Assembly: GCA_018399255.1 (NCBI GenBank)
Contig: JAGYPA010000012.1
Location: 22,832 to 86,831, forward strand
Length of the DNA: 64,000 nucleotides
Origin: Spirochaetales bacterium
Lineage (GTDB): Bacteria; Spirochaetota; Spirochaetia; JABMQR01
Direction: 5' to 3'
The notes beneath the pieces were generated by a model. The model did no database searches. It had not been told where the DNA came from and worked only from the letters and a program-made list of their open reading frames with translations. Both the position numbers and the translations under genes were made by a program. This document shows positions 1-64,000 of this stretch, piece after piece; the stretch's first letter is position 1; each line of letters begins with the position of its first letter.

Positions 1-368
1 ATCAGACCGTCTATCCTGCCTGTTACAGGAAGAACTGAGAGGTAGTTTCGCAGCTGCTCGAAGGTATCAACTGCATAGGTTATTAGGTCGAAATGTGTTT
101 GAGCAAGAGCCTCATGGATGCCGCGCAGCCGCTGGACAAATGAAGGCGCCGTAAAAAACGGGGTTATGACCCCGATGCGCTGTATTCCGCTGCGAGCACG
201 CGCTACCGCGTCGGCCCGGGGAACGAAGGAGAGATCGCGCATGGCTTGTTCAATGGTTTTACGGGTTTTTGCCGCTACCCGGTCGGGAGTATTGAGAAAG
301 CGGGAGACCGTTGCGATGCTGGTGCCTGCAAGTTTGGCTACATCGTAAATTGTCGGGGTATCAGCCAC
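1..368 (-). CDS. LacI-family transcriptional regulator, N-terminal part (runs off window start)
   Basis: Reverse strand from GTG at 368 reads VADTPTIYDVAKLAGTSIATVSRFLNTPDRVAAKTRKTIEQAMRDLSFVPRADAVARARSGIQRIGVITPFF, a classic LacI HTH; GGAGGAAAG upstream; not in the ORF track because it is truncated. Confidence 0.9.
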   Translation of the reverse strand, partial: MADTPTIYDVAKLAGTSIATVSRFLNTPDRVAAKTRKTIEQAMRDLSFVPRADAVARARSGIQRIGVITPFFTAPSFVQRLRGIHEALAQTHFDLITYAVDTFEQLRNYLSVLPVTGRIDGL

Positions 369-390
369 GAGCTTTCCTCCTTTCACCATA

Positions 391-404
391 TGTAAGTGCT
401 TTCA
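391..404. promoter_or_regulatory. cre-like / LacI-family operator candidate
   Basis: TGTAAGTGCTTTCA matches the cre-type consensus TGWAANCGNTNWCA except for one position; lies between the divergent lacI-family gene and the flavodoxin gene. Confidence 0.4.
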
Positions 405-511
405 TAAAACCTATTTCATACTAAAACAAGAGTATGTAATTGTCAAGAATTTTTTCAATTAATTTTCACAATTTTCACAAATAATTTGAAAAGTGCTGAT
501 ATAATCATCTT

Positions 512-1030
512 ATGAAAACACCAAATCGTGCCATTGCCTATTTTTCCCGTTCCGGAAACACCCGTTCCAGCGCAGGAATGCTTGCTGAAATGCTCTCTAT
601 TGCCGCAGTATACCCCATAACCGAAGTCCGGGAGAGACGGGGAATTCGCGGGTTTATCATGAATGGATTTGATGCCATGCGCAGCAAGGCGGTCGATATC
701 AAAACAACCTTTCCTGAAACTGCAGGTGATATAGACCAGTTGATCCTCATGACGCCTGTCTGGGCTGGTCATGTAACCCCGGCCATTAACGGATTTCTCG
801 AAAAAACCGATCTTTCCGGAACCCGGGTCATTCTAATTACCGTACAGTCGGATCCGGAATTCAAAGGAATCAAGAAAGCGGTAAGTCAAGTTGAGAAGAG
901 GATCATCAAACAGAACGGGGTATTAAGACAATCAGCAGCCATGCACGGATCGGCTCCAGGCAAGAAAGCTGATCGTGACCATCTGGCCGCTGAAATTGCC
1001 CGAATCTGCCCGCTTCTCGAGTTGGAATAA
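512..1030 (+). CDS. Flavodoxin family protein
   Basis: MKTPNRAIAYFSRSGNTRSSAGMLAEML N-terminal flavodoxin FMN-binding pattern; 172 aa. Confidence 0.8.
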   Translation: MKTPNRAIAYFSRSGNTRSSAGMLAEMLSIAAVYPITEVRERRGIRGFIMNGFDAMRSKAVDIKTTFPETAGDIDQLILMTPVWAGHVTPAINGFLEKTDLSGTRVILITVQSDPEFKGIKKAVSQVEKRIIKQNGVLRQSAAMHGSAPGKKADRDHLAAEIARICPLLELE

Positions 1031-1032
1031 CT

Positions 1033-1884
1033 TCACCGGGCTGGAGCGTGTTCACGAACATAGGCCTCTTCCAAATCCCCTACCATTTTATGAAGGGTAT
1101 GGGTTATCGGGAAGACATGCGGGAAGGTGCAGTCATCCACCTGCGAAACGGGCATGGCGCCCATACTGGTACTTGATATAAATAACTCATCGAACCGACC
1201 GGAATAGAGGTCTTCAACCCGGGGAGCCTCAAAAGCTATATCTAAACCTATTTTACCGGCAGATTCAAGGATGTACTTACGTGTCACTCCTGCAAGCACC
1301 CCGCTGCCGGGGGTTATGAGACGATTTCCTTCCACTGCAAAGAAATTACTGCGGGATCCTTCCACTGCCAGACCGCCGCTGGTAATAAGCAGTGCTTCAA
1401 GAGCGTGATGCCTGCCGGCCTCCCGCTGAGCAAGATAATTCAGCAGCAGGGAGTTCGATTTCACTTCCGGCATTATCCGCTCCCCCCTATATGCTATTAC
1501 TGATACTCCCTCCCGGTACATGCTGTCGGAGTACCGGGGCAGCTGCTGCGGAAAAAGAAACAAGGTCGGTTCATCTCCCCCGATCAGCTGCACGCGGAGA
1601 GAAGCATGGGTTATGTGGTCTGCTGCAAGAAGACGGCTTGTCATTCCGGCAACATCAGCCTGAGACAACGAGTGGGCAATTTCCAGGCGAGCGGCAGATT
1701 CAAAGAGCCGCTCAAGATGATCTTCAAGAAATACGGCAGCACCGTCCCGTATCTTGATCGACTCATAAACACTGAAATTAAAAAAAACCTCTTTATTTGA
1801 TATGGGCAGTACCGCATCATGCAGGGATATGATGTCAAGATTTCGCACAGCACAGGTAAATGGGACTTGCGGTTTTATGTCCAT
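1033..1884 (-). CDS. Aminotransferase class IV (branched-chain / D-amino-acid aminotransferase-like)
   Basis: NFSVYESIKIRDGAAVFLEDHLERL...EALLITSGGLAVEGSRSNFFAVEGNRLITP...GVLAGVTRKYILE fold-type IV signatures. Confidence 0.85.
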   Translation of the reverse strand: MDIKPQVPFTCAVRNLDIISLHDAVLPISNKEVFFNFSVYESIKIRDGAAVFLEDHLERLFESAARLEIAHSLSQADVAGMTSRLLAADHITHASLRVQLIGGDEPTLFLFPQQLPRYSDSMYREGVSVIAYRGERIMPEVKSNSLLLNYLAQREAGRHHALEALLITSGGLAVEGSRSNFFAVEGNRLITPGSGVLAGVTRKYILESAGKIGLDIAFEAPRVEDLYSGRFDELFISSTSMGAMPVSQVDDCTFPHVFPITHTLHKMVGDLEEAYVREHAPAR

Positions 1885-1891
1885 CTATCTG

Positions 1892-4606
1892 CTACTCCAT
1901 TCCCGGCATGCGAAGTACTTCGCGAGGCTTACTGCCCTGCGACGGGCCTACAATACCCCTTTCTTCCATCTCTTCAACCAGCCTGGCAGCCCGGTTGTAC
2001 CCGATTTTCAGACGACGCTGAAGATAGGAGGCAGAGGCAGTCCCGCGTTGTGAAACTATCATCAAAGCTTCCTGCATAAGGTCATCTTCATCACTTGAAT
2101 CATCATAGTCATCAAAATCATCCTCATCTTCCTCATCGGAAAAGTATTCTTCATCCAGGTAATCGGGTTCGCCCTGGGTTTTTACATGAGCCACGATTTT
2201 CTCAACTTCTTCCTCGGTAAGAAAAGCGCCCTGAATTCGGGAAGGAATGGGGTCCCAGGATGATGAAAAGAGCATATCTCCTCTTCCCAGAAGCTTTTCG
2301 GCGCCGGGCTGATCGATAATGATCCGCGAATCTGTGTTGCTGGTAACCATAAACGCTATCCGGGAAGGTATATTTGCTTTGATAATTCCGGTTATGACAT
2401 TAGTGGACGGTCGCTGGGTTGCCAGGACCAGATGTATCCCCACAGCCCTGGCCATGGCTGCCAGACGGGCCAGGTATCCTTCCAGCTCTTTACCGGTGGT
2501 AGTCATAAGATCGGCAAATTCGTCTATTATCACTACGATATAGGGAAGTTTTTCTCTTGCCAGTTTGTTGGTGACTATCCGTTTGTTGTAGGATGCCAGA
2601 TCCCGCACGTTGAGGTTATCAAGCAGGCTGTATCTTCGTTCCATCTCGAGCAGACAATACTGGAGGGCTTTAAGGGCTTTCTTCGGTTCGGTAATTACCG
2701 GAGTAAGCAGATGGGGTATGTTATTGTAGAGCTTGAGTTCAACTATTTTCGGATCGACCATCATAAGGCGTACTTCTTTGGGACTTCTACGGTAGAGAAT
2801 GGAGCATATGAGTGAATTGACGCAAACTGATTTTCCCGAACCTGTGGCTCCCGCTATAAGCAGATGGGGAGTTTTTACAAGGTCTATTATCTGTTTTTCC
2901 CCGGTTATGTCGGTACCAAGCACCATTGGCACGAAGTAGTCGGAATGTCTGTCTATTTCAAACAGCATCTCCTTGAAACCGACTATTGAACGCTTCCGGT
3001 TGGGGACTTCAATCCCGACTGCCTGTTTGCCGGGGATGGGGGCAACTATCCGAACGCGGGAAGCGGCCAGCTGGAGCGCAATATTGTCGGCCAGATTTGT
3101 GATCGACTGAACTCGTATGCCGGGGGCCGGCATGATTTCAAACATAGTCACTACCGGGCCTTTCTGGACTCCAGTCAAAGTAGCTTCTATTCTGAATTCT
3201 CTGAGAGTCTGCATAAGAATTTCACCTGATTTTTTCGTATGCTCGTCTATGGTGCTCGATATGTCAGGATAATTTATCAGCAAATCTTCCGAGGGAGGCA
3301 GATAGTTACCCTTCCGTAAATTACTGAACAGGGCTGAATCATTATCCGTCACACTGCCGTTTTCTTCTTTGGCTACATTCGAAGAAAGTCCTATTATTCC
3401 GGGGATAAATGTCTCTTCGGCGATTTTTTCCGATGGAGCTCCCGTGGACGGCGGCAGTTCAGTTTCCGGTTCTGCAGTCGGCTGTGCTGCGGGGCTGGAT
3501 TGATGAGCGTCGTTACGATCAGTTTCCTCGGCAGGAAATTCCCCGGAAGATTCACCTGCGGCTGTCAAGCCTTCAGTATTATCGCGGAGCGCATGTTTCC
3601 TGTCGACTGTCCGCTCAGAAAGCGGATCAGTATTCTCTGCGTCTTCACTAAAAGTCATTTCCTGCTGTACCGGTTTTGTTTTCCGGCCAATCTGGTTCAA
3701 ATCCGGCAGATCAGGAATAAAGGGAAAAGTCAGGGTGAGGTTTTCCCCTACTCTGGCCCACTCGCTCGATGAGTCCTTACTGGCAGATTGCTCTTCCAGG
3801 GAAGATAATCCTGCAGAGTCATCGGGAATGTGGAAGATTTCATCCAGCTGTTCTCCGTCTGCCGGATTCAGCCGATGCTCTCCTTCGGCTGGTCGATAGG
3901 CTGGGTCCGCTGCAGCAGAAAGTGCTTCAGACTGCTCACCTTGAGGTTCCTGGCTTTTTTCTTCTGCTCTTGAGGCTTTTTTCATCCGTTTTCTCTGCAT
4001 TTTCAAAAGCTGCCGCCTGACTTTGCGGTCGATTTTCTTTCTTGCTTCCGGACTTATGTCGTTTACCTCCTTTACCGGGTTTTCCCGGTTGTTTTTCTCC
4101 ATTGAGGAAGTCTTGGGTTCTACAGTCTGGAGGTATTTCTGCCCTTTGGAAGGTACCCCTGAAGCACGGTATTTCCTGAAGACATACCTGGCCCAGAGAG
4201 CAAAGATGCTAAGCTCCAGGGCAAATGCAATGAGAAGGATTAATGCGGCCTTTCGGTGAGTAAAATTTTCCGGTATGAGATTTTTAATAAAAACAAGTCC
4301 GGTTTCAAGGAAAATATGTAAAAACACCACTGCTGTTAATGAGAGAATGAGGGTGAAGAATATTGCCGGGCGAATATATCGGTGAGCTGCTGCCATTAGT
4401 GAAAATATTGAAACAGCCAGCAAAATCAGCGGTAAAACCCATACAGCATAAAGAAAAACACTTTCAAGTCCTTCTGCTGTTTTTGTCAGCAGGATAATAA
4501 TTTGTCCCGAGAGGGGAAGTAATGGAGCTGCCAGAGCAATCCCTGTAAGCAGGGCAAGAGCAAAACTCAATCCTGCAATTATGTAGTATAGACTTTTTGA
4601 CTTCAC
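1892..4606 (-). CDS. ftsK: DNA translocase FtsK/SpoIIIE
   Basis: N-terminal TM helices; PHLLIAGATGSGKSVCVNSLICSILYRRSP Walker A; IDEFADLMTT Walker B; C-terminal gamma winged helix (SASYLQRRLKIGYNRAARLVEEMEERGIVGP). GTG start with GGAGGAAA. Confidence 0.95.
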   Translation of the reverse strand: MKSKSLYYIIAGLSFALALLTGIALAAPLLPLSGQIIILLTKTAEGLESVFLYAVWVLPLILLAVSIFSLMAAAHRYIRPAIFFTLILSLTAVVFLHIFLETGLVFIKNLIPENFTHRKAALILLIAFALELSIFALWARYVFRKYRASGVPSKGQKYLQTVEPKTSSMEKNNRENPVKEVNDISPEARKKIDRKVRRQLLKMQRKRMKKASRAEEKSQEPQGEQSEALSAAADPAYRPAEGEHRLNPADGEQLDEIFHIPDDSAGLSSLEEQSASKDSSSEWARVGENLTLTFPFIPDLPDLNQIGRKTKPVQQEMTFSEDAENTDPLSERTVDRKHALRDNTEGLTAAGESSGEFPAEETDRNDAHQSSPAAQPTAEPETELPPSTGAPSEKIAEETFIPGIIGLSSNVAKEENGSVTDNDSALFSNLRKGNYLPPSEDLLINYPDISSTIDEHTKKSGEILMQTLREFRIEATLTGVQKGPVVTMFEIMPAPGIRVQSITNLADNIALQLAASRVRIVAPIPGKQAVGIEVPNRKRSIVGFKEMLFEIDRHSDYFVPMVLGTDITGEKQIIDLVKTPHLLIAGATGSGKSVCVNSLICSILYRRSPKEVRLMMVDPKIVELKLYNNIPHLLTPVITEPKKALKALQYCLLEMERRYSLLDNLNVRDLASYNKRIVTNKLAREKLPYIVVIIDEFADLMTTTGKELEGYLARLAAMARAVGIHLVLATQRPSTNVITGIIKANIPSRIAFMVTSNTDSRIIIDQPGAEKLLGRGDMLFSSSWDPIPSRIQGAFLTEEEVEKIVAHVKTQGEPDYLDEEYFSDEEDEDDFDDYDDSSDEDDLMQEALMIVSQRGTASASYLQRRLKIGYNRAARLVEEMEERGIVGPSQGSKPREVLRMPGME

Positions 4607-4679
4607 AATTTCCTCCGGATATTCATACTGGCGCTGATCTTATTGTACCACAAAAACAGCTGAACTGTCTTCCTGCAGT

Positions 4680-5474
4680 CTATAAGAGCAGAGAGCCGAT
4701 AATCCCAAGGGGTATGAGATATATACTGAACAAATAAAGCTTTCGGGAACGAATAACGGCCAGAAGCAGCTTCAAACTAAAAAAACCGGTTATTGCTGCA
4801 GCAGCCATGCCTGTTGCCACAACACTGAAACTTGTGCTGCTTGTGAGGGCATCTGCTGTTCCGACCTCCAGGAGCAAAGCCCCGAGGATAGCCGGAATGG
4901 AAAAAAGAAAAGAAAGTTCTGCGGCTTTTTCACGTGTTATCCCACTGAGCAGAGCTGCAGTTATTGTTATTCCCGAACGGGAAATTCCGGGCAGCGTTCC
5001 AAGCCCCTGTGCTGTCCCGACTATAATACCCTGAAGTACTCCTGCTTGATTAACAGACTTTTTCGGCTTGATGATACTGCCCAGGATCAGCAGGATACCG
5101 GTAACAATAAAAAACAGAAAAACAAGAGCCTCGTTTTCTGCAATATCTGACTGCCTGACAATGAGTCCAATAACACCGGTAAAAACCGTACCAATAATAA
5201 TAATTCCGAATGTCTTTACTTCCTGCGCATCTCCTTCCCTCTTTTTACTGACAACAGCCCGGAGAACAGCGCCGGCTATCCGGCTGATCCGGAAACGGAA
5301 AAAATACACAATCACAACAAGAGTTGCAACATGCAGAAGGATATCATACAGCACCGGTACGGTGCCGACATCCATCAGATGCTGAAGAATAACTAAATGT
5401 CCAAAACTTGATACAGGAAGGAATTCAGTAACTCCCTGCACCGCTCCCAGAACCACCGACTCCCAAATATTCAT
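4680..5474 (-). CDS. uppP: Undecaprenyl-diphosphatase (BacA/UppP)
   Basis: MNIWESVVLGAVQGVTEFLPVSSFGHLV...GTLPGISRSGITITAALLSG; start trimmed from track ORF 4680..5558. Confidence 0.92.
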   Translation of the reverse strand: MNIWESVVLGAVQGVTEFLPVSSFGHLVILQHLMDVGTVPVLYDILLHVATLVVIVYFFRFRISRIAGAVLRAVVSKKREGDAQEVKTFGIIIIGTVFTGVIGLIVRQSDIAENEALVFLFFIVTGILLILGSIIKPKKSVNQAGVLQGIIVGTAQGLGTLPGISRSGITITAALLSGITREKAAELSFLFSIPAILGALLLEVGTADALTSSTSFSVVATGMAAAAITGFFSLKLLLAVIRSRKLYLFSIYLIPLGIIGSLLL

Positions 5475-5509
5475 TGCTTCTTCCACCTTTTTATTAATAA
5501 GGAAAAATT

Positions 5510-6202
5510 CTAGGAAATTCCGGTTTTTGAAATTTCCCCGGGTTTCTTTAAAACACAAACATGACGCTCGGCATCAAGAAACGGAACTTCTATGGAATGG
5601 ACCGCCACCTGCCAGCCTTTCAGCCAGCCAGACGGGACTGCATCCAGTTCTTCGGCTAGAGAGACAGCTTTTCCCTTATAGGCAAACAACGTTCCACCCG
5701 GTTTCGTTATACGGGAAAGCTCCCGGAAAATATCGGGAAGCGGCCTGAAGGCACGAAACATAACCACCGAAAACAGATCGGATACTTCTCTAATATCCTG
5801 TTCAGCAATAGTAATTTCCGGCTTGCCGGCCATAACCACTGCATTTCGCAGAAATCCCGCCCTTCGTCCTGATCGTTCAATCAACGTCATTGGCATATCC
5901 GGCAGACACAGTGACACCGGAATCCCCGGCAAGCCGTTGCCTGAGCCGGCATCGGCAAGGTTTACCGGCAGCGGAGCATCCATGACAGACTGCTTTATAT
6001 AGATAAGCGGCGCAAGGGAATCAAGAACATGGCGAATAATCAGCTCTTTCCGGTCAACCGCCGCCACAAGCTTATAAGCAGCATTCCAAAGAATGATTTC
6101 ATCAATATATACATTCAAAGAAAAGATCGTCGCCTCAGGACATTGAATTTTCAGTTTATTGAGACCATCCTGAAGCAGATCATGTACCCTGCTGCTGCTC
6201 AT
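5510..6202 (-). CDS. rsmG: 16S rRNA (guanine527-N7)-methyltransferase RsmG
   Basis: [40 protein letters not shown]; directly downstream of mnmG, 4-bp overlap. Confidence 0.93.
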
Positions 6203-8004
6203 CCTCGACCTCTTCCGAGCAGTACCATCAGTACGGCTATATCGGAATTTCGAACTCCCGATATTCTAGACGCCTGACCTGCTGAAAGGGGACGGATACG
6301 TTCAAGCTTCTCCTTAGACTCATTTGAAATTCCCTCTATGGCACTGTAATCGTAATCAATGGGAATCTTAATTCGCTCCATACGGCTGAAACGACTTACC
6401 TGACGGTTCTGGCGGTCGATATAACCAGCGTACTTTATATCCAGTTCTACATGACGCAGAACCTCCGTATCATAAACCGTAAGGTCCGGGATCTGACCGA
6501 ATGCATCAGTTATGGATATCTCGGGATTCTTCAGATTCTGAAGCCAGTTTTTACCGTCAGCAGCATGCTTTCGCAGAAGCTCACGTATTTCATCACACTT
6601 ACGGAGCTTTTCCGAGAGCCGATCCAGCCTTTCCCTTTTGCACAAGCCGATTTCAAAACCCTTAGGGGTCAGCCGCTGATCGGCCGTGTCATGCCGTAAA
6701 TTCAGCCGATATTCAGCTCGCGAAGTGAACATGCGATACGGCTCTTCCGTACCTTTTGTGACCAGGTCATCTACCAGGACACCTATGTAGGCCTCAGCAC
6801 GTGAAAGAATAAGCGGATCACGATTCTGAAGCTTTCTGGCAGCATTTATTCCAGCCAGCAGTCCCTGTCCCGCAGCTTCTTCGTAACCGGAAGTCCCATT
6901 TGTCTGCCCTGCGGTAAACAGCCCGCTTATTCGTTTAGTCTCCAGACTGGGATAGAGCTGCGTAGGATCGAGATAATCATACTCCACCGCATACCCCGGA
7001 CGCATTATCTCGGCATGCTCCAGACCGGGAACTGAATGAATAAATTTTTCCTGCACCGACTCGGGCAGCGAAGACGAAATTCCGTTCAGGTACATCTCCT
7101 CGGTATTCAAGCCCTCAGGTTCCACAAAGATCTGATGCCGGTCCCGATCGGGAAACTTGACAACCTTATCCTCAATAGAAGGACAGTAGCGCGGTCCTAT
7201 ACCGGAAATTTTTCCGCTGAACAGAGGGGAGGTTCCGATGTTTTCTCTTATAACAGCATGCGTCACATTATTGGTATGGGTAATCCAGCAGGGAGAGGAA
7301 GGGCGGCTGATAACATCTTCAGTGAAGGAAAATGGCTGCATAACTGAATCGCCGGGCTGCTCCTCCATTCGCGTAAAATCAAGCGAAGACTTTCTCACCC
7401 GGGCTGGAGTTCCGGTTTTCATTCTCCCGACCTGAAAACCCTTTTCTCTCAAGGCCCGACCAAGGCCTATGGCTGCGGGTTCACCCAGTCTGCCGGAGGG
7501 TGATTCATAGGCACCGATAAAAATCCTTCCCTCCATAAATGTCCCGGTTGTTAGAACAACCACCCGGGATCTGATATGGTGACCGCGTTCAGTAATTACT
7601 CCGGCTGCCGTATGTCCGCTGGAGTCCAGCAGGATATCAACCACGGTATCCTGGAAAATAGATAAGTTCTTTTCTGACTCAACCACATATTTCGCCAGCT
7701 GACTGTAGGCGAATTTGTCAGCCTGAGCCCGCGGAGCCTGCACAGCGGGTCCTCGACGCTGATTGAGTATCCTGAATTGGATCATGGTATGATCGATAAG
7801 ATGGCCCATCTGGCCGCCGAGAGCATCGATCTCCCGGACTATATTTCCTTTTGACAGTCCTCCTATAGCAGGATTACACGAAAGCCGCCCTATAGCATCC
7901 AGGCTCTGGGTAATTAACAGTGTGGAAAACTGGAGCCGTGACAAAGCAAGAGAAGCCTCTATCCCTGCATGTCCGCCGCCAACTACAATTGCATCATATT
8001 CCAT
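6199..8004 (-). CDS. mnmG: tRNA uridine-5-carboxymethylaminomethyl modification enzyme MnmG (GidA)
   Basis: [64 protein letters not shown]. Confidence 0.97.
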
Positions 8005-8078
8005 TGTATTCTCTTTATGTACATATCTTATAACAAGCTGGCAAAATGCATAATCCCTGAAAAATCCGGTATCTTCTG

Positions 8079-9446
8079 CTACTTGCCGACGCAGAATCCT
8101 GAAAATATCTTATCCAGTATATCCGCTGATGTTATTTCCCCGGTAATTTCTCCCAAAGCATCAATTGCTCCGGCTATTTCAGGTGCAGTTATATCGAGCG
8201 GCATTCGTTCATCAATACTATCAGCAGCAGCAGCAAGATATTCCGCAGCCTGTTCAAGCAGTTCTTTCTGCCTCAGCGAGTCTATCATACTATCCGTTTC
8301 CTGGGAAATATCTTTTCCCGCCAGTCTGGTTATTATTGCTTTTTCCAGATCAGCAAAGCCTGCTCCGGATACAGCACTTACGGCTATACTCCCGGCCGGA
8401 GGTGCCTCATGAGAAATATCGGTTTTATTCCAGATCAGGAGAGTCGGGATATTTTTGAAGGTTTTTTGCAGATCTTTTTTTTCACCAGCCGCCAAACCCC
8501 GGCTTCCATCGATAAGATAGAGTACAAGATCTGCTGCTCCGGCTATTTTTTCACTCCGCCTGATCCCTTCGGCTTCTATCACATCTTCTGCGAAACGGTA
8601 GCCGGCTGTATCAAAAAGCCTTATTGGAACTCCCCTTACCGTTATCCATGATTCAATATAATCCCGTGTTGTCCCATGGATCTCGGATACTATCGATCGA
8701 TCTTCCTTAAGGAAAAGATTGAATAGGGAGGACTTACCGGAATTGGTCCTGCCGGCAAGAACGACCCGGGCTCCTTCTGCATAGAGCCGCCCAGTCCTGT
8801 ATGTTTCTGCAAGACGGGCAGCCGTTTGCTGGAGCAGGCGAAGGTGATCCGCCGGTATGGCAACCAGTTCCTCAATTTCATCTTCGGCATAATCCAGCTG
8901 AACTTCTACAGCGCTCAGCAGTTCAACCAACTGCTGCTTTACGGCATCAATTTCTCTGAATAAATTTCCAGAGAGTCGGCCGAGCGCGAGAGAATGGGCT
9001 TTTCTCGATTTTGCTGTAACCAGCTCCTGGACGGCCTCTGCCCGAGTCAGGTCCAGTTTGCCGTTAATAAAAGCCCGGAGAGTAAATTCTCCCGGCCGGG
9101 CATCTCGAAATCCGGCTGCATGAAGAATTTCCAATATCCGCTGAATTCCCGGCAGACTTCCATGACAGAATATTTCTACACTATCCTGGCCGGTATAGCC
9201 GGAAGGGGCTCTGTAAACCGCAGCAGTCACTTCATCAACTGCTTCCCCTGTTGCAGGGTCACACATGAGAGCATACTGAATTGTTCCGCTCTCTGCTGCA
9301 GCTATGGCTTCCGAGCGTGAAAAACAGACTGATGCAGCTTCAATGCACCCGTTCCCGGAAGTTCTCACCGCAGCAAGAGCGCTCTCACCCCAGGGGGTAG
9401 CCAAAGCTGTTATCAGTTCATCGGTATCGTAATATCCTGTTTCCAT
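8079..9446 (-). CDS. mnmE: tRNA modification GTPase MnmE (TrmE), ending in the FCVGK motif
   Basis: [50 protein letters not shown]-terminal IFSGFCVGK. Confidence 0.97.
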
Positions 9447-9615
9447 TGAAAGCAGTATAATTCACCGGTACATTTCGATCAATAGCGGCATGTCTGCAGA
9501 ATTTCTTCAGCTTTATTCTAAAATACCACTCTCTCACTGTTGCCTGAATTCAAAAATTTGGACATATTTCAAATCATCAGTGCTGGTTATCAAAACGGGA
9601 AAAGGTGGTTATGCT

Positions 9616-10461
9616 ATGAAATTTATCGGTGCTCACGTAAGTGCTTCCGGCGGCCTGTTCAACGCCCCCCTTAATGCCAGGGACATTGGAGCTTCTGCCT
9701 TTGCCATGTTCACAAAGAACCAACGGCAGTGGAAGGCATCACCCTTGACTGCTGACGATATAAGGGCTTTCAAGGATTCGATGAAAACCTGCGGATATAC
9801 CGCTGCGCAAGTTCTTCCTCATGACAGTTATCTTATCAATCTTGGCAATCCAGACCGTGAAAAGCGGAAAAAAAGTCTCGGCTCATTCATTCATGAACTG
9901 GAGCGGGTAAGCCTGCTGGGTCTGGATCGGCTCAATTTCCATCCAGGAGCATATCTAGACGGGGATCCTGAAGCTGCTTTACTCTTTATTGCCGAAGGGA
10001 TTGATGAAGCTTTACATGCTGTAGAGGGAGTTTTTGCGGTTATTGAGAATACGGCTGGTCAGGGTTCGGCCTTGGGAAGAACTTTCGAAGAAATAGCCGC
10101 CATTATAGAGCATGTCAATCAAAAGGAACGGGTCGGCGTCTGTCTCGATACTTGTCATGCATTTGCAGCCGGTTATGATATTCGGAGCCGGGAAGCATAT
10201 GAAGAGACTATGAGTCGTTTCGGCAATCTTATTGGATTTGATAAATTAATGGGAATGCATCTAAATGATGCAAAAAGCACCTTTGAAAGTCGGGTTGACC
10301 GCCACAACAGCCTCGGAAAGGGAAATATCGGATTAGAGCCGTTCAAATTTATAATGCAGGATGACCGTACCGACAATATACCCCTGATCCTGGAAACTAT
10401 CGTACCTGAACTCTGGCCGGAAGAAATTGCCGTCCTGAAAGAAATGGCCAAAAATGAGTAG
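9616..10461 (+). CDS. nfo: Deoxyribonuclease IV (AP endonuclease)
   Basis: [39 protein letters not shown]...[16 protein letters not shown]...[10 protein letters not shown]; start trimmed from track ORF 9490..10461. Confidence 0.95.
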
Positions 10462-11224
10462 CTGCAGCATGCATGATTTTTTTTCAGCGCCGCTTATCTT
10501 CGGGCATCGCGGATACTCCTCTCTTGCACCGGAAAATACCCTGTCTGCGTTCTCTCTCTGTGCAGAAAAGGGAATTGCCGGAATAGAGCTCGATGTTCAG
10601 TTTTGCAAGTCCGGAGAGCTGGTTGTCTTTCATGATTTCACCCTTGAGCGAATAACCGGTGCCGCAGGAAACATCTCTGATATCAACTATACGGAATTAC
10701 GCAGCTTTGATGCAGGAAGTCACTTCGATTCCAGTTTTTCCCACGAGCGTATTCCGCTTCTCGAGGATCTGTTCAAGGAATTCGGATCCCGCTTTCATTA
10801 CGACATCGAACTGAAAGACAAAGGTAAAAAGGACAATGGACTGGCTGGAGCGGTTTTGGAATTGCTTCGGAAGTACTCTCTGGAATCATTTTGCCTGGTA
10901 TCTTCTTTCAATCCGTTTCAGGTCAGAGCCTTCCGGAAATCTTGTGCAGGCACTATTCCCACTGCTGTCATTTATGCTGATACGCCAAAACTGCCGCGCT
11001 GGCTGCGCCACGGAAAAGGCCGCTACGTTGCCGGATGTTCAGCACTGAAACCTCATTATTCCCTTATTACCGAGGCTGTGATACGGCGGGACCATCAGAA
11101 AAGGGGATTCCCTGTTATAGCGTGGACTGTTGATGATCGTGATGAAGCCGGACGTTTGTCAGCTCTTGGTATCGATGGAATTATATCCAATGATCCGGGT
11201 AAGCTTTGCGGGGTGTTTTCATAG
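10454..11224 (+). CDS. Glycerophosphodiester phosphodiesterase
   Basis: [18 protein letters not shown]...[27 protein letters not shown]; overlaps 3' end of nfo by 8 bp. Confidence 0.93.
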
Positions 11225-11234
11225 GAGCCTGATT

Positions 11235-12770
11235 TTACCGGAGCAAACTCAGCATATAATCGGCTGCTATTTCTCCAAAACGTCTTAATGAGGCTGCAGC
11301 TGCACTATTACTGTCAAAGTCAGTTCCATTTGCCGCCAGAATCCCACTATCTCCAATAGTATCTCCACTTTCAAGATGGAATGCCCTGACTTTGCCTTTA
11401 GTTGTTGCGATATACCCGGATCCGCTTTTCACCATTGAGGTAATACCCGCTGTTCCAACCACGCCAACGCTAACCAGATTATCGTAGGTTCTCTGCATCC
11501 GCTCAATTACTTGCTCTTCAGTGTAATCTGTCAGACTGCCGTTATTAAAGGCATCAAGAAAAATCGGACTGGCTGTGTATCCGTCATCCTGGATCATCTC
11601 TATCATTCGCTCTAATCCCGGATGGGTCTGGATCAACCTGCCGCTCGCATCATATTCCAACAGGGATAGAGCCAGCCTGTTTCCTGTTATGGATGATACT
11701 ATAGAGTAAGAAAAATTCAAACTGACAGCTTCTGCCGCTTTCTTTACTTCTTTGAGCATAGGGTTATCGGGGCCGACCGCTTTTTCAAGCTTGCTGACAG
11801 GTCCCGACAGATCAAGAAAAAAACTTACAGCACCGTCCCCCCTGAATCCCGGATGATCTGTGCTGAACTGAATTTGTCCATTATTGCCGGTTATCAGAGT
11901 TTTCTGCGTAAGCCGTATTTCACCGCTGGAATTCTTAATGGGAAATTCCGCCACAAAAACTGCTCCGGGGATTTTGGTGGCAAACAGCCCGTCGCCACGG
12001 GTCAGCTGAAGAGTTATCGTCCCTGATGATTTATCTGAGGCAGTTTCCTGAAGCCTGAAGTTTTCAAGAACCTGAAGAACTTTATTCATGGTTTGAATAT
12101 ACTGGCCTGCTGCTGTGGCTAAAGTTGAAACATGTGCCTGAACGGCCGCTTCGAGATATAATCGTACAGCAGTGTAGTCATCTTTACGGCTCAGAGCGGT
12201 TTCAGCCTGCCGAAGGGGCTGATCTATAAGCTGGGCTGCACTGCGGGCCGATTCAATATTTTCCCGTACAAGCTCGCTGATTACTTTCCTGTCGGCCTGA
12301 GCAAGCAGGTGAATGGTAACTTCCGATTCTTCGGTTACCGTTTCAATCTCATCAATAATTGTCAGGGTAAGCTCGGGAACTGCATAGGTATCAAAAAGTT
12401 CCTGTTTATATGATTCAGTGACGGAATACCTCAGAAACGATGAAACCTCGGTAAGAAGATCCTCTGCTGCCGCTGCACGGGCTGCTTCATCATCTCCGCC
12501 GTTATCGGTTCCTTTTCCGGTAAAATAGAGCAGCTGCAAATTACCTGAAGGTGTCTGGAAAGTCCAAAGCGGAACTCCTTCAATATTTGCCTTATAAGTG
12601 TTAATCAGCGTTGAGCATGCGGAAAAAAACATGACTATAAGCACTATACAGACGATGAGGATTTTGTTTTTTTTCTCGGTAGTAAAAAAAAATAATCTCA
12701 CGATTCTTTCCACCCTGCCTTTGAATAACAAGACCCTTCTGAATAGATTATGTTCTAACGGGGTAATCAC
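11235..12770 (-). CDS. Putative lipoprotein, LPP20-like
   Basis: IVMFFSACST lipobox-like motif after a positively charged N-terminus; GTGA start/stop overlap with the upstream gene. Confidence 0.6.
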   Translation of the reverse strand: MITPLEHNLFRRVLLFKGRVERIVRLFFFTTEKKNKILIVCIVLIVMFFSACSTLINTYKANIEGVPLWTFQTPSGNLQLLYFTGKGTDNGGDDEAARAAAAEDLLTEVSSFLRYSVTESYKQELFDTYAVPELTLTIIDEIETVTEESEVTIHLLAQADRKVISELVRENIESARSAAQLIDQPLRQAETALSRKDDYTAVRLYLEAAVQAHVSTLATAAGQYIQTMNKVLQVLENFRLQETASDKSSGTITLQLTRGDGLFATKIPGAVFVAEFPIKNSSGEIRLTQKTLITGNNGQIQFSTDHPGFRGDGAVSFFLDLSGPVSKLEKAVGPDNPMLKEVKKAAEAVSLNFSYSIVSSITGNRLALSLLEYDASGRLIQTHPGLERMIEMIQDDGYTASPIFLDAFNNGSLTDYTEEQVIERMQRTYDNLVSVGVVGTAGITSMVKSGSGYIATTKGKVRAFHLESGDTIGDSGILAANGTDFDSNSAAAASLRRFGEIAADYMLSLLR

Positions 12771-14146
12771 CAGGTTGGATGCAAAGTTACACCCATAGCG
12801 GCTGAAAACGCTGTATGCACGGGAACTATGCCCTCTGCAGTGTATAACTGCTCAAACCTCCCTTTAAGGAACACCTCACATTCACCAGTGAGAAACCATG
12901 ATCCACCGGCACCGAACCGATTGCCTGAAACAAAGCCGTCAGATACCGGCGGTGTCTGGTTCCAACTTATCAGGTACCCGAAAATAATTCCAGCATCGAG
13001 CTGCAGCCTGAATCTGTCAATAATTTTCCACCCCGTGGGATTTAAGCGACTTCCAGGAATAATCCGGTAGGCATAACCGACACCGCCTAGAACGGCAAAA
13101 CTCGAAGCATCATGCTTCAGCAGTGCTCCAATGCTTCCCTGCATGCGCAATCCAGTACTGAATGAGGGGTTGATGTTGAAAAAAGTCCCCACAGCGCCGG
13201 TTCCTATTGCTATTTCTGCGGATATTTCAATGTCCGCGACTGCTGCGGGTGTAACCGCCATTCCTGGTACAACCGTGCTGTCAGCGTAGAGAATACGGAG
13301 CTCTGCCGCATGGTTTCGATCCATACCAATGTTTGAAGTCTGGTCTGGCCCGGCAGGTAACGGAATTGTCCGCTGAACCTCTGCCAGGCCAAGTACAGCT
13401 CCGGATCCTGTGGAAATCTGGTAAAGTGAGCCTTCCGCTCCGGCTGCCTCAGATTCTGAAAGCAGCATCCATGCTGATCGATTAAAGATTTCGCTGATTT
13501 TCAGCTGCGGGCCGGGAAGCGGCAATTCAACAATCAGGGATGATATTCCATATCGCAGGTTCTTCACAGCCCGCCTGACTGCTTCCTCAGAACTGATGCC
13601 CTGACCCAGAAGACCAAAAGAACGCTCATAACCAATTTCTTTGCCGTCAGCATTGAGCAATGCCGAAAGCTGCACCTCAGCCTGAAACAAAAAAGTGTCA
13701 ACGGGAGCTGCTTCACTGGTTTTAAGTATTTGAGGGACTGTTTCTACCGATATATCTGTGAGAAAAAGAGTCAGCAAAAGCTGGTTTTCAACGATTGTTT
13801 TTGTCTGAACATCTTCAGCAGAATCGGGATAGTCAAGAGATACTTCAACAAATCTTGCTGCTGCAGCAAGTGCATCCTTAAACTCTTTGCCAATCTCAGA
13901 GACTGCCAGGTCTGCCGCAATTCGATAAAATTCTGCTCCGGCAGATGCTCCATTATCAGAGAACAAGTCCGGTATTGCAATCTGCACTACAGCCGTCGGT
14001 TTCACGGGGAATTCGAGCGTCCTGTCGATAACACCTTGCGTGTTTTCTGCCGCATGAATACTTAACGGAAGGATTATCAGGAAAAAAAGAGCCTTGACCA
14101 GCTTGCTGAGGGCGATTATGCAGGTATTCCTGAATCTGCAGTGCAC
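12767..14146 (-). CDS. Hypothetical exported protein
   Basis: Hydrophobic N-terminal signal (LVKALFFLIILPLSIHAAE); long ORF coupled to the downstream lipoprotein gene. Confidence 0.65.
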   Translation of the reverse strand: MHCRFRNTCIIALSKLVKALFFLIILPLSIHAAENTQGVIDRTLEFPVKPTAVVQIAIPDLFSDNGASAGAEFYRIAADLAVSEIGKEFKDALAAAARFVEVSLDYPDSAEDVQTKTIVENQLLLTLFLTDISVETVPQILKTSEAAPVDTFLFQAEVQLSALLNADGKEIGYERSFGLLGQGISSEEAVRRAVKNLRYGISSLIVELPLPGPQLKISEIFNRSAWMLLSESEAAGAEGSLYQISTGSGAVLGLAEVQRTIPLPAGPDQTSNIGMDRNHAAELRILYADSTVVPGMAVTPAAVADIEISAEIAIGTGAVGTFFNINPSFSTGLRMQGSIGALLKHDASSFAVLGGVGYAYRIIPGSRLNPTGWKIIDRFRLQLDAGIIFGYLISWNQTPPVSDGFVSGNRFGAGGSWFLTGECEVFLKGRFEQLYTAEGIVPVHTAFSAAMGVTLHPTW

Positions 14147-15448
14147 TTACTGCTCCTTGCCCCACAATAAAATCAGTTCCCTGATCATCAGGGCTGCTTC
14201 AGTCATGACTGACAGTGCAGCCCATTCATACCGGCTGTGATAGTTATGCCCACCGGTAAAAATATTCGGGGCAGGAATTCCTTTCTCACATAATCGAGCC
14301 CCATCTGTGCCGCCGCGGATAATTTCATGGTGAAGCGGGATGTCAAGGTTTGCTGCAGCTTCGTCCAGTTTCTGCATAACTAGCGGATCTGCAGCTATAT
14401 GCTCCCGCATGTTCAGATACTGCAGCTTATAGGACAGCGTAACCTGGCCGCCGGGATAGAGGGCTTCCAGAGCTTCAGCCATGCTTTCCAGTGCTTTCCT
14501 CCGTCTCGTTATTTGATCAAACTCAAAATCCCTGAGATAAATCGTGACCTTTGCCGATTCTGCGGTACCGGATATTTCCAGAGGGCAGTAATACCCGTAT
14601 CTTCCGTCTGTCGCCTCCGGGCTTTCTGTCCGGGGCAGCATAGCAATAAAGGAACTTGCCATGGTAACAGCATTTACCAACCGGCCGCGGGCTGATCCCA
14701 GATGATACATGACTCCAGTGAATGTTATGTCTACTTTTGCTGCATTGAAGCATTCAGCTTCGACATGCCCCCGTTCACTTCCGTCCATGGTATAGCAGCA
14801 CCGGGACTTAAGCTTTTCGACAGGAAACAGATCCATACCGGTTCCTGTCTCCTCGTCCGGGGTAAATATCAGTTCTACTGCACCGTGCTCAAGTTCGGGA
14901 TGCTGCATGAAGTATTCAGCCGCGGCCATTATCTGCGCAGCTCCTGCCTTGTCATCGGCCCCCAGCAGAGTGCTGCCGTCTGTGGTTATCAGGGTATCTC
15001 CGACATACTTGAGCATTTCAGGATTATCTGATGGAGAAAGAACCCACGTGCTGCCCAGAGGGATATCTCTACCATCATAATTATCAATAACATTTGGATT
15101 AACATTCTTTCCGCTCATATCGCCGGCAGTATCGACATGTGCCATAAAACCAATTACCGGAGCAACCTTGCCTTCAGGAAGGGTTGACGGCAGGCGGGCT
15201 ATAAGATAGCCGTGTTCAGTCAGTTCTAGATCGTTGATACCGATCTGCTTAAGTTCCTCCTCAATAATGTGCAGGAGTTCCCATTGCCCCGGGGTTGTCG
15301 GCTTATCGGTTCCATGGATATCTGACTGCGTATCTATCCGTACGTATCTGAGAAACCGTTCCAATATGGACTGTTCAAAAGCTGCTGTTTCTTTCTCTGT
15401 CATTTCCTTCTCTGCTGTTTCTTTCTCTGTCATTTCTTTCTCTGTCAT
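14147..15448 (-). CDS. pepT: Peptidase T (tripeptide aminopeptidase)
   Basis: FLRYVRIDTQSDIHGTDKPTTPGQWELLHIIEEEL...FMAHVDTAGDMSGKNVNP...LLGADDKAGAAQIMAA...RGGTDGARLCEKGIPAPNIFTGGHNYHSRYEW. Best-SD ATG at 15448 (AGGAG, 8-nt spacing), 5' to the repeat tract; ATGs at 15433 and 15403 are alternatives. Confidence 0.92.
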   Translation of the reverse strand: MTEKEMTEKETAEKEMTEKETAAFEQSILERFLRYVRIDTQSDIHGTDKPTTPGQWELLHIIEEELKQIGINDLELTEHGYLIARLPSTLPEGKVAPVIGFMAHVDTAGDMSGKNVNPNVIDNYDGRDIPLGSTWVLSPSDNPEMLKYVGDTLITTDGSTLLGADDKAGAAQIMAAAEYFMQHPELEHGAVELIFTPDEETGTGMDLFPVEKLKSRCCYTMDGSERGHVEAECFNAAKVDITFTGVMYHLGSARGRLVNAVTMASSFIAMLPRTESPEATDGRYGYYCPLEISGTAESAKVTIYLRDFEFDQITRRRKALESMAEALEALYPGGQVTLSYKLQYLNMREHIAADPLVMQKLDEAAANLDIPLHHEIIRGGTDGARLCEKGIPAPNIFTGGHNYHSRYEWAALSVMTEAALMIRELILLWGKEQ

Positions 15449-16160
15449 TCCCAAGCTCCTGCAGGTATTCAGATCCGGTATTATTTCCAGAATGCATAAT
15501 GCTATCCTGATGCAAGGTTCTAAAACTTTCAAGTACGGGTTCTGCAGTTATTGGTAATAATTTTACTTCCGATTCAGCAGGTCGAAATTGGCACAATCCC
15601 AGCATTACTGCCAGGCGGGTCATATCAGCAAGATTGGAGCTCCCCGTTTTCCGTGAAATATTCCTATGATGAACATCCACTGTCCCTACGGATATTTTCA
15701 GTTCCATGGCAATTACCTTTCGGCTGAAACCCATACAAAGCCGTTTGATCACCTGAATCTCCCTCACTGTCAGCTTATATTGTATATCAGCCAATAATTC
15801 AGGAATTACACCTTCAGCAATTTTAACCCCGTCATGTTCGGAATCGAGGAGGGCATAGTATATCTGATTAAGCGGGGCTATCGATTTGAGATCAGCTGCC
15901 CTGAAATTTTTTCCCCGCACCAGTAAAATCCAAATAGTCGGGTTGAGAGAACGAATCCGACTGACCAGCACACCGGCTCCGACTCCCATTTGATTCAAGT
16001 CGATTATCACCAGCCTGATTGAGCGATCCCCGGCATGATCAATGAGAACCTGATACTGAAAAGTACAGCAAACAAGTTGGGCCGCCCAATTTTGATCAAC
16101 TATCCCCTGAAGTAATCGTCTTACCGTCCGCCGTCTGGAGAAAACCACTACTGGAATCAT
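15375..16160 (-). CDS. LuxR/NarL-type regulator with receiver-like N-terminus
   Basis: LTVREIQVIKRLCMGFSRKVIAMELKISVGTVDVHHRNISRKTGSSN HTH_LUXR; LVIIDLN receiver-like segment; AAAGGAG SD. Confidence 0.82.
   Translation of the reverse strand: MIPVVVFSRRRTVRRLLQGIVDQNWAAQLVCCTFQYQVLIDHAGDRSIRLVIIDLNQMGVGAGVLVSRIRSLNPTIWILLVRGKNFRAADLKSIAPLNQIYYALLDSEHDGVKIAEGVIPELLADIQYKLTVREIQVIKRLCMGFSRKVIAMELKISVGTVDVHHRNISRKTGSSNLADMTRLAVMLGLCQFRPAESEVKLLPITAEPVLESFRTLHQDSIMHSGNNTGSEYLQELGNDRERNDRERNSREGNDRERNSSF
15388..15447. repeat. 15-bp tandem repeat, 4 copies, inside the luxR/pepT overlap
   Basis: tttctttctctgtca / tttccttctctgctg / tttctttctctgtca / tttctttctctgtca read directly on + strand. Confidence 0.95.
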
Positions 16161-16184
16161 CTGCTGCTCCTTTAACAGATTTTT

Positions 16185-16208
16185 CCCGCCCTGCTGCCGC
16201 AGGGCGGG
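16185..16208. promoter_or_regulatory. GC-rich perfect hairpin in the 5' region of the LuxR-type gene
   Basis: CCCGCCCTGC-TGCC-GCAGGGCGGG, extended by TTT/AAA flanks to a 13-bp stem; no downstream T-tract on either strand. Confidence 0.5.
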
Positions 16209-16388
16209 AAAGTCATATGAGACACAAAAACTTTTTTATTTTTCTCACTTTTTCCGGCTTATCAAGACATGCTTAAATAGGAATGCACCGAATTCTCTGG
16301 TTTTTTATTATACATCCTGCATGATGATTAATAAACAATTTTCTGCTAAAAAATGGTACCAGCTTCCAACATACGCGCTCCATCTTTT

Positions 16389-17237
16389 TTATAATTCGTA
16401 GACTTCAATCATAGTTCTCAGCATATCTATCGCCTGGTAAATGGCAAAAACTCCCAGGATTATTCCAGTACTGACCGGGTTAAGCTCCATCGATGTCGCC
16501 ATCGAAATAACTGATGTTGCCAGTGCATAACTGACTTTCGGTTCAGAGGCAACATCTTTGAGCCACTGCTCGAACGTTTCCATGGTATCCCCGCCGAATT
16601 TATAATAGCGCCAGATGGCCATTACGGTTACGGCCACAGCTCCTGCAGCTACGCTTACAGCTGCTGCTGCAGAGATTTTTCCAAAAATCATGAATTTCGG
16701 CATGAATGCATAAACGACGGCGGCAGTCAGAAGCACAATACTTCTGGCTACAAGCTGCTGCATATCACGCATGAAATCTTCCTTATACTCTTCCTTGAGT
16801 TCCCGGGATCCTTCATCAATAATCCGGTCAAAGTCTTTTCGTACTGCATCAGCATCGGTCAGCAGCTCATTGTACACTTCAGCTGGAAGCAGCTGCCGTG
16901 CCCGTTCAAGAACTTCATCAACATCGCCGGTCACAGCTGCTGAATAGCTGAAAGAAAGATATTCCAAACCTTTCTCCTCATTACGGAGTCCGGCTATTAC
17001 ATCTTCCGGAGCTATCGATTCCCCGAAGCCCGCGTCCCTTGCAGCTGCCTCCTGCTCAAGATGCGGTGCTATAGCATCCCACTGGTCAATAATAACAGCC
17101 TGCATTCCTTCTTCCATAATCTCCTGCGAATAGCCTGCCTCATGAACATTTCCACCTGCAAGAGAACATCCTGCAAGAGAAACTGCCAACAGCAGACTAA
17201 GACTCTTTTTGCCGAATTCTGCAACCTTTTTCTTCAT
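16389..17237 (-). CDS. Hypothetical lipoprotein with C-terminal membrane segments
   Basis: MKKKVAEFGKKSLSLLLAVSLAGCSLAGG lipobox; hydrophobic segments downstream. Confidence 0.7.
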   Translation of the reverse strand: MKKKVAEFGKKSLSLLLAVSLAGCSLAGGNVHEAGYSQEIMEEGMQAVIIDQWDAIAPHLEQEAAARDAGFGESIAPEDVIAGLRNEEKGLEYLSFSYSAAVTGDVDEVLERARQLLPAEVYNELLTDADAVRKDFDRIIDEGSRELKEEYKEDFMRDMQQLVARSIVLLTAAVVYAFMPKFMIFGKISAAAAVSVAAGAVAVTVMAIWRYYKFGGDTMETFEQWLKDVASEPKVSYALATSVISMATSMELNPVSTGIILGVFAIYQAIDMLRTMIEVYEL

Positions 17238-17386
17238 ATTCCTCTCCTAACGAATTTGTATCTTCTGCGGCTTGGGAGAGTTCCTGCATAATCCCGGAAA
17301 GCGTATGCAATCCCGGGCATAAAGTAATAGTACCTGCCATTTTGCCGGCAGCCGTCCGGGGGCATAAACGGCTGGCCGCCAGTCCC

Positions 17387-17983
17387 TCAGGAAAAGCTCC
17401 AGGGTATCCATCCTAATACAAGACTTACCCGATAATCGCCATATCCAGGCACTCGCTCCTGTATGTAGTCCAAAGCATCCCCGAAAGTACCCAAGGGATC
17501 TCTTACAATCACTGATGGTTCAATATAGAAACCGTTAGACAAAACTAAAGTGTACCCGAAAACCATTTCCGTCATATAATGGTACTGCTGCTCCGGCAGT
17601 GTATCACCGATGAACCCGACCCCCTGAAACAGAGAAAGGCCGGTCCAGAAATTTCCGTTCCCCGGGTAGTATTTCAAAAGAATACCAATATCGAGGAGCA
17701 CATAATCATCTTCAGCAGCCGTATCAGTTCTGCTCCAATTGAAAACTGCAGTTATGGGCAAATCCATAACAAATCCATCCGTCACCTCAATCCTGGCTCC
17801 TCCCCGAAGATATAGATGATCAGACACAAGAAAGTCCCCTGCCCCCAGATCGGCAAACAGACCGAATTTGATTGCATCATCGCCAGGTGCCCCTGCTTCG
17901 GCCGGTACACTGCCTGCAGCTGAAGCTAATCCCCCGGCTGCTGTCAGGAACATGCACAAAACAGTAAATAATATTTGCTTCAT
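17387..17983 (-). CDS. Hypothetical exported protein, possible small outer-membrane barrel
   Basis: MKQILFTVLCMFLTAAGGLASAAG signal peptide; alternating aromatic/hydrophobic strands. Confidence 0.65.
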   Translation of the reverse strand: MKQILFTVLCMFLTAAGGLASAAGSVPAEAGAPGDDAIKFGLFADLGAGDFLVSDHLYLRGGARIEVTDGFVMDLPITAVFNWSRTDTAAEDDYVLLDIGILLKYYPGNGNFWTGLSLFQGVGFIGDTLPEQQYHYMTEMVFGYTLVLSNGFYIEPSVIVRDPLGTFGDALDYIQERVPGYGDYRVSLVLGWIPWSFS

Positions 17984-18336
17984 AGCTAACCTCCACCTCC
18001 TTTAATAGATTTTTTCCTGCAGCAGACCCCCTGATCTATCCTGTTAATATTCTGCTGCTGTATTACCAAGGATAAGAATATGCCCTTCGCTGTCGAGAAA
18101 CAATTCCCAGTTTCAGGTATTTTATCTCCCCATTTACCATGAGAGGAATTTCATGTACCATAATAAGGAAAGGTTCTCATAAAATTGATCGCTTTGAGAG
18201 AAGCATACCTGTAACTTGCCTCAGGAATGAGAGTTTTCACTGTGTGCAGCTTTCCAGATTGTTAATAAGAACTGCCGCAGCCGATGGGTTTGAATTCGGC
18301 CATTTTTTGCAAATCAATGAGAAAAACGGAAATTAT

Positions 18337-19374
18337 ATGAAATTACTTAAGATTCTGGCAGGTATATGTGTGGTTGTGGTAATTCTGGCAGCTGCCCTGC
18401 AGATAACTGTCAAACAGGCTGCCTCCGGAAAAATTGAAGAAACGATAAGAACCCAGATTGAACAGATAGGGCTGAAAGAACTCACTTTCGGCAGTATTAC
18501 TATAGATTTACTTGACAGCAGTGCCGAAATTACGGATGTCTACTCTCCGCTCTATCTTACTGGTGAAAAAGTACCATTCGGATCATTCAGCGCACGACTT
18601 GCGGAGCTTAAGTTTTCCCTCCTCGATGCCGCTTCTTTTATAACCGGAGCCGATACTATTACGAAGGGCAGCATTTCATTTACCAAGCCCGTCTTTTCTC
18701 TGCTAGGAAATATTCCTCTGCAAACTTCTGCTGAAACAATTTCACTGGAATTTCAGGGAAGAGTAACTGCATCCAATATCTCACAAATCAAATCGGGTGG
18801 AATTGATGAACTTCTGAAGGAGGAGCAGACTTTTATAGTCCGCCTTGGAGAATTTTCTCTCACCAGTGCCGGAAATACACTGCTCCCCTCTTTTCTTGAG
18901 GGACTTAACACCAGAACCATGCCGGTCAGTGGTTTTGAAATAGCTTTTCTTTCTTCTGCCCTGCTGCCGGACCTGCCGATTACCCGGACTTTTATCAAGA
19001 AGGTCTCAAATAGTTCAGTCATGATCGATCCTAAGCAATTCTCACGGGTAGCCGCCCTGACGCTGCAGATGCTTGGCATCGATACTGATACACACGAAGG
19101 AATCAAGTCTGACGGTGTAGTCAGGGCTACCGCTAAAGGATCTGAACTGGTTATTGCGGGTCTGCTGGAGAATGATCTAGGAGATATTGACGTCTATGGT
19201 TTGGGGAAACTTGATTCAAAAGAAGCATCCAGCAGTATTATTAATGAACTCTCACTGGAAATAACCAATCTTGATGCAGATCTGTCGGAAATGATCGGAA
19301 AAAATTTCATCAAGATAACTCTGGATACACCTATCGAACTGAAAAAACTGATTCATGGTGTCTATACTTTTTAG
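18337..19374 (+). CDS. Hypothetical membrane-anchored protein
   Basis: MKLLKILAGICVVVVILAAALQITVKQAASGKIEETIRTQIEQIGLKELTFGSITID; start trimmed from track ORF 18139..19374. Confidence 0.65.
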   Translation: MKLLKILAGICVVVVILAAALQITVKQAASGKIEETIRTQIEQIGLKELTFGSITIDLLDSSAEITDVYSPLYLTGEKVPFGSFSARLAELKFSLLDAASFITGADTITKGSISFTKPVFSLLGNIPLQTSAETISLEFQGRVTASNISQIKSGGIDELLKEEQTFIVRLGEFSLTSAGNTLLPSFLEGLNTRTMPVSGFEIAFLSSALLPDLPITRTFIKKVSNSSVMIDPKQFSRVAALTLQMLGIDTDTHEGIKSDGVVRATAKGSELVIAGLLENDLGDIDVYGLGKLDSKEASSSIINELSLEITNLDADLSEMIGKNFIKITLDTPIELKKLIHGVYTF

Positions 19375-19388
19375 TACCATTAATAATT

Positions 19389-19919
19389 TCACGATTTCAC
19401 ACCGTTCACTATTCCAACAATTCTCTGCTGCACGGCAATGCAGTTGACTGATGAAAAAGTTAATGAATCTCCATTGCTGAGGACAATAGCAACTCTCCCT
19501 CTGCTGCTGGAAGTGGTCCCTTTTTCAATCCTCACCTCTTTAACAGCATTCTGCGGTACAGAAACCATAATTTCAACAACCCCGCCTTTTCGGGCAGCAA
19601 AACAGATTTGATTATCTGCCAACCCCAATCGCCCAGAGGTGCTTAATTTTTCCCGGGTTACTGAGCCTTCACCGGTTTCGATCGCACGCTGCTCCCGTGA
19701 CTCGAAAGAAGCGGTGCCAATGAAAACGGCATCACGATCGCCTGTCAACCGGATAAAGTGCCGCAGGGATACGTGAAATGTCACAAAATAGAAAAAACCG
19801 GTCAGGGGAACCAGCAGGGCGGCAAGCAGGTAAAAAACCCATGCATAGGAAAGAGGAAAACGGATAAAAACGAGAACTGCTATATCTGCAAGCAGCAGAA
19901 AGCGACTGACTTTGCTCAT
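19389..19919 (-). CDS. Hypothetical membrane protein
   Basis: Two N-terminal TM helices then a soluble beta-rich domain; 176 aa. Confidence 0.55.
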   Translation of the reverse strand: MSKVSRFLLLADIAVLVFIRFPLSYAWVFYLLAALLVPLTGFFYFVTFHVSLRHFIRLTGDRDAVFIGTASFESREQRAIETGEGSVTREKLSTSGRLGLADNQICFAARKGGVVEIMVSVPQNAVKEVRIEKGTTSSSRGRVAIVLSNGDSLTFSSVNCIAVQQRIVGIVNGVKS

Positions 19920-20002
19920 TGCGCAATCCTACCAGAATAATTGACAGGGGAAAAGTCTTTTCCGTTTCCCTTATTGAATATCTTTACTTTCGTGAGTATC
20001 TT

Positions 20003-21058
20003 ATGGAAATGAATATCCCCGTGTATCCAGATTCTGAATTACTTACACTGCAGCATAAATCTTACCTGCAGCCTCTGCTGAAACCGCTGGAAAACGGTAT
20101 TTCCGAATTCACTTTCGCCAATCTCTATCTGTTCAGAAATCACTACCAGTATCGAATTTCTCAATACACCACGCCATCGGGATATACTATCCCGATACTA
20201 TCCGGTACGAGCCCCGGTTCCAATTCGAAGGCAGGAGCTGTTACAGGACAGCAGCCGGTAAAAAGGCCGGAATCAGAAAATTTTGTCATGCTTCCATTCG
20301 GCTTCCCGGGATTACACCTTATCGAGACCATCCTTGCCGAAAACTGCTATATAAAAAATTTCCCCGAACAAACCGCGGAACTGCATAGAATTGTACTGGA
20401 GCAGCTGGGCTTCCGTGTTGAACAGGACCGCAGCAATTTTGATTATTTGTACTACCGTCGCGATCTTGCGGCTTTGAACGGCAAAAAATTCCATAAAAAA
20501 CGAAATCTTATAAATGCCTATATCAATAATTACAATTACGAGGAAAAACGGATTGATCCCGGACTTCATAAAGAGGCCCTCTTTTCAATTCTCGAAAAAT
20601 GGAATAATGAACGGGAACCGGATACTCAGGGAGATTTTGACGCTGCCTATGAGGCAATTGAAAAATTTGAAGAACTTGAACTTCGCGGATGCATCACTTT
20701 TACAGACGGGATACCCAGCGCCTACTCGATGGGGGAAATAATTGCACATGGAACGATGTTCACTATCCATTTTGAAAAGGCTGATGATACGTATAAGGGA
20801 ATCTATCAATTCATCAATCGTTCATTTGCCGCCATGCTTGTAGACTGTATAGAAGTTATTAACAGAGAACAGGATCTTGGAGATCCGGGACTCCGGCAGG
20901 CAAAGATGAGCTACCGACCGACCAGTTTCATTAAAAAGTACCGCATTTCCCGTTCGGAATTTTCCCCCTGCGCCGAAAGTACCCGGCTGCAGCAGGCAGA
21001 AGATACTGAAGCAGATGCGGACATGTCGGAAGAAGGATCAATTTCCCTGGAGGATTAG
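20003..21058 (+). CDS. DUF2156-type (phosphatidylglycerol lysyltransferase C-terminal-like) GNAT-fold protein
   Basis: FANLYLFRNHYQYRIS...YLYYRRDLAALNGKKFHKKRNLINAYINNYNYE...HFEKADDTYKGIYQFINRSFAAML...INREQDLGDPGLRQAKMSYRP. Confidence 0.85.
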   Translation: MEMNIPVYPDSELLTLQHKSYLQPLLKPLENGISEFTFANLYLFRNHYQYRISQYTTPSGYTIPILSGTSPGSNSKAGAVTGQQPVKRPESENFVMLPFGFPGLHLIETILAENCYIKNFPEQTAELHRIVLEQLGFRVEQDRSNFDYLYYRRDLAALNGKKFHKKRNLINAYINNYNYEEKRIDPGLHKEALFSILEKWNNEREPDTQGDFDAAYEAIEKFEELELRGCITFTDGIPSAYSMGEIIAHGTMFTIHFEKADDTYKGIYQFINRSFAAMLVDCIEVINREQDLGDPGLRQAKMSYRPTSFIKKYRISRSEFSPCAESTRLQQAEDTEADADMSEEGSISLED

Positions 21059-22671
21059 TCTGCATCCAGAGAAAACATACCCTTCATCAGCTCAGCCCCC
21101 ATCATATCGGGACTTTTCATGGATTCAAGTCCGCTCAGAAAATCCTTCAGCTCGAGCAGTTTTTCCATCATCATCAGCCTGACAAAAGATTCATGTTCCG
21201 GCGGAGTATTCAGAATCAGCTTATCCTGTTCCTGCAGCAGGGTAAAAACAATCATATTCTGCCGCACCTGATAGACCAGACGGTCATGATCAAGCCGATG
21301 CACAAAAAAACCCTCTTCACGAAATCCATCGGCAAGCGACCTGCGCATAAACTCGGCAGCCCGGAAATTCGGGAACTGAAGTTCTATGGCATGGCTGCGT
21401 GCATCACCCGTATCCAGTGCCTTGCTGCGATAACCGCTGCCTCCCTCAAAGCTTTTAATTATAAGCGGCGGAGCGGCAATACTCGCAACAAGCATGGTCA
21501 TGATGGCAACCCCGAACATATCCTGCCCGATGGCTCCGCTGGAAAGGCCGATTCCGGCAACAATCAACGTAACCTCTCCCCTTGGCATCATACCGACCCC
21601 GATGCGGTAGGCGCCGCGCAGGTTGAACCCTGCAAACAATGCAGGCAGTCCGCAGCCGAAGATCTTCCCCAGAATGCCTAAAAGCGTAAAGGCCAACCCG
21701 AACCAGAAGACTTCTTTTATCGCTCCGAAGTTAACCATCATTCCCATCGCACTGAAAAAAATCGGTACAAGAAAATTATACAAACCTTGGGTGCGTTCAT
21801 GGATTTCGTGAGCCACATCGGTCCGGGAAAACGAGAGTCCAGCTATATAGGCGCCAATTATCATGGCCAGCTCAAACATTTCGGAAACTCCGGCAAGAAT
21901 CAGCGCAATACCGAGAGAAACTCCGGCAATCATATCAATTGATTCGAAAACCTTCATTTTCCGGGTGAAAACCGGAGCCAGGATGATGCCGACTATGGTG
22001 CAGATAAGCCAGAATCCGATAGCCTTCAAGGCGACAATGCCGATTTTTCCCCAGACTATCCCGACTCCGCCGGATGCTGCCGCGCTCATACCGATGACTA
22101 TAGAAAGAAGTACGATGCTCAGCACATCGTCGATAACGGCGGCGGCAAGAATCGTGACCCCTTCAGGGGAAGAGAGCTTGCGCTTGTCACTCAGAATCCG
22201 GGCAGTTATGCCAACCGAAGTCGCAGTGGACAGGGTGCCGAGAAACAGGGCTGACGGGTGGAGCATATTCGGAATTCCGGGATTCAGCAGTACCGCTATT
22301 CCGTTACCCAGGAGGAAGGTAATGACGATGCCGCCAAGTCCCACAATGGTTCCTTTTCCGGAAAACTTGATGAATGTGGGAAGGTCCGTTTCCAACCCGG
22401 AAACGAACAGCAATACAATTGAGCCAAGAACGGCAAATCCGTAGAGTTCAGGAGAAATGGGGATAGTTCCTCCAGTAAGGGGAAAAAGCGGCCCATGAAT
22501 AACAGAAAGATGTATGCCGCCAAGAAGGTAGGGACCTATCACCATTCCGGAAATCAGCTCTCCAAGAACCTGTGACTGCTTTAGCACGTTCGCAAAAAAC
22601 CATCCGAAAAACCGGGAAAACAGCACAATTATTCCCAGTTGAAGCACTAAAACCATCATTTCATGCGCCAT
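21055..22671 (-). CDS. Cation:proton antiporter (CPA2/KefB-like)
   Basis: LVLQLGIIVLFSRFFGWFFANVLKQSQVLGELISGMVIGPYLLGG...MMPRGEVTLIVAGIG; start trimmed from 22782. Confidence 0.88.
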   Translation of the reverse strand: MAHEMMVLVLQLGIIVLFSRFFGWFFANVLKQSQVLGELISGMVIGPYLLGGIHLSVIHGPLFPLTGGTIPISPELYGFAVLGSIVLLFVSGLETDLPTFIKFSGKGTIVGLGGIVITFLLGNGIAVLLNPGIPNMLHPSALFLGTLSTATSVGITARILSDKRKLSSPEGVTILAAAVIDDVLSIVLLSIVIGMSAAASGGVGIVWGKIGIVALKAIGFWLICTIVGIILAPVFTRKMKVFESIDMIAGVSLGIALILAGVSEMFELAMIIGAYIAGLSFSRTDVAHEIHERTQGLYNFLVPIFFSAMGMMVNFGAIKEVFWFGLAFTLLGILGKIFGCGLPALFAGFNLRGAYRIGVGMMPRGEVTLIVAGIGLSSGAIGQDMFGVAIMTMLVASIAAPPLIIKSFEGGSGYRSKALDTGDARSHAIELQFPNFRAAEFMRRSLADGFREEGFFVHRLDHDRLVYQVRQNMIVFTLLQEQDKLILNTPPEHESFVRLMMMEKLLELKDFLSGLESMKSPDMMGAELMKGMFSLDAD

Positions 22672-22735
22672 AAAAACTCCTGTGTCACGGTACCTGCACA
22701 AAAAGGCATCTGCTGAATTTCTTCCGGGTGATTGC

Positions 22736-23182
22736 TCAGATTCCGAAAACGGCAAGAACTTCCGCTGCAGATACTGATTCAAGCACCTTCAGGCGGGCTG
22801 CCCGGGACTTGAGCACCATGCTGATTTCGGCAAGGAACTGAACATGCGGTCCTGTACGGTCTACCGGTGAAAGGGTCATGATGAAGATATTAGCCGGCTG
22901 ACCATCGAGAGAATCGAAATCTATTCCTTTCCGATGAATACCTATGCAGGCTGTAAGCTCTGCAACTGCCAGGGTTTTCGCATGGGGTATGGCTACCCCG
23001 TACTGCATCCCGGTTGACATCTTTTTTTCCCGGCTGAGCAGATCGGCATAGGCAAGATCCCGATCCGCTACCTTGCCCGCTTTTAAAAGAATATTAAGCA
23101 TCTCCCCGATAATTTCTTCCTTGGAAGAACCTTGCAGGTCGACAGAAATGAGCTGTTCTGTAAGTAAGTTCTTGATCTTCAT
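22736..23182 (-). CDS. PTS EIIA domain protein (fructose/Ntr type)
   Basis: MKIKNLLTEQLISVDLQGSSKEEIIGEML...YGVAIPHAKTLAV (active-site His motif). Confidence 0.9.
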   Translation of the reverse strand: MKIKNLLTEQLISVDLQGSSKEEIIGEMLNILLKAGKVADRDLAYADLLSREKKMSTGMQYGVAIPHAKTLAVAELTACIGIHRKGIDFDSLDGQPANIFIMTLSPVDRTGPHVQFLAEISMVLKSRAARLKVLESVSAAEVLAVFGI

Positions 23183-23340
23183 ATACGGTACAAACTATCA
23201 TTATTCACTATTGTGATACAAGTAGGCGATGCCCCTTGAAAATCCCATCGAAGCTTATTATTCTACAGGTGCGTTTGTAAATATTTAATAATCTTCATAA
23301 CAGCCGCAGGATAACTGCTGCTGCTCAAGGGAGCCCGCTC

Positions 23341-24186
23341 ATGAAAGGACTGATACTCGCTGCCGGTTATGGGACACGTTTTCTGCCCGCTTCCAAGACT
23401 GTTCCCAAAGAACTCTTCCCGCTTATAGATAAGCCGGCTATTGCGTTCCTGATAGAGGAATTTATTGCTTCCGGCATCCGTGACATAGTTCTGATCTCAT
23501 CTCGCAGAAAGAAGAGCCTTGAAGATTATTTTGATCATGATATAGAACTGGAAACGGTATTCAGGGAAGAAGGGGTGAAAAGTAAAGAAAAGCTGATCAA
23601 GGTAAAGCCCTATGATATCAACCTGACGGTTATCCGCCAGAAAGAGATGTGCGGCACCGGGCATGCAATGCTGCAGGCACGCCATGTGCTCGAAGGATCG
23701 CCCTTCATTACCGCTTATCCTGACGACCTGCATTTCGGGGAAGTACCGCTTTCACGCCAGCTTATTGATCATTACGAAAAAACCGGCTGTTCGGTGCTCT
23801 CAACTTTGCATGATCCTCCCGAGCTTTTACGCTACGGCGTGCTTTCGCTTGCCTCTGACAATTATCACGTAACCGATATAATCGAGAAGCCGGCATCCAT
23901 GGAACTGGCTCCCAGCCGGGAAGCTTCCATCGGCCGTTTTCTCTACACTTCCGATATTTTCCCCTATCTCCAGGAAGGGTGGGAAAAGCATGAAGACGGA
24001 GAATACTACCATGTGTATGCCCTGAAAAAGCTGATGGATCAGAACCGGGTAGTTCACTCCAGGGTTTCAGGACTCAGGCTCGATACGGGAGCTCCCGAAG
24101 GATATTTTCGGGCTATTCTCACCTACGCTTCCCGGGATCCCGACCTGCTCAGAATTCTCAAGGAAGAGGCTGCGGCCCGGTCCTGA
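23341..24186 (+). CDS. galU: UTP-glucose-1-phosphate uridylyltransferase
   Basis: MKGLILAAGYGTRFLPASKTVPKELFPLIDKPAIAFLIEEFIASGI; GTGHAMLQA; YPDDLHFG. Confidence 0.92.
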   Translation: MKGLILAAGYGTRFLPASKTVPKELFPLIDKPAIAFLIEEFIASGIRDIVLISSRRKKSLEDYFDHDIELETVFREEGVKSKEKLIKVKPYDINLTVIRQKEMCGTGHAMLQARHVLEGSPFITAYPDDLHFGEVPLSRQLIDHYEKTGCSVLSTLHDPPELLRYGVLSLASDNYHVTDIIEKPASMELAPSREASIGRFLYTSDIFPYLQEGWEKHEDGEYYHVYALKKLMDQNRVVHSRVSGLRLDTGAPEGYFRAILTYASRDPDLLRILKEEAAARS

Positions 24187-24193
24187 TTTTACT

Positions 24194-24220
24194 GCCGGGC
24201 TTATTCAGCCGGGCTTATTC
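24194..24220. repeat. 13-bp tandem direct repeat gccgggcttattc x2
   Basis: gccgggcttattc-a-gccgggcttattc between convergent galU and glycosyltransferase genes. Confidence 0.7.
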
Positions 24221-25072
24221 CTGCTGGTGCAGCATACTATATTTTTCAGCTATCCTTACATATGCTGTCGCCTCATCGTGCCTTCCCCGCTTTTCGGCTC
24301 CATTAGCATAAATCCGGCACTTTCTTACGAGTTCCTTTTCTGCCTGTTTTTGGGTCCCGCACAGGGCATTACATTGAAACCACTCCTGCTCAACCAGATC
24401 AACCAGTCCTGCTATCCGAAATTTCTCAATTTGTCCATACTTTTCAGAAAGCTGCTCCCAAACTCCTGCCCGTTTTACCACCTGCGGTTCATCAATGTAG
24501 AATACCGGTAAACTCGCAGTCCAGCGCAGCCAGAGTTCATAATCCTCGGCAATTTCCAGATCCTCCCTGAAGCCTCCCAGAGCCAGAAATTTTTCACGCC
24601 TTACTATAACCGTAGATGGACCGATAATGCATTTTTCCAGGGCATCGGGAAATATATACCCGCTATGCTTATGGTGCATACCTTTCTGACTGACAATTTT
24701 ATGCCCCCTCTGCCAGATCTCACGCGTGTGCACCAGGTCAGCTTCAGGATTTTTCCGGAACAGATCCAGCTGAGCCGATAGTTTTCCCCTGAGCCACAGA
24801 TCATCAGAATCGAGGAAGGCCAGGTATTCTCCCCTGGCTGCTGAAGCTCCCCGGTTCCTGACGAGTCCCGGCAGACCTGAATGGGGAAGCTTCAGGATTT
24901 GGATACGCGGATCATCCGGAAGAAGGCCCTCCTGCAGGGGACAAAATTCCATATCAGAGCCGTCGTCAACAACAATTAACTCGAATTCTTCATAATCCTG
25001 TTCTAAAACAGAACTTACTGCTTCCTGAAGAAGATGAAGCCGGTTGAAAACCGGAATAATTACCGAAATCAT
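24215..25072 (-). CDS. Glycosyltransferase family 2
   Basis: MISVIIPVFNRLHLLQEAVSSVLEQDYEEFELIVVDDGSD...LAFLDSDDLW. Confidence 0.92.
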   Translation of the reverse strand: MISVIIPVFNRLHLLQEAVSSVLEQDYEEFELIVVDDGSDMEFCPLQEGLLPDDPRIQILKLPHSGLPGLVRNRGASAARGEYLAFLDSDDLWLRGKLSAQLDLFRKNPEADLVHTREIWQRGHKIVSQKGMHHKHSGYIFPDALEKCIIGPSTVIVRREKFLALGGFREDLEIAEDYELWLRWTASLPVFYIDEPQVVKRAGVWEQLSEKYGQIEKFRIAGLVDLVEQEWFQCNALCGTQKQAEKELVRKCRIYANGAEKRGRHDEATAYVRIAEKYSMLHQQE

Positions 25073-25152
25073 TTGATAATTATATCATTTTTTTTTGCGA
25101 AATCTGAATATTTCCGGAAGATTTTTTAGTACATAATTATGGAGGTGATCTT

Positions 25153-27360
25153 ATGAACACTATGTCTTTCAGAAAAAAATCTTCATCAGGTCGGAAAGAG
25201 ATTCCGATACTGGGGGAAAGGAAGATGCATCAGCAAATGCAGATGCAATTGACAAATCGATCGCAAAAGCTTGATTATGGCCGGGAGCGTAAACTGACAG
25301 GTATCTATGCGATGTCAATTTTCTTGCTCATGCTGATTTTCGCTTTTAGTGCCGGATGTGATACAGGTCCTTCACCAGGAACGGCTTCACTGACTATTGT
25401 CCTCAACGACGGAACGGCTCCAAGCAGAACCCTGCTTCCGGAGACATCAATCACAGTAGCCTATTATACGGTATCCGGGACAGGACCCGGCGGCGGGGAG
25501 TTTTCTGTAAGTACTCAGAATGCTGACGTCACCATCCCGGGTCTGGAAACCGGCACCTGGCAGCTGACTGCTTCGGGCTGGAATGAGAATAACTGCCGCC
25601 TGATTACCGGAGAATCAACCATTGACCTGACCCCGGATACAAACGAGGTGGGTATTATTCTGGATGAATACTATGGTACCGGCACATTATCAGTTATCAT
25701 CACCTGGGATGCTGGAAGAACCTACAATGCCGATCTTGTTCTTTTCCTTTCTGCAAAGGGCGAAAATGAAGCTGAAGCTGAGGTTACCCCGACCGTGGCT
25801 TCCGGATCCGCGTCCTTTGAAACGACCCTGGAAGCCGGTTCCTATCTATTACGGGGTGTTCTCTATTCAAACGGAGAACCGCTTGCTGGATTTGTTGAGG
25901 CCGTCAGAATATCAGATTCATCTGCAACGGGGGGAACTGTTGCCATAGATCTGGATACCCTTGTCAGCAATCTGTCCGCCTCTCTGGAAAACAATACTTC
26001 TCTGCCGGTGCAGGGATCGATTTCCGGCATCCCAGACCCGTTCCCGGCAGGAACATCTGTTAATCTTACTTTCACGCCTGAAAACGTCCCGGCCGAGGAT
26101 CTCGGCAGTCTTACAGCCGCCTGGTATCTGGATGGCCTCTACCTTGGAACCGGGCTTACACAACAGATTTCACCAGACGCCGGAACCCATCGCATCGATG
26201 TGCTTGCTCACACGAGCAAAGCAGGAAGTACAGGATCGGCTTCCAGTATTTTCCTTGTCTCTCCCGAAGCCGAAGGGGGGAGCGAAGATGACCCGCCTGA
26301 TCCGCTGACAGTTTCCATAATCAGCGACAACAGCAACGGAGCCATGCTCGATGGGGCTGAATATATCGAAGTCCTTCCTGACGGACTCATAATCACTGCC
26401 TCCCGGGTGGATGATGCACTCCAGACATGGAGAATTGAAAACAGCAGTCTCGTTCTCAAACAGACCTTGGTAAACCCCGCTGATTACCTACTGAACGGTG
26501 TACAGGAAATTTCTTCTACATCCGACGGCAGCCTTGTATTTGCCATCAGCGACTATTCCAAATCGATTTCGATCTTTTCCCATGCCGAAGGCAGTGACAG
26601 TTTAGAATTGGTAGAAACATATGACTCGTCAATAACCATTGGTGAAAACACCTATAATTTCGGAATGCTTAACAGCATTACTGTTGACTCGGACAGTCAG
26701 AATATCTATATATTAGACCGCTATGACCATCATATCTACCATTACATTTATGACGGAACAGAAGTAGTTCCTGTGGAGTGCTACAGCTACCTCACGAATC
26801 CCCTGATTGAGCAGCCAAAGAGTATTTCTCTCTCCCCTGATGGACTATGGATGGCAGTTGCGTCCTACACCACCAATGCTTTGTTTATTTTTGCGATTGA
26901 TCCGTTAACGCAAATTCCTGCGGTTGATACAATCCTTACCTACGCCGATACGGGCACTATGGGAATTGGTGACATCAATTATGCGGTATTTGCAGATAAC
27001 ACCACTCTCCTTACTACATCGCAGGATTATTTCAGTGTTTTCAAGTATGGTGAACCTTCACCAGGCGAGCCGGCAGTCTGGCATCAGACCCAGAGAATCA
27101 GCGAGGGCAGCGGTGCTGAGATACTGGATGGACCAAAACATATTAATATCTGTGATGATAATAATACCATTTATATAAGCAATTCAATATCTGCTGGACT
27201 TTCAGTATTCACCCGTAATTCAGTCTCAGGAGAATATGAGTACAGCAGCTTTATCGAGCTTGCCCCCTTTATTCCAACCATGTCGGTCTGCTCAGCAGAT
27301 GGGAATTTTATTATTTCTCCCTCATCCTCAATGGATGAGCTGGCTTTGATCAGTCGCTAG
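25153..27360 (+). CDS. Lipoprotein with Ig-like segment and beta-propeller-like C-terminal domain
   Basis: FLLMLIFAFSAGCDTGPS lipobox; C-terminal SLSPDGLWMAVASYTTNALFIFAID and related blade-like repeats; GGAGGTGAT SD. Confidence 0.75.
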   Translation: MNTMSFRKKSSSGRKEIPILGERKMHQQMQMQLTNRSQKLDYGRERKLTGIYAMSIFLLMLIFAFSAGCDTGPSPGTASLTIVLNDGTAPSRTLLPETSITVAYYTVSGTGPGGGEFSVSTQNADVTIPGLETGTWQLTASGWNENNCRLITGESTIDLTPDTNEVGIILDEYYGTGTLSVIITWDAGRTYNADLVLFLSAKGENEAEAEVTPTVASGSASFETTLEAGSYLLRGVLYSNGEPLAGFVEAVRISDSSATGGTVAIDLDTLVSNLSASLENNTSLPVQGSISGIPDPFPAGTSVNLTFTPENVPAEDLGSLTAAWYLDGLYLGTGLTQQISPDAGTHRIDVLAHTSKAGSTGSASSIFLVSPEAEGGSEDDPPDPLTVSIISDNSNGAMLDGAEYIEVLPDGLIITASRVDDALQTWRIENSSLVLKQTLVNPADYLLNGVQEISSTSDGSLVFAISDYSKSISIFSHAEGSDSLELVETYDSSITIGENTYNFGMLNSITVDSDSQNIYILDRYDHHIYHYIYDGTEVVPVECYSYLTNPLIEQPKSISLSPDGLWMAVASYTTNALFIFAIDPLTQIPAVDTILTYADTGTMGIGDINYAVFADNTTLLTTSQDYFSVFKYGEPSPGEPAVWHQTQRISEGSGAEILDGPKHINICDDNNTIYISNSISAGLSVFTRNSVSGEYEYSSFIELAPFIPTMSVCSADGNFIISPSSSMDELALISR

Positions 27361-27414
27361 GCTGGCAGAGGAGGAAAAACTGACAATCTTGGAAGCCTGC
27401 AGCAAGTGAGGTTT

Positions 27415-27759
27415 CTAAGGAGCATACGGATAGTTTTTCCGGTTGGCAGGCAGCTGTCTGCCAACCGGACTTACTGCTGCAGCCGCAGCCAGATGCGCCC
27501 TGATCGTATTTTCACCCTTGGGAAGAATGTTTTCCACCATTACCAGGCGTTCATCATAGGGGTCAGCTTCCCGGATTTCCACCTCTATGGCATTCTCAGG
27601 GCATGCGCCAATGCACGCCCCCAGACCGTCACAGAAAAAGTCGCCCACAAGCCGGGCTTTTCCGTCGATAATTTGCAGAGCCCCCTCCGGACAGTCAGGC
27701 ACACATGCTCCGCACCCGGTGCAAAGTTCTTCATCAATGGTGATTATTTATCTTCTCAT
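27415..27759 (-). pseudogene. 2x[4Fe-4S] ferredoxin-type protein with in-frame TAA at codon 4 and diverged 3' end
   Basis: Reverse strand: ATG AGA AGA TAA ATA ATC ACC ATT GAT GAA GAA CTT TGC ACC GGG TGC GGA GCA TGT GTG CCT GAC TGT CCG; continues EGALQIIDGKARLVGDFFCDGLGACIGACPENAIEVEIREADPYDERLVM. Track ORF uses a GTG start after three cysteines of cluster 1. Confidence 0.65.
27439..27468. repeat. Near-perfect 30-bp palindrome
   Basis: ccggttggcaggcagctgtctgccaaccgg: 11-bp arms around cagctg. Confidence 0.85.
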
Positions 27760-27866
27760 CTTTTTTCTCCCTGTCTGCTCCTTACGGAAGAAGCACACGT
27801 AATCTGGTTTTCATCTATCCAGGGATCGATAATAATGAGATACTGATTTAATAACGGTAACCAATG

Positions 27867-28550
27867 TTACAATTCGAGCAATTTTTCCAGAGCCTCCGGC
27901 TTGCGAATAGAAACAGCCCTTCCGTTTGCTGTAATAAGCCCCTCATCGCACATGCGTGAGATCTCACGGGATAAGGACGGTCGGGCAGCCCCGAACATTT
28001 CGGCCATTTTGTCACGGGAAAAAGGGAGAAGCAGATCGTTTGAATGATAGCGGCTGCGAAGGCGAAGAAGGTAATCGGCAAAACGCTGGCGGATGCCGGC
28101 CAGCTCAGCAAGTCGGACTTTCTCAGCCAGAAATATCAGCTTATCACCCATATCGCACAGGAGACGGTCGAGTACTTCCGGATCGGCCTGGAACAACCGG
28201 GTAAGGCCGGAACGTGATATTACAGCCGTCCTGACATCGGTATCGGCTTCCAGGGTTACCGGTAAATGAGGATCTGTGGAAAACAGAATACCAGAAGCAG
28301 CAGGAGCCGGGGCTTCAAGCGTCTCAACCAGTACCGTTCTTCCGGAATACTCATAAATGCGGGCATTAGCCCTGCCTTCAAGCAGCACGTAGAGTTCCGT
28401 ATACCGGTTCCCTTGAGCAAGGATCCGTTCTCCCCGATGATAATTCTCTATCCGACAGTAAGCAGGGACCAGAATACTGCTGATTTTTTCCGGAAGGATT
28501 CCAAGAAACAGGGGACAACGGGCCAGCTTGACTGCATCTGAATGGGTCAC
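27867..28550 (-). CDS. Crp/Fnr-family transcriptional regulator
   Basis: cNMP-binding-like N-terminus (YHRGERILAQGNRYTELYVLLEGRANARIYE) and HTH (DKMAEMFGAARPSLSREISRMCDEGLI). Confidence 0.9.
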   Translation of the reverse strand: MTHSDAVKLARCPLFLGILPEKISSILVPAYCRIENYHRGERILAQGNRYTELYVLLEGRANARIYEYSGRTVLVETLEAPAPAASGILFSTDPHLPVTLEADTDVRTAVISRSGLTRLFQADPEVLDRLLCDMGDKLIFLAEKVRLAELAGIRQRFADYLLRLRSRYHSNDLLLPFSRDKMAEMFGAARPSLSREISRMCDEGLITANGRAVSIRKPEALEKLLEL

Positions 28551-29878
28551 AGCAGCTCCGCGGCAAGCTCGGCAAGCCGGCTCCGCTCTGATTTTTCAAG
28601 GGTAACGTGGCCGAATAGCTTCTGCCCTTTGAAAGCTTCGACGAGATAGGTAAGCCCATTGGAATCGCTGTCCAGGTAGGGGCTGTCAATCTGGTACGGA
28701 TCTCCAGTCAGCACCACTTTTGTCTCTTTCCCTGCCCGGCTGACAATGGTCTTAATCTCATGGGGGGATAGATTCTGGGCTTCATCAACAATAATAAACT
28801 GCTTGGGAAGAGACCTGCCGCGAATATAGGTAATCGCCTCAATTTCCACTTTTCCGCTTTTCATAACTGCTTCAATATTCTTAAATTCCGGTCTGGTGTT
28901 CACCGAGACAATAAGTTCCAGATTGTCAAAAAGCGGTTTCATCCAATGGGACAGCTTTTCCTCTTTATCTCCGGGTAAGAAACCGATATCCTTGCCCAGG
29001 GGCATAATGGGCCGGCTTGCCAGCATACGGTTATAGGCTTTACTCTCCATAACCTTGCGCAGACCGGCCGCCAGGGCAAGCAGCGTCTTCCCGGTTCCTG
29101 CCTTGCCCACCAGGGTAACCAGCGCTATTGAATCATCAAGGAGAAGATCAAATGCCATCTGCTGCTGATGGTTAAGGGGCATAATTCCGCTGACTCCATC
29201 GGTGAAAGATTCAACATACTTGAGGGTCCCCTTCCCATCCGAATCTGTCTGATACCGGGCAATATGCGGACTTCCAGTATCATCGCTGGTTACCAGATAC
29301 TGATTTTCCAATAACGGTTCTTCCCAGGTGACGGTCTTCCCGGCAGCCAGCTGCCGCTGGAATTCCCGGCTGACTGAAGCATCCCGAAACCCTGAATAAA
29401 GATCGGCAAGATATGCTTTCTGCTTCTCATAGTCAACAGCGTGCAGCCCGACGGCTCTGGCTTTGACTCTGGCATTTATGTCTTTTGATACAAAAAACAC
29501 CTCAGGCTTTGGTTTTGCTGCTGCTGTCCGCTCCTGGATGGTAAGTGCGCAGTAGATTATTTTATTGTCATTGCGGTCCAGAGGCAGATCTGATGCCAGT
29601 GACCGATCAAATTCAAGGGCAACCCGCAGGATCGATCCGTTCTCGATTTTTGCACCTTCCTTGTTCCCGTTATGTGCAGTCCGCTCCTCAATAAAGCGGA
29701 TTGCCTGACGTGCATTACGGCCGCGCTCATCAGAATAGGTCTTGAGCTTATCCAGCTCTTCAAGAACCCAGAGGGGAATTACGACCTCGCTGTCCTTGAA
29801 CGAAAGAATTGCGTCACTGCGATGGATCAGTACATTGGTATCGATTACAAATATCTTCTTCAGCTGTCTCTTCGACAT
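28547..29878 (-). CDS. PhoH-family protein with N-terminal PIN domain
   Basis: KKIFVIDTNVLIHRSDAILSF PIN; LVGKAGTGKTLLALAAGL...MPLGKDIGFLPGDKEEKLSHWMKP...FIIVDEAQNLSPHEIKTIVSRAGKETKVVLTGDPYQID. Confidence 0.95.
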   Translation of the reverse strand: MSKRQLKKIFVIDTNVLIHRSDAILSFKDSEVVIPLWVLEELDKLKTYSDERGRNARQAIRFIEERTAHNGNKEGAKIENGSILRVALEFDRSLASDLPLDRNDNKIIYCALTIQERTAAAKPKPEVFFVSKDINARVKARAVGLHAVDYEKQKAYLADLYSGFRDASVSREFQRQLAAGKTVTWEEPLLENQYLVTSDDTGSPHIARYQTDSDGKGTLKYVESFTDGVSGIMPLNHQQQMAFDLLLDDSIALVTLVGKAGTGKTLLALAAGLRKVMESKAYNRMLASRPIMPLGKDIGFLPGDKEEKLSHWMKPLFDNLELIVSVNTRPEFKNIEAVMKSGKVEIEAITYIRGRSLPKQFIIVDEAQNLSPHEIKTIVSRAGKETKVVLTGDPYQIDSPYLDSDSNGLTYLVEAFKGQKLFGHVTLEKSERSRLAELAAELL

Positions 29879-29990
29879 GCGGCCCCTCCCTGATTATCCT
29901 GAATATCTGAGTTTCTGTAATAACTATACTGATATATGTTTGAAAATGAAAGAGACCAGAATAGATTCAACAGGTGTTTCAGCAGACCAA

Positions 29991-30022
29991 AAAGCCCGGA
30001 ACCATGAGTGGAACCGGGCTTT
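29991..30022 (-). terminator. Intrinsic terminator of the hydrogenase operon
   Basis: Minus strand AAAGCCCGG-ttccactcatggtt-CCGGGCTTTTT: 9-bp stem then T run, 28 nt past the hndD-like stop. Confidence 0.8.
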
Positions 30023-30049
30023 GTCATAATCCAGATAAAACAGGCTTCT

Positions 30050-31813
30050 CTAGCGCTTGTATACAGGCCTGGCCTGATAGGTAGTGTGCAGCAAATGATG
30101 TGATTTTTCGCTCAGAGGAGCTCCGAGGAAATCGGTATATATCTGCTTTATTTCCGGATTTTCATGCGAACAGCGCACAACATTCATTGAATCATCCCGA
30201 TATAGCCCCTCGATACGTTTCTCACGGATATTATCTGTAGTGGCATAGGGCTGTCCACCGCCGGCAATACAGCCGCCGCGACAGGCCATTACTTCGATAA
30301 AATGGTAGGGCATTTCGGTGTTTTTCTTTCTCGCTTCACGGATCTCATCCAGTATGACGCTTACATTTGCCATCCCGTGGGCAACAGCCACCTTTACTTT
30401 GGTCCCTTTGATATCTATTTCGCCCTTTCTGATACCGTCCATACCCCTGACTGCCGGAATTTCTACATCAGCCAGATCTTCTCCAGTCACAAGATTATAG
30501 GCTGTCCGCAAAGCCGCTTCCATTACGCCGCCGGTATTGCCGAAAATTGTTCCTGCACCGGAGTAGCTGCCGATTGGCGAATCAGCCGACTCGTCAGGCA
30601 GGGTAAGGAAATCAATGCCGGATGCCCGGATCAGACGGCTGAGTTCCCGTGTGGTGAGCACAAGATCCATATCCTGGCAGCCTGAAGCCTGCATATTGTC
30701 ATCGCGCACAATCTCAAATTTTTTGGCCGTACACGGCATAATGGCAACGGAAAAAATCTTCTTCGGATCAATTTCCTTCTGCTCAGCATAATAGGTCTTA
30801 GTAAGAGCTCCCTGCATCATCATTGGTGATTTGGCTGTGGAAAAATTGGGAATCATATCGCTGTAGTATTTTTCCATATAGTCGGTCCAGGCAGGACAGC
30901 AGCTGGTGATTTGCGGCATTTCTCCGCCCTGGGTAAAGCGCTGCACAAACTCGGAGCCCTCCTCCATGATGGTCAGGTCCGCGGCAAAGTTTGTATCGAA
31001 GACGGCATCAGCCCCAAGTCGCCGCAACGCAGCATAAGTTTTACCGGTACAGATAGTTCCCGGCTCCATGCCGAAAGCTTCACCAATCGCGACCCGTACC
31101 GCGGGAGCAATCTGGACGGCAACATGCTTATCGGGATCGTTAACAGCATTAAGAAACAACCGGGTTTCATCACGTTCGAATATTGCGCCAACGGGACAGT
31201 GGGCTGAACATTGTCCGCACTTGATGCATGGACTGTCATCCAGGGTAAGGTTGGCAGCCGGCGCTATGCGGGTTTCATCTCCGCGGCCGACAAACTCAAG
31301 AGCCCAGACTCCCTGCAGCGTCTGGCAAACCTGAGCACAACGGCCGCATTTGATGCATTTTTCGGGATTGAGAATAATTGAAGGGGTGGAGTCATCCTGG
31401 GGAATATCCTGCAGCCTGACTTCATAGGGCTGCTCTCTAATTCCATAGTCTGCTGCCAGCTTCTGCAGCTCACAGGATCCATTTCTTCCGCACTTGAGAC
31501 AGTCATTCGGATGTGTTGAGAGGATAAGCTCAATTACCGTTTTTCTGATAGTATGCAGTTCGGGATCATGGGTAATAATGGACATACCTTCAGCAACCGG
31601 GGTTGCACAGGCGCGGACCATCTTGGGCGAATTTTCCATTTTGACAACGCAGATGCCGCAGGCAGCCCATGCCGGCAGGTCCGGATGGTAGCAAAGTGAT
31701 GGAATATTGATATTGTTAAGTCTCGACGCCTGCAGAACATTATATTCCGCCGGCACGCTGACTGTCTGCCCGTTAATTTTCATGGTTACCATTTTCAAGG
31801 GGTTCCTCCTCAC
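30050..31813 (-). CDS. [FeFe]-hydrogenase catalytic subunit (HndD-like)
   Basis: H-cluster motifs TSCCPAWTDYMEKYY, MPCTAKKFE, EVMACRGGCIAGGGQP; N-terminal 2Fe-2S and 4Fe-4S motifs. Confidence 0.97.
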   Translation of the reverse strand: MRRNPLKMVTMKINGQTVSVPAEYNVLQASRLNNINIPSLCYHPDLPAWAACGICVVKMENSPKMVRACATPVAEGMSIITHDPELHTIRKTVIELILSTHPNDCLKCGRNGSCELQKLAADYGIREQPYEVRLQDIPQDDSTPSIILNPEKCIKCGRCAQVCQTLQGVWALEFVGRGDETRIAPAANLTLDDSPCIKCGQCSAHCPVGAIFERDETRLFLNAVNDPDKHVAVQIAPAVRVAIGEAFGMEPGTICTGKTYAALRRLGADAVFDTNFAADLTIMEEGSEFVQRFTQGGEMPQITSCCPAWTDYMEKYYSDMIPNFSTAKSPMMMQGALTKTYYAEQKEIDPKKIFSVAIMPCTAKKFEIVRDDNMQASGCQDMDLVLTTRELSRLIRASGIDFLTLPDESADSPIGSYSGAGTIFGNTGGVMEAALRTAYNLVTGEDLADVEIPAVRGMDGIRKGEIDIKGTKVKVAVAHGMANVSVILDEIREARKKNTEMPYHFIEVMACRGGCIAGGGQPYATTDNIREKRIEGLYRDDSMNVVRCSHENPEIKQIYTDFLGAPLSEKSHHLLHTTYQARPVYKR

Positions 31814-31871
31814 GCAGCTTTTAGTGCTCTTCTCAAATACTTTTAATTTCAGCGTTTACCGCTTTCCGGCG

Positions 31872-33659
31872 CTATCTGACAAATACCGCATCAAATTTAC
31901 AGGTTTCCAGACAGACGCCGCATTTTATGCAGAGATCGGGATCAATCCGGTGAACTTGTCTCCGCTCTCCGGTAATCGCCCCGGTCGGACATTTTCTGGC
32001 GCAGGCCGTACATCCTATGCATTTATCGGCAAGAATATGGAAAGAGATAAGTTCCTTGCAGGTACCTGCCGGACAACGTTTGTCCTTGATATGAGCCAGA
32101 TATTCGTCTTCAAAATAGTTGAGAGTAGACAGTATCGGGTTGGGAGCAGTCTGACCGAGGCCGCAGAGTGATGCTTTTTTCATGGCAAGGCCTATATCTT
32201 TCATCTTGCCGATATCTGCCATCTCCCCTTCCCCTTTGGTTATCCGGTCAAGGATATTATAGAGAGAACGTCCCCCTATCCGACAGGGTGAACACTTTCC
32301 GCAGGATTCTTCCACCGAGAAACCAAGATAGAACTTGGTTACATCAACTATGCAGTCGTCTTCATCCATGATGATCATACCGCCGGAACCCATCATCGAA
32401 CCCAGGCTGGTAAGGGTGCCGTAATCAATCGGGGTATCCAGATAATCAGCTGTTATAACTCCGCCGGACGGCCCCCCGGTCTGAACGGCCTTGAATTTCT
32501 TTCCGTTGGCTATGCCGCCGCCGATATCATAGATTATTTCCCGCAGGGTTGTACCCATGGGCACTTCCACAAGGCCGGAATTACTGATCTTTCCGGTAAG
32601 TGCAAATACTTTGGTCCCTTTTGAATCTTCTGTCCCGATTTTTGAAAACCAGTCGCCGCCTTTGAGAATGATTACCGGAATATTAGCCCAGGTTTCCACG
32701 TTGTTGATAACCGTCGGTTTGTTCCAGACGCCCTTGACTGCCGGAAATGGGGGGCGCGGTCTCGGCATGCCTCGTTCACCCTCTATTGAGGCCAGCAGGG
32801 CAGTCTCTTCACCGCAGACAAATGCCCCGGCTCCCAACCGTATCTCTATGTCAAAGCTGAAATCGCTGCCGAGAATATTATCTCCCAGAAGGCCGTACTC
32901 ACGGGCCTGCTGCATGGCTATTTTCAGGCGCTTTATGGCCAGCGGATATTCCGCTCTGATATAGATGTAGCCTCTACTCGCTCCGCAGGTTCGACCGGCA
33001 ATAGTCATAGCCTCGAGTATGGAGTGAGGATCGCCTTCCAGGGTGCTCCGATCCATATATGCCCCGGGGTCGCCTTCGTCAGCGTTGCAGACTACATATT
33101 TTTCACTTTCTTCCACATCTTTGGTAAAGCTCCACTTGAGCCAGGTGGGGAAACCCGCTCCCCCGCGGCCGCGCAGCTGTGCTTTCTTCAACTCCTGGAT
33201 AACATCATCCGGAGACATTTCAAAGAGTACTTTTTCAACGGCTGCATATCCGTCACGGGCAATATATTCGTCAATGTTTTCCGGGTCAATAACGCCGCAG
33301 TTTCTCAGGACAATACGAAACTGCTTCTGGTAAAACTGAATATCATCAACCTTTGCATTCTTCGTACTTCCCTTTGTATCATACTCCAGACGGGATACTT
33401 TTCGCCCTTTCACCAGATGCTCAGTTATGATTTCCTCGGCATCTTCCGGGGTTACTTTAACATAGAAAGTTTCATCAGGAAGCACTTTAACAATGGGGCC
33501 CTGTTCACAGAACCCGAAACAACCGGTTTTTACAACCTGAACCTCGTCGGTAATTCCCTGCTCTGTGCAGGCAATTTTAAGGTTCCTGAAAATCTGATCT
33601 GCCTTGCTTGATTCGCAGCCGGTACCCCCGCAGACTAATACATAGTTCCTCTTAGGCAT
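31872..33659 (-). CDS. NuoF-like hydrogenase subunit (HndC-like)
   Basis: AQLRGRGGAGFPTWLKWSF, CNADEGDPGAYMDRS, ESCGKCSPCRIG, C-terminal 2x[4Fe-4S]. Confidence 0.96.
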   Translation of the reverse strand: MPKRNYVLVCGGTGCESSKADQIFRNLKIACTEQGITDEVQVVKTGCFGFCEQGPIVKVLPDETFYVKVTPEDAEEIITEHLVKGRKVSRLEYDTKGSTKNAKVDDIQFYQKQFRIVLRNCGVIDPENIDEYIARDGYAAVEKVLFEMSPDDVIQELKKAQLRGRGGAGFPTWLKWSFTKDVEESEKYVVCNADEGDPGAYMDRSTLEGDPHSILEAMTIAGRTCGASRGYIYIRAEYPLAIKRLKIAMQQAREYGLLGDNILGSDFSFDIEIRLGAGAFVCGEETALLASIEGERGMPRPRPPFPAVKGVWNKPTVINNVETWANIPVIILKGGDWFSKIGTEDSKGTKVFALTGKISNSGLVEVPMGTTLREIIYDIGGGIANGKKFKAVQTGGPSGGVITADYLDTPIDYGTLTSLGSMMGSGGMIIMDEDDCIVDVTKFYLGFSVEESCGKCSPCRIGGRSLYNILDRITKGEGEMADIGKMKDIGLAMKKASLCGLGQTAPNPILSTLNYFEDEYLAHIKDKRCPAGTCKELISFHILADKCIGCTACARKCPTGAITGERRQVHRIDPDLCIKCGVCLETCKFDAVFVR

Positions 33660-34060
33660 TATTTTCCCCCGTCCTTAATGATATCCGCCGCCGGTCGGTC
33701 AAACACATGGTCGTTGATCATCTCTTTTTTGATAAGGTGCTTATTAACAATTCTGCGTGCTGTTTCCTCGTCGACATTGCCGTAAATCACGCTTGGCATG
33801 CCTGGAACCATTACTTCAATGGTTGGTTCAACATAGCAGAGTCCCATGCATCCAGTCTGGGTTACCGCGACATTCTCAAGATTTTGCGCATCAAGCTCTT
33901 CAATGAAGGCATCGAGAGTCCTTTTTGCTCCGGCGGCAATTCCGCAGGTTCCCATTCCGATAATAATGCGAACATCCTTGCCTGCCGAATCGCGCTTGGA
34001 CATGTCTTTCTTTTTCTGCTCACGCAGATTCCTCAAGTCTTCAAGTGTCATTTTTGCCAT
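33659..34060 (-). CDS. Thioredoxin-like [2Fe-2S] ferredoxin (HndB-like)
   Basis: IGMGTCGIAAGAKRTLDAF...TQTGCMGLCYVEPTIEV. Confidence 0.9.
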   Translation of the reverse strand: MAKMTLEDLRNLREQKKKDMSKRDSAGKDVRIIIGMGTCGIAAGAKRTLDAFIEELDAQNLENVAVTQTGCMGLCYVEPTIEVMVPGMPSVIYGNVDEETARRIVNKHLIKKEMINDHVFDRPAADIIKDGGK

Positions 34061-34139
34061 TATCGACCTCCTACGGATACTCTATTCTTTCAATTTCTCT
34101 CTACCCTTCATAAACCTTTTTCGCTGATTATCTTCAACT

Positions 34140-34727
34140 TCACTTTTCCCGATCCCTGAGGGACTTCTCAAGGGATGTAAAATATATCCTTGCCAAACTG
34201 AGAGAACCGGCTGTTTCCAGTCCGTCCAATGCCTCTGTCAGCTCACTCCTTGCAACCGCATAAGAATCCTCTCTGCCGTTGGTAGTCAAGCTCCTGTTCA
34301 GGATCAGATCAAATTCACCGGCATGTAAAAAGGACAGTGAATTTGATAGTGAACAGGCAGTCAGAAAGGTTCCGGGAACATCCCCCAATGGAGGAGTGTC
34401 CAGATTTTTCCGGTCAAAGGAAAAACAGCATTCAGTACCCTTTCCTTTTTCCGATTTTATATCTACGCTTCCGCCGGCAGATCCTGCAGCCTGAACAAGA
34501 AACGGTATTCCCATTCCAATACTTCTTTCAGCATGTTTGGTTCCGTCAGTATAAAAGGGATCCCGGGCAGCTTTCAGTTCCTCTGCAGTCATTCCCCGTC
34601 CGTTATCCTGAACCCGGCACTCGATTATTCTTTCAGTCTCCCTAAGAAAAACTTCTATCCGGGAGGATCCCGCTTCAACAGCATTCTGTACTATATCAAG
34701 GATGAAATCGCATATCTCAGCATGCAT
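34140..34727 (-). CDS. HATPase_c ATP-binding protein in hydrogenase operon
   Basis: VQNAVEAGSSRIEVFLRETERIIECRVQDNGRGMTAEEL...GMGIPFLVQAAGSAGGSVDIKSEKGKGTECCF (N, G1, G2 boxes). Confidence 0.88.
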   Translation of the reverse strand: MHAEICDFILDIVQNAVEAGSSRIEVFLRETERIIECRVQDNGRGMTAEELKAARDPFYTDGTKHAERSIGMGIPFLVQAAGSAGGSVDIKSEKGKGTECCFSFDRKNLDTPPLGDVPGTFLTACSLSNSLSFLHAGEFDLILNRSLTTNGREDSYAVARSELTEALDGLETAGSLSLARIYFTSLEKSLRDREK

Positions 34728-34739
34728 AACTTGCAGATT

Positions 34740-35216
34740 CTATGTGTAGCTGGCAATTATGCCAGGAAGCTGATCCTTGGTCACTTTTCCGTGCACTTCC
34801 TCCCCGACAACCAGAACCGGGGCCAGTCCGCAGCAGCCGACGCATCGGACCCCCTCAATGGAAAATTTCCCATCTTTTGTCACTTCATTGATTGATATTC
34901 CCAGAAGTCCCTGCAGCTCATCTACAAGATTGCTGCCGCCTTTCAGGTAGCAGGCTGTTCCCAGACAGACTTGTATATTATACTTTCCAGGTTTTTCCAA
35001 CTTGAAAAAGTGATAGAAGGTAATTACTCCGTATATTTTAGCCAGCGGCACTTCGAGCATTCCGGCAACTTTGTCTGCAGCCGCACGGGGAATATAGCCG
35101 AACTCTTCCTGGACCTTATGCAGGACCATGATAAGATTTCCCGGCTTCACTTTCCACTCATTGATAAAACTGTTCAAGGCGGGAGAAAAAGTAATTGTTC
35201 CATCTGCAACAGCCAT
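34740..35216 (-). CDS. NuoE-like [2Fe-2S] subunit (HndA-like)
   Basis: GNLIMVLHKVQEEFGYIPRAAADKVAGMLEVPLAKIYGVITFYHFF...CLGTACYLKGG...VRCVGCCGLAPV. Confidence 0.95.
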   Translation of the reverse strand: MAVADGTITFSPALNSFINEWKVKPGNLIMVLHKVQEEFGYIPRAAADKVAGMLEVPLAKIYGVITFYHFFKLEKPGKYNIQVCLGTACYLKGGSNLVDELQGLLGISINEVTKDGKFSIEGVRCVGCCGLAPVLVVGEEVHGKVTKDQLPGIIASYT

Positions 35217-35287
35217 ATTACCTCCAGATGTTTTTTATTTAGTATTATATTATTTAATAATCGCTTTTTATTCAATATATTCTTATT

Positions 35288-35303
35288 TTATTTTTAAAAA
35301 TAA
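35288..35303. promoter_or_regulatory. Perfect AT palindrome in rex-hydrogenase intergenic region (candidate operator)
   Basis: TTATTTTTAAAAATAA, 16-bp perfect palindrome in the divergent intergenic region. Confidence 0.25.
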
Positions 35304-35384
35304 TAATTGATTTTTTAGCTATGCTGAAATCTTCAATAATCTTTTTGAAACTAAACATATTATTCAAGGATTAATTAATTTATT

Positions 35385-36044
35385 ATGCATCGTGACATGA
35401 TCGTAAGAATAACCAAATACGACCGGAATCTGCGACAGCTGAAAAACATGGGGTTCGAACGGGTTTTCGCCAACAACATAGGCGACCCCGCTGGTATTCC
35501 TGCAGCTGTCGTCAGAAAAGACTTCTCCCTCCTTAAAATCATCGGGCAAAAACGCGGCGGCTATGATATTGATAAGCTTATCGCTAATCTAGATCATATT
35601 CTTGGAAAAAGCGGGTCACAGAATGCTGCCGTTATCGGCTGCGGAAGAATTGGCGGCGCCCTCCTCCGCTATAACGGATTTGAATCCGATGGTATAAGAA
35701 TTGTAGCAGGTTTTGACATAATTACAAGAATTTGTGAAGAAGAGAACTGTCCGGTCCCAGTTTATTCCATGGACAAGCTCGAAGAGGTAGTCGCCCAAAA
35801 GAACATACTGCTTGCCATTATCACAGTCCCCGAACAGGCGGCGCCGGATGTGTTTCACCGGCTGATTGATTCTGGAGTACGGGGTTTTCTCAATTTCACT
35901 TCATCAGGCCTGAAAGCTCCTCGAGAAACGAATGGAGATTCAGAAAAAAACTTTGACCATATTGTTGTTCATAGCGTCAATATCGGCCTGGAGATGGAAC
36001 AGATTATATACGAACTGAACATGGCTGATAAGCAGCTTGTCTAA
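35385..36044 (+). CDS. rex: Redox-sensing transcriptional repressor Rex
   Basis: AAVVRKDFSLLKIIGQKRGGYDIDKLI HTH plus VIGCGRIGGALLRYNGF Rossmann motif. Confidence 0.9.
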   Translation: MHRDMIVRITKYDRNLRQLKNMGFERVFANNIGDPAGIPAAVVRKDFSLLKIIGQKRGGYDIDKLIANLDHILGKSGSQNAAVIGCGRIGGALLRYNGFESDGIRIVAGFDIITRICEEENCPVPVYSMDKLEEVVAQKNILLAIITVPEQAAPDVFHRLIDSGVRGFLNFTSSGLKAPRETNGDSEKNFDHIVVHSVNIGLEMEQIIYELNMADKQLV

Positions 36045-36061
36045 CCCGCCGTCATGTATCC

Positions 36062-37276
36062 TCAGATGGTTTCGTAACCGAATTCCTTAAAGAAAAACTT
36101 CCACTCCTCATTAAGACGATCCATCAACTCGGGGGGAAGCGGTGTAAACTGATTTTTACGGTAGTGCTTGACTGTTTTCAGATATTCCTCCATGGGCAAT
36201 TTTGCTGCGGCAAAGCCTGGAAGCTTCAGCTGAGAATAAATCCGCTCAACTGTATCCATCGGACTCCTTTCAAGTTCTGCAAAGGGTATCTCTATCAGCT
36301 GTTCTCGAGAAAGAAGCTCCCGGTCGGCAATATACTTTTTGAGCATATCCCGGAAACAGGCAACGATTATTTCTTCCAGCTCCTTACCGGTTACATGCTG
36401 AAGAAACTGCGTTTCAACAACACTATTATAGAGATGCATGGTTGACTGATAGACATCATAGGGATTGCGGTGGATAAAAATAAATTTTGCATCAGGAAAC
36501 ATCTCATACAGTTCTTTCAAACGTCCTGTATTGTGCGGGTTTTTCAGAACGAGATTCTTTTTTTCGTTAAAGAGGGTTATTGTTTTCAGCAAATACTGAT
36601 AATCTCGCTGCCAGACTTTTTTATCTGCCGGCGTAATACCCTTGAAAAACAAGTATTTCTGAAAGTAGTCAGGATTACGGGGGAAGAAAAACCCTCCTAG
36701 TCCCGTCCTGGCAGACATGGTGCTGAACGGCTGCTCCTCTTCTGCAGGCGCATCAGGGGTAATGGCAACATTATCCTGCGGGCGACGCTTCGGAAAAAAA
36801 GGTTTGACCAGGAAGCGCAGCCGGGCACTGCTCAAAAGAGAAATATTGAAAAAAAGCGCCTGATAATTTGACAAAAAACCAAATTCAGGGTCCTTAGACA
36901 TCAGATAGTGCAGATGTGTAGTTCCGCTTCTCCAATGCCCGAGAATAAACACCTTCTGACTGCGGGAAAGATCCACTTGAACGATTTTTTTATGAAAAAA
37001 AACATCCTGAAAAAATTTCAAAGGACTGAACAATCTGCTGACCAAGGTGATGCTTCGTGCCCGAGCCCGGTATTCAGGATCAATATCATTCTCCCGCAAA
37101 TACCTGCGCCACACCCTCGGTTTTACCAGATACAGCTGATGCTGCCGGATAGGGATCTTTTCGGGAGTGTAGCGCCCTTTAGCTTCCTTCCTGGCTCGAT
37201 ACTTCGCACGGCGCGAAGAAACAGCTTTTTTATTGTAAAGATGATGTTTAACGTGTTCAGGTTCTTTAGTACTCAT
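36062..37276 (-). CDS. Sulfotransferase family protein
   Basis: VFILGHWRSGTTHLHYLMSKDPEFGF (5'-PSB-like loop), KFIFIHRNPYDVYQSTMHLY (3'-PB-like). Confidence 0.88.
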   Translation of the reverse strand: MSTKEPEHVKHHLYNKKAVSSRRAKYRARKEAKGRYTPEKIPIRQHQLYLVKPRVWRRYLRENDIDPEYRARARSITLVSRLFSPLKFFQDVFFHKKIVQVDLSRSQKVFILGHWRSGTTHLHYLMSKDPEFGFLSNYQALFFNISLLSSARLRFLVKPFFPKRRPQDNVAITPDAPAEEEQPFSTMSARTGLGGFFFPRNPDYFQKYLFFKGITPADKKVWQRDYQYLLKTITLFNEKKNLVLKNPHNTGRLKELYEMFPDAKFIFIHRNPYDVYQSTMHLYNSVVETQFLQHVTGKELEEIIVACFRDMLKKYIADRELLSREQLIEIPFAELERSPMDTVERIYSQLKLPGFAAAKLPMEEYLKTVKHYRKNQFTPLPPELMDRLNEEWKFFFKEFGYETI

Positions 37277-37434
37277 TCACAACCAGCTTTTTTATCAGAT
37301 TGGCAGTCAAATAATGCTACCATAAATCATTTACCACGTATACAGGGTATTTCACTCCTGTTGGACGCTAATCCCTTTGATTTTTCCCACCCCGGGTTTT
37401 ATACTGTCTGCAGAGTACAGAGGAAATATCATTC

Positions 37435-38313
37435 ATGAAATATCTCAAAAAGGCTTATCGCACAGGTATCTATCTTACTGCTGCAATTATTTCTGCCTCC
37501 ATGCTTCTGACTTTTTCTTCCTGTCAAAGTTGGATCGGAAAATCTATCATAGAGGTTGAAGAGAAGTATGCTGAATTTCCTTCCGCACAGGAACTGTACA
37601 GCTACTATCAGATGTGTCTGGCTGTCTGGAGAGAAAGGGAATACTATAAGGAGAGCAGTTGGAATCTTGAATATGTCCCCCATCCCGAAACAAACACGCT
37701 GGGATTGTTCATTGAGGAGGAGGGAACCCTGTATATGGTCTTCAGGGCAACTCAAGCCCCGAGGAACCCCATAGATACGGCCTTAAATCTTAATTATTCC
37801 CTGCAGCCACTGTTCTTCCTTGGAAATCAATCGTCCAATTCTTCTGAAGACCCGGTAATGAAAGCTCATGCGGGAATTCAGGAGAAGTACGCTGGAATAC
37901 GCGAAACAGTGCTGCAGCGAGCAAAGGTATTCAAAGGGAACCACATAGTACTCATCGGGCATAGTGCCGGCGGCATGACTGCCATGATAGCTTATCTTGA
38001 CCTGAAAAACATGCACCCGGATAAAGAATTTCTTGTAGTCACGTTCGGCATGCCGAGAGTTCTGAACATAACAGCAGCCCGTGTTCTTGATGCTGATTCT
38101 GATCGGATTTTTCGCATTGCCATGGCCCAGGATTTTCTTGTTACCATACCTCCGGCCTTTTTGGGCTACAGACATGCCGGTACAAAAATATTAATTGGCC
38201 GTCCCTCAATTCTGGATCCCTATACGGTCGAGGCACATGAAACCGGCTACCTGATAGAAACCGGGCGCCGTCTCAGAGAAGCCGGCTTCACTCCCGAAGA
38301 GCTGGGCTTCTGA
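37435..38313 (+). CDS. Lipoprotein with lipase class-3-like alpha/beta hydrolase fold
   Basis: SMLLTFSSCQS lipobox; HIVLIGHSAGGMTAMIAYLDLK (GHSAGG nucleophile elbow). Confidence 0.8.
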   Translation: MKYLKKAYRTGIYLTAAIISASMLLTFSSCQSWIGKSIIEVEEKYAEFPSAQELYSYYQMCLAVWREREYYKESSWNLEYVPHPETNTLGLFIEEEGTLYMVFRATQAPRNPIDTALNLNYSLQPLFFLGNQSSNSSEDPVMKAHAGIQEKYAGIRETVLQRAKVFKGNHIVLIGHSAGGMTAMIAYLDLKNMHPDKEFLVVTFGMPRVLNITAARVLDADSDRIFRIAMAQDFLVTIPPAFLGYRHAGTKILIGRPSILDPYTVEAHETGYLIETGRRLREAGFTPEELGF

Positions 38314-39394
38314 CCTGTTCAAGCTGCATAACTACCGGCAGATGGTCGGAATACCCCCTGCCTGAACGCATATCCCATCCTGCAGGCTGATTGTTTTCTG
38401 ACAGTATTTCGGAGGGAGCACACACATCGAATGCTGCATAATCCCATCCTGTTCCATCAAAGGCAGCGGATGAAATCATGATATGATCAAGGGTCGACCA
38501 TTCGCCCCTATAGCTGTAGCTGCCCGGCAGCTCGGTTTTTGTAAGGTTATCAAGCCATCCATTATAAAGTACTGAACCAGTGGCTTCTTCGAGAATGCCG
38601 GTTATCTGAAGACCGCCTCCAGTTTCGGGAACCGGCATCAATGCTGTCGCATAAGCCCGACCGATTCTTTCATATTCATCAGCATTCTCATTGAGATCTC
38701 CAGATAGAATCAGCAGCCTATCAGGATGACGCTCCAAATATCCCTCGATAACAGTTCTGGCTGCCCAGGCAGATTCAATACGTGACGGTTCGGTCACTTC
38801 TGGACCATTACGCCGTGATTTCCAATGATTATTCAACAGAGTTATGGTTTCATCCCCCGTCTTCACCTCCACTTCCAGAATAGGTCTGGAAAAATAGGTG
38901 GAAAGGCCGGCACCGGCATGAACTTTCACCCCGGTTATAGGATACCTGCTGATTACAGCTTGCTGAATTGCAGAGTTTGAAGCTTCAGTTACCGCACTAT
39001 AGGTATATCCGGCTTTTCCCAAATAATGGGAAATAAGGTCATTTACTACACCCTTGTGCTCAACCTCCTGCAAGCAAATAATATCAGGACGAGGATCGGC
39101 AAGTTCCAGAATAAGACGGCTTACTGCTGCTAAGCGAACGTGATACCTGGCAGTATCCCAGTTTCCCGTCCCGGGATCAAATTCCTGATACTCAGTGCCG
39201 TTATCAGTTCCGTCAAAGAGGTTTTCGACATTCCAGCTCATAATCACCAGAGTATCTGATTGTTCTGCTCCCTGAAGGGTGCAGCCGGGGCTGCAGGCTG
39301 CCAGAATAAGCAGTAAAGCGATTCCTGTCAGTACAAATCCGACAGAAGCATACTGGGCTTTTTTGCGGTTTTTAATTGTTCTGCTGTTACTCAT
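38288..39394 (-). CDS. Endonuclease/exonuclease/phosphatase family lipoprotein
   Basis: LVIMSWNVENLFDGTDN...DIICLQEVEH...ILSGDLNEN...YSDHLPVVMQ; lipobox LILAACSPG. Confidence 0.88.
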   Translation of the reverse strand: MSNSRTIKNRKKAQYASVGFVLTGIALLLILAACSPGCTLQGAEQSDTLVIMSWNVENLFDGTDNGTEYQEFDPGTGNWDTARYHVRLAAVSRLILELADPRPDIICLQEVEHKGVVNDLISHYLGKAGYTYSAVTEASNSAIQQAVISRYPITGVKVHAGAGLSTYFSRPILEVEVKTGDETITLLNNHWKSRRNGPEVTEPSRIESAWAARTVIEGYLERHPDRLLILSGDLNENADEYERIGRAYATALMPVPETGGGLQITGILEEATGSVLYNGWLDNLTKTELPGSYSYRGEWSTLDHIMISSAAFDGTGWDYAAFDVCAPSEILSENNQPAGWDMRSGRGYSDHLPVVMQLEQVRSPALRE

Positions 39395-39457
39395 ATATAT
39401 ATAAACCAGTATAATGGAGGAAAATATTCAACTTTTTGAAAATAAAGGAGTTTTTTT

Positions 39458-39844
39458 ATGAAAAGATCAATTGTTTCAACCAGCAAGGCTCCAGCGGCTG
39501 TCGGACCTTACTCGCAGGCTGTTACTGCCGGTAATCTTGTCTATTGTTCAGGGCAGGTTCCGCTCGTTCCGGAAACAGGTAAAATGGTTGAAGGCGGCAT
39601 CGAGGAGCAGACCAGACAAGCTTTGAATAATCTTTCAGCGGTTCTGGCTGCTGCAGGTTCTTCCCTTGGAGACACCCTCAAAATTCAGATTTTCATTACC
39701 GATATGGGAAATTTTTCCCGCATGAATGCCGTTTACAGTGAATTCTTCGAGGGGGATTATCCCGCCCGCTTCTGCGTGGAAGTCTCTGCCCTGCCGCTTG
39801 GTGCGCTGGTTGAGATTGATGCGATCGGTCTCTGCCATCCGTAA
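39458..39844 (+). CDS. ridA: RidA family enamine/imine deaminase
   Basis: VSTSKAPAAVGPYSQAVTAGNLVYCSGQVPLVPETGKMVEGGIEEQTRQAL. Confidence 0.95.
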   Translation: MKRSIVSTSKAPAAVGPYSQAVTAGNLVYCSGQVPLVPETGKMVEGGIEEQTRQALNNLSAVLAAAGSSLGDTLKIQIFITDMGNFSRMNAVYSEFFEGDYPARFCVEVSALPLGALVEIDAIGLCHP

Positions 39845-39934
39845 TTTTTTTTAAAAGAGGAGGTTCTTCGGGATTTGGACAGCTGTTTATGTAACAGAAG
39901 TGCTGCCCAGCCCGAAGATACCCTTATCCAGCAC

Positions 39935-42154
39935 CTACTCCGGCTTCACCACCTGATATGTATAATAGAGAAGCGCCAGGATAAAATCATAATCGGCTTT
40001 TGTATTAGTATTGAATCTTTCGCAGTACAGGGTAATTGATTTTTTTATATTGCTCTTACGTTCTGCCTCCGCCTCCGCTTCAGCAGATACAGAACTCCCG
40101 GTAGGAAAATCAGCCACAATCTTACTGCAGAAGTCAACAATTTTTCCGTACTGTTCGGTGCGAAACCAGCCCACCAGTTCCGGATGCCGACTCATGAAAT
40201 TCGGATGATCCCGGGTTTCATCCAGAAAATCCCTCAGCCCGGCGCCTTTCCTGACATTGCCTAATTGAAAAAGGTGGGCCAGATCGGGGGTATAATTGAG
40301 CAGTTCAGTATTCAGGGCAAAAAGACTCTGTCTGAATCGCCGACCCCCCTTCTCCATCCGGGAAGAAAAAAGATCCAGCAAATACCCCCCCCTCGGATCC
40401 ATATTGCTTAAGGCTATAGTAAAATTCATGCAGTTCCTGACGTCCTGCTCATCGAGAAACATCCCGGATATCCGATCAAGGGAAGCCGTGTGCCCGATTC
40501 TGCCCAGAGCCTTAGCAGCGGAGGCCCTTATTCGCGCTGAAGAACTCTCAAGGAGGTTGAGCAGCAGTTTTTCCGATTCAGCGCCCCTATAGGCTCCCAA
40601 TGCGAATATCGCCTCATTCTGCGTGTAGGAATCATAGTCGGCGGCTTCATCGAGAAGGAGCGGCAGCAGCGAAGGCCGCGGATTATAAAACAGCGCCCTG
40701 ATAAGTTCGGCTTTTTCAGAAGAAAAGGGAGAGAGCAGCATTCTTCGAATCTCACTTGTCGCTACATCATTCCGGTTACTTCCGATAGACAGCAGTACCG
40801 TCTGTTTTCGTATCGGATCACTGATTCTCTGCAGCTTACTGATGTGCATAAATGCACGCAGCCCATCAATGGAAAGAAGGAGGGCGGCAGCATCCTTATC
40901 CCCCATGGTATCGCTTTCTTCCAGATGCAAGGTCAGAAAAAAGACAAGAAAGCTTAAGAGCGCTCCCAGGGCAAAAGTCCAGGTATACCCATTCAGCAGA
41001 AGGGTTCCTCCGTTCGGTCCGTAATCGATCAGTCGGCCTCCAGCAATTCCCAGAGCAAGAGATATGAGGGCAGTAATAAAATCTACCATGGAGTTGAAGC
41101 CGATCCGGTCATTATCCGGCATAACCTGGATCATGAGCTTACCGATGAGCATGCGGGAAATGCTGACCATGAACATCAGCAGTATTCCTGGTATGAAATA
41201 GAATAGTTTCCCCAGTGTCTCCGGAAGAAGTGCCCATACAGCAGTAAATATCAGGGTAAACAATGAAGTCATAATAATCAGGGGCTTGCTGCCGATTTTG
41301 TCGGCAAAAGTTCTGACAAACATCGCAGCAAGTATTGTCGCAAGAGTAATTCCCATGGAAAAGAGGAAAACTTCACTCGTTGTAAATGAGAGTCTGCTGC
41401 GAACAAAAGGGATAGACATATTTGAAAGCACGAGAATGGAAATACTTAACCATTGCAGAATCAGGACCCGGAGCAGGTTTTTGTTTTTTCCTGCCGCACG
41501 CAGCTGTGATAAAACACCTGCGCCCTTTCTATACTCTACAGTTTCCCGGCAAGGTATCTTACGGACACTCAGGCCGGCAAGGGTATTCGCTAAAACGCCG
41601 AACAGCTGCAGCCCCATCAGCCCGTTGAGTCCGGAAAAGCGCTGGAAAGATGTAATGAGAAAGCTGGCACCCCTGGAAAAAATAGCCGAGGACTGAAAGG
41701 CGAAGTCCGACTTCCCAACAACCTGCCCTTGATTGGCATTAGTAGAGATCATCCTCATCATCGGCCGGAACATGACAACTCCGGCGGTCCGTATTATGGA
41801 AAAGGCGGTGTAAATGGCTAAAATCAGATAGACGGCGGCGCGTCCTTCTAAAAAATAGAGACCGGTATATCCGATGCATACCAGCCCCCGCAATATCCAG
41901 GCGGTTGACAATACGGCTACAATATTTTTTCCGGCAAAAAGCCGGGGAACCAGCGGAAGAAAAATCCCGGAAAGAAACGCAGCCGAAGAGATGTAACCCA
42001 GTTGGACATTACTGGCTCCATACATTATAGCCAGCAGATAGACGGTAGTATCTCCAAGGAAACTGTATCCCATACCGTTGAAGGACTGGAACTGTACAAG
42101 CCCTTTTACACCGCGCTGCTTCTCTTCTTCAGTCAGAAAGCGTGTCTTTTCCAT
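39935..42154 (-). CDS. MFS-type transporter fused to C-terminal HEAT-like repeats
   Basis: About 12 hydrophobic segments in the first ~420 aa, then ALGAYRGAESEKLLLNLLESSSARIRASAAKALGRIGHTASLDRI HEAT-like units. Confidence 0.82.
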   Translation of the reverse strand: MEKTRFLTEEEKQRGVKGLVQFQSFNGMGYSFLGDTTVYLLAIMYGASNVQLGYISSAAFLSGIFLPLVPRLFAGKNIVAVLSTAWILRGLVCIGYTGLYFLEGRAAVYLILAIYTAFSIIRTAGVVMFRPMMRMISTNANQGQVVGKSDFAFQSSAIFSRGASFLITSFQRFSGLNGLMGLQLFGVLANTLAGLSVRKIPCRETVEYRKGAGVLSQLRAAGKNKNLLRVLILQWLSISILVLSNMSIPFVRSRLSFTTSEVFLFSMGITLATILAAMFVRTFADKIGSKPLIIMTSLFTLIFTAVWALLPETLGKLFYFIPGILLMFMVSISRMLIGKLMIQVMPDNDRIGFNSMVDFITALISLALGIAGGRLIDYGPNGGTLLLNGYTWTFALGALLSFLVFFLTLHLEESDTMGDKDAAALLLSIDGLRAFMHISKLQRISDPIRKQTVLLSIGSNRNDVATSEIRRMLLSPFSSEKAELIRALFYNPRPSLLPLLLDEAADYDSYTQNEAIFALGAYRGAESEKLLLNLLESSSARIRASAAKALGRIGHTASLDRISGMFLDEQDVRNCMNFTIALSNMDPRGGYLLDLFSSRMEKGGRRFRQSLFALNTELLNYTPDLAHLFQLGNVRKGAGLRDFLDETRDHPNFMSRHPELVGWFRTEQYGKIVDFCSKIVADFPTGSSVSAEAEAEAERKSNIKKSITLYCERFNTNTKADYDFILALLYYTYQVVKPE

Positions 42155-42282
42155 GCAATATACTCTAGTACGAGAGTGGAAAGTTTACAATAGTTTTACA
42201 CCTGAGACAATTCCAAAATGCTTTGCCTTTTTGGAACGTGCGTTTTCAGAGTCTGCCGGCAGCCGCCGTTTCGCTGATCTTC

Positions 42283-42876
42283 CTAGACGCCGAGCTCTTC
42301 CCGTGTCTTGATTACCCTGGATATAAGACCGTAGTCTACGGCTTCGTGGCCGTCAAGCCAGCAATCGCGATCTGTATCAATTTCCACCTTTTCAAGCGGT
42401 TTACCGGTCTCCTCGCTAATCAGTTTATTGATTTTGTTGCGAAGCTTCTCAACCTGGCGAGCGTGAATTTCTATTTCGGTAGCTACTCCGCGCATTCCGC
42501 TTAAGGGCTGATGGATTAAGTAGTTTGAATTGGGCAGGCCTATTCTGCGCTCTTTCGGGGCCGCAAGAAGTATTAAAGCACCGGCACTGGCTACAAGCCC
42601 CACACCGATGGTATAGACTTCGGGTTTTACAAAACGGATCATATCAAAGATGGCATAACCGGCATCAGCATCCCCGCCGGGTGAATTTATCATGACTTTT
42701 ATGGGTTCACTGTTTTCAGTCTCAAGAAGCAGAAGCTGCTTAATTACTTTTTCAGAGAGTTCTTTATTAATCTCACCGGAAATCATAACCGTCCTTGTCT
42801 CAAGCATTTTCTGAACAAGCTGATCCTGTTCCGATTGTGGTTTCTTTTCTGATTCTTCTCCAGCTCTGTTATACAT
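42283..42876 (-). CDS. clpP: ATP-dependent Clp protease proteolytic subunit
   Basis: MINSPGGDADAGYAIFDMIRFVKPEVYTIGVGLVASAGALILLAAPKERRIGLPNSNYLIHQPLSG. Confidence 0.93.
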   Translation of the reverse strand: MYNRAGEESEKKPQSEQDQLVQKMLETRTVMISGEINKELSEKVIKQLLLLETENSEPIKVMINSPGGDADAGYAIFDMIRFVKPEVYTIGVGLVASAGALILLAAPKERRIGLPNSNYLIHQPLSGMRGVATEIEIHARQVEKLRNKINKLISEETGKPLEKVEIDTDRDCWLDGHEAVDYGLISRVIKTREELGV

Positions 42877-43027
42877 GTAATATTCTCCCTCTGTTTAGCT
42901 CCGGGTCTCGCTGCGCCAGGCAGCCAGCCTGAAGAAAGTATACTGAGACGGGCACAAAAAGGCAATGAAAATTACCGGCCGCGGCCAAAGCTCTATGCAG
43001 ATCATTGACAAAAAGATAGAATGCCGT

Positions 43028-43906
43028 ATGAAAAAATGCGCTACAGTTTCCATTATCGGGCGTCCTTCCGCTGGAAAATCTACACTTCTTAATACGTTAT
43101 GCGGACAGAAAATTTCGATTACAGCCCCCAGTCCGCAGACCACCTGGAATGCTATCCGGGGTATTTATACTGCCGAACAGGGTCAGCTCATATTTATTGA
43201 CACTCCTGGATATCATATATCTGACAAAACGATAAACCTCAGGATGAAAGATATATCTGTATCTTCTATCGGGGAGAGTGACATTGTTCTGTATGTTGCT
43301 GATACCACCCGATCTCCCGGGGATGAGGAGAAGGAAATTGCCCAGCTGCTTGCATCAGCCCGCCAGCCGATTATTATTGCGTTAAACAAGATAGATCTTC
43401 CTCAGTCATCTCCGGCCAGGATCCGGGAAATGCTGGCACCTGTTCTTCCAGATGCCACTCTTGTTCCCATCTCAGCCATTACCGGAAGCGGCTTTGATCA
43501 GCTTAAAGAACTGCTTTTTGCAGCAGCTCCTGAGGGTGAGCAGCTGTATCCTGAGGATTTTTATACCGATCAGCCTCCTGAATTCCGAATTGCGGAAATT
43601 ATCCGTGGCTATGCTGTCAATCGCGTCAGAGAAGAGCTGCCCCATGCTATTTTTGTCGATATTGCGGACATTGAAATTGATGAAGAGGCAGGTACGCTCT
43701 GGATTCGAGCATTTCTGAATGTTGAACGGGAATCACAGAAAGGAATGGTTGTAGGAAAAGGCGGAGCCGGCATCAAGGCTATAAGACAGGGGGCTCAGAA
43801 AGAGATCGGCCGTCTGTTTCCGTATAAAATCCACCTTGACCTGCGGGTAAAGACCCGGGAAAAATGGCGAACCCGCGAACAGGTTCTCAAAAAACTCATC
43901 TACTGA
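43028..43906 (+). CDS. era: GTPase Era
   Basis: MKKCATVSIIGRPSAGKSTLLNTLCGQKISITAPSPQTTWNAIRGIYT...FIDTPGYH...NKID; C-terminal KH domain (KGMVVGKGGAGIKAIRQGAQKEI). Start trimmed from 42965. Confidence 0.95.
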   Translation: MKKCATVSIIGRPSAGKSTLLNTLCGQKISITAPSPQTTWNAIRGIYTAEQGQLIFIDTPGYHISDKTINLRMKDISVSSIGESDIVLYVADTTRSPGDEEKEIAQLLASARQPIIIALNKIDLPQSSPARIREMLAPVLPDATLVPISAITGSGFDQLKELLFAAAPEGEQLYPEDFYTDQPPEFRIAEIIRGYAVNRVREELPHAIFVDIADIEIDEEAGTLWIRAFLNVERESQKGMVVGKGGAGIKAIRQGAQKEIGRLFPYKIHLDLRVKTREKWRTREQVLKKLIY

Positions 43907-44252
43907 TGAAATAAAAGACAAGGGCTGCGGCAAGAAACAAGACAGCCACGCCTAATGTCAGGAAACAGGTAATCTTTCGGATTTTTAGAAACTGTATGTA
44001 ATTGCGAAGGGGTTTCTGATACTCTTCCTGCTGCTTGAGGAAAAAATCAAGAACCGCCTGTTCTCCCTGACAACTGAGAAGGGATGAAAGCGCTATGAGG
44101 ATCAGAATTCCAGCCGGGATCAGCAGAAAGGGAGCAAAGGTGTTGTATCTGGTGCCTGCGAAAACAATTATTACTATGGCAGCCAACGAGCTGATAAAAG
44201 AGAACATACAGTTACTGAGTACTTTCCTCCACTTTTTCTGCATAAACAGCAA
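43896..44252 (-). CDS. Hypothetical small membrane protein
   Basis: 118 aa with three predicted TM stretches; convergent overlap with era 3' end. Confidence 0.5.
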   Translation of the reverse strand: MLFMQKKWRKVLSNCMFSFISSLAAIVIIVFAGTRYNTFAPFLLIPAGILILIALSSLLSCQGEQAVLDFFLKQQEEYQKPLRNYIQFLKIRKITCFLTLGVAVLFLAAALVFYFISR

Positions 44253-44400
44253 ATCCCTATATACAGCTTCTGGTTTGTTTTCCTGAGTTATTACTTGGAT
44301 ACGGTCTAGTATATCAGAAGTATACCGAATTGCATAACATTTTTCACGAGGAGGGAATGAATCTATGCCTCAACTTCAGCTGCTGCCGAAATTGTACATA

Positions 44401-46002
44401 CTAAGTATACCGCTTCAGAATCTCATGAATCCTTGCCTTGCCGCATGTCAGTATAAAGCTTGCAAGACGGGGACCTTTTTCTTTCCCGATAAGCACTTGA
44501 TAAACAGCCGTGAAAAAATCAGCGGGAAGCACATCGTGGGCATGGGCAATGGCATAAATCTCTTCTGCCAGCCGCTTTTCATCATACGCATCCAGCTGCT
44601 CCACCACCGCCGAAAAATTTTTTACACATGCAGATAAAGGGGCGCTTAATTCCTGCGCTGGATCATTCTCCGTCTGCAGCGTATAGGTAAAATCTTCCGG
44701 AGCATAGAGCTTTATCCAATTCCATGCACAGCGGCATTTTATCGCAAGCCCGGGAATCTGGGCCTCGGTAATGTCCTCCAACGAGGCAATAACTGCATCT
44801 ATATCACCGTTATTTACCAGGAGCATGTTGCATAGGTGCCTGAACGGTATCTGATAGGGTATTTGTCCGGGAGCTTTATCTACCTGAGAGAGTTCATAGT
44901 TACGCAGTTCTTTGGCCCGCTTTTTTTCATTTACCTGCTGCACTCCATAGTAAATGCGTTCACAGCGATCATAATCTTCATAAATCTTGAGTACATCGAG
45001 GTCAAAGGAGATAGCAAATTCAGAATTCGGTCGGGTAGCAGCAAAAAGGTAGCGCACAATCTCGGGGGTATATATTTCCAGCACATCCTCAATGCTCACA
45101 ACATCTCCTGAGGAGGATGATATTTTTCCGCCTTTGCCTTTAATGCGGACGAAGTCATACTGAAAGGTAACCGGAGGGGTTCCGCCGAATACGGCAACCG
45201 TATGTTTTGCCGTATCGAAAGACCCACCCTCTGAATGATGATCCTTGCCGGCCGGTTCGAAATCTACGCTTTCTTTTGCCCAGCGCATCGGCCAGTCTAT
45301 CCGCCACGGAAGCTTTACTGCTGATGTTGTACGGATATCCACAGTTTCTTCTTTGCCGGTCTCTTCACAGCGATAGGTAAGTCCCCATTCCCCATCCCAG
45401 CCAAGGACGGTAGTTGTATCCTTATCGGTAAAATTGCTGAAGACCGAAACCGGCCACCAGTCTTCGGCCAGCGGGGAGGTTCGATGCTGATTGAGCATTT
45501 CACGCAGCTCTTGACGATGTTCAAGAGCTGTTCTTATACCTTCGGCATATTCTGATGCCCGGTAGTGTCTGGCCTGATAAATAAACTCAGGATTCACGCC
45601 TACGATCGGCAGGACTGTTTCTACTGCTGCTTCATTTCGTCGGGCATAGCTTTCAAATTCACCGGTTGTATCGGGGACCAGAGTGATCGGTTTACGGAGA
45701 TAAGTTGCCAGTAATTCTGGTTCCGGCATATTTGAAGGAACTTTCCTGAAAACGTCATACTCATCCCAGGAGAAGATAAAGCGTACTTTTTGTCCTTTAT
45801 CTCGCAATGCGCGGGCAACAAGCTCTACGGAGATTATTTCACGAAAATTTCCTATGTGTACGGTTCCGGAAGGAGTGACGCCGGAAGCGCAGGTATAGTA
45901 TTCCTTATCACCCTTTTCGCGGATGATTCTGTCGGCGGTTATGTCCGCCCAATGCACAGACTGGGTCGGCGGCTGATTTGTTTTTTTATTGTGTTCACTC
46001 AT
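44401..46002 (-). CDS. lysS: Lysyl-tRNA synthetase, class I
   Basis: ASGVTPSGTVHIGNFREIISVELVARAL (HIGN) and KGKGGKISSSSGDVVSIEDVLEIY (KMSKS equivalent). Confidence 0.93.
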   Translation of the reverse strand: MSEHNKKTNQPPTQSVHWADITADRIIREKGDKEYYTCASGVTPSGTVHIGNFREIISVELVARALRDKGQKVRFIFSWDEYDVFRKVPSNMPEPELLATYLRKPITLVPDTTGEFESYARRNEAAVETVLPIVGVNPEFIYQARHYRASEYAEGIRTALEHRQELREMLNQHRTSPLAEDWWPVSVFSNFTDKDTTTVLGWDGEWGLTYRCEETGKEETVDIRTTSAVKLPWRIDWPMRWAKESVDFEPAGKDHHSEGGSFDTAKHTVAVFGGTPPVTFQYDFVRIKGKGGKISSSSGDVVSIEDVLEIYTPEIVRYLFAATRPNSEFAISFDLDVLKIYEDYDRCERIYYGVQQVNEKKRAKELRNYELSQVDKAPGQIPYQIPFRHLCNMLLVNNGDIDAVIASLEDITEAQIPGLAIKCRCAWNWIKLYAPEDFTYTLQTENDPAQELSAPLSACVKNFSAVVEQLDAYDEKRLAEEIYAIAHAHDVLPADFFTAVYQVLIGKEKGPRLASFILTCGKARIHEILKRYT

Positions 46003-46229
46003 GATTGGAGGATTATACTGACTGAGGTAAAAAGTATCAACGGCTGCTCAGCAGCTGTAGTATTGTATGTCGCGGCTGCTGTCGCAGAGGCTGCACCAAT
46101 CAGCTCTTCAAAGCTTTGGGGCAGTTGATTGCAGACGGTTTCTTTTTTCTTTATACTATGTTCCAACAGGCTGCGGCGTTTCTGTATTTGAATCTGCAGT
46201 GTGATTCAAACATCTGGGAGGAGTTTTTT

Positions 46230-47321
46230 ATGGAATACAGAGGATACGGAACAAGCGGATTACGAACAGCAGCTTTAGGATTTGGGGGGATGCGGTTTGA
46301 ATCCCCACAGGATACCGACAAATCGGCGGCAACAGTCCTGCGCGCATTTAATAAGGGGATTACGTATTTTGATACAGCTCCAGGCTACTGTGAAGATCAG
46401 TCTGAAATCATCATCGGAACAGCAGTCAAGGAGATGAAGAAAAGCGGTGAGCCTTTTACAGTCTCAACGAAATCGAATAAGCCCGACGGCTCTGTGCTCA
46501 GGCGCGAGCTCGAACGATCTTTGAAACGACTCAATGTAGATGTCATTGACTACTATAACTGCTGGTATGTTCTAACGCTTGAAGACTGGGAACGCAGGAA
46601 AAAAGGCGGTGCTGTTCAAGCTATTCTCAAGGCAAAGGAAGAGGGTCTCATTCGCCATGCTGCTTTTTCTACCCACCTGCCCGGTCCCCATATTCGTCAG
46701 GTAATTGAGGAGGGTTTTTTCGAGGGGGTGACTCTTGGATATTCGGTTATTAATTCTCCATTCCGTCAGGACGGGATACGGGCTGCTGTGGAAAATGGGA
46801 TGGGGGTGGTTGTCATGAATCCGCTTGGCGGAGGAATTATCCCTCCGAATGAAGAGGCTTTCGGGTTTCTAAAAGCTCGTCCTGAGCAGAACATGCTGGA
46901 AGCTGCTCTTCATTATCTTCTCAGTGATGACCGAATTACGGTTTCCCTGGTGGGATTCAGAAATGACAACGATGTTGATACTGCTGTTGAAGCGGTTAAT
47001 TCGTTTATTCCCTATGCAGCCGAGCAAATGGCGTATATTGAATCACGGGTGGCTAAGGAGTTTAACAGTTTCTGTACTTCCTGCATGTACTGCAATGTAT
47101 GTCCGGAGGATATTCCCGTATGGGCTTTCATGGAAACCCACAACCATTTTCGTTTGAAGGGCGGGGAGGATATTCTTGGGCATTTACGAGGATATTGGGG
47201 TACTGCAATAGATGTTCTGGAACGCTGCACAAGCTGTAGAAAATGTGAGCGGGCATGTACGCAGCATCTTCCAATTCTTGAGCGTTTCGAGGAACTGAAA
47301 GCAGCTGTAAAGGCTTCCTGA
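46230..47321 (+). CDS. Aldo/keto reductase with C-terminal [4Fe-4S] cysteine motifs
   Basis: MEYRGYGTSGLRTAALGFGGMRF; CTSCMYCNVCPEDIPV and CTSCRKCERACTQHLPI; start trimmed from 46116. Confidence 0.92.
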   Translation: MEYRGYGTSGLRTAALGFGGMRFESPQDTDKSAATVLRAFNKGITYFDTAPGYCEDQSEIIIGTAVKEMKKSGEPFTVSTKSNKPDGSVLRRELERSLKRLNVDVIDYYNCWYVLTLEDWERRKKGGAVQAILKAKEEGLIRHAAFSTHLPGPHIRQVIEEGFFEGVTLGYSVINSPFRQDGIRAAVENGMGVVVMNPLGGGIIPPNEEAFGFLKARPEQNMLEAALHYLLSDDRITVSLVGFRNDNDVDTAVEAVNSFIPYAAEQMAYIESRVAKEFNSFCTSCMYCNVCPEDIPVWAFMETHNHFRLKGGEDILGHLRGYWGTAIDVLERCTSCRKCERACTQHLPILERFEELKAAVKAS

Positions 47322-47420
47322 TTGTTTGGCTGACAGGCTGTTACTTTTTCTTTTCAGGGTCAGCGGGTATCAGCTGAGGTCTGCTGAATTTTTGCGGGTG
47401 TCAGCAGGTGAGCTGCTTTT

Positions 47421-48620
47421 TCAGCTGCCTTGATCAGGGTTACGGGAAGTCTGCTGTGCTGTCCGGTATTGCTGTGCTTCCCGAGCCTGTCGTGCTCTGA
47501 AGTTTTCCATCAGTTTCCTGAACCGCTGATCGGCATAGTTAAAGAATATTTTGTAGGCTTCACAAAAATGGTTGAAGCGCTTGTCCCGCGGATCCCGTAC
47601 CCGGTCTTTTATGCAGCCGCCCCAGCAGAATGCAAGCCATTCACATTTGAGGCATTTGGGTGCCAGTTGGGATTTCATTTTTCCGAATAATTCCTGTCGT
47701 CGCGAATTGATCATTTCCCGCGGGTCATCTTCAAGGATGTTGCCCAGTCGCCAGGCGTCTTCGACAAAAAAATCACAGGAAAAAACATCTCCGTTATGTT
47801 CTACAACCAGGTAGTCTCCGCAGGTTTTTCTTGCTGTGCATTCGGGGGCCTGCATGCCCATGTAGATATGTGAAAATGTGTCAAATAGTCTTACTGATAT
47901 GGTGGCGTAGCCGTCCCTGAAATCGGCTTCCCACAGATCAAATATGCGGCAAAGGAATTCTCCATAGGCTTTTGCTGTTACAGAATAGGGTGCGGCCTCT
48001 CTGCTGTTTTCAGGGTTTGTCTCAACTACGGGTATAAACTGAAGGTAGGTAAATCCCAGATCGCGAAGATAGCGGTAGGTTTCTTCCGGGTATTTAGTGG
48101 AATAATCGGTTACTACCGAGAGGGCATTAACTTCAACTTTTTTTTTCAGGAGCATGCGTGCTGTTTTCTCAACCTGCTCATGGGTTCCTTTACCGTTGGC
48201 GGTCACCCGATAATGGTCGTGAACATGAGCCGGTCCATCGATGGATAATCCAACCAGAAAATGGTATTTGATAAAGAAATCAGCCCACTCTTCGTTTATG
48301 AGGATGCCGTTGGTCTGCATGCTGTTGCTTATGTTTTTTCCCGCTCCATACTGCCGCTGCAGTTCGATAGCTCGCTGATAGAATTCAAGTCCCATAAGTG
48401 TGGGTTCACCCCCCTGCCAGCCAAAACCGAACTGTCGTTCAGGGCCGCTGAGACTTTTCTGTATAAGTGTTTCAAGTACTGCATCACTCATACGATGCAC
48501 ACCCGGTGCAAAATAGTCATGCTTGTGATAATAAAAGCAATAGGTGCAGGCCAGATTGCAGTCAGGCCCGGAGGGTTTTACCAGGGCGTAGGTGTATGCT
48601 TTTTGATTGTTTCGTTCCAT
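47421..48620 (-). CDS. Anaerobic sulfatase-maturating enzyme-like radical SAM/SPASM protein
   Basis: KPSGPDCNLACTYCFYYHK; FGWQGGEPTLMGLEFY; SMQTNGILI; C-terminal SPASM cysteines (CTARKTCGDYLVVEHNGDVFSCDFFV, CLKCEWLAFCWGGCIKDR). Confidence 0.9.
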   Translation of the reverse strand: MERNNQKAYTYALVKPSGPDCNLACTYCFYYHKHDYFAPGVHRMSDAVLETLIQKSLSGPERQFGFGWQGGEPTLMGLEFYQRAIELQRQYGAGKNISNSMQTNGILINEEWADFFIKYHFLVGLSIDGPAHVHDHYRVTANGKGTHEQVEKTARMLLKKKVEVNALSVVTDYSTKYPEETYRYLRDLGFTYLQFIPVVETNPENSREAAPYSVTAKAYGEFLCRIFDLWEADFRDGYATISVRLFDTFSHIYMGMQAPECTARKTCGDYLVVEHNGDVFSCDFFVEDAWRLGNILEDDPREMINSRRQELFGKMKSQLAPKCLKCEWLAFCWGGCIKDRVRDPRDKRFNHFCEAYKIFFNYADQRFRKLMENFRARQAREAQQYRTAQQTSRNPDQGS

Positions 48621-48630
48621 ACCTCACTAT

Positions 48631-48770
48631 ACTCTTTTTGACATGCCCCGAAAAGAGTCAGTTCCAAACATTTTGCTTCCGCTCCTCTCGCTTCGTTTGG
48701 GAATGAAAGACTTCCTCCCATTTTTTGGGAAATCGAAGACTTCCCATACGAATAGCGATGGAAGTCTTCG
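48631..48770. repeat. Composite intergenic direct/inverted repeat cluster
   Basis: actctttt/aaaagagt (48631-48638/48651-48658); near-direct copies tttgggaatgaaagacttcc (48696-48715) and tttgggaaatcgaagacttcc (48724-48744); inverted cgaagacttcc/ggaagtcttcg (48734-48744/48760-48770). Confidence 0.8.
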
Positions 48771-48779
48771 TGACATGTT

Positions 48780-49550
48780 CTACTCCCAGCGCTTGAATTT
48801 GAGGTAACCAAGAGCTGTTATGGCCACACTCACAACACCAGCCCCCAGAACCGGCTTCCAGGAAATCGAAAACCCGGCCATCGCACCTAAAGCCTCATCA
48901 CTGAGAACAGAAAAGGAAAACGGCCCAATCCCAGGCAGCATTTTAATCACAATACTCACAATCCAGACAACCAGAGCCGCAATACCGGCATTTACCGGCT
49001 TTTCACTGATAGCACTGAATCCTTGAGTAATGATAACTAACGTCAAACAATACAGCAGCAAAGCACCATTGCCGCGCGTAAACCACCACAGCGGCAAATC
49101 CTGGAAAAAAATCAGCGTATACACACCCGCAAGAATTGCGGAAACCATCAAACCAGCAGCAGCCATCGCAGAATGAACAAGCAGCTTCGAAAACAGACAG
49201 GCAAACCGCGTAACAGGCTTCACCAGCACAAAAGCAATAGTCCCGGAATCCTTTTCCTTAGCTATCCCGCCCATAGTCAGAAAAATCAGAAAAATCGGAA
49301 TAAGCTGCGAAAGATTTTTCACATACTGCACAAACGAATCCCGAATTGACGGTTCCGGCACAACCATCTGAATATTCTGGCTCTTCCCCACCATCTCAAT
49401 CACCTGAGGAGTATATTTAGCAATAACTGGAGAAGTTATCCCGAAAAAAGCAAAAACAATACAAATAACAAGAAAATGCCCATTACGCAGCTGTTCCATG
49501 AAATCCTTACGTAAAAGAGCCGGCAAACTGGAAATATCAGCGTTTCCCAT
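48780..49550 (-). CDS. ABC transporter permease (ABC-2 type)
   Basis: MGGIAKEKDSGTIAFVLVKPVTRFACLFSKLLVHS and multiple TM helices; overlaps an ATPase gene. Confidence 0.85.
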   Translation of the reverse strand: MGNADISSLPALLRKDFMEQLRNGHFLVICIVFAFFGITSPVIAKYTPQVIEMVGKSQNIQMVVPEPSIRDSFVQYVKNLSQLIPIFLIFLTMGGIAKEKDSGTIAFVLVKPVTRFACLFSKLLVHSAMAAAGLMVSAILAGVYTLIFFQDLPLWWFTRGNGALLLYCLTLVIITQGFSAISEKPVNAGIAALVVWIVSIVIKMLPGIGPFSFSVLSDEALGAMAGFSISWKPVLGAGVVSVAITALGYLKFKRWE

Positions 49551-50490
49551 AAGTCCTTCCTCCCTGAATCAGATCGACAAAAACCTCTTCAAGATCCGCA
49601 CGCTCCCGGGTAATAGTACTGAGCCGAAGTTTACCATCAGCAGCCGAACGAAGAATAACACCCCGATGCTCCTCAAACAAATCAGCAGCAATGCGAATCC
49701 GATCTGCCTCCAGCACATGGGGTACCCCTTGAAGATCGAGCTGAGCACCCATCTTTTCAGCATCAGCAGCCGAAGCAAAAGAAATCAGGCTCATCCCTCC
49801 TGAAACCCCGGCAAGAAGCTCCTCAGTACGTCCGACCAGCTTTACTTTTCCCTCATCCATAATGGCGACACTGCTGCAAATGCGCTCGACATCGGCAAGA
49901 ATATGCGTTGACATACAGACACTCATCCCCTCCCCCAACGAAGCAATAAACTCGAGCACCTCCTTGCGCCCGATAGGATCAAGGGCAGAAACCGGCTCAT
50001 CAAGAAACAGAATCTCGGGCTGGTGGAAGAGCGCCTGAGCAATCCCCAGCCGCTGCACCATGCCGCCGCTATAGCCGCCAATCTTGCGGTCAGCAGCCTG
50101 AGAAAGCCCCGCCATCGCCAACAACTCATCCGCCCGTTTGCGAATATCGGCAAGCGGCATACCGAAGAGGCGCCCGACAAAAAAGAGCAGCTCCCGCCCG
50201 GTCATCCAGGGATAATATTTCGGATCCTGTGAAAGATAGCCGATACCAAAACGGTGATCACTATCTGTATCGCCAACATCAGTTCCCATCACACGGCAAG
50301 TCCCCGAGGTAGGCGTTATCAGGCCAGTCAGAATCCGGATCAGGGTGGTTTTCCCGGCACCGTTGGGCCCAAGCAGCCCGAATATACCGTTTTTCTCCAC
50401 AGTCAGATCCATATGATCAAGAGCTGTGACCGACTTGAACCGCTTAACCACATCCCGGCATTCAATAGCGATCATACTCACGCCTCCCAT
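49537..50490 (-). CDS. ABC transporter ATP-binding protein
   Basis: GLLGPNGAGKTTLIRILTGL; YSGGMVQRLGIAQALFHQPEILFLDEPVSALDP. Confidence 0.95.
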   Translation of the reverse strand: MGGVSMIAIECRDVVKRFKSVTALDHMDLTVEKNGIFGLLGPNGAGKTTLIRILTGLITPTSGTCRVMGTDVGDTDSDHRFGIGYLSQDPKYYPWMTGRELLFFVGRLFGMPLADIRKRADELLAMAGLSQAADRKIGGYSGGMVQRLGIAQALFHQPEILFLDEPVSALDPIGRKEVLEFIASLGEGMSVCMSTHILADVERICSSVAIMDEGKVKLVGRTEELLAGVSGGMSLISFASAADAEKMGAQLDLQGVPHVLEADRIRIAADLFEEHRGVILRSAADGKLRLSTITRERADLEEVFVDLIQGGRTYGKR

Positions 50491-50710
50491 ACACCAGATA
50501 GGCTATCGGACCAAAAAGGGTCACAAACAGAAAAATCAGCAGCCAGGGAATCCTTCCAAGCCCGTTGAATTTTTCCCGCTTCAGCCAATCCCGCAGGCAA
50601 ATGAGCTTAAGCGTGATCTCCAGCAGCAGCAAAGGTATCAGCGCTGCCAGAATTGTCGGATCTAATGTTTTCATTACTAATCTCCTCCTCATCATTATAA
50701 TATATATCAC
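50462..50710 (-). CDS. PLDc_N-type small membrane protein
   Basis: NGLGRIPWLLIFLFVTLFGPIAYLVYGRREYDR typical PLD nuclease N-terminal membrane domain; overlaps the ATPase gene. Confidence 0.75.
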   Translation of the reverse strand: MIYIIMMRRRLVMKTLDPTILAALIPLLLLEITLKLICLRDWLKREKFNGLGRIPWLLIFLFVTLFGPIAYLVYGRREYDRY

Positions 50711-50728
50711 AGATAACTACGGTAAATC

Positions 50729-52123
50729 TCATAGACTCTCCAAAAACCCCTTCAGAATCTCCAGAAGCTCAGGATCCAGTGCGAGCGTGGGGTCGCTGTA
50801 GGATCGCTTCAAGAGATCTGGTCGACTGTCAGTATGTTTCAACAAATGCCCCATGCCTGAAACAGCAGCAAACTGAACATCAGGCAAATCTTCCGCCGTA
50901 ACAAGAGAATCTTCGCAGATAATTCTCTCATCACTGGTTCCCCAGACCGCCAGCATCGGTTTTTCCAGCGTTTTCACTATTTCCAGCGGGTTATACCTCA
51001 TCCAGCTGCGTATATACGCAATATTCTCTCTCTTCAGTAAAGATGCCGTTACCGGATGAGTATACTCCGGCATTTCACCCCGAGCCACGCGTTCCATCTC
51101 GTTCTTCATGATCTCACCGAGAGCCGGATCCTGCCTTGTCAGCTGCTTGACAAGCTGCACATCAATCGGGTCTCCATTACCGGCAAGGGAAATAATCCAG
51201 GCAATATCATCATGCCCAGCCCCGAGAGCGATAGCTATCAGGGATCCCTCAGAATGTCCGGCAACCCCTTCCAGCAGCAGACGCTGATCATCCCGTATAA
51301 ACTGCAGCAGCATTTCGGCATCACCAATTGCATCATCAAAAGTGTAAGTTTGGGGTTCAAAATCAGCTCCGGTCCGGCTTTCTGCCACCCCGAGTTTATC
51401 GTAGCGCACAGCAGCATACCCCTGTTCCTGGAAAAACTCCGCTGTCATCTTCAGCATATCGCTGCGGCCGACGACCAGCTCCGAATTACCGTCGCGGTCG
51501 GTTGGACCCGATCCGGCAATAAGCAGCACAGTGGAAAATGGCGGATTTCCATCAGGAAGCAGCAATGTCCCGTGAATCTCACCATATCTGGTTTGGACAG
51601 TAACAGCCTCCCCGGTCCGTCCGAGGTTCTGCCTGGCCATAAGCTCCCGACTGTAGCGTCCGGGATAAAAGTCAATTTCTGCCGACTCGCTGCCTGCCAG
51701 CAGGGTGCCTTTCCACCCTGTATCCCGGGATTCAAGGCGAAGCCGCAATTCCTGCATCCCCAGAAATAAGGAGACTTCCAGAGAATTCTTACCCCGTCTG
51801 GTCACGGTTACCGGCAGCCGCTCGAGGCTGCTGAGAGGGATAGATAAAAAGATGTTTTGCTCATCAGCTATATCAAGATATAACCAGAGAGGTTCTCCTC
51901 CAAGGACCGCGATACCTTCAAAGTGCCCGCTTAAAATATTGTTCACGGGATCAGCTGAATATGCGATATTCTCATTTTTATTCATTACTATAGCCTCCTC
52001 TGTTCGGGTACACCCGCCGGTCAACTGGGCAATCATGACGATCATCAGCAAAAACCAGACCGTCCCGTATAACTTTCTCGATGTTTTCATACTTCCCTCG
52101 TCCTCCATCAGGTTGATGGTCAT
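50729..52123 (-). CDS. Alpha/beta hydrolase (lipoprotein-like N-terminus)
   Basis: LLIAGSGPTDRDGNSELVVG...YAAVRYDKLGVAESRTG...VAGHSEGSLIAIALG; LTGGCTR lipobox-like. Confidence 0.9.
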   Translation of the reverse strand: MTINLMEDEGSMKTSRKLYGTVWFLLMIVMIAQLTGGCTRTEEAIVMNKNENIAYSADPVNNILSGHFEGIAVLGGEPLWLYLDIADEQNIFLSIPLSSLERLPVTVTRRGKNSLEVSLFLGMQELRLRLESRDTGWKGTLLAGSESAEIDFYPGRYSRELMARQNLGRTGEAVTVQTRYGEIHGTLLLPDGNPPFSTVLLIAGSGPTDRDGNSELVVGRSDMLKMTAEFFQEQGYAAVRYDKLGVAESRTGADFEPQTYTFDDAIGDAEMLLQFIRDDQRLLLEGVAGHSEGSLIAIALGAGHDDIAWIISLAGNGDPIDVQLVKQLTRQDPALGEIMKNEMERVARGEMPEYTHPVTASLLKRENIAYIRSWMRYNPLEIVKTLEKPMLAVWGTSDERIICEDSLVTAEDLPDVQFAAVSGMGHLLKHTDSRPDLLKRSYSDPTLALDPELLEILKGFLESL

Positions 52124-52282
52124 TGATGGTCAGAGTATGCATGCTGATGGATAAGCTGGCTATTCGGGAAACTACTGATTTTTCATAGATACGCACATTA
52201 CGTAGATATACGTAAAGGGAATTCGAGCTTCAAGAGACTGCTTCAATCGGCTGCCGGAACACGGCAAACGCGGGGACCGGGA

Positions 52283-53206
52283 CTATACAGGAGATCGCGT
52301 CAGGCTGATAAGATTGAGCAGCTCTATCCGGTTCGATACCGAACACTTCCGGTAGATATTGTAGGCGTGAGTCTCCACTGTGCGGGGGGATATGCAGAGA
52401 ATATCGCCGATCTCCTTCCCGCTCTTACCCTCAACCAGCAGCCGCAGTATATCGGCTTCGCGCTTGCTGATCTGGTAGTCACGGACAAAGTGGTCCGGAA
52501 CATCATAATTTTTTCCCAGCGACTCAGAGAACAGCCTCATAAAAACGAGGACATCGTTGAAGCACCAGACAAAAATAAACAGGCCTGTAAGGCCGGTTTC
52601 AATAATGAACATATGGGGAACTGATGCTGTCGATATTCCCGTAACAACGAAAAAAGCGGCGAACAGACCGAAAAACAGATAGGCAACACCTGATATGACA
52701 AGAAACGATCCCAGGCTTTTCACCCGGGCATAGCGGGGCTGCTTCCGAAGATACATCCAAACTGCTGCCATTCCCGCCCCGAGACCAAAATTATAGATGA
52801 AGGTGACGGCGGTTGCCATCCAGCTGATGCCGAAAACAGTCCAGGTCAAGGCTGATGCCAGTACCACAGCTGGTATAATAAGGGCCAGAAGCCTGGTTTT
52901 TACCGGAACGCTATCGCAGAGCAATGCCGAGAACAGCAGCTGAACCACATAAGCGATCATTACCGAAATGCCGATCCGGATCCAGGCAACACTGAGAACC
53001 AGCGCATTCGAGGGGGATTCCATCAACTGGGTGATAAAATAGAGATAAGTGAGCAGGACAAACCAGAAAGCAGTCAGCAGCAGGTAGATAATATACAGCA
53101 TCCTGTAGGTATCATGCTGCTTGCGGTAGAGAATATAGGATAACCCCACCGCACCGAACATCAGGGAAAAACAGAATATGTTGAACCAGAATACTGCGGC
53201 TTCCAT
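52283..53206 (-). CDS. LuxR-family regulator with 7-8 N-terminal TM helices
   Basis: ISKREADILRLLVEGKSGKEIGDILCISPRTVETHAYNIYRKCSVSNRIELLNL HTH; hydrophobic N-terminal two-thirds. Confidence 0.88.
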   Translation of the reverse strand: MEAAVFWFNIFCFSLMFGAVGLSYILYRKQHDTYRMLYIIYLLLTAFWFVLLTYLYFITQLMESPSNALVLSVAWIRIGISVMIAYVVQLLFSALLCDSVPVKTRLLALIIPAVVLASALTWTVFGISWMATAVTFIYNFGLGAGMAAVWMYLRKQPRYARVKSLGSFLVISGVAYLFFGLFAAFFVVTGISTASVPHMFIIETGLTGLFIFVWCFNDVLVFMRLFSESLGKNYDVPDHFVRDYQISKREADILRLLVEGKSGKEIGDILCISPRTVETHAYNIYRKCSVSNRIELLNLISLTRSPV

Positions 53207-53271
53207 GGAGAGGAATTATAGCAGAAGATTCGACTGCTGAACAGAATTTGATAAAATTTTACGCTATTTTG

Positions 53272-53970
53272 CTACGGGCGTTTCCGACAGGCCAGATGGC
53301 AGAAATATTCGATAACTGTGGCAATTTTATCGCTGAGAGAGACCACGACACTCTCAAGATAGCGCGGCGGGGAAGACGTCTTGGGAAACATATGCTTGAG
53401 GATACTGTCAGCCTCCCGTTCAGATACCGGAAAATAGCGGCGGGCATTATCAAGGGCTATTTGGGGATGTTCCCTGCCATGCAGAGCTTTTGAATTGTCT
53501 GTTGCCTTCCGCTCTCTCCAGTCGTAGAGAAAAAAATCATGCAGCAGACCGCCCCGGGCTGAGGCCGTATAATTCAGACTGAGCACCTTTGCAATGCAGT
53601 AGGATATATATGCTACCCTGTTAACATGATCATAAATGTGATTTGTGTGATGGCGATAATCCTTCAGCTTGATAAACTCTTCATGTAAAAGAATATCCTG
53701 TACAATGGAGACAAATTCCACGCGCCTGGGAAGCAGTTTCTGAACAGGAGAAGTATCCGCCCTCGCCATCATGTAATGCACATGCACAGCTGACAGCAAT
53801 ATAAGCAGCGAAGCAGCCAGCATAAATTCCACCGAAGGGGCGGTAATCAGCTGAAAAATAGGAATTGATATGGGGATGGGGATGGGGATGGGGATGGGGA
53901 TGGAGGTAAGTGTGTCTGAAAGCATAAACAGCAGGAAGAAGCTCGATACGATGTGAAACAACCTCTTCAA
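53272..53970 (-). CDS. HD-domain protein with N-terminal membrane region (start codon uncertain)
   Basis: YRHHTNHIYDHVNRVAYISYCIAKVLSLNYTASARGGLLHDFFLYDW (H...HD); TTG start in track, no clear SD. Confidence 0.7.
   Translation of the reverse strand: MKRLFHIVSSFFLLFMLSDTLTSIPIPIPIPIPISIPIFQLITAPSVEFMLAASLLILLSAVHVHYMMARADTSPVQKLLPRRVEFVSIVQDILLHEEFIKLKDYRHHTNHIYDHVNRVAYISYCIAKVLSLNYTASARGGLLHDFFLYDWRERKATDNSKALHGREHPQIALDNARRYFPVSEREADSILKHMFPKTSSPPRYLESVVVSLSDKIATVIEYFCHLACRKRP
53870..53905. repeat. Hexanucleotide tandem repeat (ATGGGG)5 + ATGGAG, G-quadruplex-prone
   Basis: atggggatggggatggggatggggatggggatggag read directly on + strand; encodes the PIPIPIPISIPI segment on minus strand. Confidence 0.97.
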
Positions 53971-54231
53971 ATACTGCTGATTCCAGTTTCCAAAAAATCC
54001 TGCTATATGCGATATATACAGTTTAGTACTCCTCTGATGTCATTAAAAGGAATCTACGAAAATGAGATGTCTTCGTCAAGCTCCCGCGTTCTGCAAACTA
54101 TATATACGCAGTCTGTGCATCATTCGTACATGACGGCTGACTAGTGAACATCCTCTCCACCCGTCTAACACCTACGTCGGGATCAAGGTTACGTAATAAA
54201 TCGCATTCATCTCCTGGGCAGTTAATGACTT

Positions 54232-54981
54232 TTAGAGCGGCAGAAGGCTCATGACAAGCCCGATCAGTCCTCCGAAAACCCCTCCCCAGATTACCAGCCA
54301 GCCAAGATGTCGGGCAATCATATCCTGAATAATCTGCTTGACCAGCTGTGGCGTCAGCTCTTCGAGACGTGACTCGACTATCAGCTCCACCTTCTGCTTG
54401 ATGGAATTGATAAGATTACCCTGATCTCCCATTGAGGACTTCAGGGCTTCCTTGAACTCGGGCTGCTGCGCCTGCTGCTTGACAAACTGTTTGATTTTCT
54501 GTTCAAAGGGCGCACGAAAACCCTCAAGGACTACGGCCCCGCCGAACAAATTGAGCATACCCCCGAATGATGACTCCAGAATTACCGATGTCAGGGAGGA
54601 AAAGGCGGCGTCATAGTCGATGGCCTCGAGCGCAGGGTCAAGATTTATCTGAACATCGCTGCCCTTCAGTGTATCAGAAAGAAACTTCTGCATATTTTCT
54701 TCAGTGAAGAACTGCTGCATAATCAGCTTTCTGATGCCCCGCTTGAAGTCTTCAAAGTGGTTGGGAACTACTCCCGAGCCGTAAAGCAGCGGAACTTTTT
54801 CAAAAAGCATATGGATCGCCAGCCAGTTGGTGACGGCCCCGGATAAAGCAAAAAACCCCACCGTACGGATCTGCTCTCCGAACCAGGGAGAGAAATACCC
54901 GGCAACAATAACCAGCGCTGCAATTAGATTTGTGACAAAACTCTTGTTCATGCCTGACTCCTGCTGAAAATGACATACCAT
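54232..54981 (-). CDS. DUF445-type membrane protein
   Basis: GAVTNWLAIHMLFEKVPLLYGSGVVPNHFEDFKRGIRKLIMQQFFTEENMQKFL and C-terminal GVFGGLIGLVMSLL. Confidence 0.82.
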   Translation of the reverse strand: MVCHFQQESGMNKSFVTNLIAALVIVAGYFSPWFGEQIRTVGFFALSGAVTNWLAIHMLFEKVPLLYGSGVVPNHFEDFKRGIRKLIMQQFFTEENMQKFLSDTLKGSDVQINLDPALEAIDYDAAFSSLTSVILESSFGGMLNLFGGAVVLEGFRAPFEQKIKQFVKQQAQQPEFKEALKSSMGDQGNLINSIKQKVELIVESRLEELTPQLVKQIIQDMIARHLGWLVIWGGVFGGLIGLVMSLLPL

Positions 54982-55177
54982 ATATTCTGACAGCGGGTCA
55001 ACAGGAGAACTGCAGGTAATTACATGTCAAGTACAAGACAGCCCGACATCCCCCATCCACCCGCATCCACCCGCAAAAAAGTTTTGTGCTTGACATATTA
55101 ATAGATTGAAGATTACTCTAAAATGGATGCAAGAGGTAGAAGGAGCGTAAAGTGACCAATAAAGCAAATGCAGGATT

Positions 55178-57418
55178 ATGAAAAAATACTTCAGTACCAT
55201 CTGGTCAGATACTTTCAGCTATATTTCCCTTGCTCTTTATGGACTGCTGATCATCACTGCAGCCTTGTTTATTCGAAATCTGCAGGTTGCCGGCGGCATT
55301 GATGAAAACTTGCTTCCTTCAGCCAATGCATACAGTCAGAAGACCAGCCTCTGGCATAATGAGTTTCCTGTACAGCAGGCAGCTATAATAAATATCGCAT
55401 TCGATGATTCTCGTCCGTTCTCCCGGGAAAATCTGCAGAGGGCAAAGCTGCTTACCGAGCAGCTTCGTCAGAACGAACTCATCAGGGAGGTCTACGCCAT
55501 CACCAGCCTCGATGACAGCGGCCCGGACTCATTTACTGAAGAACCTTTCATGAATATTCAAGATCCGACGTCCCTTATCAAAGCCGAGCAGGCAATTCAA
55601 GAAATTCAGGTTCTCAAGTCCCTCTTTCTCAGCAGCAACAGCCGGGCTTTGCTTTTATATGTTGTAATTGAGGATTCCGCTGCAGCCGAAGATTTCGGGA
55701 GGTATTTTGACGAATTACGGGCAGAATGGAAAATATCCAGCATTAAGCTCTCGATTGCCGCCCCTCTTTATTATGAGTACCAAAACAGAAATCTTATAAT
55801 CCAGGAACTGATCCAGATTTGTGCAGGAGCCTTTCTCATTCTTCTTATCATCTATTTCATCTTTACCGGCAGCCCGAGAGCTTCCCTTGTTTTTTTAGTC
55901 AACAGCCTTATTCCTTCATTCATTCTTTTCGGGTTTATGACGCTTTTCGGAAAACCGATTGATATCATGACAATCTTTCTCCCGCTGCTGCTGTTCTCGA
56001 TAACCACTGCCTACAGCATTCACTACTTTAAGACAAGAGAAGTGCTGGGGAGCAGAAAGCTGACCCTCGAATCAATAGGCACAATTATTATGCTGTCGGC
56101 ATTTACTACCATCATCGGCTATACCAATCTGCTCTTTATTGAAGGGGAATCGATACGACGACTTGGTGCTTCGCTTATTATCGGCATCATGCTGGCGGTA
56201 TTTTCTATTCTTTGGTGCGTTCCGACGGTAGTGGAAAAGGTTCCCCCAAGAAAATTGAGGGGATGGGAATTACGGCTCCGGTCCACCAGCTTTCCTGCCG
56301 GCAAAAGCGGCAGGGTCATCGTCTCTATATTTATCGGCATTCTTCTTTTCAGTCTCGGAGGACTCTACTGGTATGGCCCTTCGTGGCATTTCAAGGATGG
56401 TTTTCAGCGCGAATTCCGGCCTTGGGTTCTTATCCGTCAGGAGGAAGAGCTGTTTGCTGAAAACAATGGATTTATACGGGAAATTGATGTCTTCATCGAT
56501 ACGGGAATTGAATATGGACTTATTGAACTGGAAATCTATCATATAATTGAAGAACTGACCGACGAGATTCGCAGCCTCGATACGCCGGCGAGAGTGATCA
56601 GCTATACCGATATTACTGCCTACGGAAATGGGATCCTCTATGGTGAGCATAAGGAAATTCCTCCGCATTCAGAAGTAGAAATTGGGGAAACACTTGAACT
56701 TGTTTCTTCTAATCGAAGCGATATTCCGCTGGATCTTTTTGTGGACATCTCTTTCCAGAAAACACGACTTATTGTACGCTACGACTCCTCTTCGGTGACC
56801 AACAGTCATCAAAGCTATCTGCTGGACAAGAAAATTGTTGATACAATTGAAGCCTTACTCTCACCCCATACCTATCTGGATGTGCATCTTTCCGGTCTGC
56901 CGATTCTGCAGAAAGAGCTGATCAACTACTACCTCGGCATGGTCGCCAAGGCATCGATATACTTTTTTCTGCTCGTTGCAGCTATCGGTTTTCTGGTGCT
57001 GCGCTCGATAAGAAAGTGCCTGCTGCTGGTTCTTCCCTCATTTCTTGCCATGCTCTTCTATGCGGGTATTAACGGCTGGCTGCGGCAGCCGATTTCTGTT
57101 TTCAACATTTTCGGTCTGTATACCCTGCTGGGCATCAGCGTCGATGACACCTTCTACTTTCTCATCCACCACCGACGCGAAGAGCGCTCCAGTAAGGGAA
57201 TCTCTCCCTATGCTGTCGTAACAAAGGTTTACCGCAGGACTGGCATCAATATTCTTGAAACCACTCTGATTATTTCTGGCGGAATAGCGGCCGCCCTTGC
57301 TTCAGGCGTCATGCCCATATTCAACACCATTCTGGTAACCTTGCTGGCTCTTAACTTCTCCACAGCAACTACTCTTTTTATCATGCCGCGGTTTCTCTTC
57401 CGTGAAGGCAGTATTTAG
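55178..57418 (+). CDS. MMPL/RND-superfamily exporter
   Basis: 746 aa; two sets of ~5-6 TM helices around soluble loops; GISVDDTFYFLIHHRREE and ITTAYSIHYFKTREV RND-type TM4 motifs. Confidence 0.88.
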   Translation: MKKYFSTIWSDTFSYISLALYGLLIITAALFIRNLQVAGGIDENLLPSANAYSQKTSLWHNEFPVQQAAIINIAFDDSRPFSRENLQRAKLLTEQLRQNELIREVYAITSLDDSGPDSFTEEPFMNIQDPTSLIKAEQAIQEIQVLKSLFLSSNSRALLLYVVIEDSAAAEDFGRYFDELRAEWKISSIKLSIAAPLYYEYQNRNLIIQELIQICAGAFLILLIIYFIFTGSPRASLVFLVNSLIPSFILFGFMTLFGKPIDIMTIFLPLLLFSITTAYSIHYFKTREVLGSRKLTLESIGTIIMLSAFTTIIGYTNLLFIEGESIRRLGASLIIGIMLAVFSILWCVPTVVEKVPPRKLRGWELRLRSTSFPAGKSGRVIVSIFIGILLFSLGGLYWYGPSWHFKDGFQREFRPWVLIRQEEELFAENNGFIREIDVFIDTGIEYGLIELEIYHIIEELTDEIRSLDTPARVISYTDITAYGNGILYGEHKEIPPHSEVEIGETLELVSSNRSDIPLDLFVDISFQKTRLIVRYDSSSVTNSHQSYLLDKKIVDTIEALLSPHTYLDVHLSGLPILQKELINYYLGMVAKASIYFFLLVAAIGFLVLRSIRKCLLLVLPSFLAMLFYAGINGWLRQPISVFNIFGLYTLLGISVDDTFYFLIHHRREERSSKGISPYAVVTKVYRRTGINILETTLIISGGIAAALASGVMPIFNTILVTLLALNFSTATTLFIMPRFLFREGSI

Positions 57419-57430
57419 CAGTATTTAGCC
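57411..57430. repeat. 10-bp tandem duplication agtatttagc x2 spanning the exporter stop codon
   Basis: ggc agtatttagc agtatttagc caac. Confidence 0.75.
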
Positions 57431-57674
57431 AACATTATATTGCGGAATCTCATTTTACGGCTTATGATTTATTATGTAACTATTGCAGTAGGCATTGGGT
57501 ATAAAAGAGCGGGTAAATGAGAATCATATAAAGTATACATACCTAAAGTATTTTTTTTGAGCTTCTTGCAGCCGACATTTGCAGTAATGAGGCTCTGAGT
57601 TTTTATTTGTATAAATACATTCTTTTTCTGCTTGCATGCTGTTTTACTGAATTATGACAAATTGGGGGTAGAGT

Positions 57675-60600
57675 ATGTTGTTACGTTCCACACTGAAAAA
57701 GCTGGCTGTCACTTTTTTTGCGGCGGTCTTTGTCCTGATCTCCCTGGTTCCGGCTGAAGGGGCTCTGCGAAGCGTTCGCACAAGAGCGCTGGATACTCCT
57801 GATATTGTCATAAAACCCTATGCTAACATGAGTTTTGGAACACTGCTGACCCAGTCAATTCTTCGGGCTACTATTATCAACGGTGATGCGGCGACACACC
57901 TGAAAATTGTACTCTCCATCAATATTGACACCGAAGGTGATGAAATAACTGACTGGGACGGCGGGATGGATATCATCATGGAAAGGGCGCTTGACGCCGG
58001 AGCAAGACTGACAATAGATAATGCAGAGATTTTTTCGAATTTCTTAGCCTTTCAAGAAGATTATGATTTTGACTTTGAAAATGCGGCATTCGGTGAGGAA
58101 GGCAGTTCCTACCCCGGAGGGTTGGCAGATGCTTTTGACTTCAGCAGCGGCGGTAATATCGATGCTGACACGTTTTTGAGCATAACACTTCCCGAGGGTG
58201 AATATGAGATGACAATAAAGGTTTTTGATGTGGATGCAGATTCTGTAAATCCTAAAGGAGAAGAAACAGTAACCTTTAAGGTTGTCGATATCGGCAATAT
58301 TACTAATCTATCCACCCCCACCGTGCAGGACCCGGAAGTAACATGGTTCCTGCCGCAAGTACCGATTTATACTTTCAGCTCCTACACCACCACATCAACG
58401 GTAACTATTACCGGCAAAGATGTTAATTACTCAAAAACCATCACTCATGCTGTTCCTGACGGAACAGGCCTGAAAGGCTATCCCGGTGGGACTGACAGCG
58501 GCAATGCCGTACTGGACCTGAGCACCAGCGACCTCAACTTCCGGATGGGAGAAAGCTATTTTCTGAAAGTAGCCTTTAGAGACTGGAATGGAGCTCTGAT
58601 TAACGAACAAGAACAGGGATTCACATTCAGCCCTTCCGCCCCCGTCTACTATTCACCCGCGGGTGGAACCCAGGTTGATGAACTGCAGCCTACGTTTGAA
58701 TGGGCTTTCGATGCCTACGATCCATGGGTCGATACCTATACGCTCATCATAAAGAACAATACCACCAATCAAACCACCACCATACCCGGCATAACCGACG
58801 ACTCTTATACCCTGGATGCGCCGCTCGCGTTCGGCAGCAGCTACGCCTGGCATGTAGTTCCCTACTATACCAGTGACGGAGCAGCCTTCTATGTGACTCC
58901 ACCGTCCACGGCCTCCTTTTCTACCATTGCCCATACAGCCCCCGAAGTTACGCTCAGCGAACCGGCCGCGGGCAATCGCCTCCTTGCAGGAGAGAGCTAC
59001 GACTTTTCGGTATCATTCGAGACCTTTAACGACGCTTCGGTTGCCGACAGCGATATTGTCTGGCTGATTGGCGGCAGCACCTATACTGGAGAATCAATAA
59101 CCTACACGCCGTCAGGCAGATATCCCAATGACTCCCTGGAAGTAAGCTGCACCGTAACGGATTCAGCCGGCGGAACAGCAACTGCAGCTGCCAACGTTAC
59201 AGTTCTTGCGCCCGAGGCTGCCGTTGCCGGAGGAAACCTTACCAGATTTGCCAACGAGGAAGCTTCATTCGCTCTCGACAATGCGAGAACCAGGGACGCC
59301 GACAGTTTCGCATGGACCGTAACGGATCCTGACGGCGATACCGAGACAGATTCCGGCAGCAGCATCAACGTCAGCTTTGCCAAACTCGGCACCTATACCG
59401 TCACAGTCGCTGCTGTAACCGAAGACGACTATGGCAACGAGACAGAGGTTTCAGGCAATACTGTTTCCATCGAAGTATCCAGCCAGGGAGCACCCATCGC
59501 CGCCTTTGAAAGTCCAAGATCCCAAGGACTTTTGATGGTTGATGAGACCGTTCCCTTTACGGTATCGATAGCAGGCCCCAATGCGATTGCAAAGACAGTG
59601 TGGAGCATAAACGGGGAAGAAACCGAATATGACGGAGCCCGGGAGGAAATATCCTTTACTCCTGATGCTTCCTATCTGCAGTCCGGCCAGACAGGGACGG
59701 TAACGGTAACCTGTCAGGTGGAAGATGAGTTTGGTGACAGTTCGGTTCTGGTTTCCAGAAACTTTCTGGTTATCGAACCCGGCGTCTCCTTTATCAGTGT
59801 ATCGGAAGACAGCAGCTGGTCATTGGGAACTCCGCTTAACGGTTCCCTCAAGGCAGATTTTGCCCAGTCCACCCGCTGGTACGTCGACGGAAATCTGCAG
59901 CCCCGCGGCAGCTCCTACAATTTCAGCACACCCGGTGAGCATACGCTCAAAGCTGAGGCGAGCTGGCTTGCAGTTAATAGCTCGGGAGGAGAATCCACCC
60001 ATGAAGAGAGCACTGAGTTCTCGATATACGTAAAGGACAGTGTTCCGCCGACCCTTGCCATAACTTCACCGGACAATATCGCTAGTCTCTCATTTATTAC
60101 CAGCGTTGATTACAATTTTGTCGGCGAGGTAGTTTCCGATTCCCAGATCACCCGCAGATGGTGGACCTTCGGCAGCAGCTCGGAACAGGAGACCGATGAG
60201 AGCGGGCTGGTTACCCATCAATTTGCTCCGGGAACAACCGGCTCGGTCAAGGCAGTATTTTATGCCCAGAACACCGACGACGTAACCGGTAAGAAAGAGG
60301 TAAATCTTACGGTTCTCGACCCGACTGTTACTGTTCAATGGCCGTCTCAGACAATCTATGCTGCCGCTGCAGCAGTCCCGGTTTTCGGAACAGCTTCGGC
60401 AGGAACCCTCTACTGGAGTATTGAGGGCAATACGAGTGACGGAGACTCAATTTCGCAGGAGTACCGGAACAGTATCTGGGACAGGAAATTTGTAAAACCC
60501 GGCACCTATACTATAGCACCGCTTGTTAAAATCTCTGCGGCCTCCCCATCTGGAGGGACAGAGGAGTATACCAGAGACAATGATGATTCATTTGAGGTAA

Positions 60601-63600
60601 CAATCTACAGCACGGAACGTCCGACAATTACCGCTGCCTCCCCTGCTGCAGAGATTCTGCGCCAGAGAAAGAACGAAGCGATTGCCTTCTCCCTTGCTGC
60701 TGACAGCTTGAACGGAACCCCGACAGTATCCTGGAAAGTGCTGTCAAATGGTACGGAGATCGCATCGGAATCCGGTACCGGCAGCTTTACTTATGCATGG
60801 GAAAATACCGGTGTATACACTGTATCGGCAACAGCGGTAGATGATATGGGCCTCTCACGTTCAAAGAGCTGGTCAGTCAGCATTATCGATCCTCAGCTGG
60901 CCATCACCTATCCGGAAACGGGGAAAAAATACGGCGATAAATCATTTGAAAAACCCGCTGTTTCCAGCCAGAATGTTTCCTCGGTACAATTTTTCCTGGA
61001 TGGAGAAACAGAGCCGAAGCCTGCCAATTACGACTGGAGCTCTTTATCAGCTGGAGACCATACGCTGAAAGCAGCCGGTAATTACACCATCGCTGTCGCT
61101 GCATCCGGATCAGCGACAATGCGCCTTACCAGTGAAGAGGTTAATTTCACCATATCCGAACTTCTGCCCCCTGCTATTACCCTGACGGGAATCAGAAACA
61201 ATGACCGCCTGCTGGCCGACACTGACTATACAATATCGGCCGAAGTTACCAGTCCCGAGGGAACCGACATAAAGGGAATAACCTGGACTGCAGATGGTAC
61301 CGAATTCGGTACAGGGAACAATGCGGAATTCAATTCGGGAGCTGCACGGGGAACAAGAACGATAAAAATTACTGCTGTCGATGATTTTGATCTGGTATCA
61401 ACAGTTACTATTAGCGTCAAGGTAATTGATCCCTCACTGCAGATCATACTGCCGGAAGTCAATGGCACAACCGGCATTTACCCGGCAGAAACTCCGGTAA
61501 CCCTGCTCTACACTGGTCAGGATATCGAAGAAGTTGAGTGGTCGTTTGCCGGAACACGCTATCAATCCAACATGTTCCGCTTCCCGGAAGGATCCTTTAC
61601 CATGTCAGCTTTCGGCTCGATCAATGCCAGACTGGAAGACGGGATTTTGGGAACCCACACCGTTGAGGCTGGTAATCCTACCAGGATTACCGCTTATACA
61701 CAGCCGACAGCTTCCGTACCGACAGTTTCCCCCGGACAGTCACTTTTAGGCACAACCGTGACAGGAACCAGTACTTTTACCGGAAATCCGGATGCGGCAG
61801 CCTCTGCTGACTGGCTGCTGGACGGAGTAATGATAGCATCAGAAAAACCGTCCGGTGAGGACGGGGCTGTCAACGTTGAAATACCTTCACCGGCTATTGG
61901 TCAGCATACCCTTCAGCTGCGAATAACAGATATTTTCGGAAGGGTAAGCTCGGAACAAACCACATTTTCCGTATTTCAGCCGCTTGAAGCTGCTATTGAA
62001 TCACCCCGAAATGGAGACAGTTTCGGTCCAGATGCTTCAGTAGCCTTACGCGCGAAGCTGCTTAATGAAAACAATAGAAACCTTATCGACCGCCTCTTCT
62101 GGACACTTGATGGAAAGGAGATTTCTGGAAGCGACTTCTTCTCCGGCGTTATTCCCGCCCCGCGTCCGGGTGAGCATGTTCTCTCCTTCGGGGCAGATGA
62201 CGTATTCGGGGAAACAACCTCCGTCGACATAATCTTCTCTGTGCAGAGTGATCTGCTGCTTTCCCTGCTCTACCCGAAAAACAATATTACCGTAATGGAA
62301 GGATCGACCCAGACTTTCCGGGTTTCAGCCCAGGCATTGAGCAGTGATGTGGCGATCAGTGAGCTTGCAGAAAACATTACCTGGTATATTGACGATACAG
62401 AAGCGGGCACTGGAACCAGCCTTACTTTCAGCAGCTATGCGCCCGGCACCTACGAACTGCAAGCCAGATATGATGTAGGGGAAGTATCACGGGAAACCCG
62501 CAGCGTCAATGTAACCGTGGAAGAAATCAGGCCTCCGGAAATTATCCAGCCTGATCTGTCGCAAACCGTTTACTACACTGTCGGGCAGAGTGTTCCTTTA
62601 AAATCAGCGGGATACGATACCGCAGCCTATACCTGGATTCTTGACGGCACTGTCATCGGAAAGGGGCGAAATCTCAGTTTTTCCCCCAATGGAATGGTCG
62701 GCGCCTATCCGCTCGAGCTCCAGATGGATTACCAGGGAGTTTCAAAATCCGTCAGCACTATCATGCAGCTGCAGGTGAATACTCCCCCGGAAGTGACCAT
62801 AATTACCCCTCCTGTTCAATATATGGGAGATACCCTTGAATGGATTCTCTCCGCAATTGACCTGGAAGACGGTACCCTTTCCCCACAGCTCTACCTGGAC
62901 GGAACACCGTTGGCTTTGGATGCTTCGATTGTTTTAGCCGAGGATGATCTTGGACAGCACGAGCTTCGGGCTTCAGTCGTTGATTCCATGGGTTCAGCGG
63001 CACAGCAGCGACAGACCTTTACCGTCAAGCGCGGTATCGAGGGATTAGAAATCATCTCGCCTCTGCCGTCAAAGAGCTATGTGTCGGGCAAGCCCCTTGT
63101 CCTGCACGCCAGAATACTCGGCGATGTGGAAACTGCAGCCGGGGAAGAACTTACCTGGCAGGTGCAGTATCTCGATGCCGTTAACGGCGACTCAACCGCT
63201 GGTGAGAATATTACAGGAGAGAAAACCGAGTTTACCCCGAGAGCTCCCGGATCGGTCAGGCTGGAAGCTTCCTATACGCATGCCGAAACGGGTCAGACCT
63301 ACACAGCAGCCGCGGTAGTTACCGTGGATCCGGAACCGGTGACGATGTCGCTCTACTGGCCGCACGGGGAGCTGGTTGCCGAAGGCACTCAGCTGAAACC
63401 TGAGATTCTCGGGCTCAGTGAGGAAAGAATGACGGCCGGCACTATTGAATGGCTTCTGGATGGACAACAGCGGGTTCTCAGCAGTCTTGCAGCTCCGGCT
63501 ATCGGCGGCGAACACTCGCTTGCCGTCCGGTTCATTGAAGATGGTGCGGTTACAGCCCGGGATCAGATACTGTTCAATGTTAATGAACGGCCGAAAGTGA

Positions 63601-64000
63601 CGATTCTCTCCCCGGCGAAAGGATCCTACCACGAAGAGGGTAATCCGATTATCTTTACCGCCCAGACGAGCGATGATCAGCCGGCATCCGGCACTATCGA
63701 ATGGATCGGATCCGGCGAATCTGGCAATCAGATTCTGGGCACCGGCGCTTCCATAGCTCTGCAGGATCTGCCGGCCGACAGCTACTCAGTCAGGGCCGTA
63801 GCCACTGATCAGTTCGGTTTACAGAACAATGCAGCTTCTCCAGAGGGAACCGATGTTACCGGCTTTACCGTAATAAAACCGGTAAAAGTGGAGAATATCT
63901 CTGTCAACAACAACATCGGGACCTATCTGCTCACCTCAGGGAGCCCGATACCGCTTAACGCAGCAGTTTCAGGAGGGGTTGCCCCCTCTGTCCAGTGGCG
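57675..64000 (+). CDS. Giant exported multi-domain Ig/PKD-like repeat protein (incomplete, runs off window end)
   Basis: ATG at 57675 with GGGGG SD; MLLRSTLKKLAVTFFAAVFVLISLVPAEG signal peptide. I translated large stretches and the frame stays open to the last base (...SVNNNIGTYLLTSGSPIPLNAAVSGGVAPSVQW). Absent from ORF track. Confidence 0.88.
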   Translation, partial: MLLRSTLKKLAVTFFAAVFVLISLVPAEGALRSVRTRALDTPDIVIKPYANMSFGTLLTQSILRATIINGDAATHLKIVLSINIDTEGDEITDWDGGMDIIMERALDAGARLTIDNAEIFSNFLAFQEDYDFDFENAAFGEEGSSYPGGLADAFDFSSGGNIDADTFLSITLPEGEYEMTIKVFDVDADSVNPKGEETVTFKVVDIGNITNLSTPTVQDPEVTWFLPQVPIYTFSSYTTTSTVTITGKDVNYSKTITHAVPDGTGLKGYPGGTDSGNAVLDLSTSDLNFRMGESYFLKVAFRDWNGALINEQEQGFTFSPSAPVYYSPAGGTQVDELQPTFEWAFDAYDPWVDTYTLIIKNNTTNQTTTIPGITDDSYTLDAPLAFGSSYAWHVVPYYTSDGAAFYVTPPSTASFSTIAHTAPEVTLSEPAAGNRLLAGESYDFSVSFETFNDASVADSDIVWLIGGSTYTGESITYTPSGRYPNDSLEVSCTVTDSAGGTATAAANVTVLAPEAAVAGGNLTRFANEEASFALDNARTRDADSFAWTVTDPDGDTETDSGSSINVSFAKLGTYTVTVAAVTEDDYGNETEVSGNTVSIEVSSQGAPIAAFESPRSQGLLMVDETVPFTVSIAGPNAIAKTVWSINGEETEYDGAREEISFTPDASYLQSGQTGTVTVTCQVEDEFGDSSVLVSRNFLVIEPGVSFISVSEDSSWSLGTPLNGSLKADFAQSTRWYVDGNLQPRGSSYNFSTPGEHTLKAEASWLAVNSSGGESTHEESTEFSIYVKDSVPPTLAITSPDNIASLSFITSVDYNFVGEVVSDSQITRRWWTFGSSSEQETDESGLVTHQFAPGTTGSVKAVFYAQNTDDVTGKKEVNLTVLDPTVTVQWPSQTIYAAAAAVPVFGTASAGTLYWSIEGNTSDGDSISQEYRNSIWDRKFVKPGTYTIAPLVKISAASPSGGTEEYTRDNDDSFEVTIYSTERPTITAASPAAEILRQRKNEAIAFSLAADSLNGTPTVSWKVLSNGTEIASESGTGSFTYAWENTGVYTVSATAVDDMGLSRSKSWSVSIIDPQLAITYPETGKKYGDKSFEKPAVSSQNVSSVQFFLDGETEPKPANYDWSSLSAGDHTLKAAGNYTIAVAASGSATMRLTSEEVNFTISELLPPAITLTGIRNNDRLLADTDYTISAEVTSPEGTDIKGITWTADGTEFGTGNNAEFNSGAARGTRTIKITAVDDFDLVSTVTISVKVIDPSLQIILPEVNGTTGIYPAETPVTLLYTGQDIEEVEWSFAGTRYQSNMFRFPEGSFTMSAFGSINARLEDGILGTHTVEAGNPTRITAYTQPTASVPTVSPGQSLLGTTVTGTSTFTGNPDAAASADWLLDGVMIASEKPSGEDGAVNVEIPSPAIGQHTLQLRITDIFGRVSSEQTTFSVFQPLEAAIESPRNGDSFGPDASVALRAKLLNENNRNLIDRLFWTLDGKEISGSDFFSGVIPAPRPGEHVLSFGADDVFGETTSVDIIFSVQSDLLLSLLYPKNNITVMEGSTQTFRVSAQALSSDVAISELAENITWYIDDTEAGTGTSLTFSSYAPGTYELQARYDVGEVSRETRSVNVTVEEIRPPEIIQPDLSQTVYYTVGQSVPLKSAGYDTAAYTWILDGTVIGKGRNLSFSPNGMVGAYPLELQMDYQGVSKSVSTIMQLQVNTPPEVTIITPPVQYMGDTLEWILSAIDLEDGTLSPQLYLDGTPLALDASIVLAEDDLGQHELRASVVDSMGSAAQQRQTFTVKRGIEGLEIISPLPSKSYVSGKPLVLHARILGDVETAAGEELTWQVQYLDAVNGDSTAGENITGEKTEFTPRAPGSVRLEASYTHAETGQTYTAAAVVTVDPEPVTMSLYWPHGELVAEGTQLKPEILGLSEERMTAGTIEWLLDGQQRVLSSLAAPAIGGEHSLAVRFIEDGAVTARDQILFNVNERPKVTILSPAKGSYHEEGNPIIFTAQTSDDQPASGTIEWIGSGESGNQILGTGASIALQDLPADSYSVRAVATDQFGLQNNAASPEGTDVTGFTVIKPVKVENISVNNNIGTYLLTSGSPIPLNAAVSGGVAPSVQW

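Follow-up and report, generated by a model that had tools for sequence, protein, structure and literature searches.

A giant exported Ig-array protein and its predicted outer-membrane barrel partner in flagella-less Spirochaetia

Multi-Ig surface proteins of spirochaetes are known from Leptospira, in which the lipoproteins LigA and LigB carry ~12-13 Ig-like repeats and have no barrel partner. In inverse autotransporters (intimin/invasin) an N-terminal barrel and an Ig passenger are one chain, and type I adhesins such as SiiE and LapA have a long Ig-like array and no Sec leader, with genes for an ABC exporter, a membrane-fusion protein and TolC close by. The chaperone-usher pathway combines a 24-strand usher and its plug with a chaperone and pilins. 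In two-partner secretion (type Vb; FHA/FhaC, HMW1), described in PMC5422565, the gene for a large exported protein, whose N-terminal region is conserved, lies beside that for a barrel having two N-terminal domains; the exoprotein consists of a TPS (haemagglutination-activity) domain and a beta-helix, whereas the barrel has 16 strands and POTRA domains (Omp85 superfamily). Finally, the grappling hooks of Aureispira are heptamers of GhpA, a giant Ig-like stack secreted by the type IX system (T9SS) (PMC11205867; PDB 9flw, 9flp). Here we describe a spirochaete gene pair, called the cassette below, in which the giant is a known kind of Ig protein and the barrel partner is undescribed; the literature searched yielded no paper on this pair.

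The DNA analysed, referred to as the window, is a stretch of 64,000 nucleotides from a Spirochaetales bacterium (contig JAGYPA010000012.1, positions 22,832 to 86,831). An earlier note made from its letters had claimed an open frame of at least 2,108 codons that begins with a signal peptide, runs past the window and is missing from the ORF track. All of this was borne out: 2,108 codons are open from 57675 to 63998 on the plus strand with zero internal stops, and neither a stop nor a frameshift interrupts 57675-64000. The giant is absent from the ORF track because its frame runs off the window end; no stop falls within the window and the list leaves out run-off frames. The contig (C24 of genome G000) is 86,831 bases long and its last base is also the last base of the window, and therefore the 3' end of the giant gene is not recoverable from it. 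The contig extension that the note had proposed ends there, although the C-terminal part could be estimated from the 2.5-kaa orthologues, which put the full length at ~2,540 aa and the missing part at ~430 residues. The N-terminus reads MLLRSTLKKLAVTFFAAVFVLISLVPAEGA followed by LRSV, a Sec-type leader, and leaders are conserved among the aligned orthologues. A surface or periplasmic location would fit such a protein. The features of the gene are as follows (window coordinates, strand, feature, basis).

57664 to 57669, plus strand: putative ribosome-binding site GGGGGT, just 5' of the ATG (direct reading)
57675 to 63998, plus strand: 5' part of the gene for the giant exported Ig-array protein, cut by the contig end (open frame; orthologues)
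57675 to 57764, plus strand: predicted Sec-type signal peptide, residues 1-30, cut between AEGA and LRSV (sequence; AlphaFold2 helix 4-24; orthologue leaders)
57765 to 58655, plus strand: conserved N-terminal region, residues ~31-327, mostly beta, approximate edges (alignment; AlphaFold2 pLDDT roughly 35-90)
58662 to 58928, plus strand: FN3-like module, residues ~330-418 (alignments; AlphaFold2; weak fn3 match in an orthologue)
58929 to 63998, plus strand: Ig/PKD-type array, residues ~419-2108, 18 whole units plus a truncated 19th, of 22 expected in the complete protein (unit HMM; Pfam; AlphaFold2)

A scan for promoters and terminators 5' of the giant gave nothing above chance. An MMPL-family membrane protein gene lies 256 nt upstream on the same strand (window 55178-57418); no such gene was seen beside the giant at the other inspected loci. 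Elsewhere in the window, the minus strand encodes a 739-aa protein with a weakly MFS-like part followed by HEAT repeats (39935-42154) and [FeFe] hydrogenase plus NuoF-like subunits (30050-33659), the latter fitting an anaerobic fermenter.

The N-terminal region (residues ~31-327) is the hallmark of the family and is present in long and short members. The FN3-like module that follows it has three invariant tryptophans (W343, W351 and W392). In the remainder of the protein the motif W-x-[LIVFAT]-x-[GDN] occurs 14 times (residues 421-2108) versus 2.1 expected by shuffling (2,000 shuffles, maximum 8), which rules out chance as its source, and the closing strand G-x-[HYT]-x-[LIVA]-x-[AVLI] was observed 11 times versus 1.7 expected. 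With extra tryptophans within units set aside, the core Trp columns conserved among orthologues are mostly 83-105 aa apart. A unit HMM derived from the aligned orthologues detected 19 units in a row in the window part, with the final one cut, and three Pfam families scored above cut-off: Big_7 (41.0 bits, cut-off 24.1), PKD_3 (37.3, 26.3) and BiPBP_C (90, 26.8). AlphaFold2 modelling of residues 1-620 from a 10-sequence alignment gave a mean pLDDT of 77.5, with ~90 on the first two units, which have confident Ig-like folds, and lower values in the N-terminal region. The giant therefore has the tandem ~90-aa beta-sandwich domains and the Ig/PKD model matches that characterize bacterial Ig-like/PKD arrays. 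These data agree with the reading in the earlier note of an N-terminal domain, an FNIII-like module and an Ig/PKD-type stalk or adhesin array with a tryptophan core motif, a spacing of ~90 aa and a G-x-(H/Y) closing strand in each unit, and they supply the structure prediction suggested there as a check.

When the predicted structure was compared with the PDB using Foldseek, a GhpA fragment ranked first and SiiE (2yn5) was also matched. The TM-scores were low, and therefore the likeness is one of architecture, not kinship; no sequence homology of GhpA to the giant was found. The NCBIfam models T9SS_sortase and BT_3328 scored far below cut-off and were taken as Ig cross-matches.

Orthologues of about 2,490 aa are found in Sphaerochaeta and other Spirochaetota. 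Residues 1-2108 of the window protein align to ~26-2058 of a 2,490-aa orthologue at 32% identity, unit for unit, and this collinearity over the whole length, together with the intact frame, rules out an artefact or frameshift. The frame is real and functional-looking. The full-length orthologues of 2.5-3.0 kaa have 22 units each by the unit HMM, save one in which 21 were detected (L064), whereas short family members have six (L066) or three (L067) and a 5,528-aa paralogue encoded in the same genome (C185) has 48. Searching the giant against itself gave no match at E<=1e-5, which rules out recent tandem duplication and, together with the collinear orthologues, argues that the array is old; its unit number is nearly fixed in the long orthologues. 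The orthologue search and repeat count proposed earlier thus point the same way as the note's view of strongly diverged, old units. Among Sphaerochaeta-type orthologues, pairwise dN/dS was 0.09-0.11 (giant) and 0.06 (barrel), showing that both genes are under purifying selection.

The C-termini of the giants vary, with Gly/Pro-rich tails, helical tails and other ends. An FGPGG-x-PPDPGL-like motif recurs in the Gly/Pro-rich tails of L057, L059, L061, L062, L063, L065, L066 and L068. By eye the giants of C185 and G031 had looked FecR-like at their C-terminal ends; a Pfam scan at E<=1, covering the G031 protein, returned no match to FecR. Note that genome G005 encodes an 823-aa Ig-type protein (L023, 7316-9787) with a weak match to window residues 1428-1602; no barrel match was found in that genome.

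Immediately downstream of the giant, 12 of 12 named Spirochaetota loci have a gene for an ~860-aa protein (Sphaerochaeta, Sphaerochaetaceae and unclassified Spirochaetota MAGs; the giants of L059, L061 and L065 are either truncated or listed with a late frame start). The pairing also holds in the other whole genomes fetched, save one decayed copy. The interval from the giant stop codon to the barrel ATG is -4 to 45 nt, with an AGGAGG-like site in most cases. Scanning contigs with the giant itself as query returned nothing, whereas the partner alignment did find loci. The partner matched no NCBIfam family, and no Pfam family reached its cut-off; by sequence it gave only weak antibody light-chain matches in the PDB. 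The AlphaFold2 model (12 input sequences) combines two all-beta domains at the N-terminus with about 26 long strands (pLDDT 76.7, pTM 0.58) and predicts a large outer-membrane barrel, with strand count and pore approximate owing to the modest pTM and to Foldseek query TM-scores of about 0.2-0.33. The leading Foldseek matches include SDBC/SlpA (Deinococcus), the ushers PapC/FimD, MtrB and LptD, which are likewise large outer-membrane barrels, although their N-terminal domains differ and no sequence relation is detectable. The unit HMM of the giant recognises the second N-terminal domain of the partner, with scores of ~20 bits for the best members; the rest, which include the barrel copies of the window's own genome, score 4-14 bits.

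Like type Vb systems, the cassette encodes a giant exoprotein next to a predicted outer-membrane barrel, and it further resembles two-partner secretion in the conserved N-terminal region of the exported protein and the two N-terminal domains of the barrel. However, it is not a member: Pfam detects no POTRA domain in the partner, whose N-terminal domains are predicted all-beta, the giant has an Ig-like prediction and no Pfam match to a TPS domain or beta-helix, and the barrel model has about 26 strands rather than 16 (pLDDT 77, pTM 0.58). The giant differs from type I adhesins in its N-terminal Sec-type leader, and the inspected loci share neither an ABC exporter nor a type I cassette beside it; their flanks vary and only the barrel is conserved. 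Unlike inverse autotransporters, barrel and Ig chain are separate genes. As for chaperone-usher systems, the partner's usher matches reach only query TM 0.15-0.30, Pfam gave it no usher family, and chaperone or pilin genes were not noticed at the inspected loci. A complete orthologue has no T9SS C-terminal sorting domain by Pfam or NCBIfam. From LigA/LigB, fellow multi-Ig spirochaete proteins, the giant is set apart by their description, not by sequence.

In the window's own genome a barrel gene truncated at a contig end lies on contig C172. In a tree of the N-terminal regions the window giant groups as sister to the G031 giant (support 98/97), and a tree of the barrels likewise makes sisters of those from C172 and G031 (100/100); the C185 and L067 rows are long-branched and their exact placement is unsure. 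Because the two trees give matching sisters, they support C24 and C172 as probable neighbours flanking one gap of about 1.9 kb, a link that runs through the gap rather than contiguous sequence. The 5,528-aa giant (C185, 9657-26243; L011, L012) has its own intact barrel (26253-28904), and pairing of the window gene with that barrel was rejected, since it belongs to the paralogue. Ig arrays are widespread in bacterial secretomes, and the giant could in principle be an ordinary secreted multi-Ig protein with an unrelated porin-like gene beside it. The tight, strict pairing across several families, the second giant-barrel pair on C185 and the matching sister relationships of the trees make such a coincidence very improbable.

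Genes resembling a sugar-type ABC transporter and a sulfatase occur close to the C185 locus, as judged by eye from translations. Ig, PKD and FN3 modules are common in polysaccharide-binding proteins, and with this neighbourhood they would suit a pair in which the giant binds glycans, polymers or particles outside and the barrel imports the products. We consider this unlikely, given that neighbourhoods vary between loci and that no carbohydrate-binding or TonB-dependent-receptor family scored above cut-off in Pfam or NCBIfam.

Barrel matches were found in 14 of 395 Spirochaetia genomes. Matches to the N-terminal region, searched in a 393-genome sample of the phylum, fell in cassette-bearing genomes, plus one weak Ig-type match in G340. 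FliG scored above cut-off in 290 of the 395 genomes but in none of the 14 cassette-positive ones, and all 14 likewise lack FlhA, which both flagellated controls have. Fisher's test gave 4e-9 at genome level and 4e-5 at genus level, values that shared ancestry can inflate as the 14 genomes represent three families only (f1, f3 and f8). In this sample the cassette is restricted to flagella-less Spirochaetia, with lineage effects possible. Several flagella-less genomes, G005, G010 and G019 among them, have no cassette. In the complete Sphaerochaeta-type genome G236 the N-terminal region of the giant is broken by an ISL3-family transposase gene (L048, 6705-8677), and G276 lacks the giant and has only a truncated barrel gene (L053, 16400-18295). 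Because of this interruption and decay, the cassette is dispensable in some lineages.

The distribution bears on whether the giant might be a periplasmic tether or scaffold held on the barrel, giving the envelope strength or shape after loss of the periplasmic flagella. Besides the confinement of the cassette to genomes without FliG and FlhA, such a role would accord with a Sec leader that lacks a lipobox, with the lack of a recognised export signal in the giant and with the Ig-like domains of the barrel, which would sit in the periplasm. However, 22-48 units in a row far exceed the depth of the periplasm, although they could run along the cell, and the absence of the cassette from some flagella-less genomes and its decay in some Sphaerochaeta-like ones mean that it is not essential for envelope integrity. 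We regard the scaffold as rather doubtful.

We lean, at somewhat better than even confidence, towards a surface fibre or adhesin that is exported or anchored by its dedicated barrel. In this scheme the leader would take the giant into the periplasm by Sec, and the chain would then cross, or be fixed to, the outer membrane via the downstream barrel, as the constant pairing and predicted fold of the partner suggest. Outside, ~22 Ig-like domains would fold into a chain roughly 80-100 nm long, taking some 4 nm for each domain, and this chain may serve as a fibre or adhesin by which the cell contacts surfaces, particles or other cells. Neither a binding or catalytic domain nor a known anchor was recognised. 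Partner recognition probably lies in the N-terminal ~600 residues, since long members (22 and 48 units) have them in common with short ones (3 and 6 units). A more specific proposal, which we put forward tentatively as possible rather than probable, is that flagella-less spirochaetes have a new export and assembly system in which a ~26-strand barrel, with Ig-like domains replacing POTRA, recognises these ~600 residues and threads and anchors the Ig fibre.

In this cassette a giant Ig fibre goes together with a large outer-membrane barrel family that lacks a Pfam or NCBIfam name. As cultured Sphaerochaeta relatives exist, a possible route of giant-protein export is directly testable, and the contacts of flagella-less spirochaetes with surfaces or other cells also become testable.
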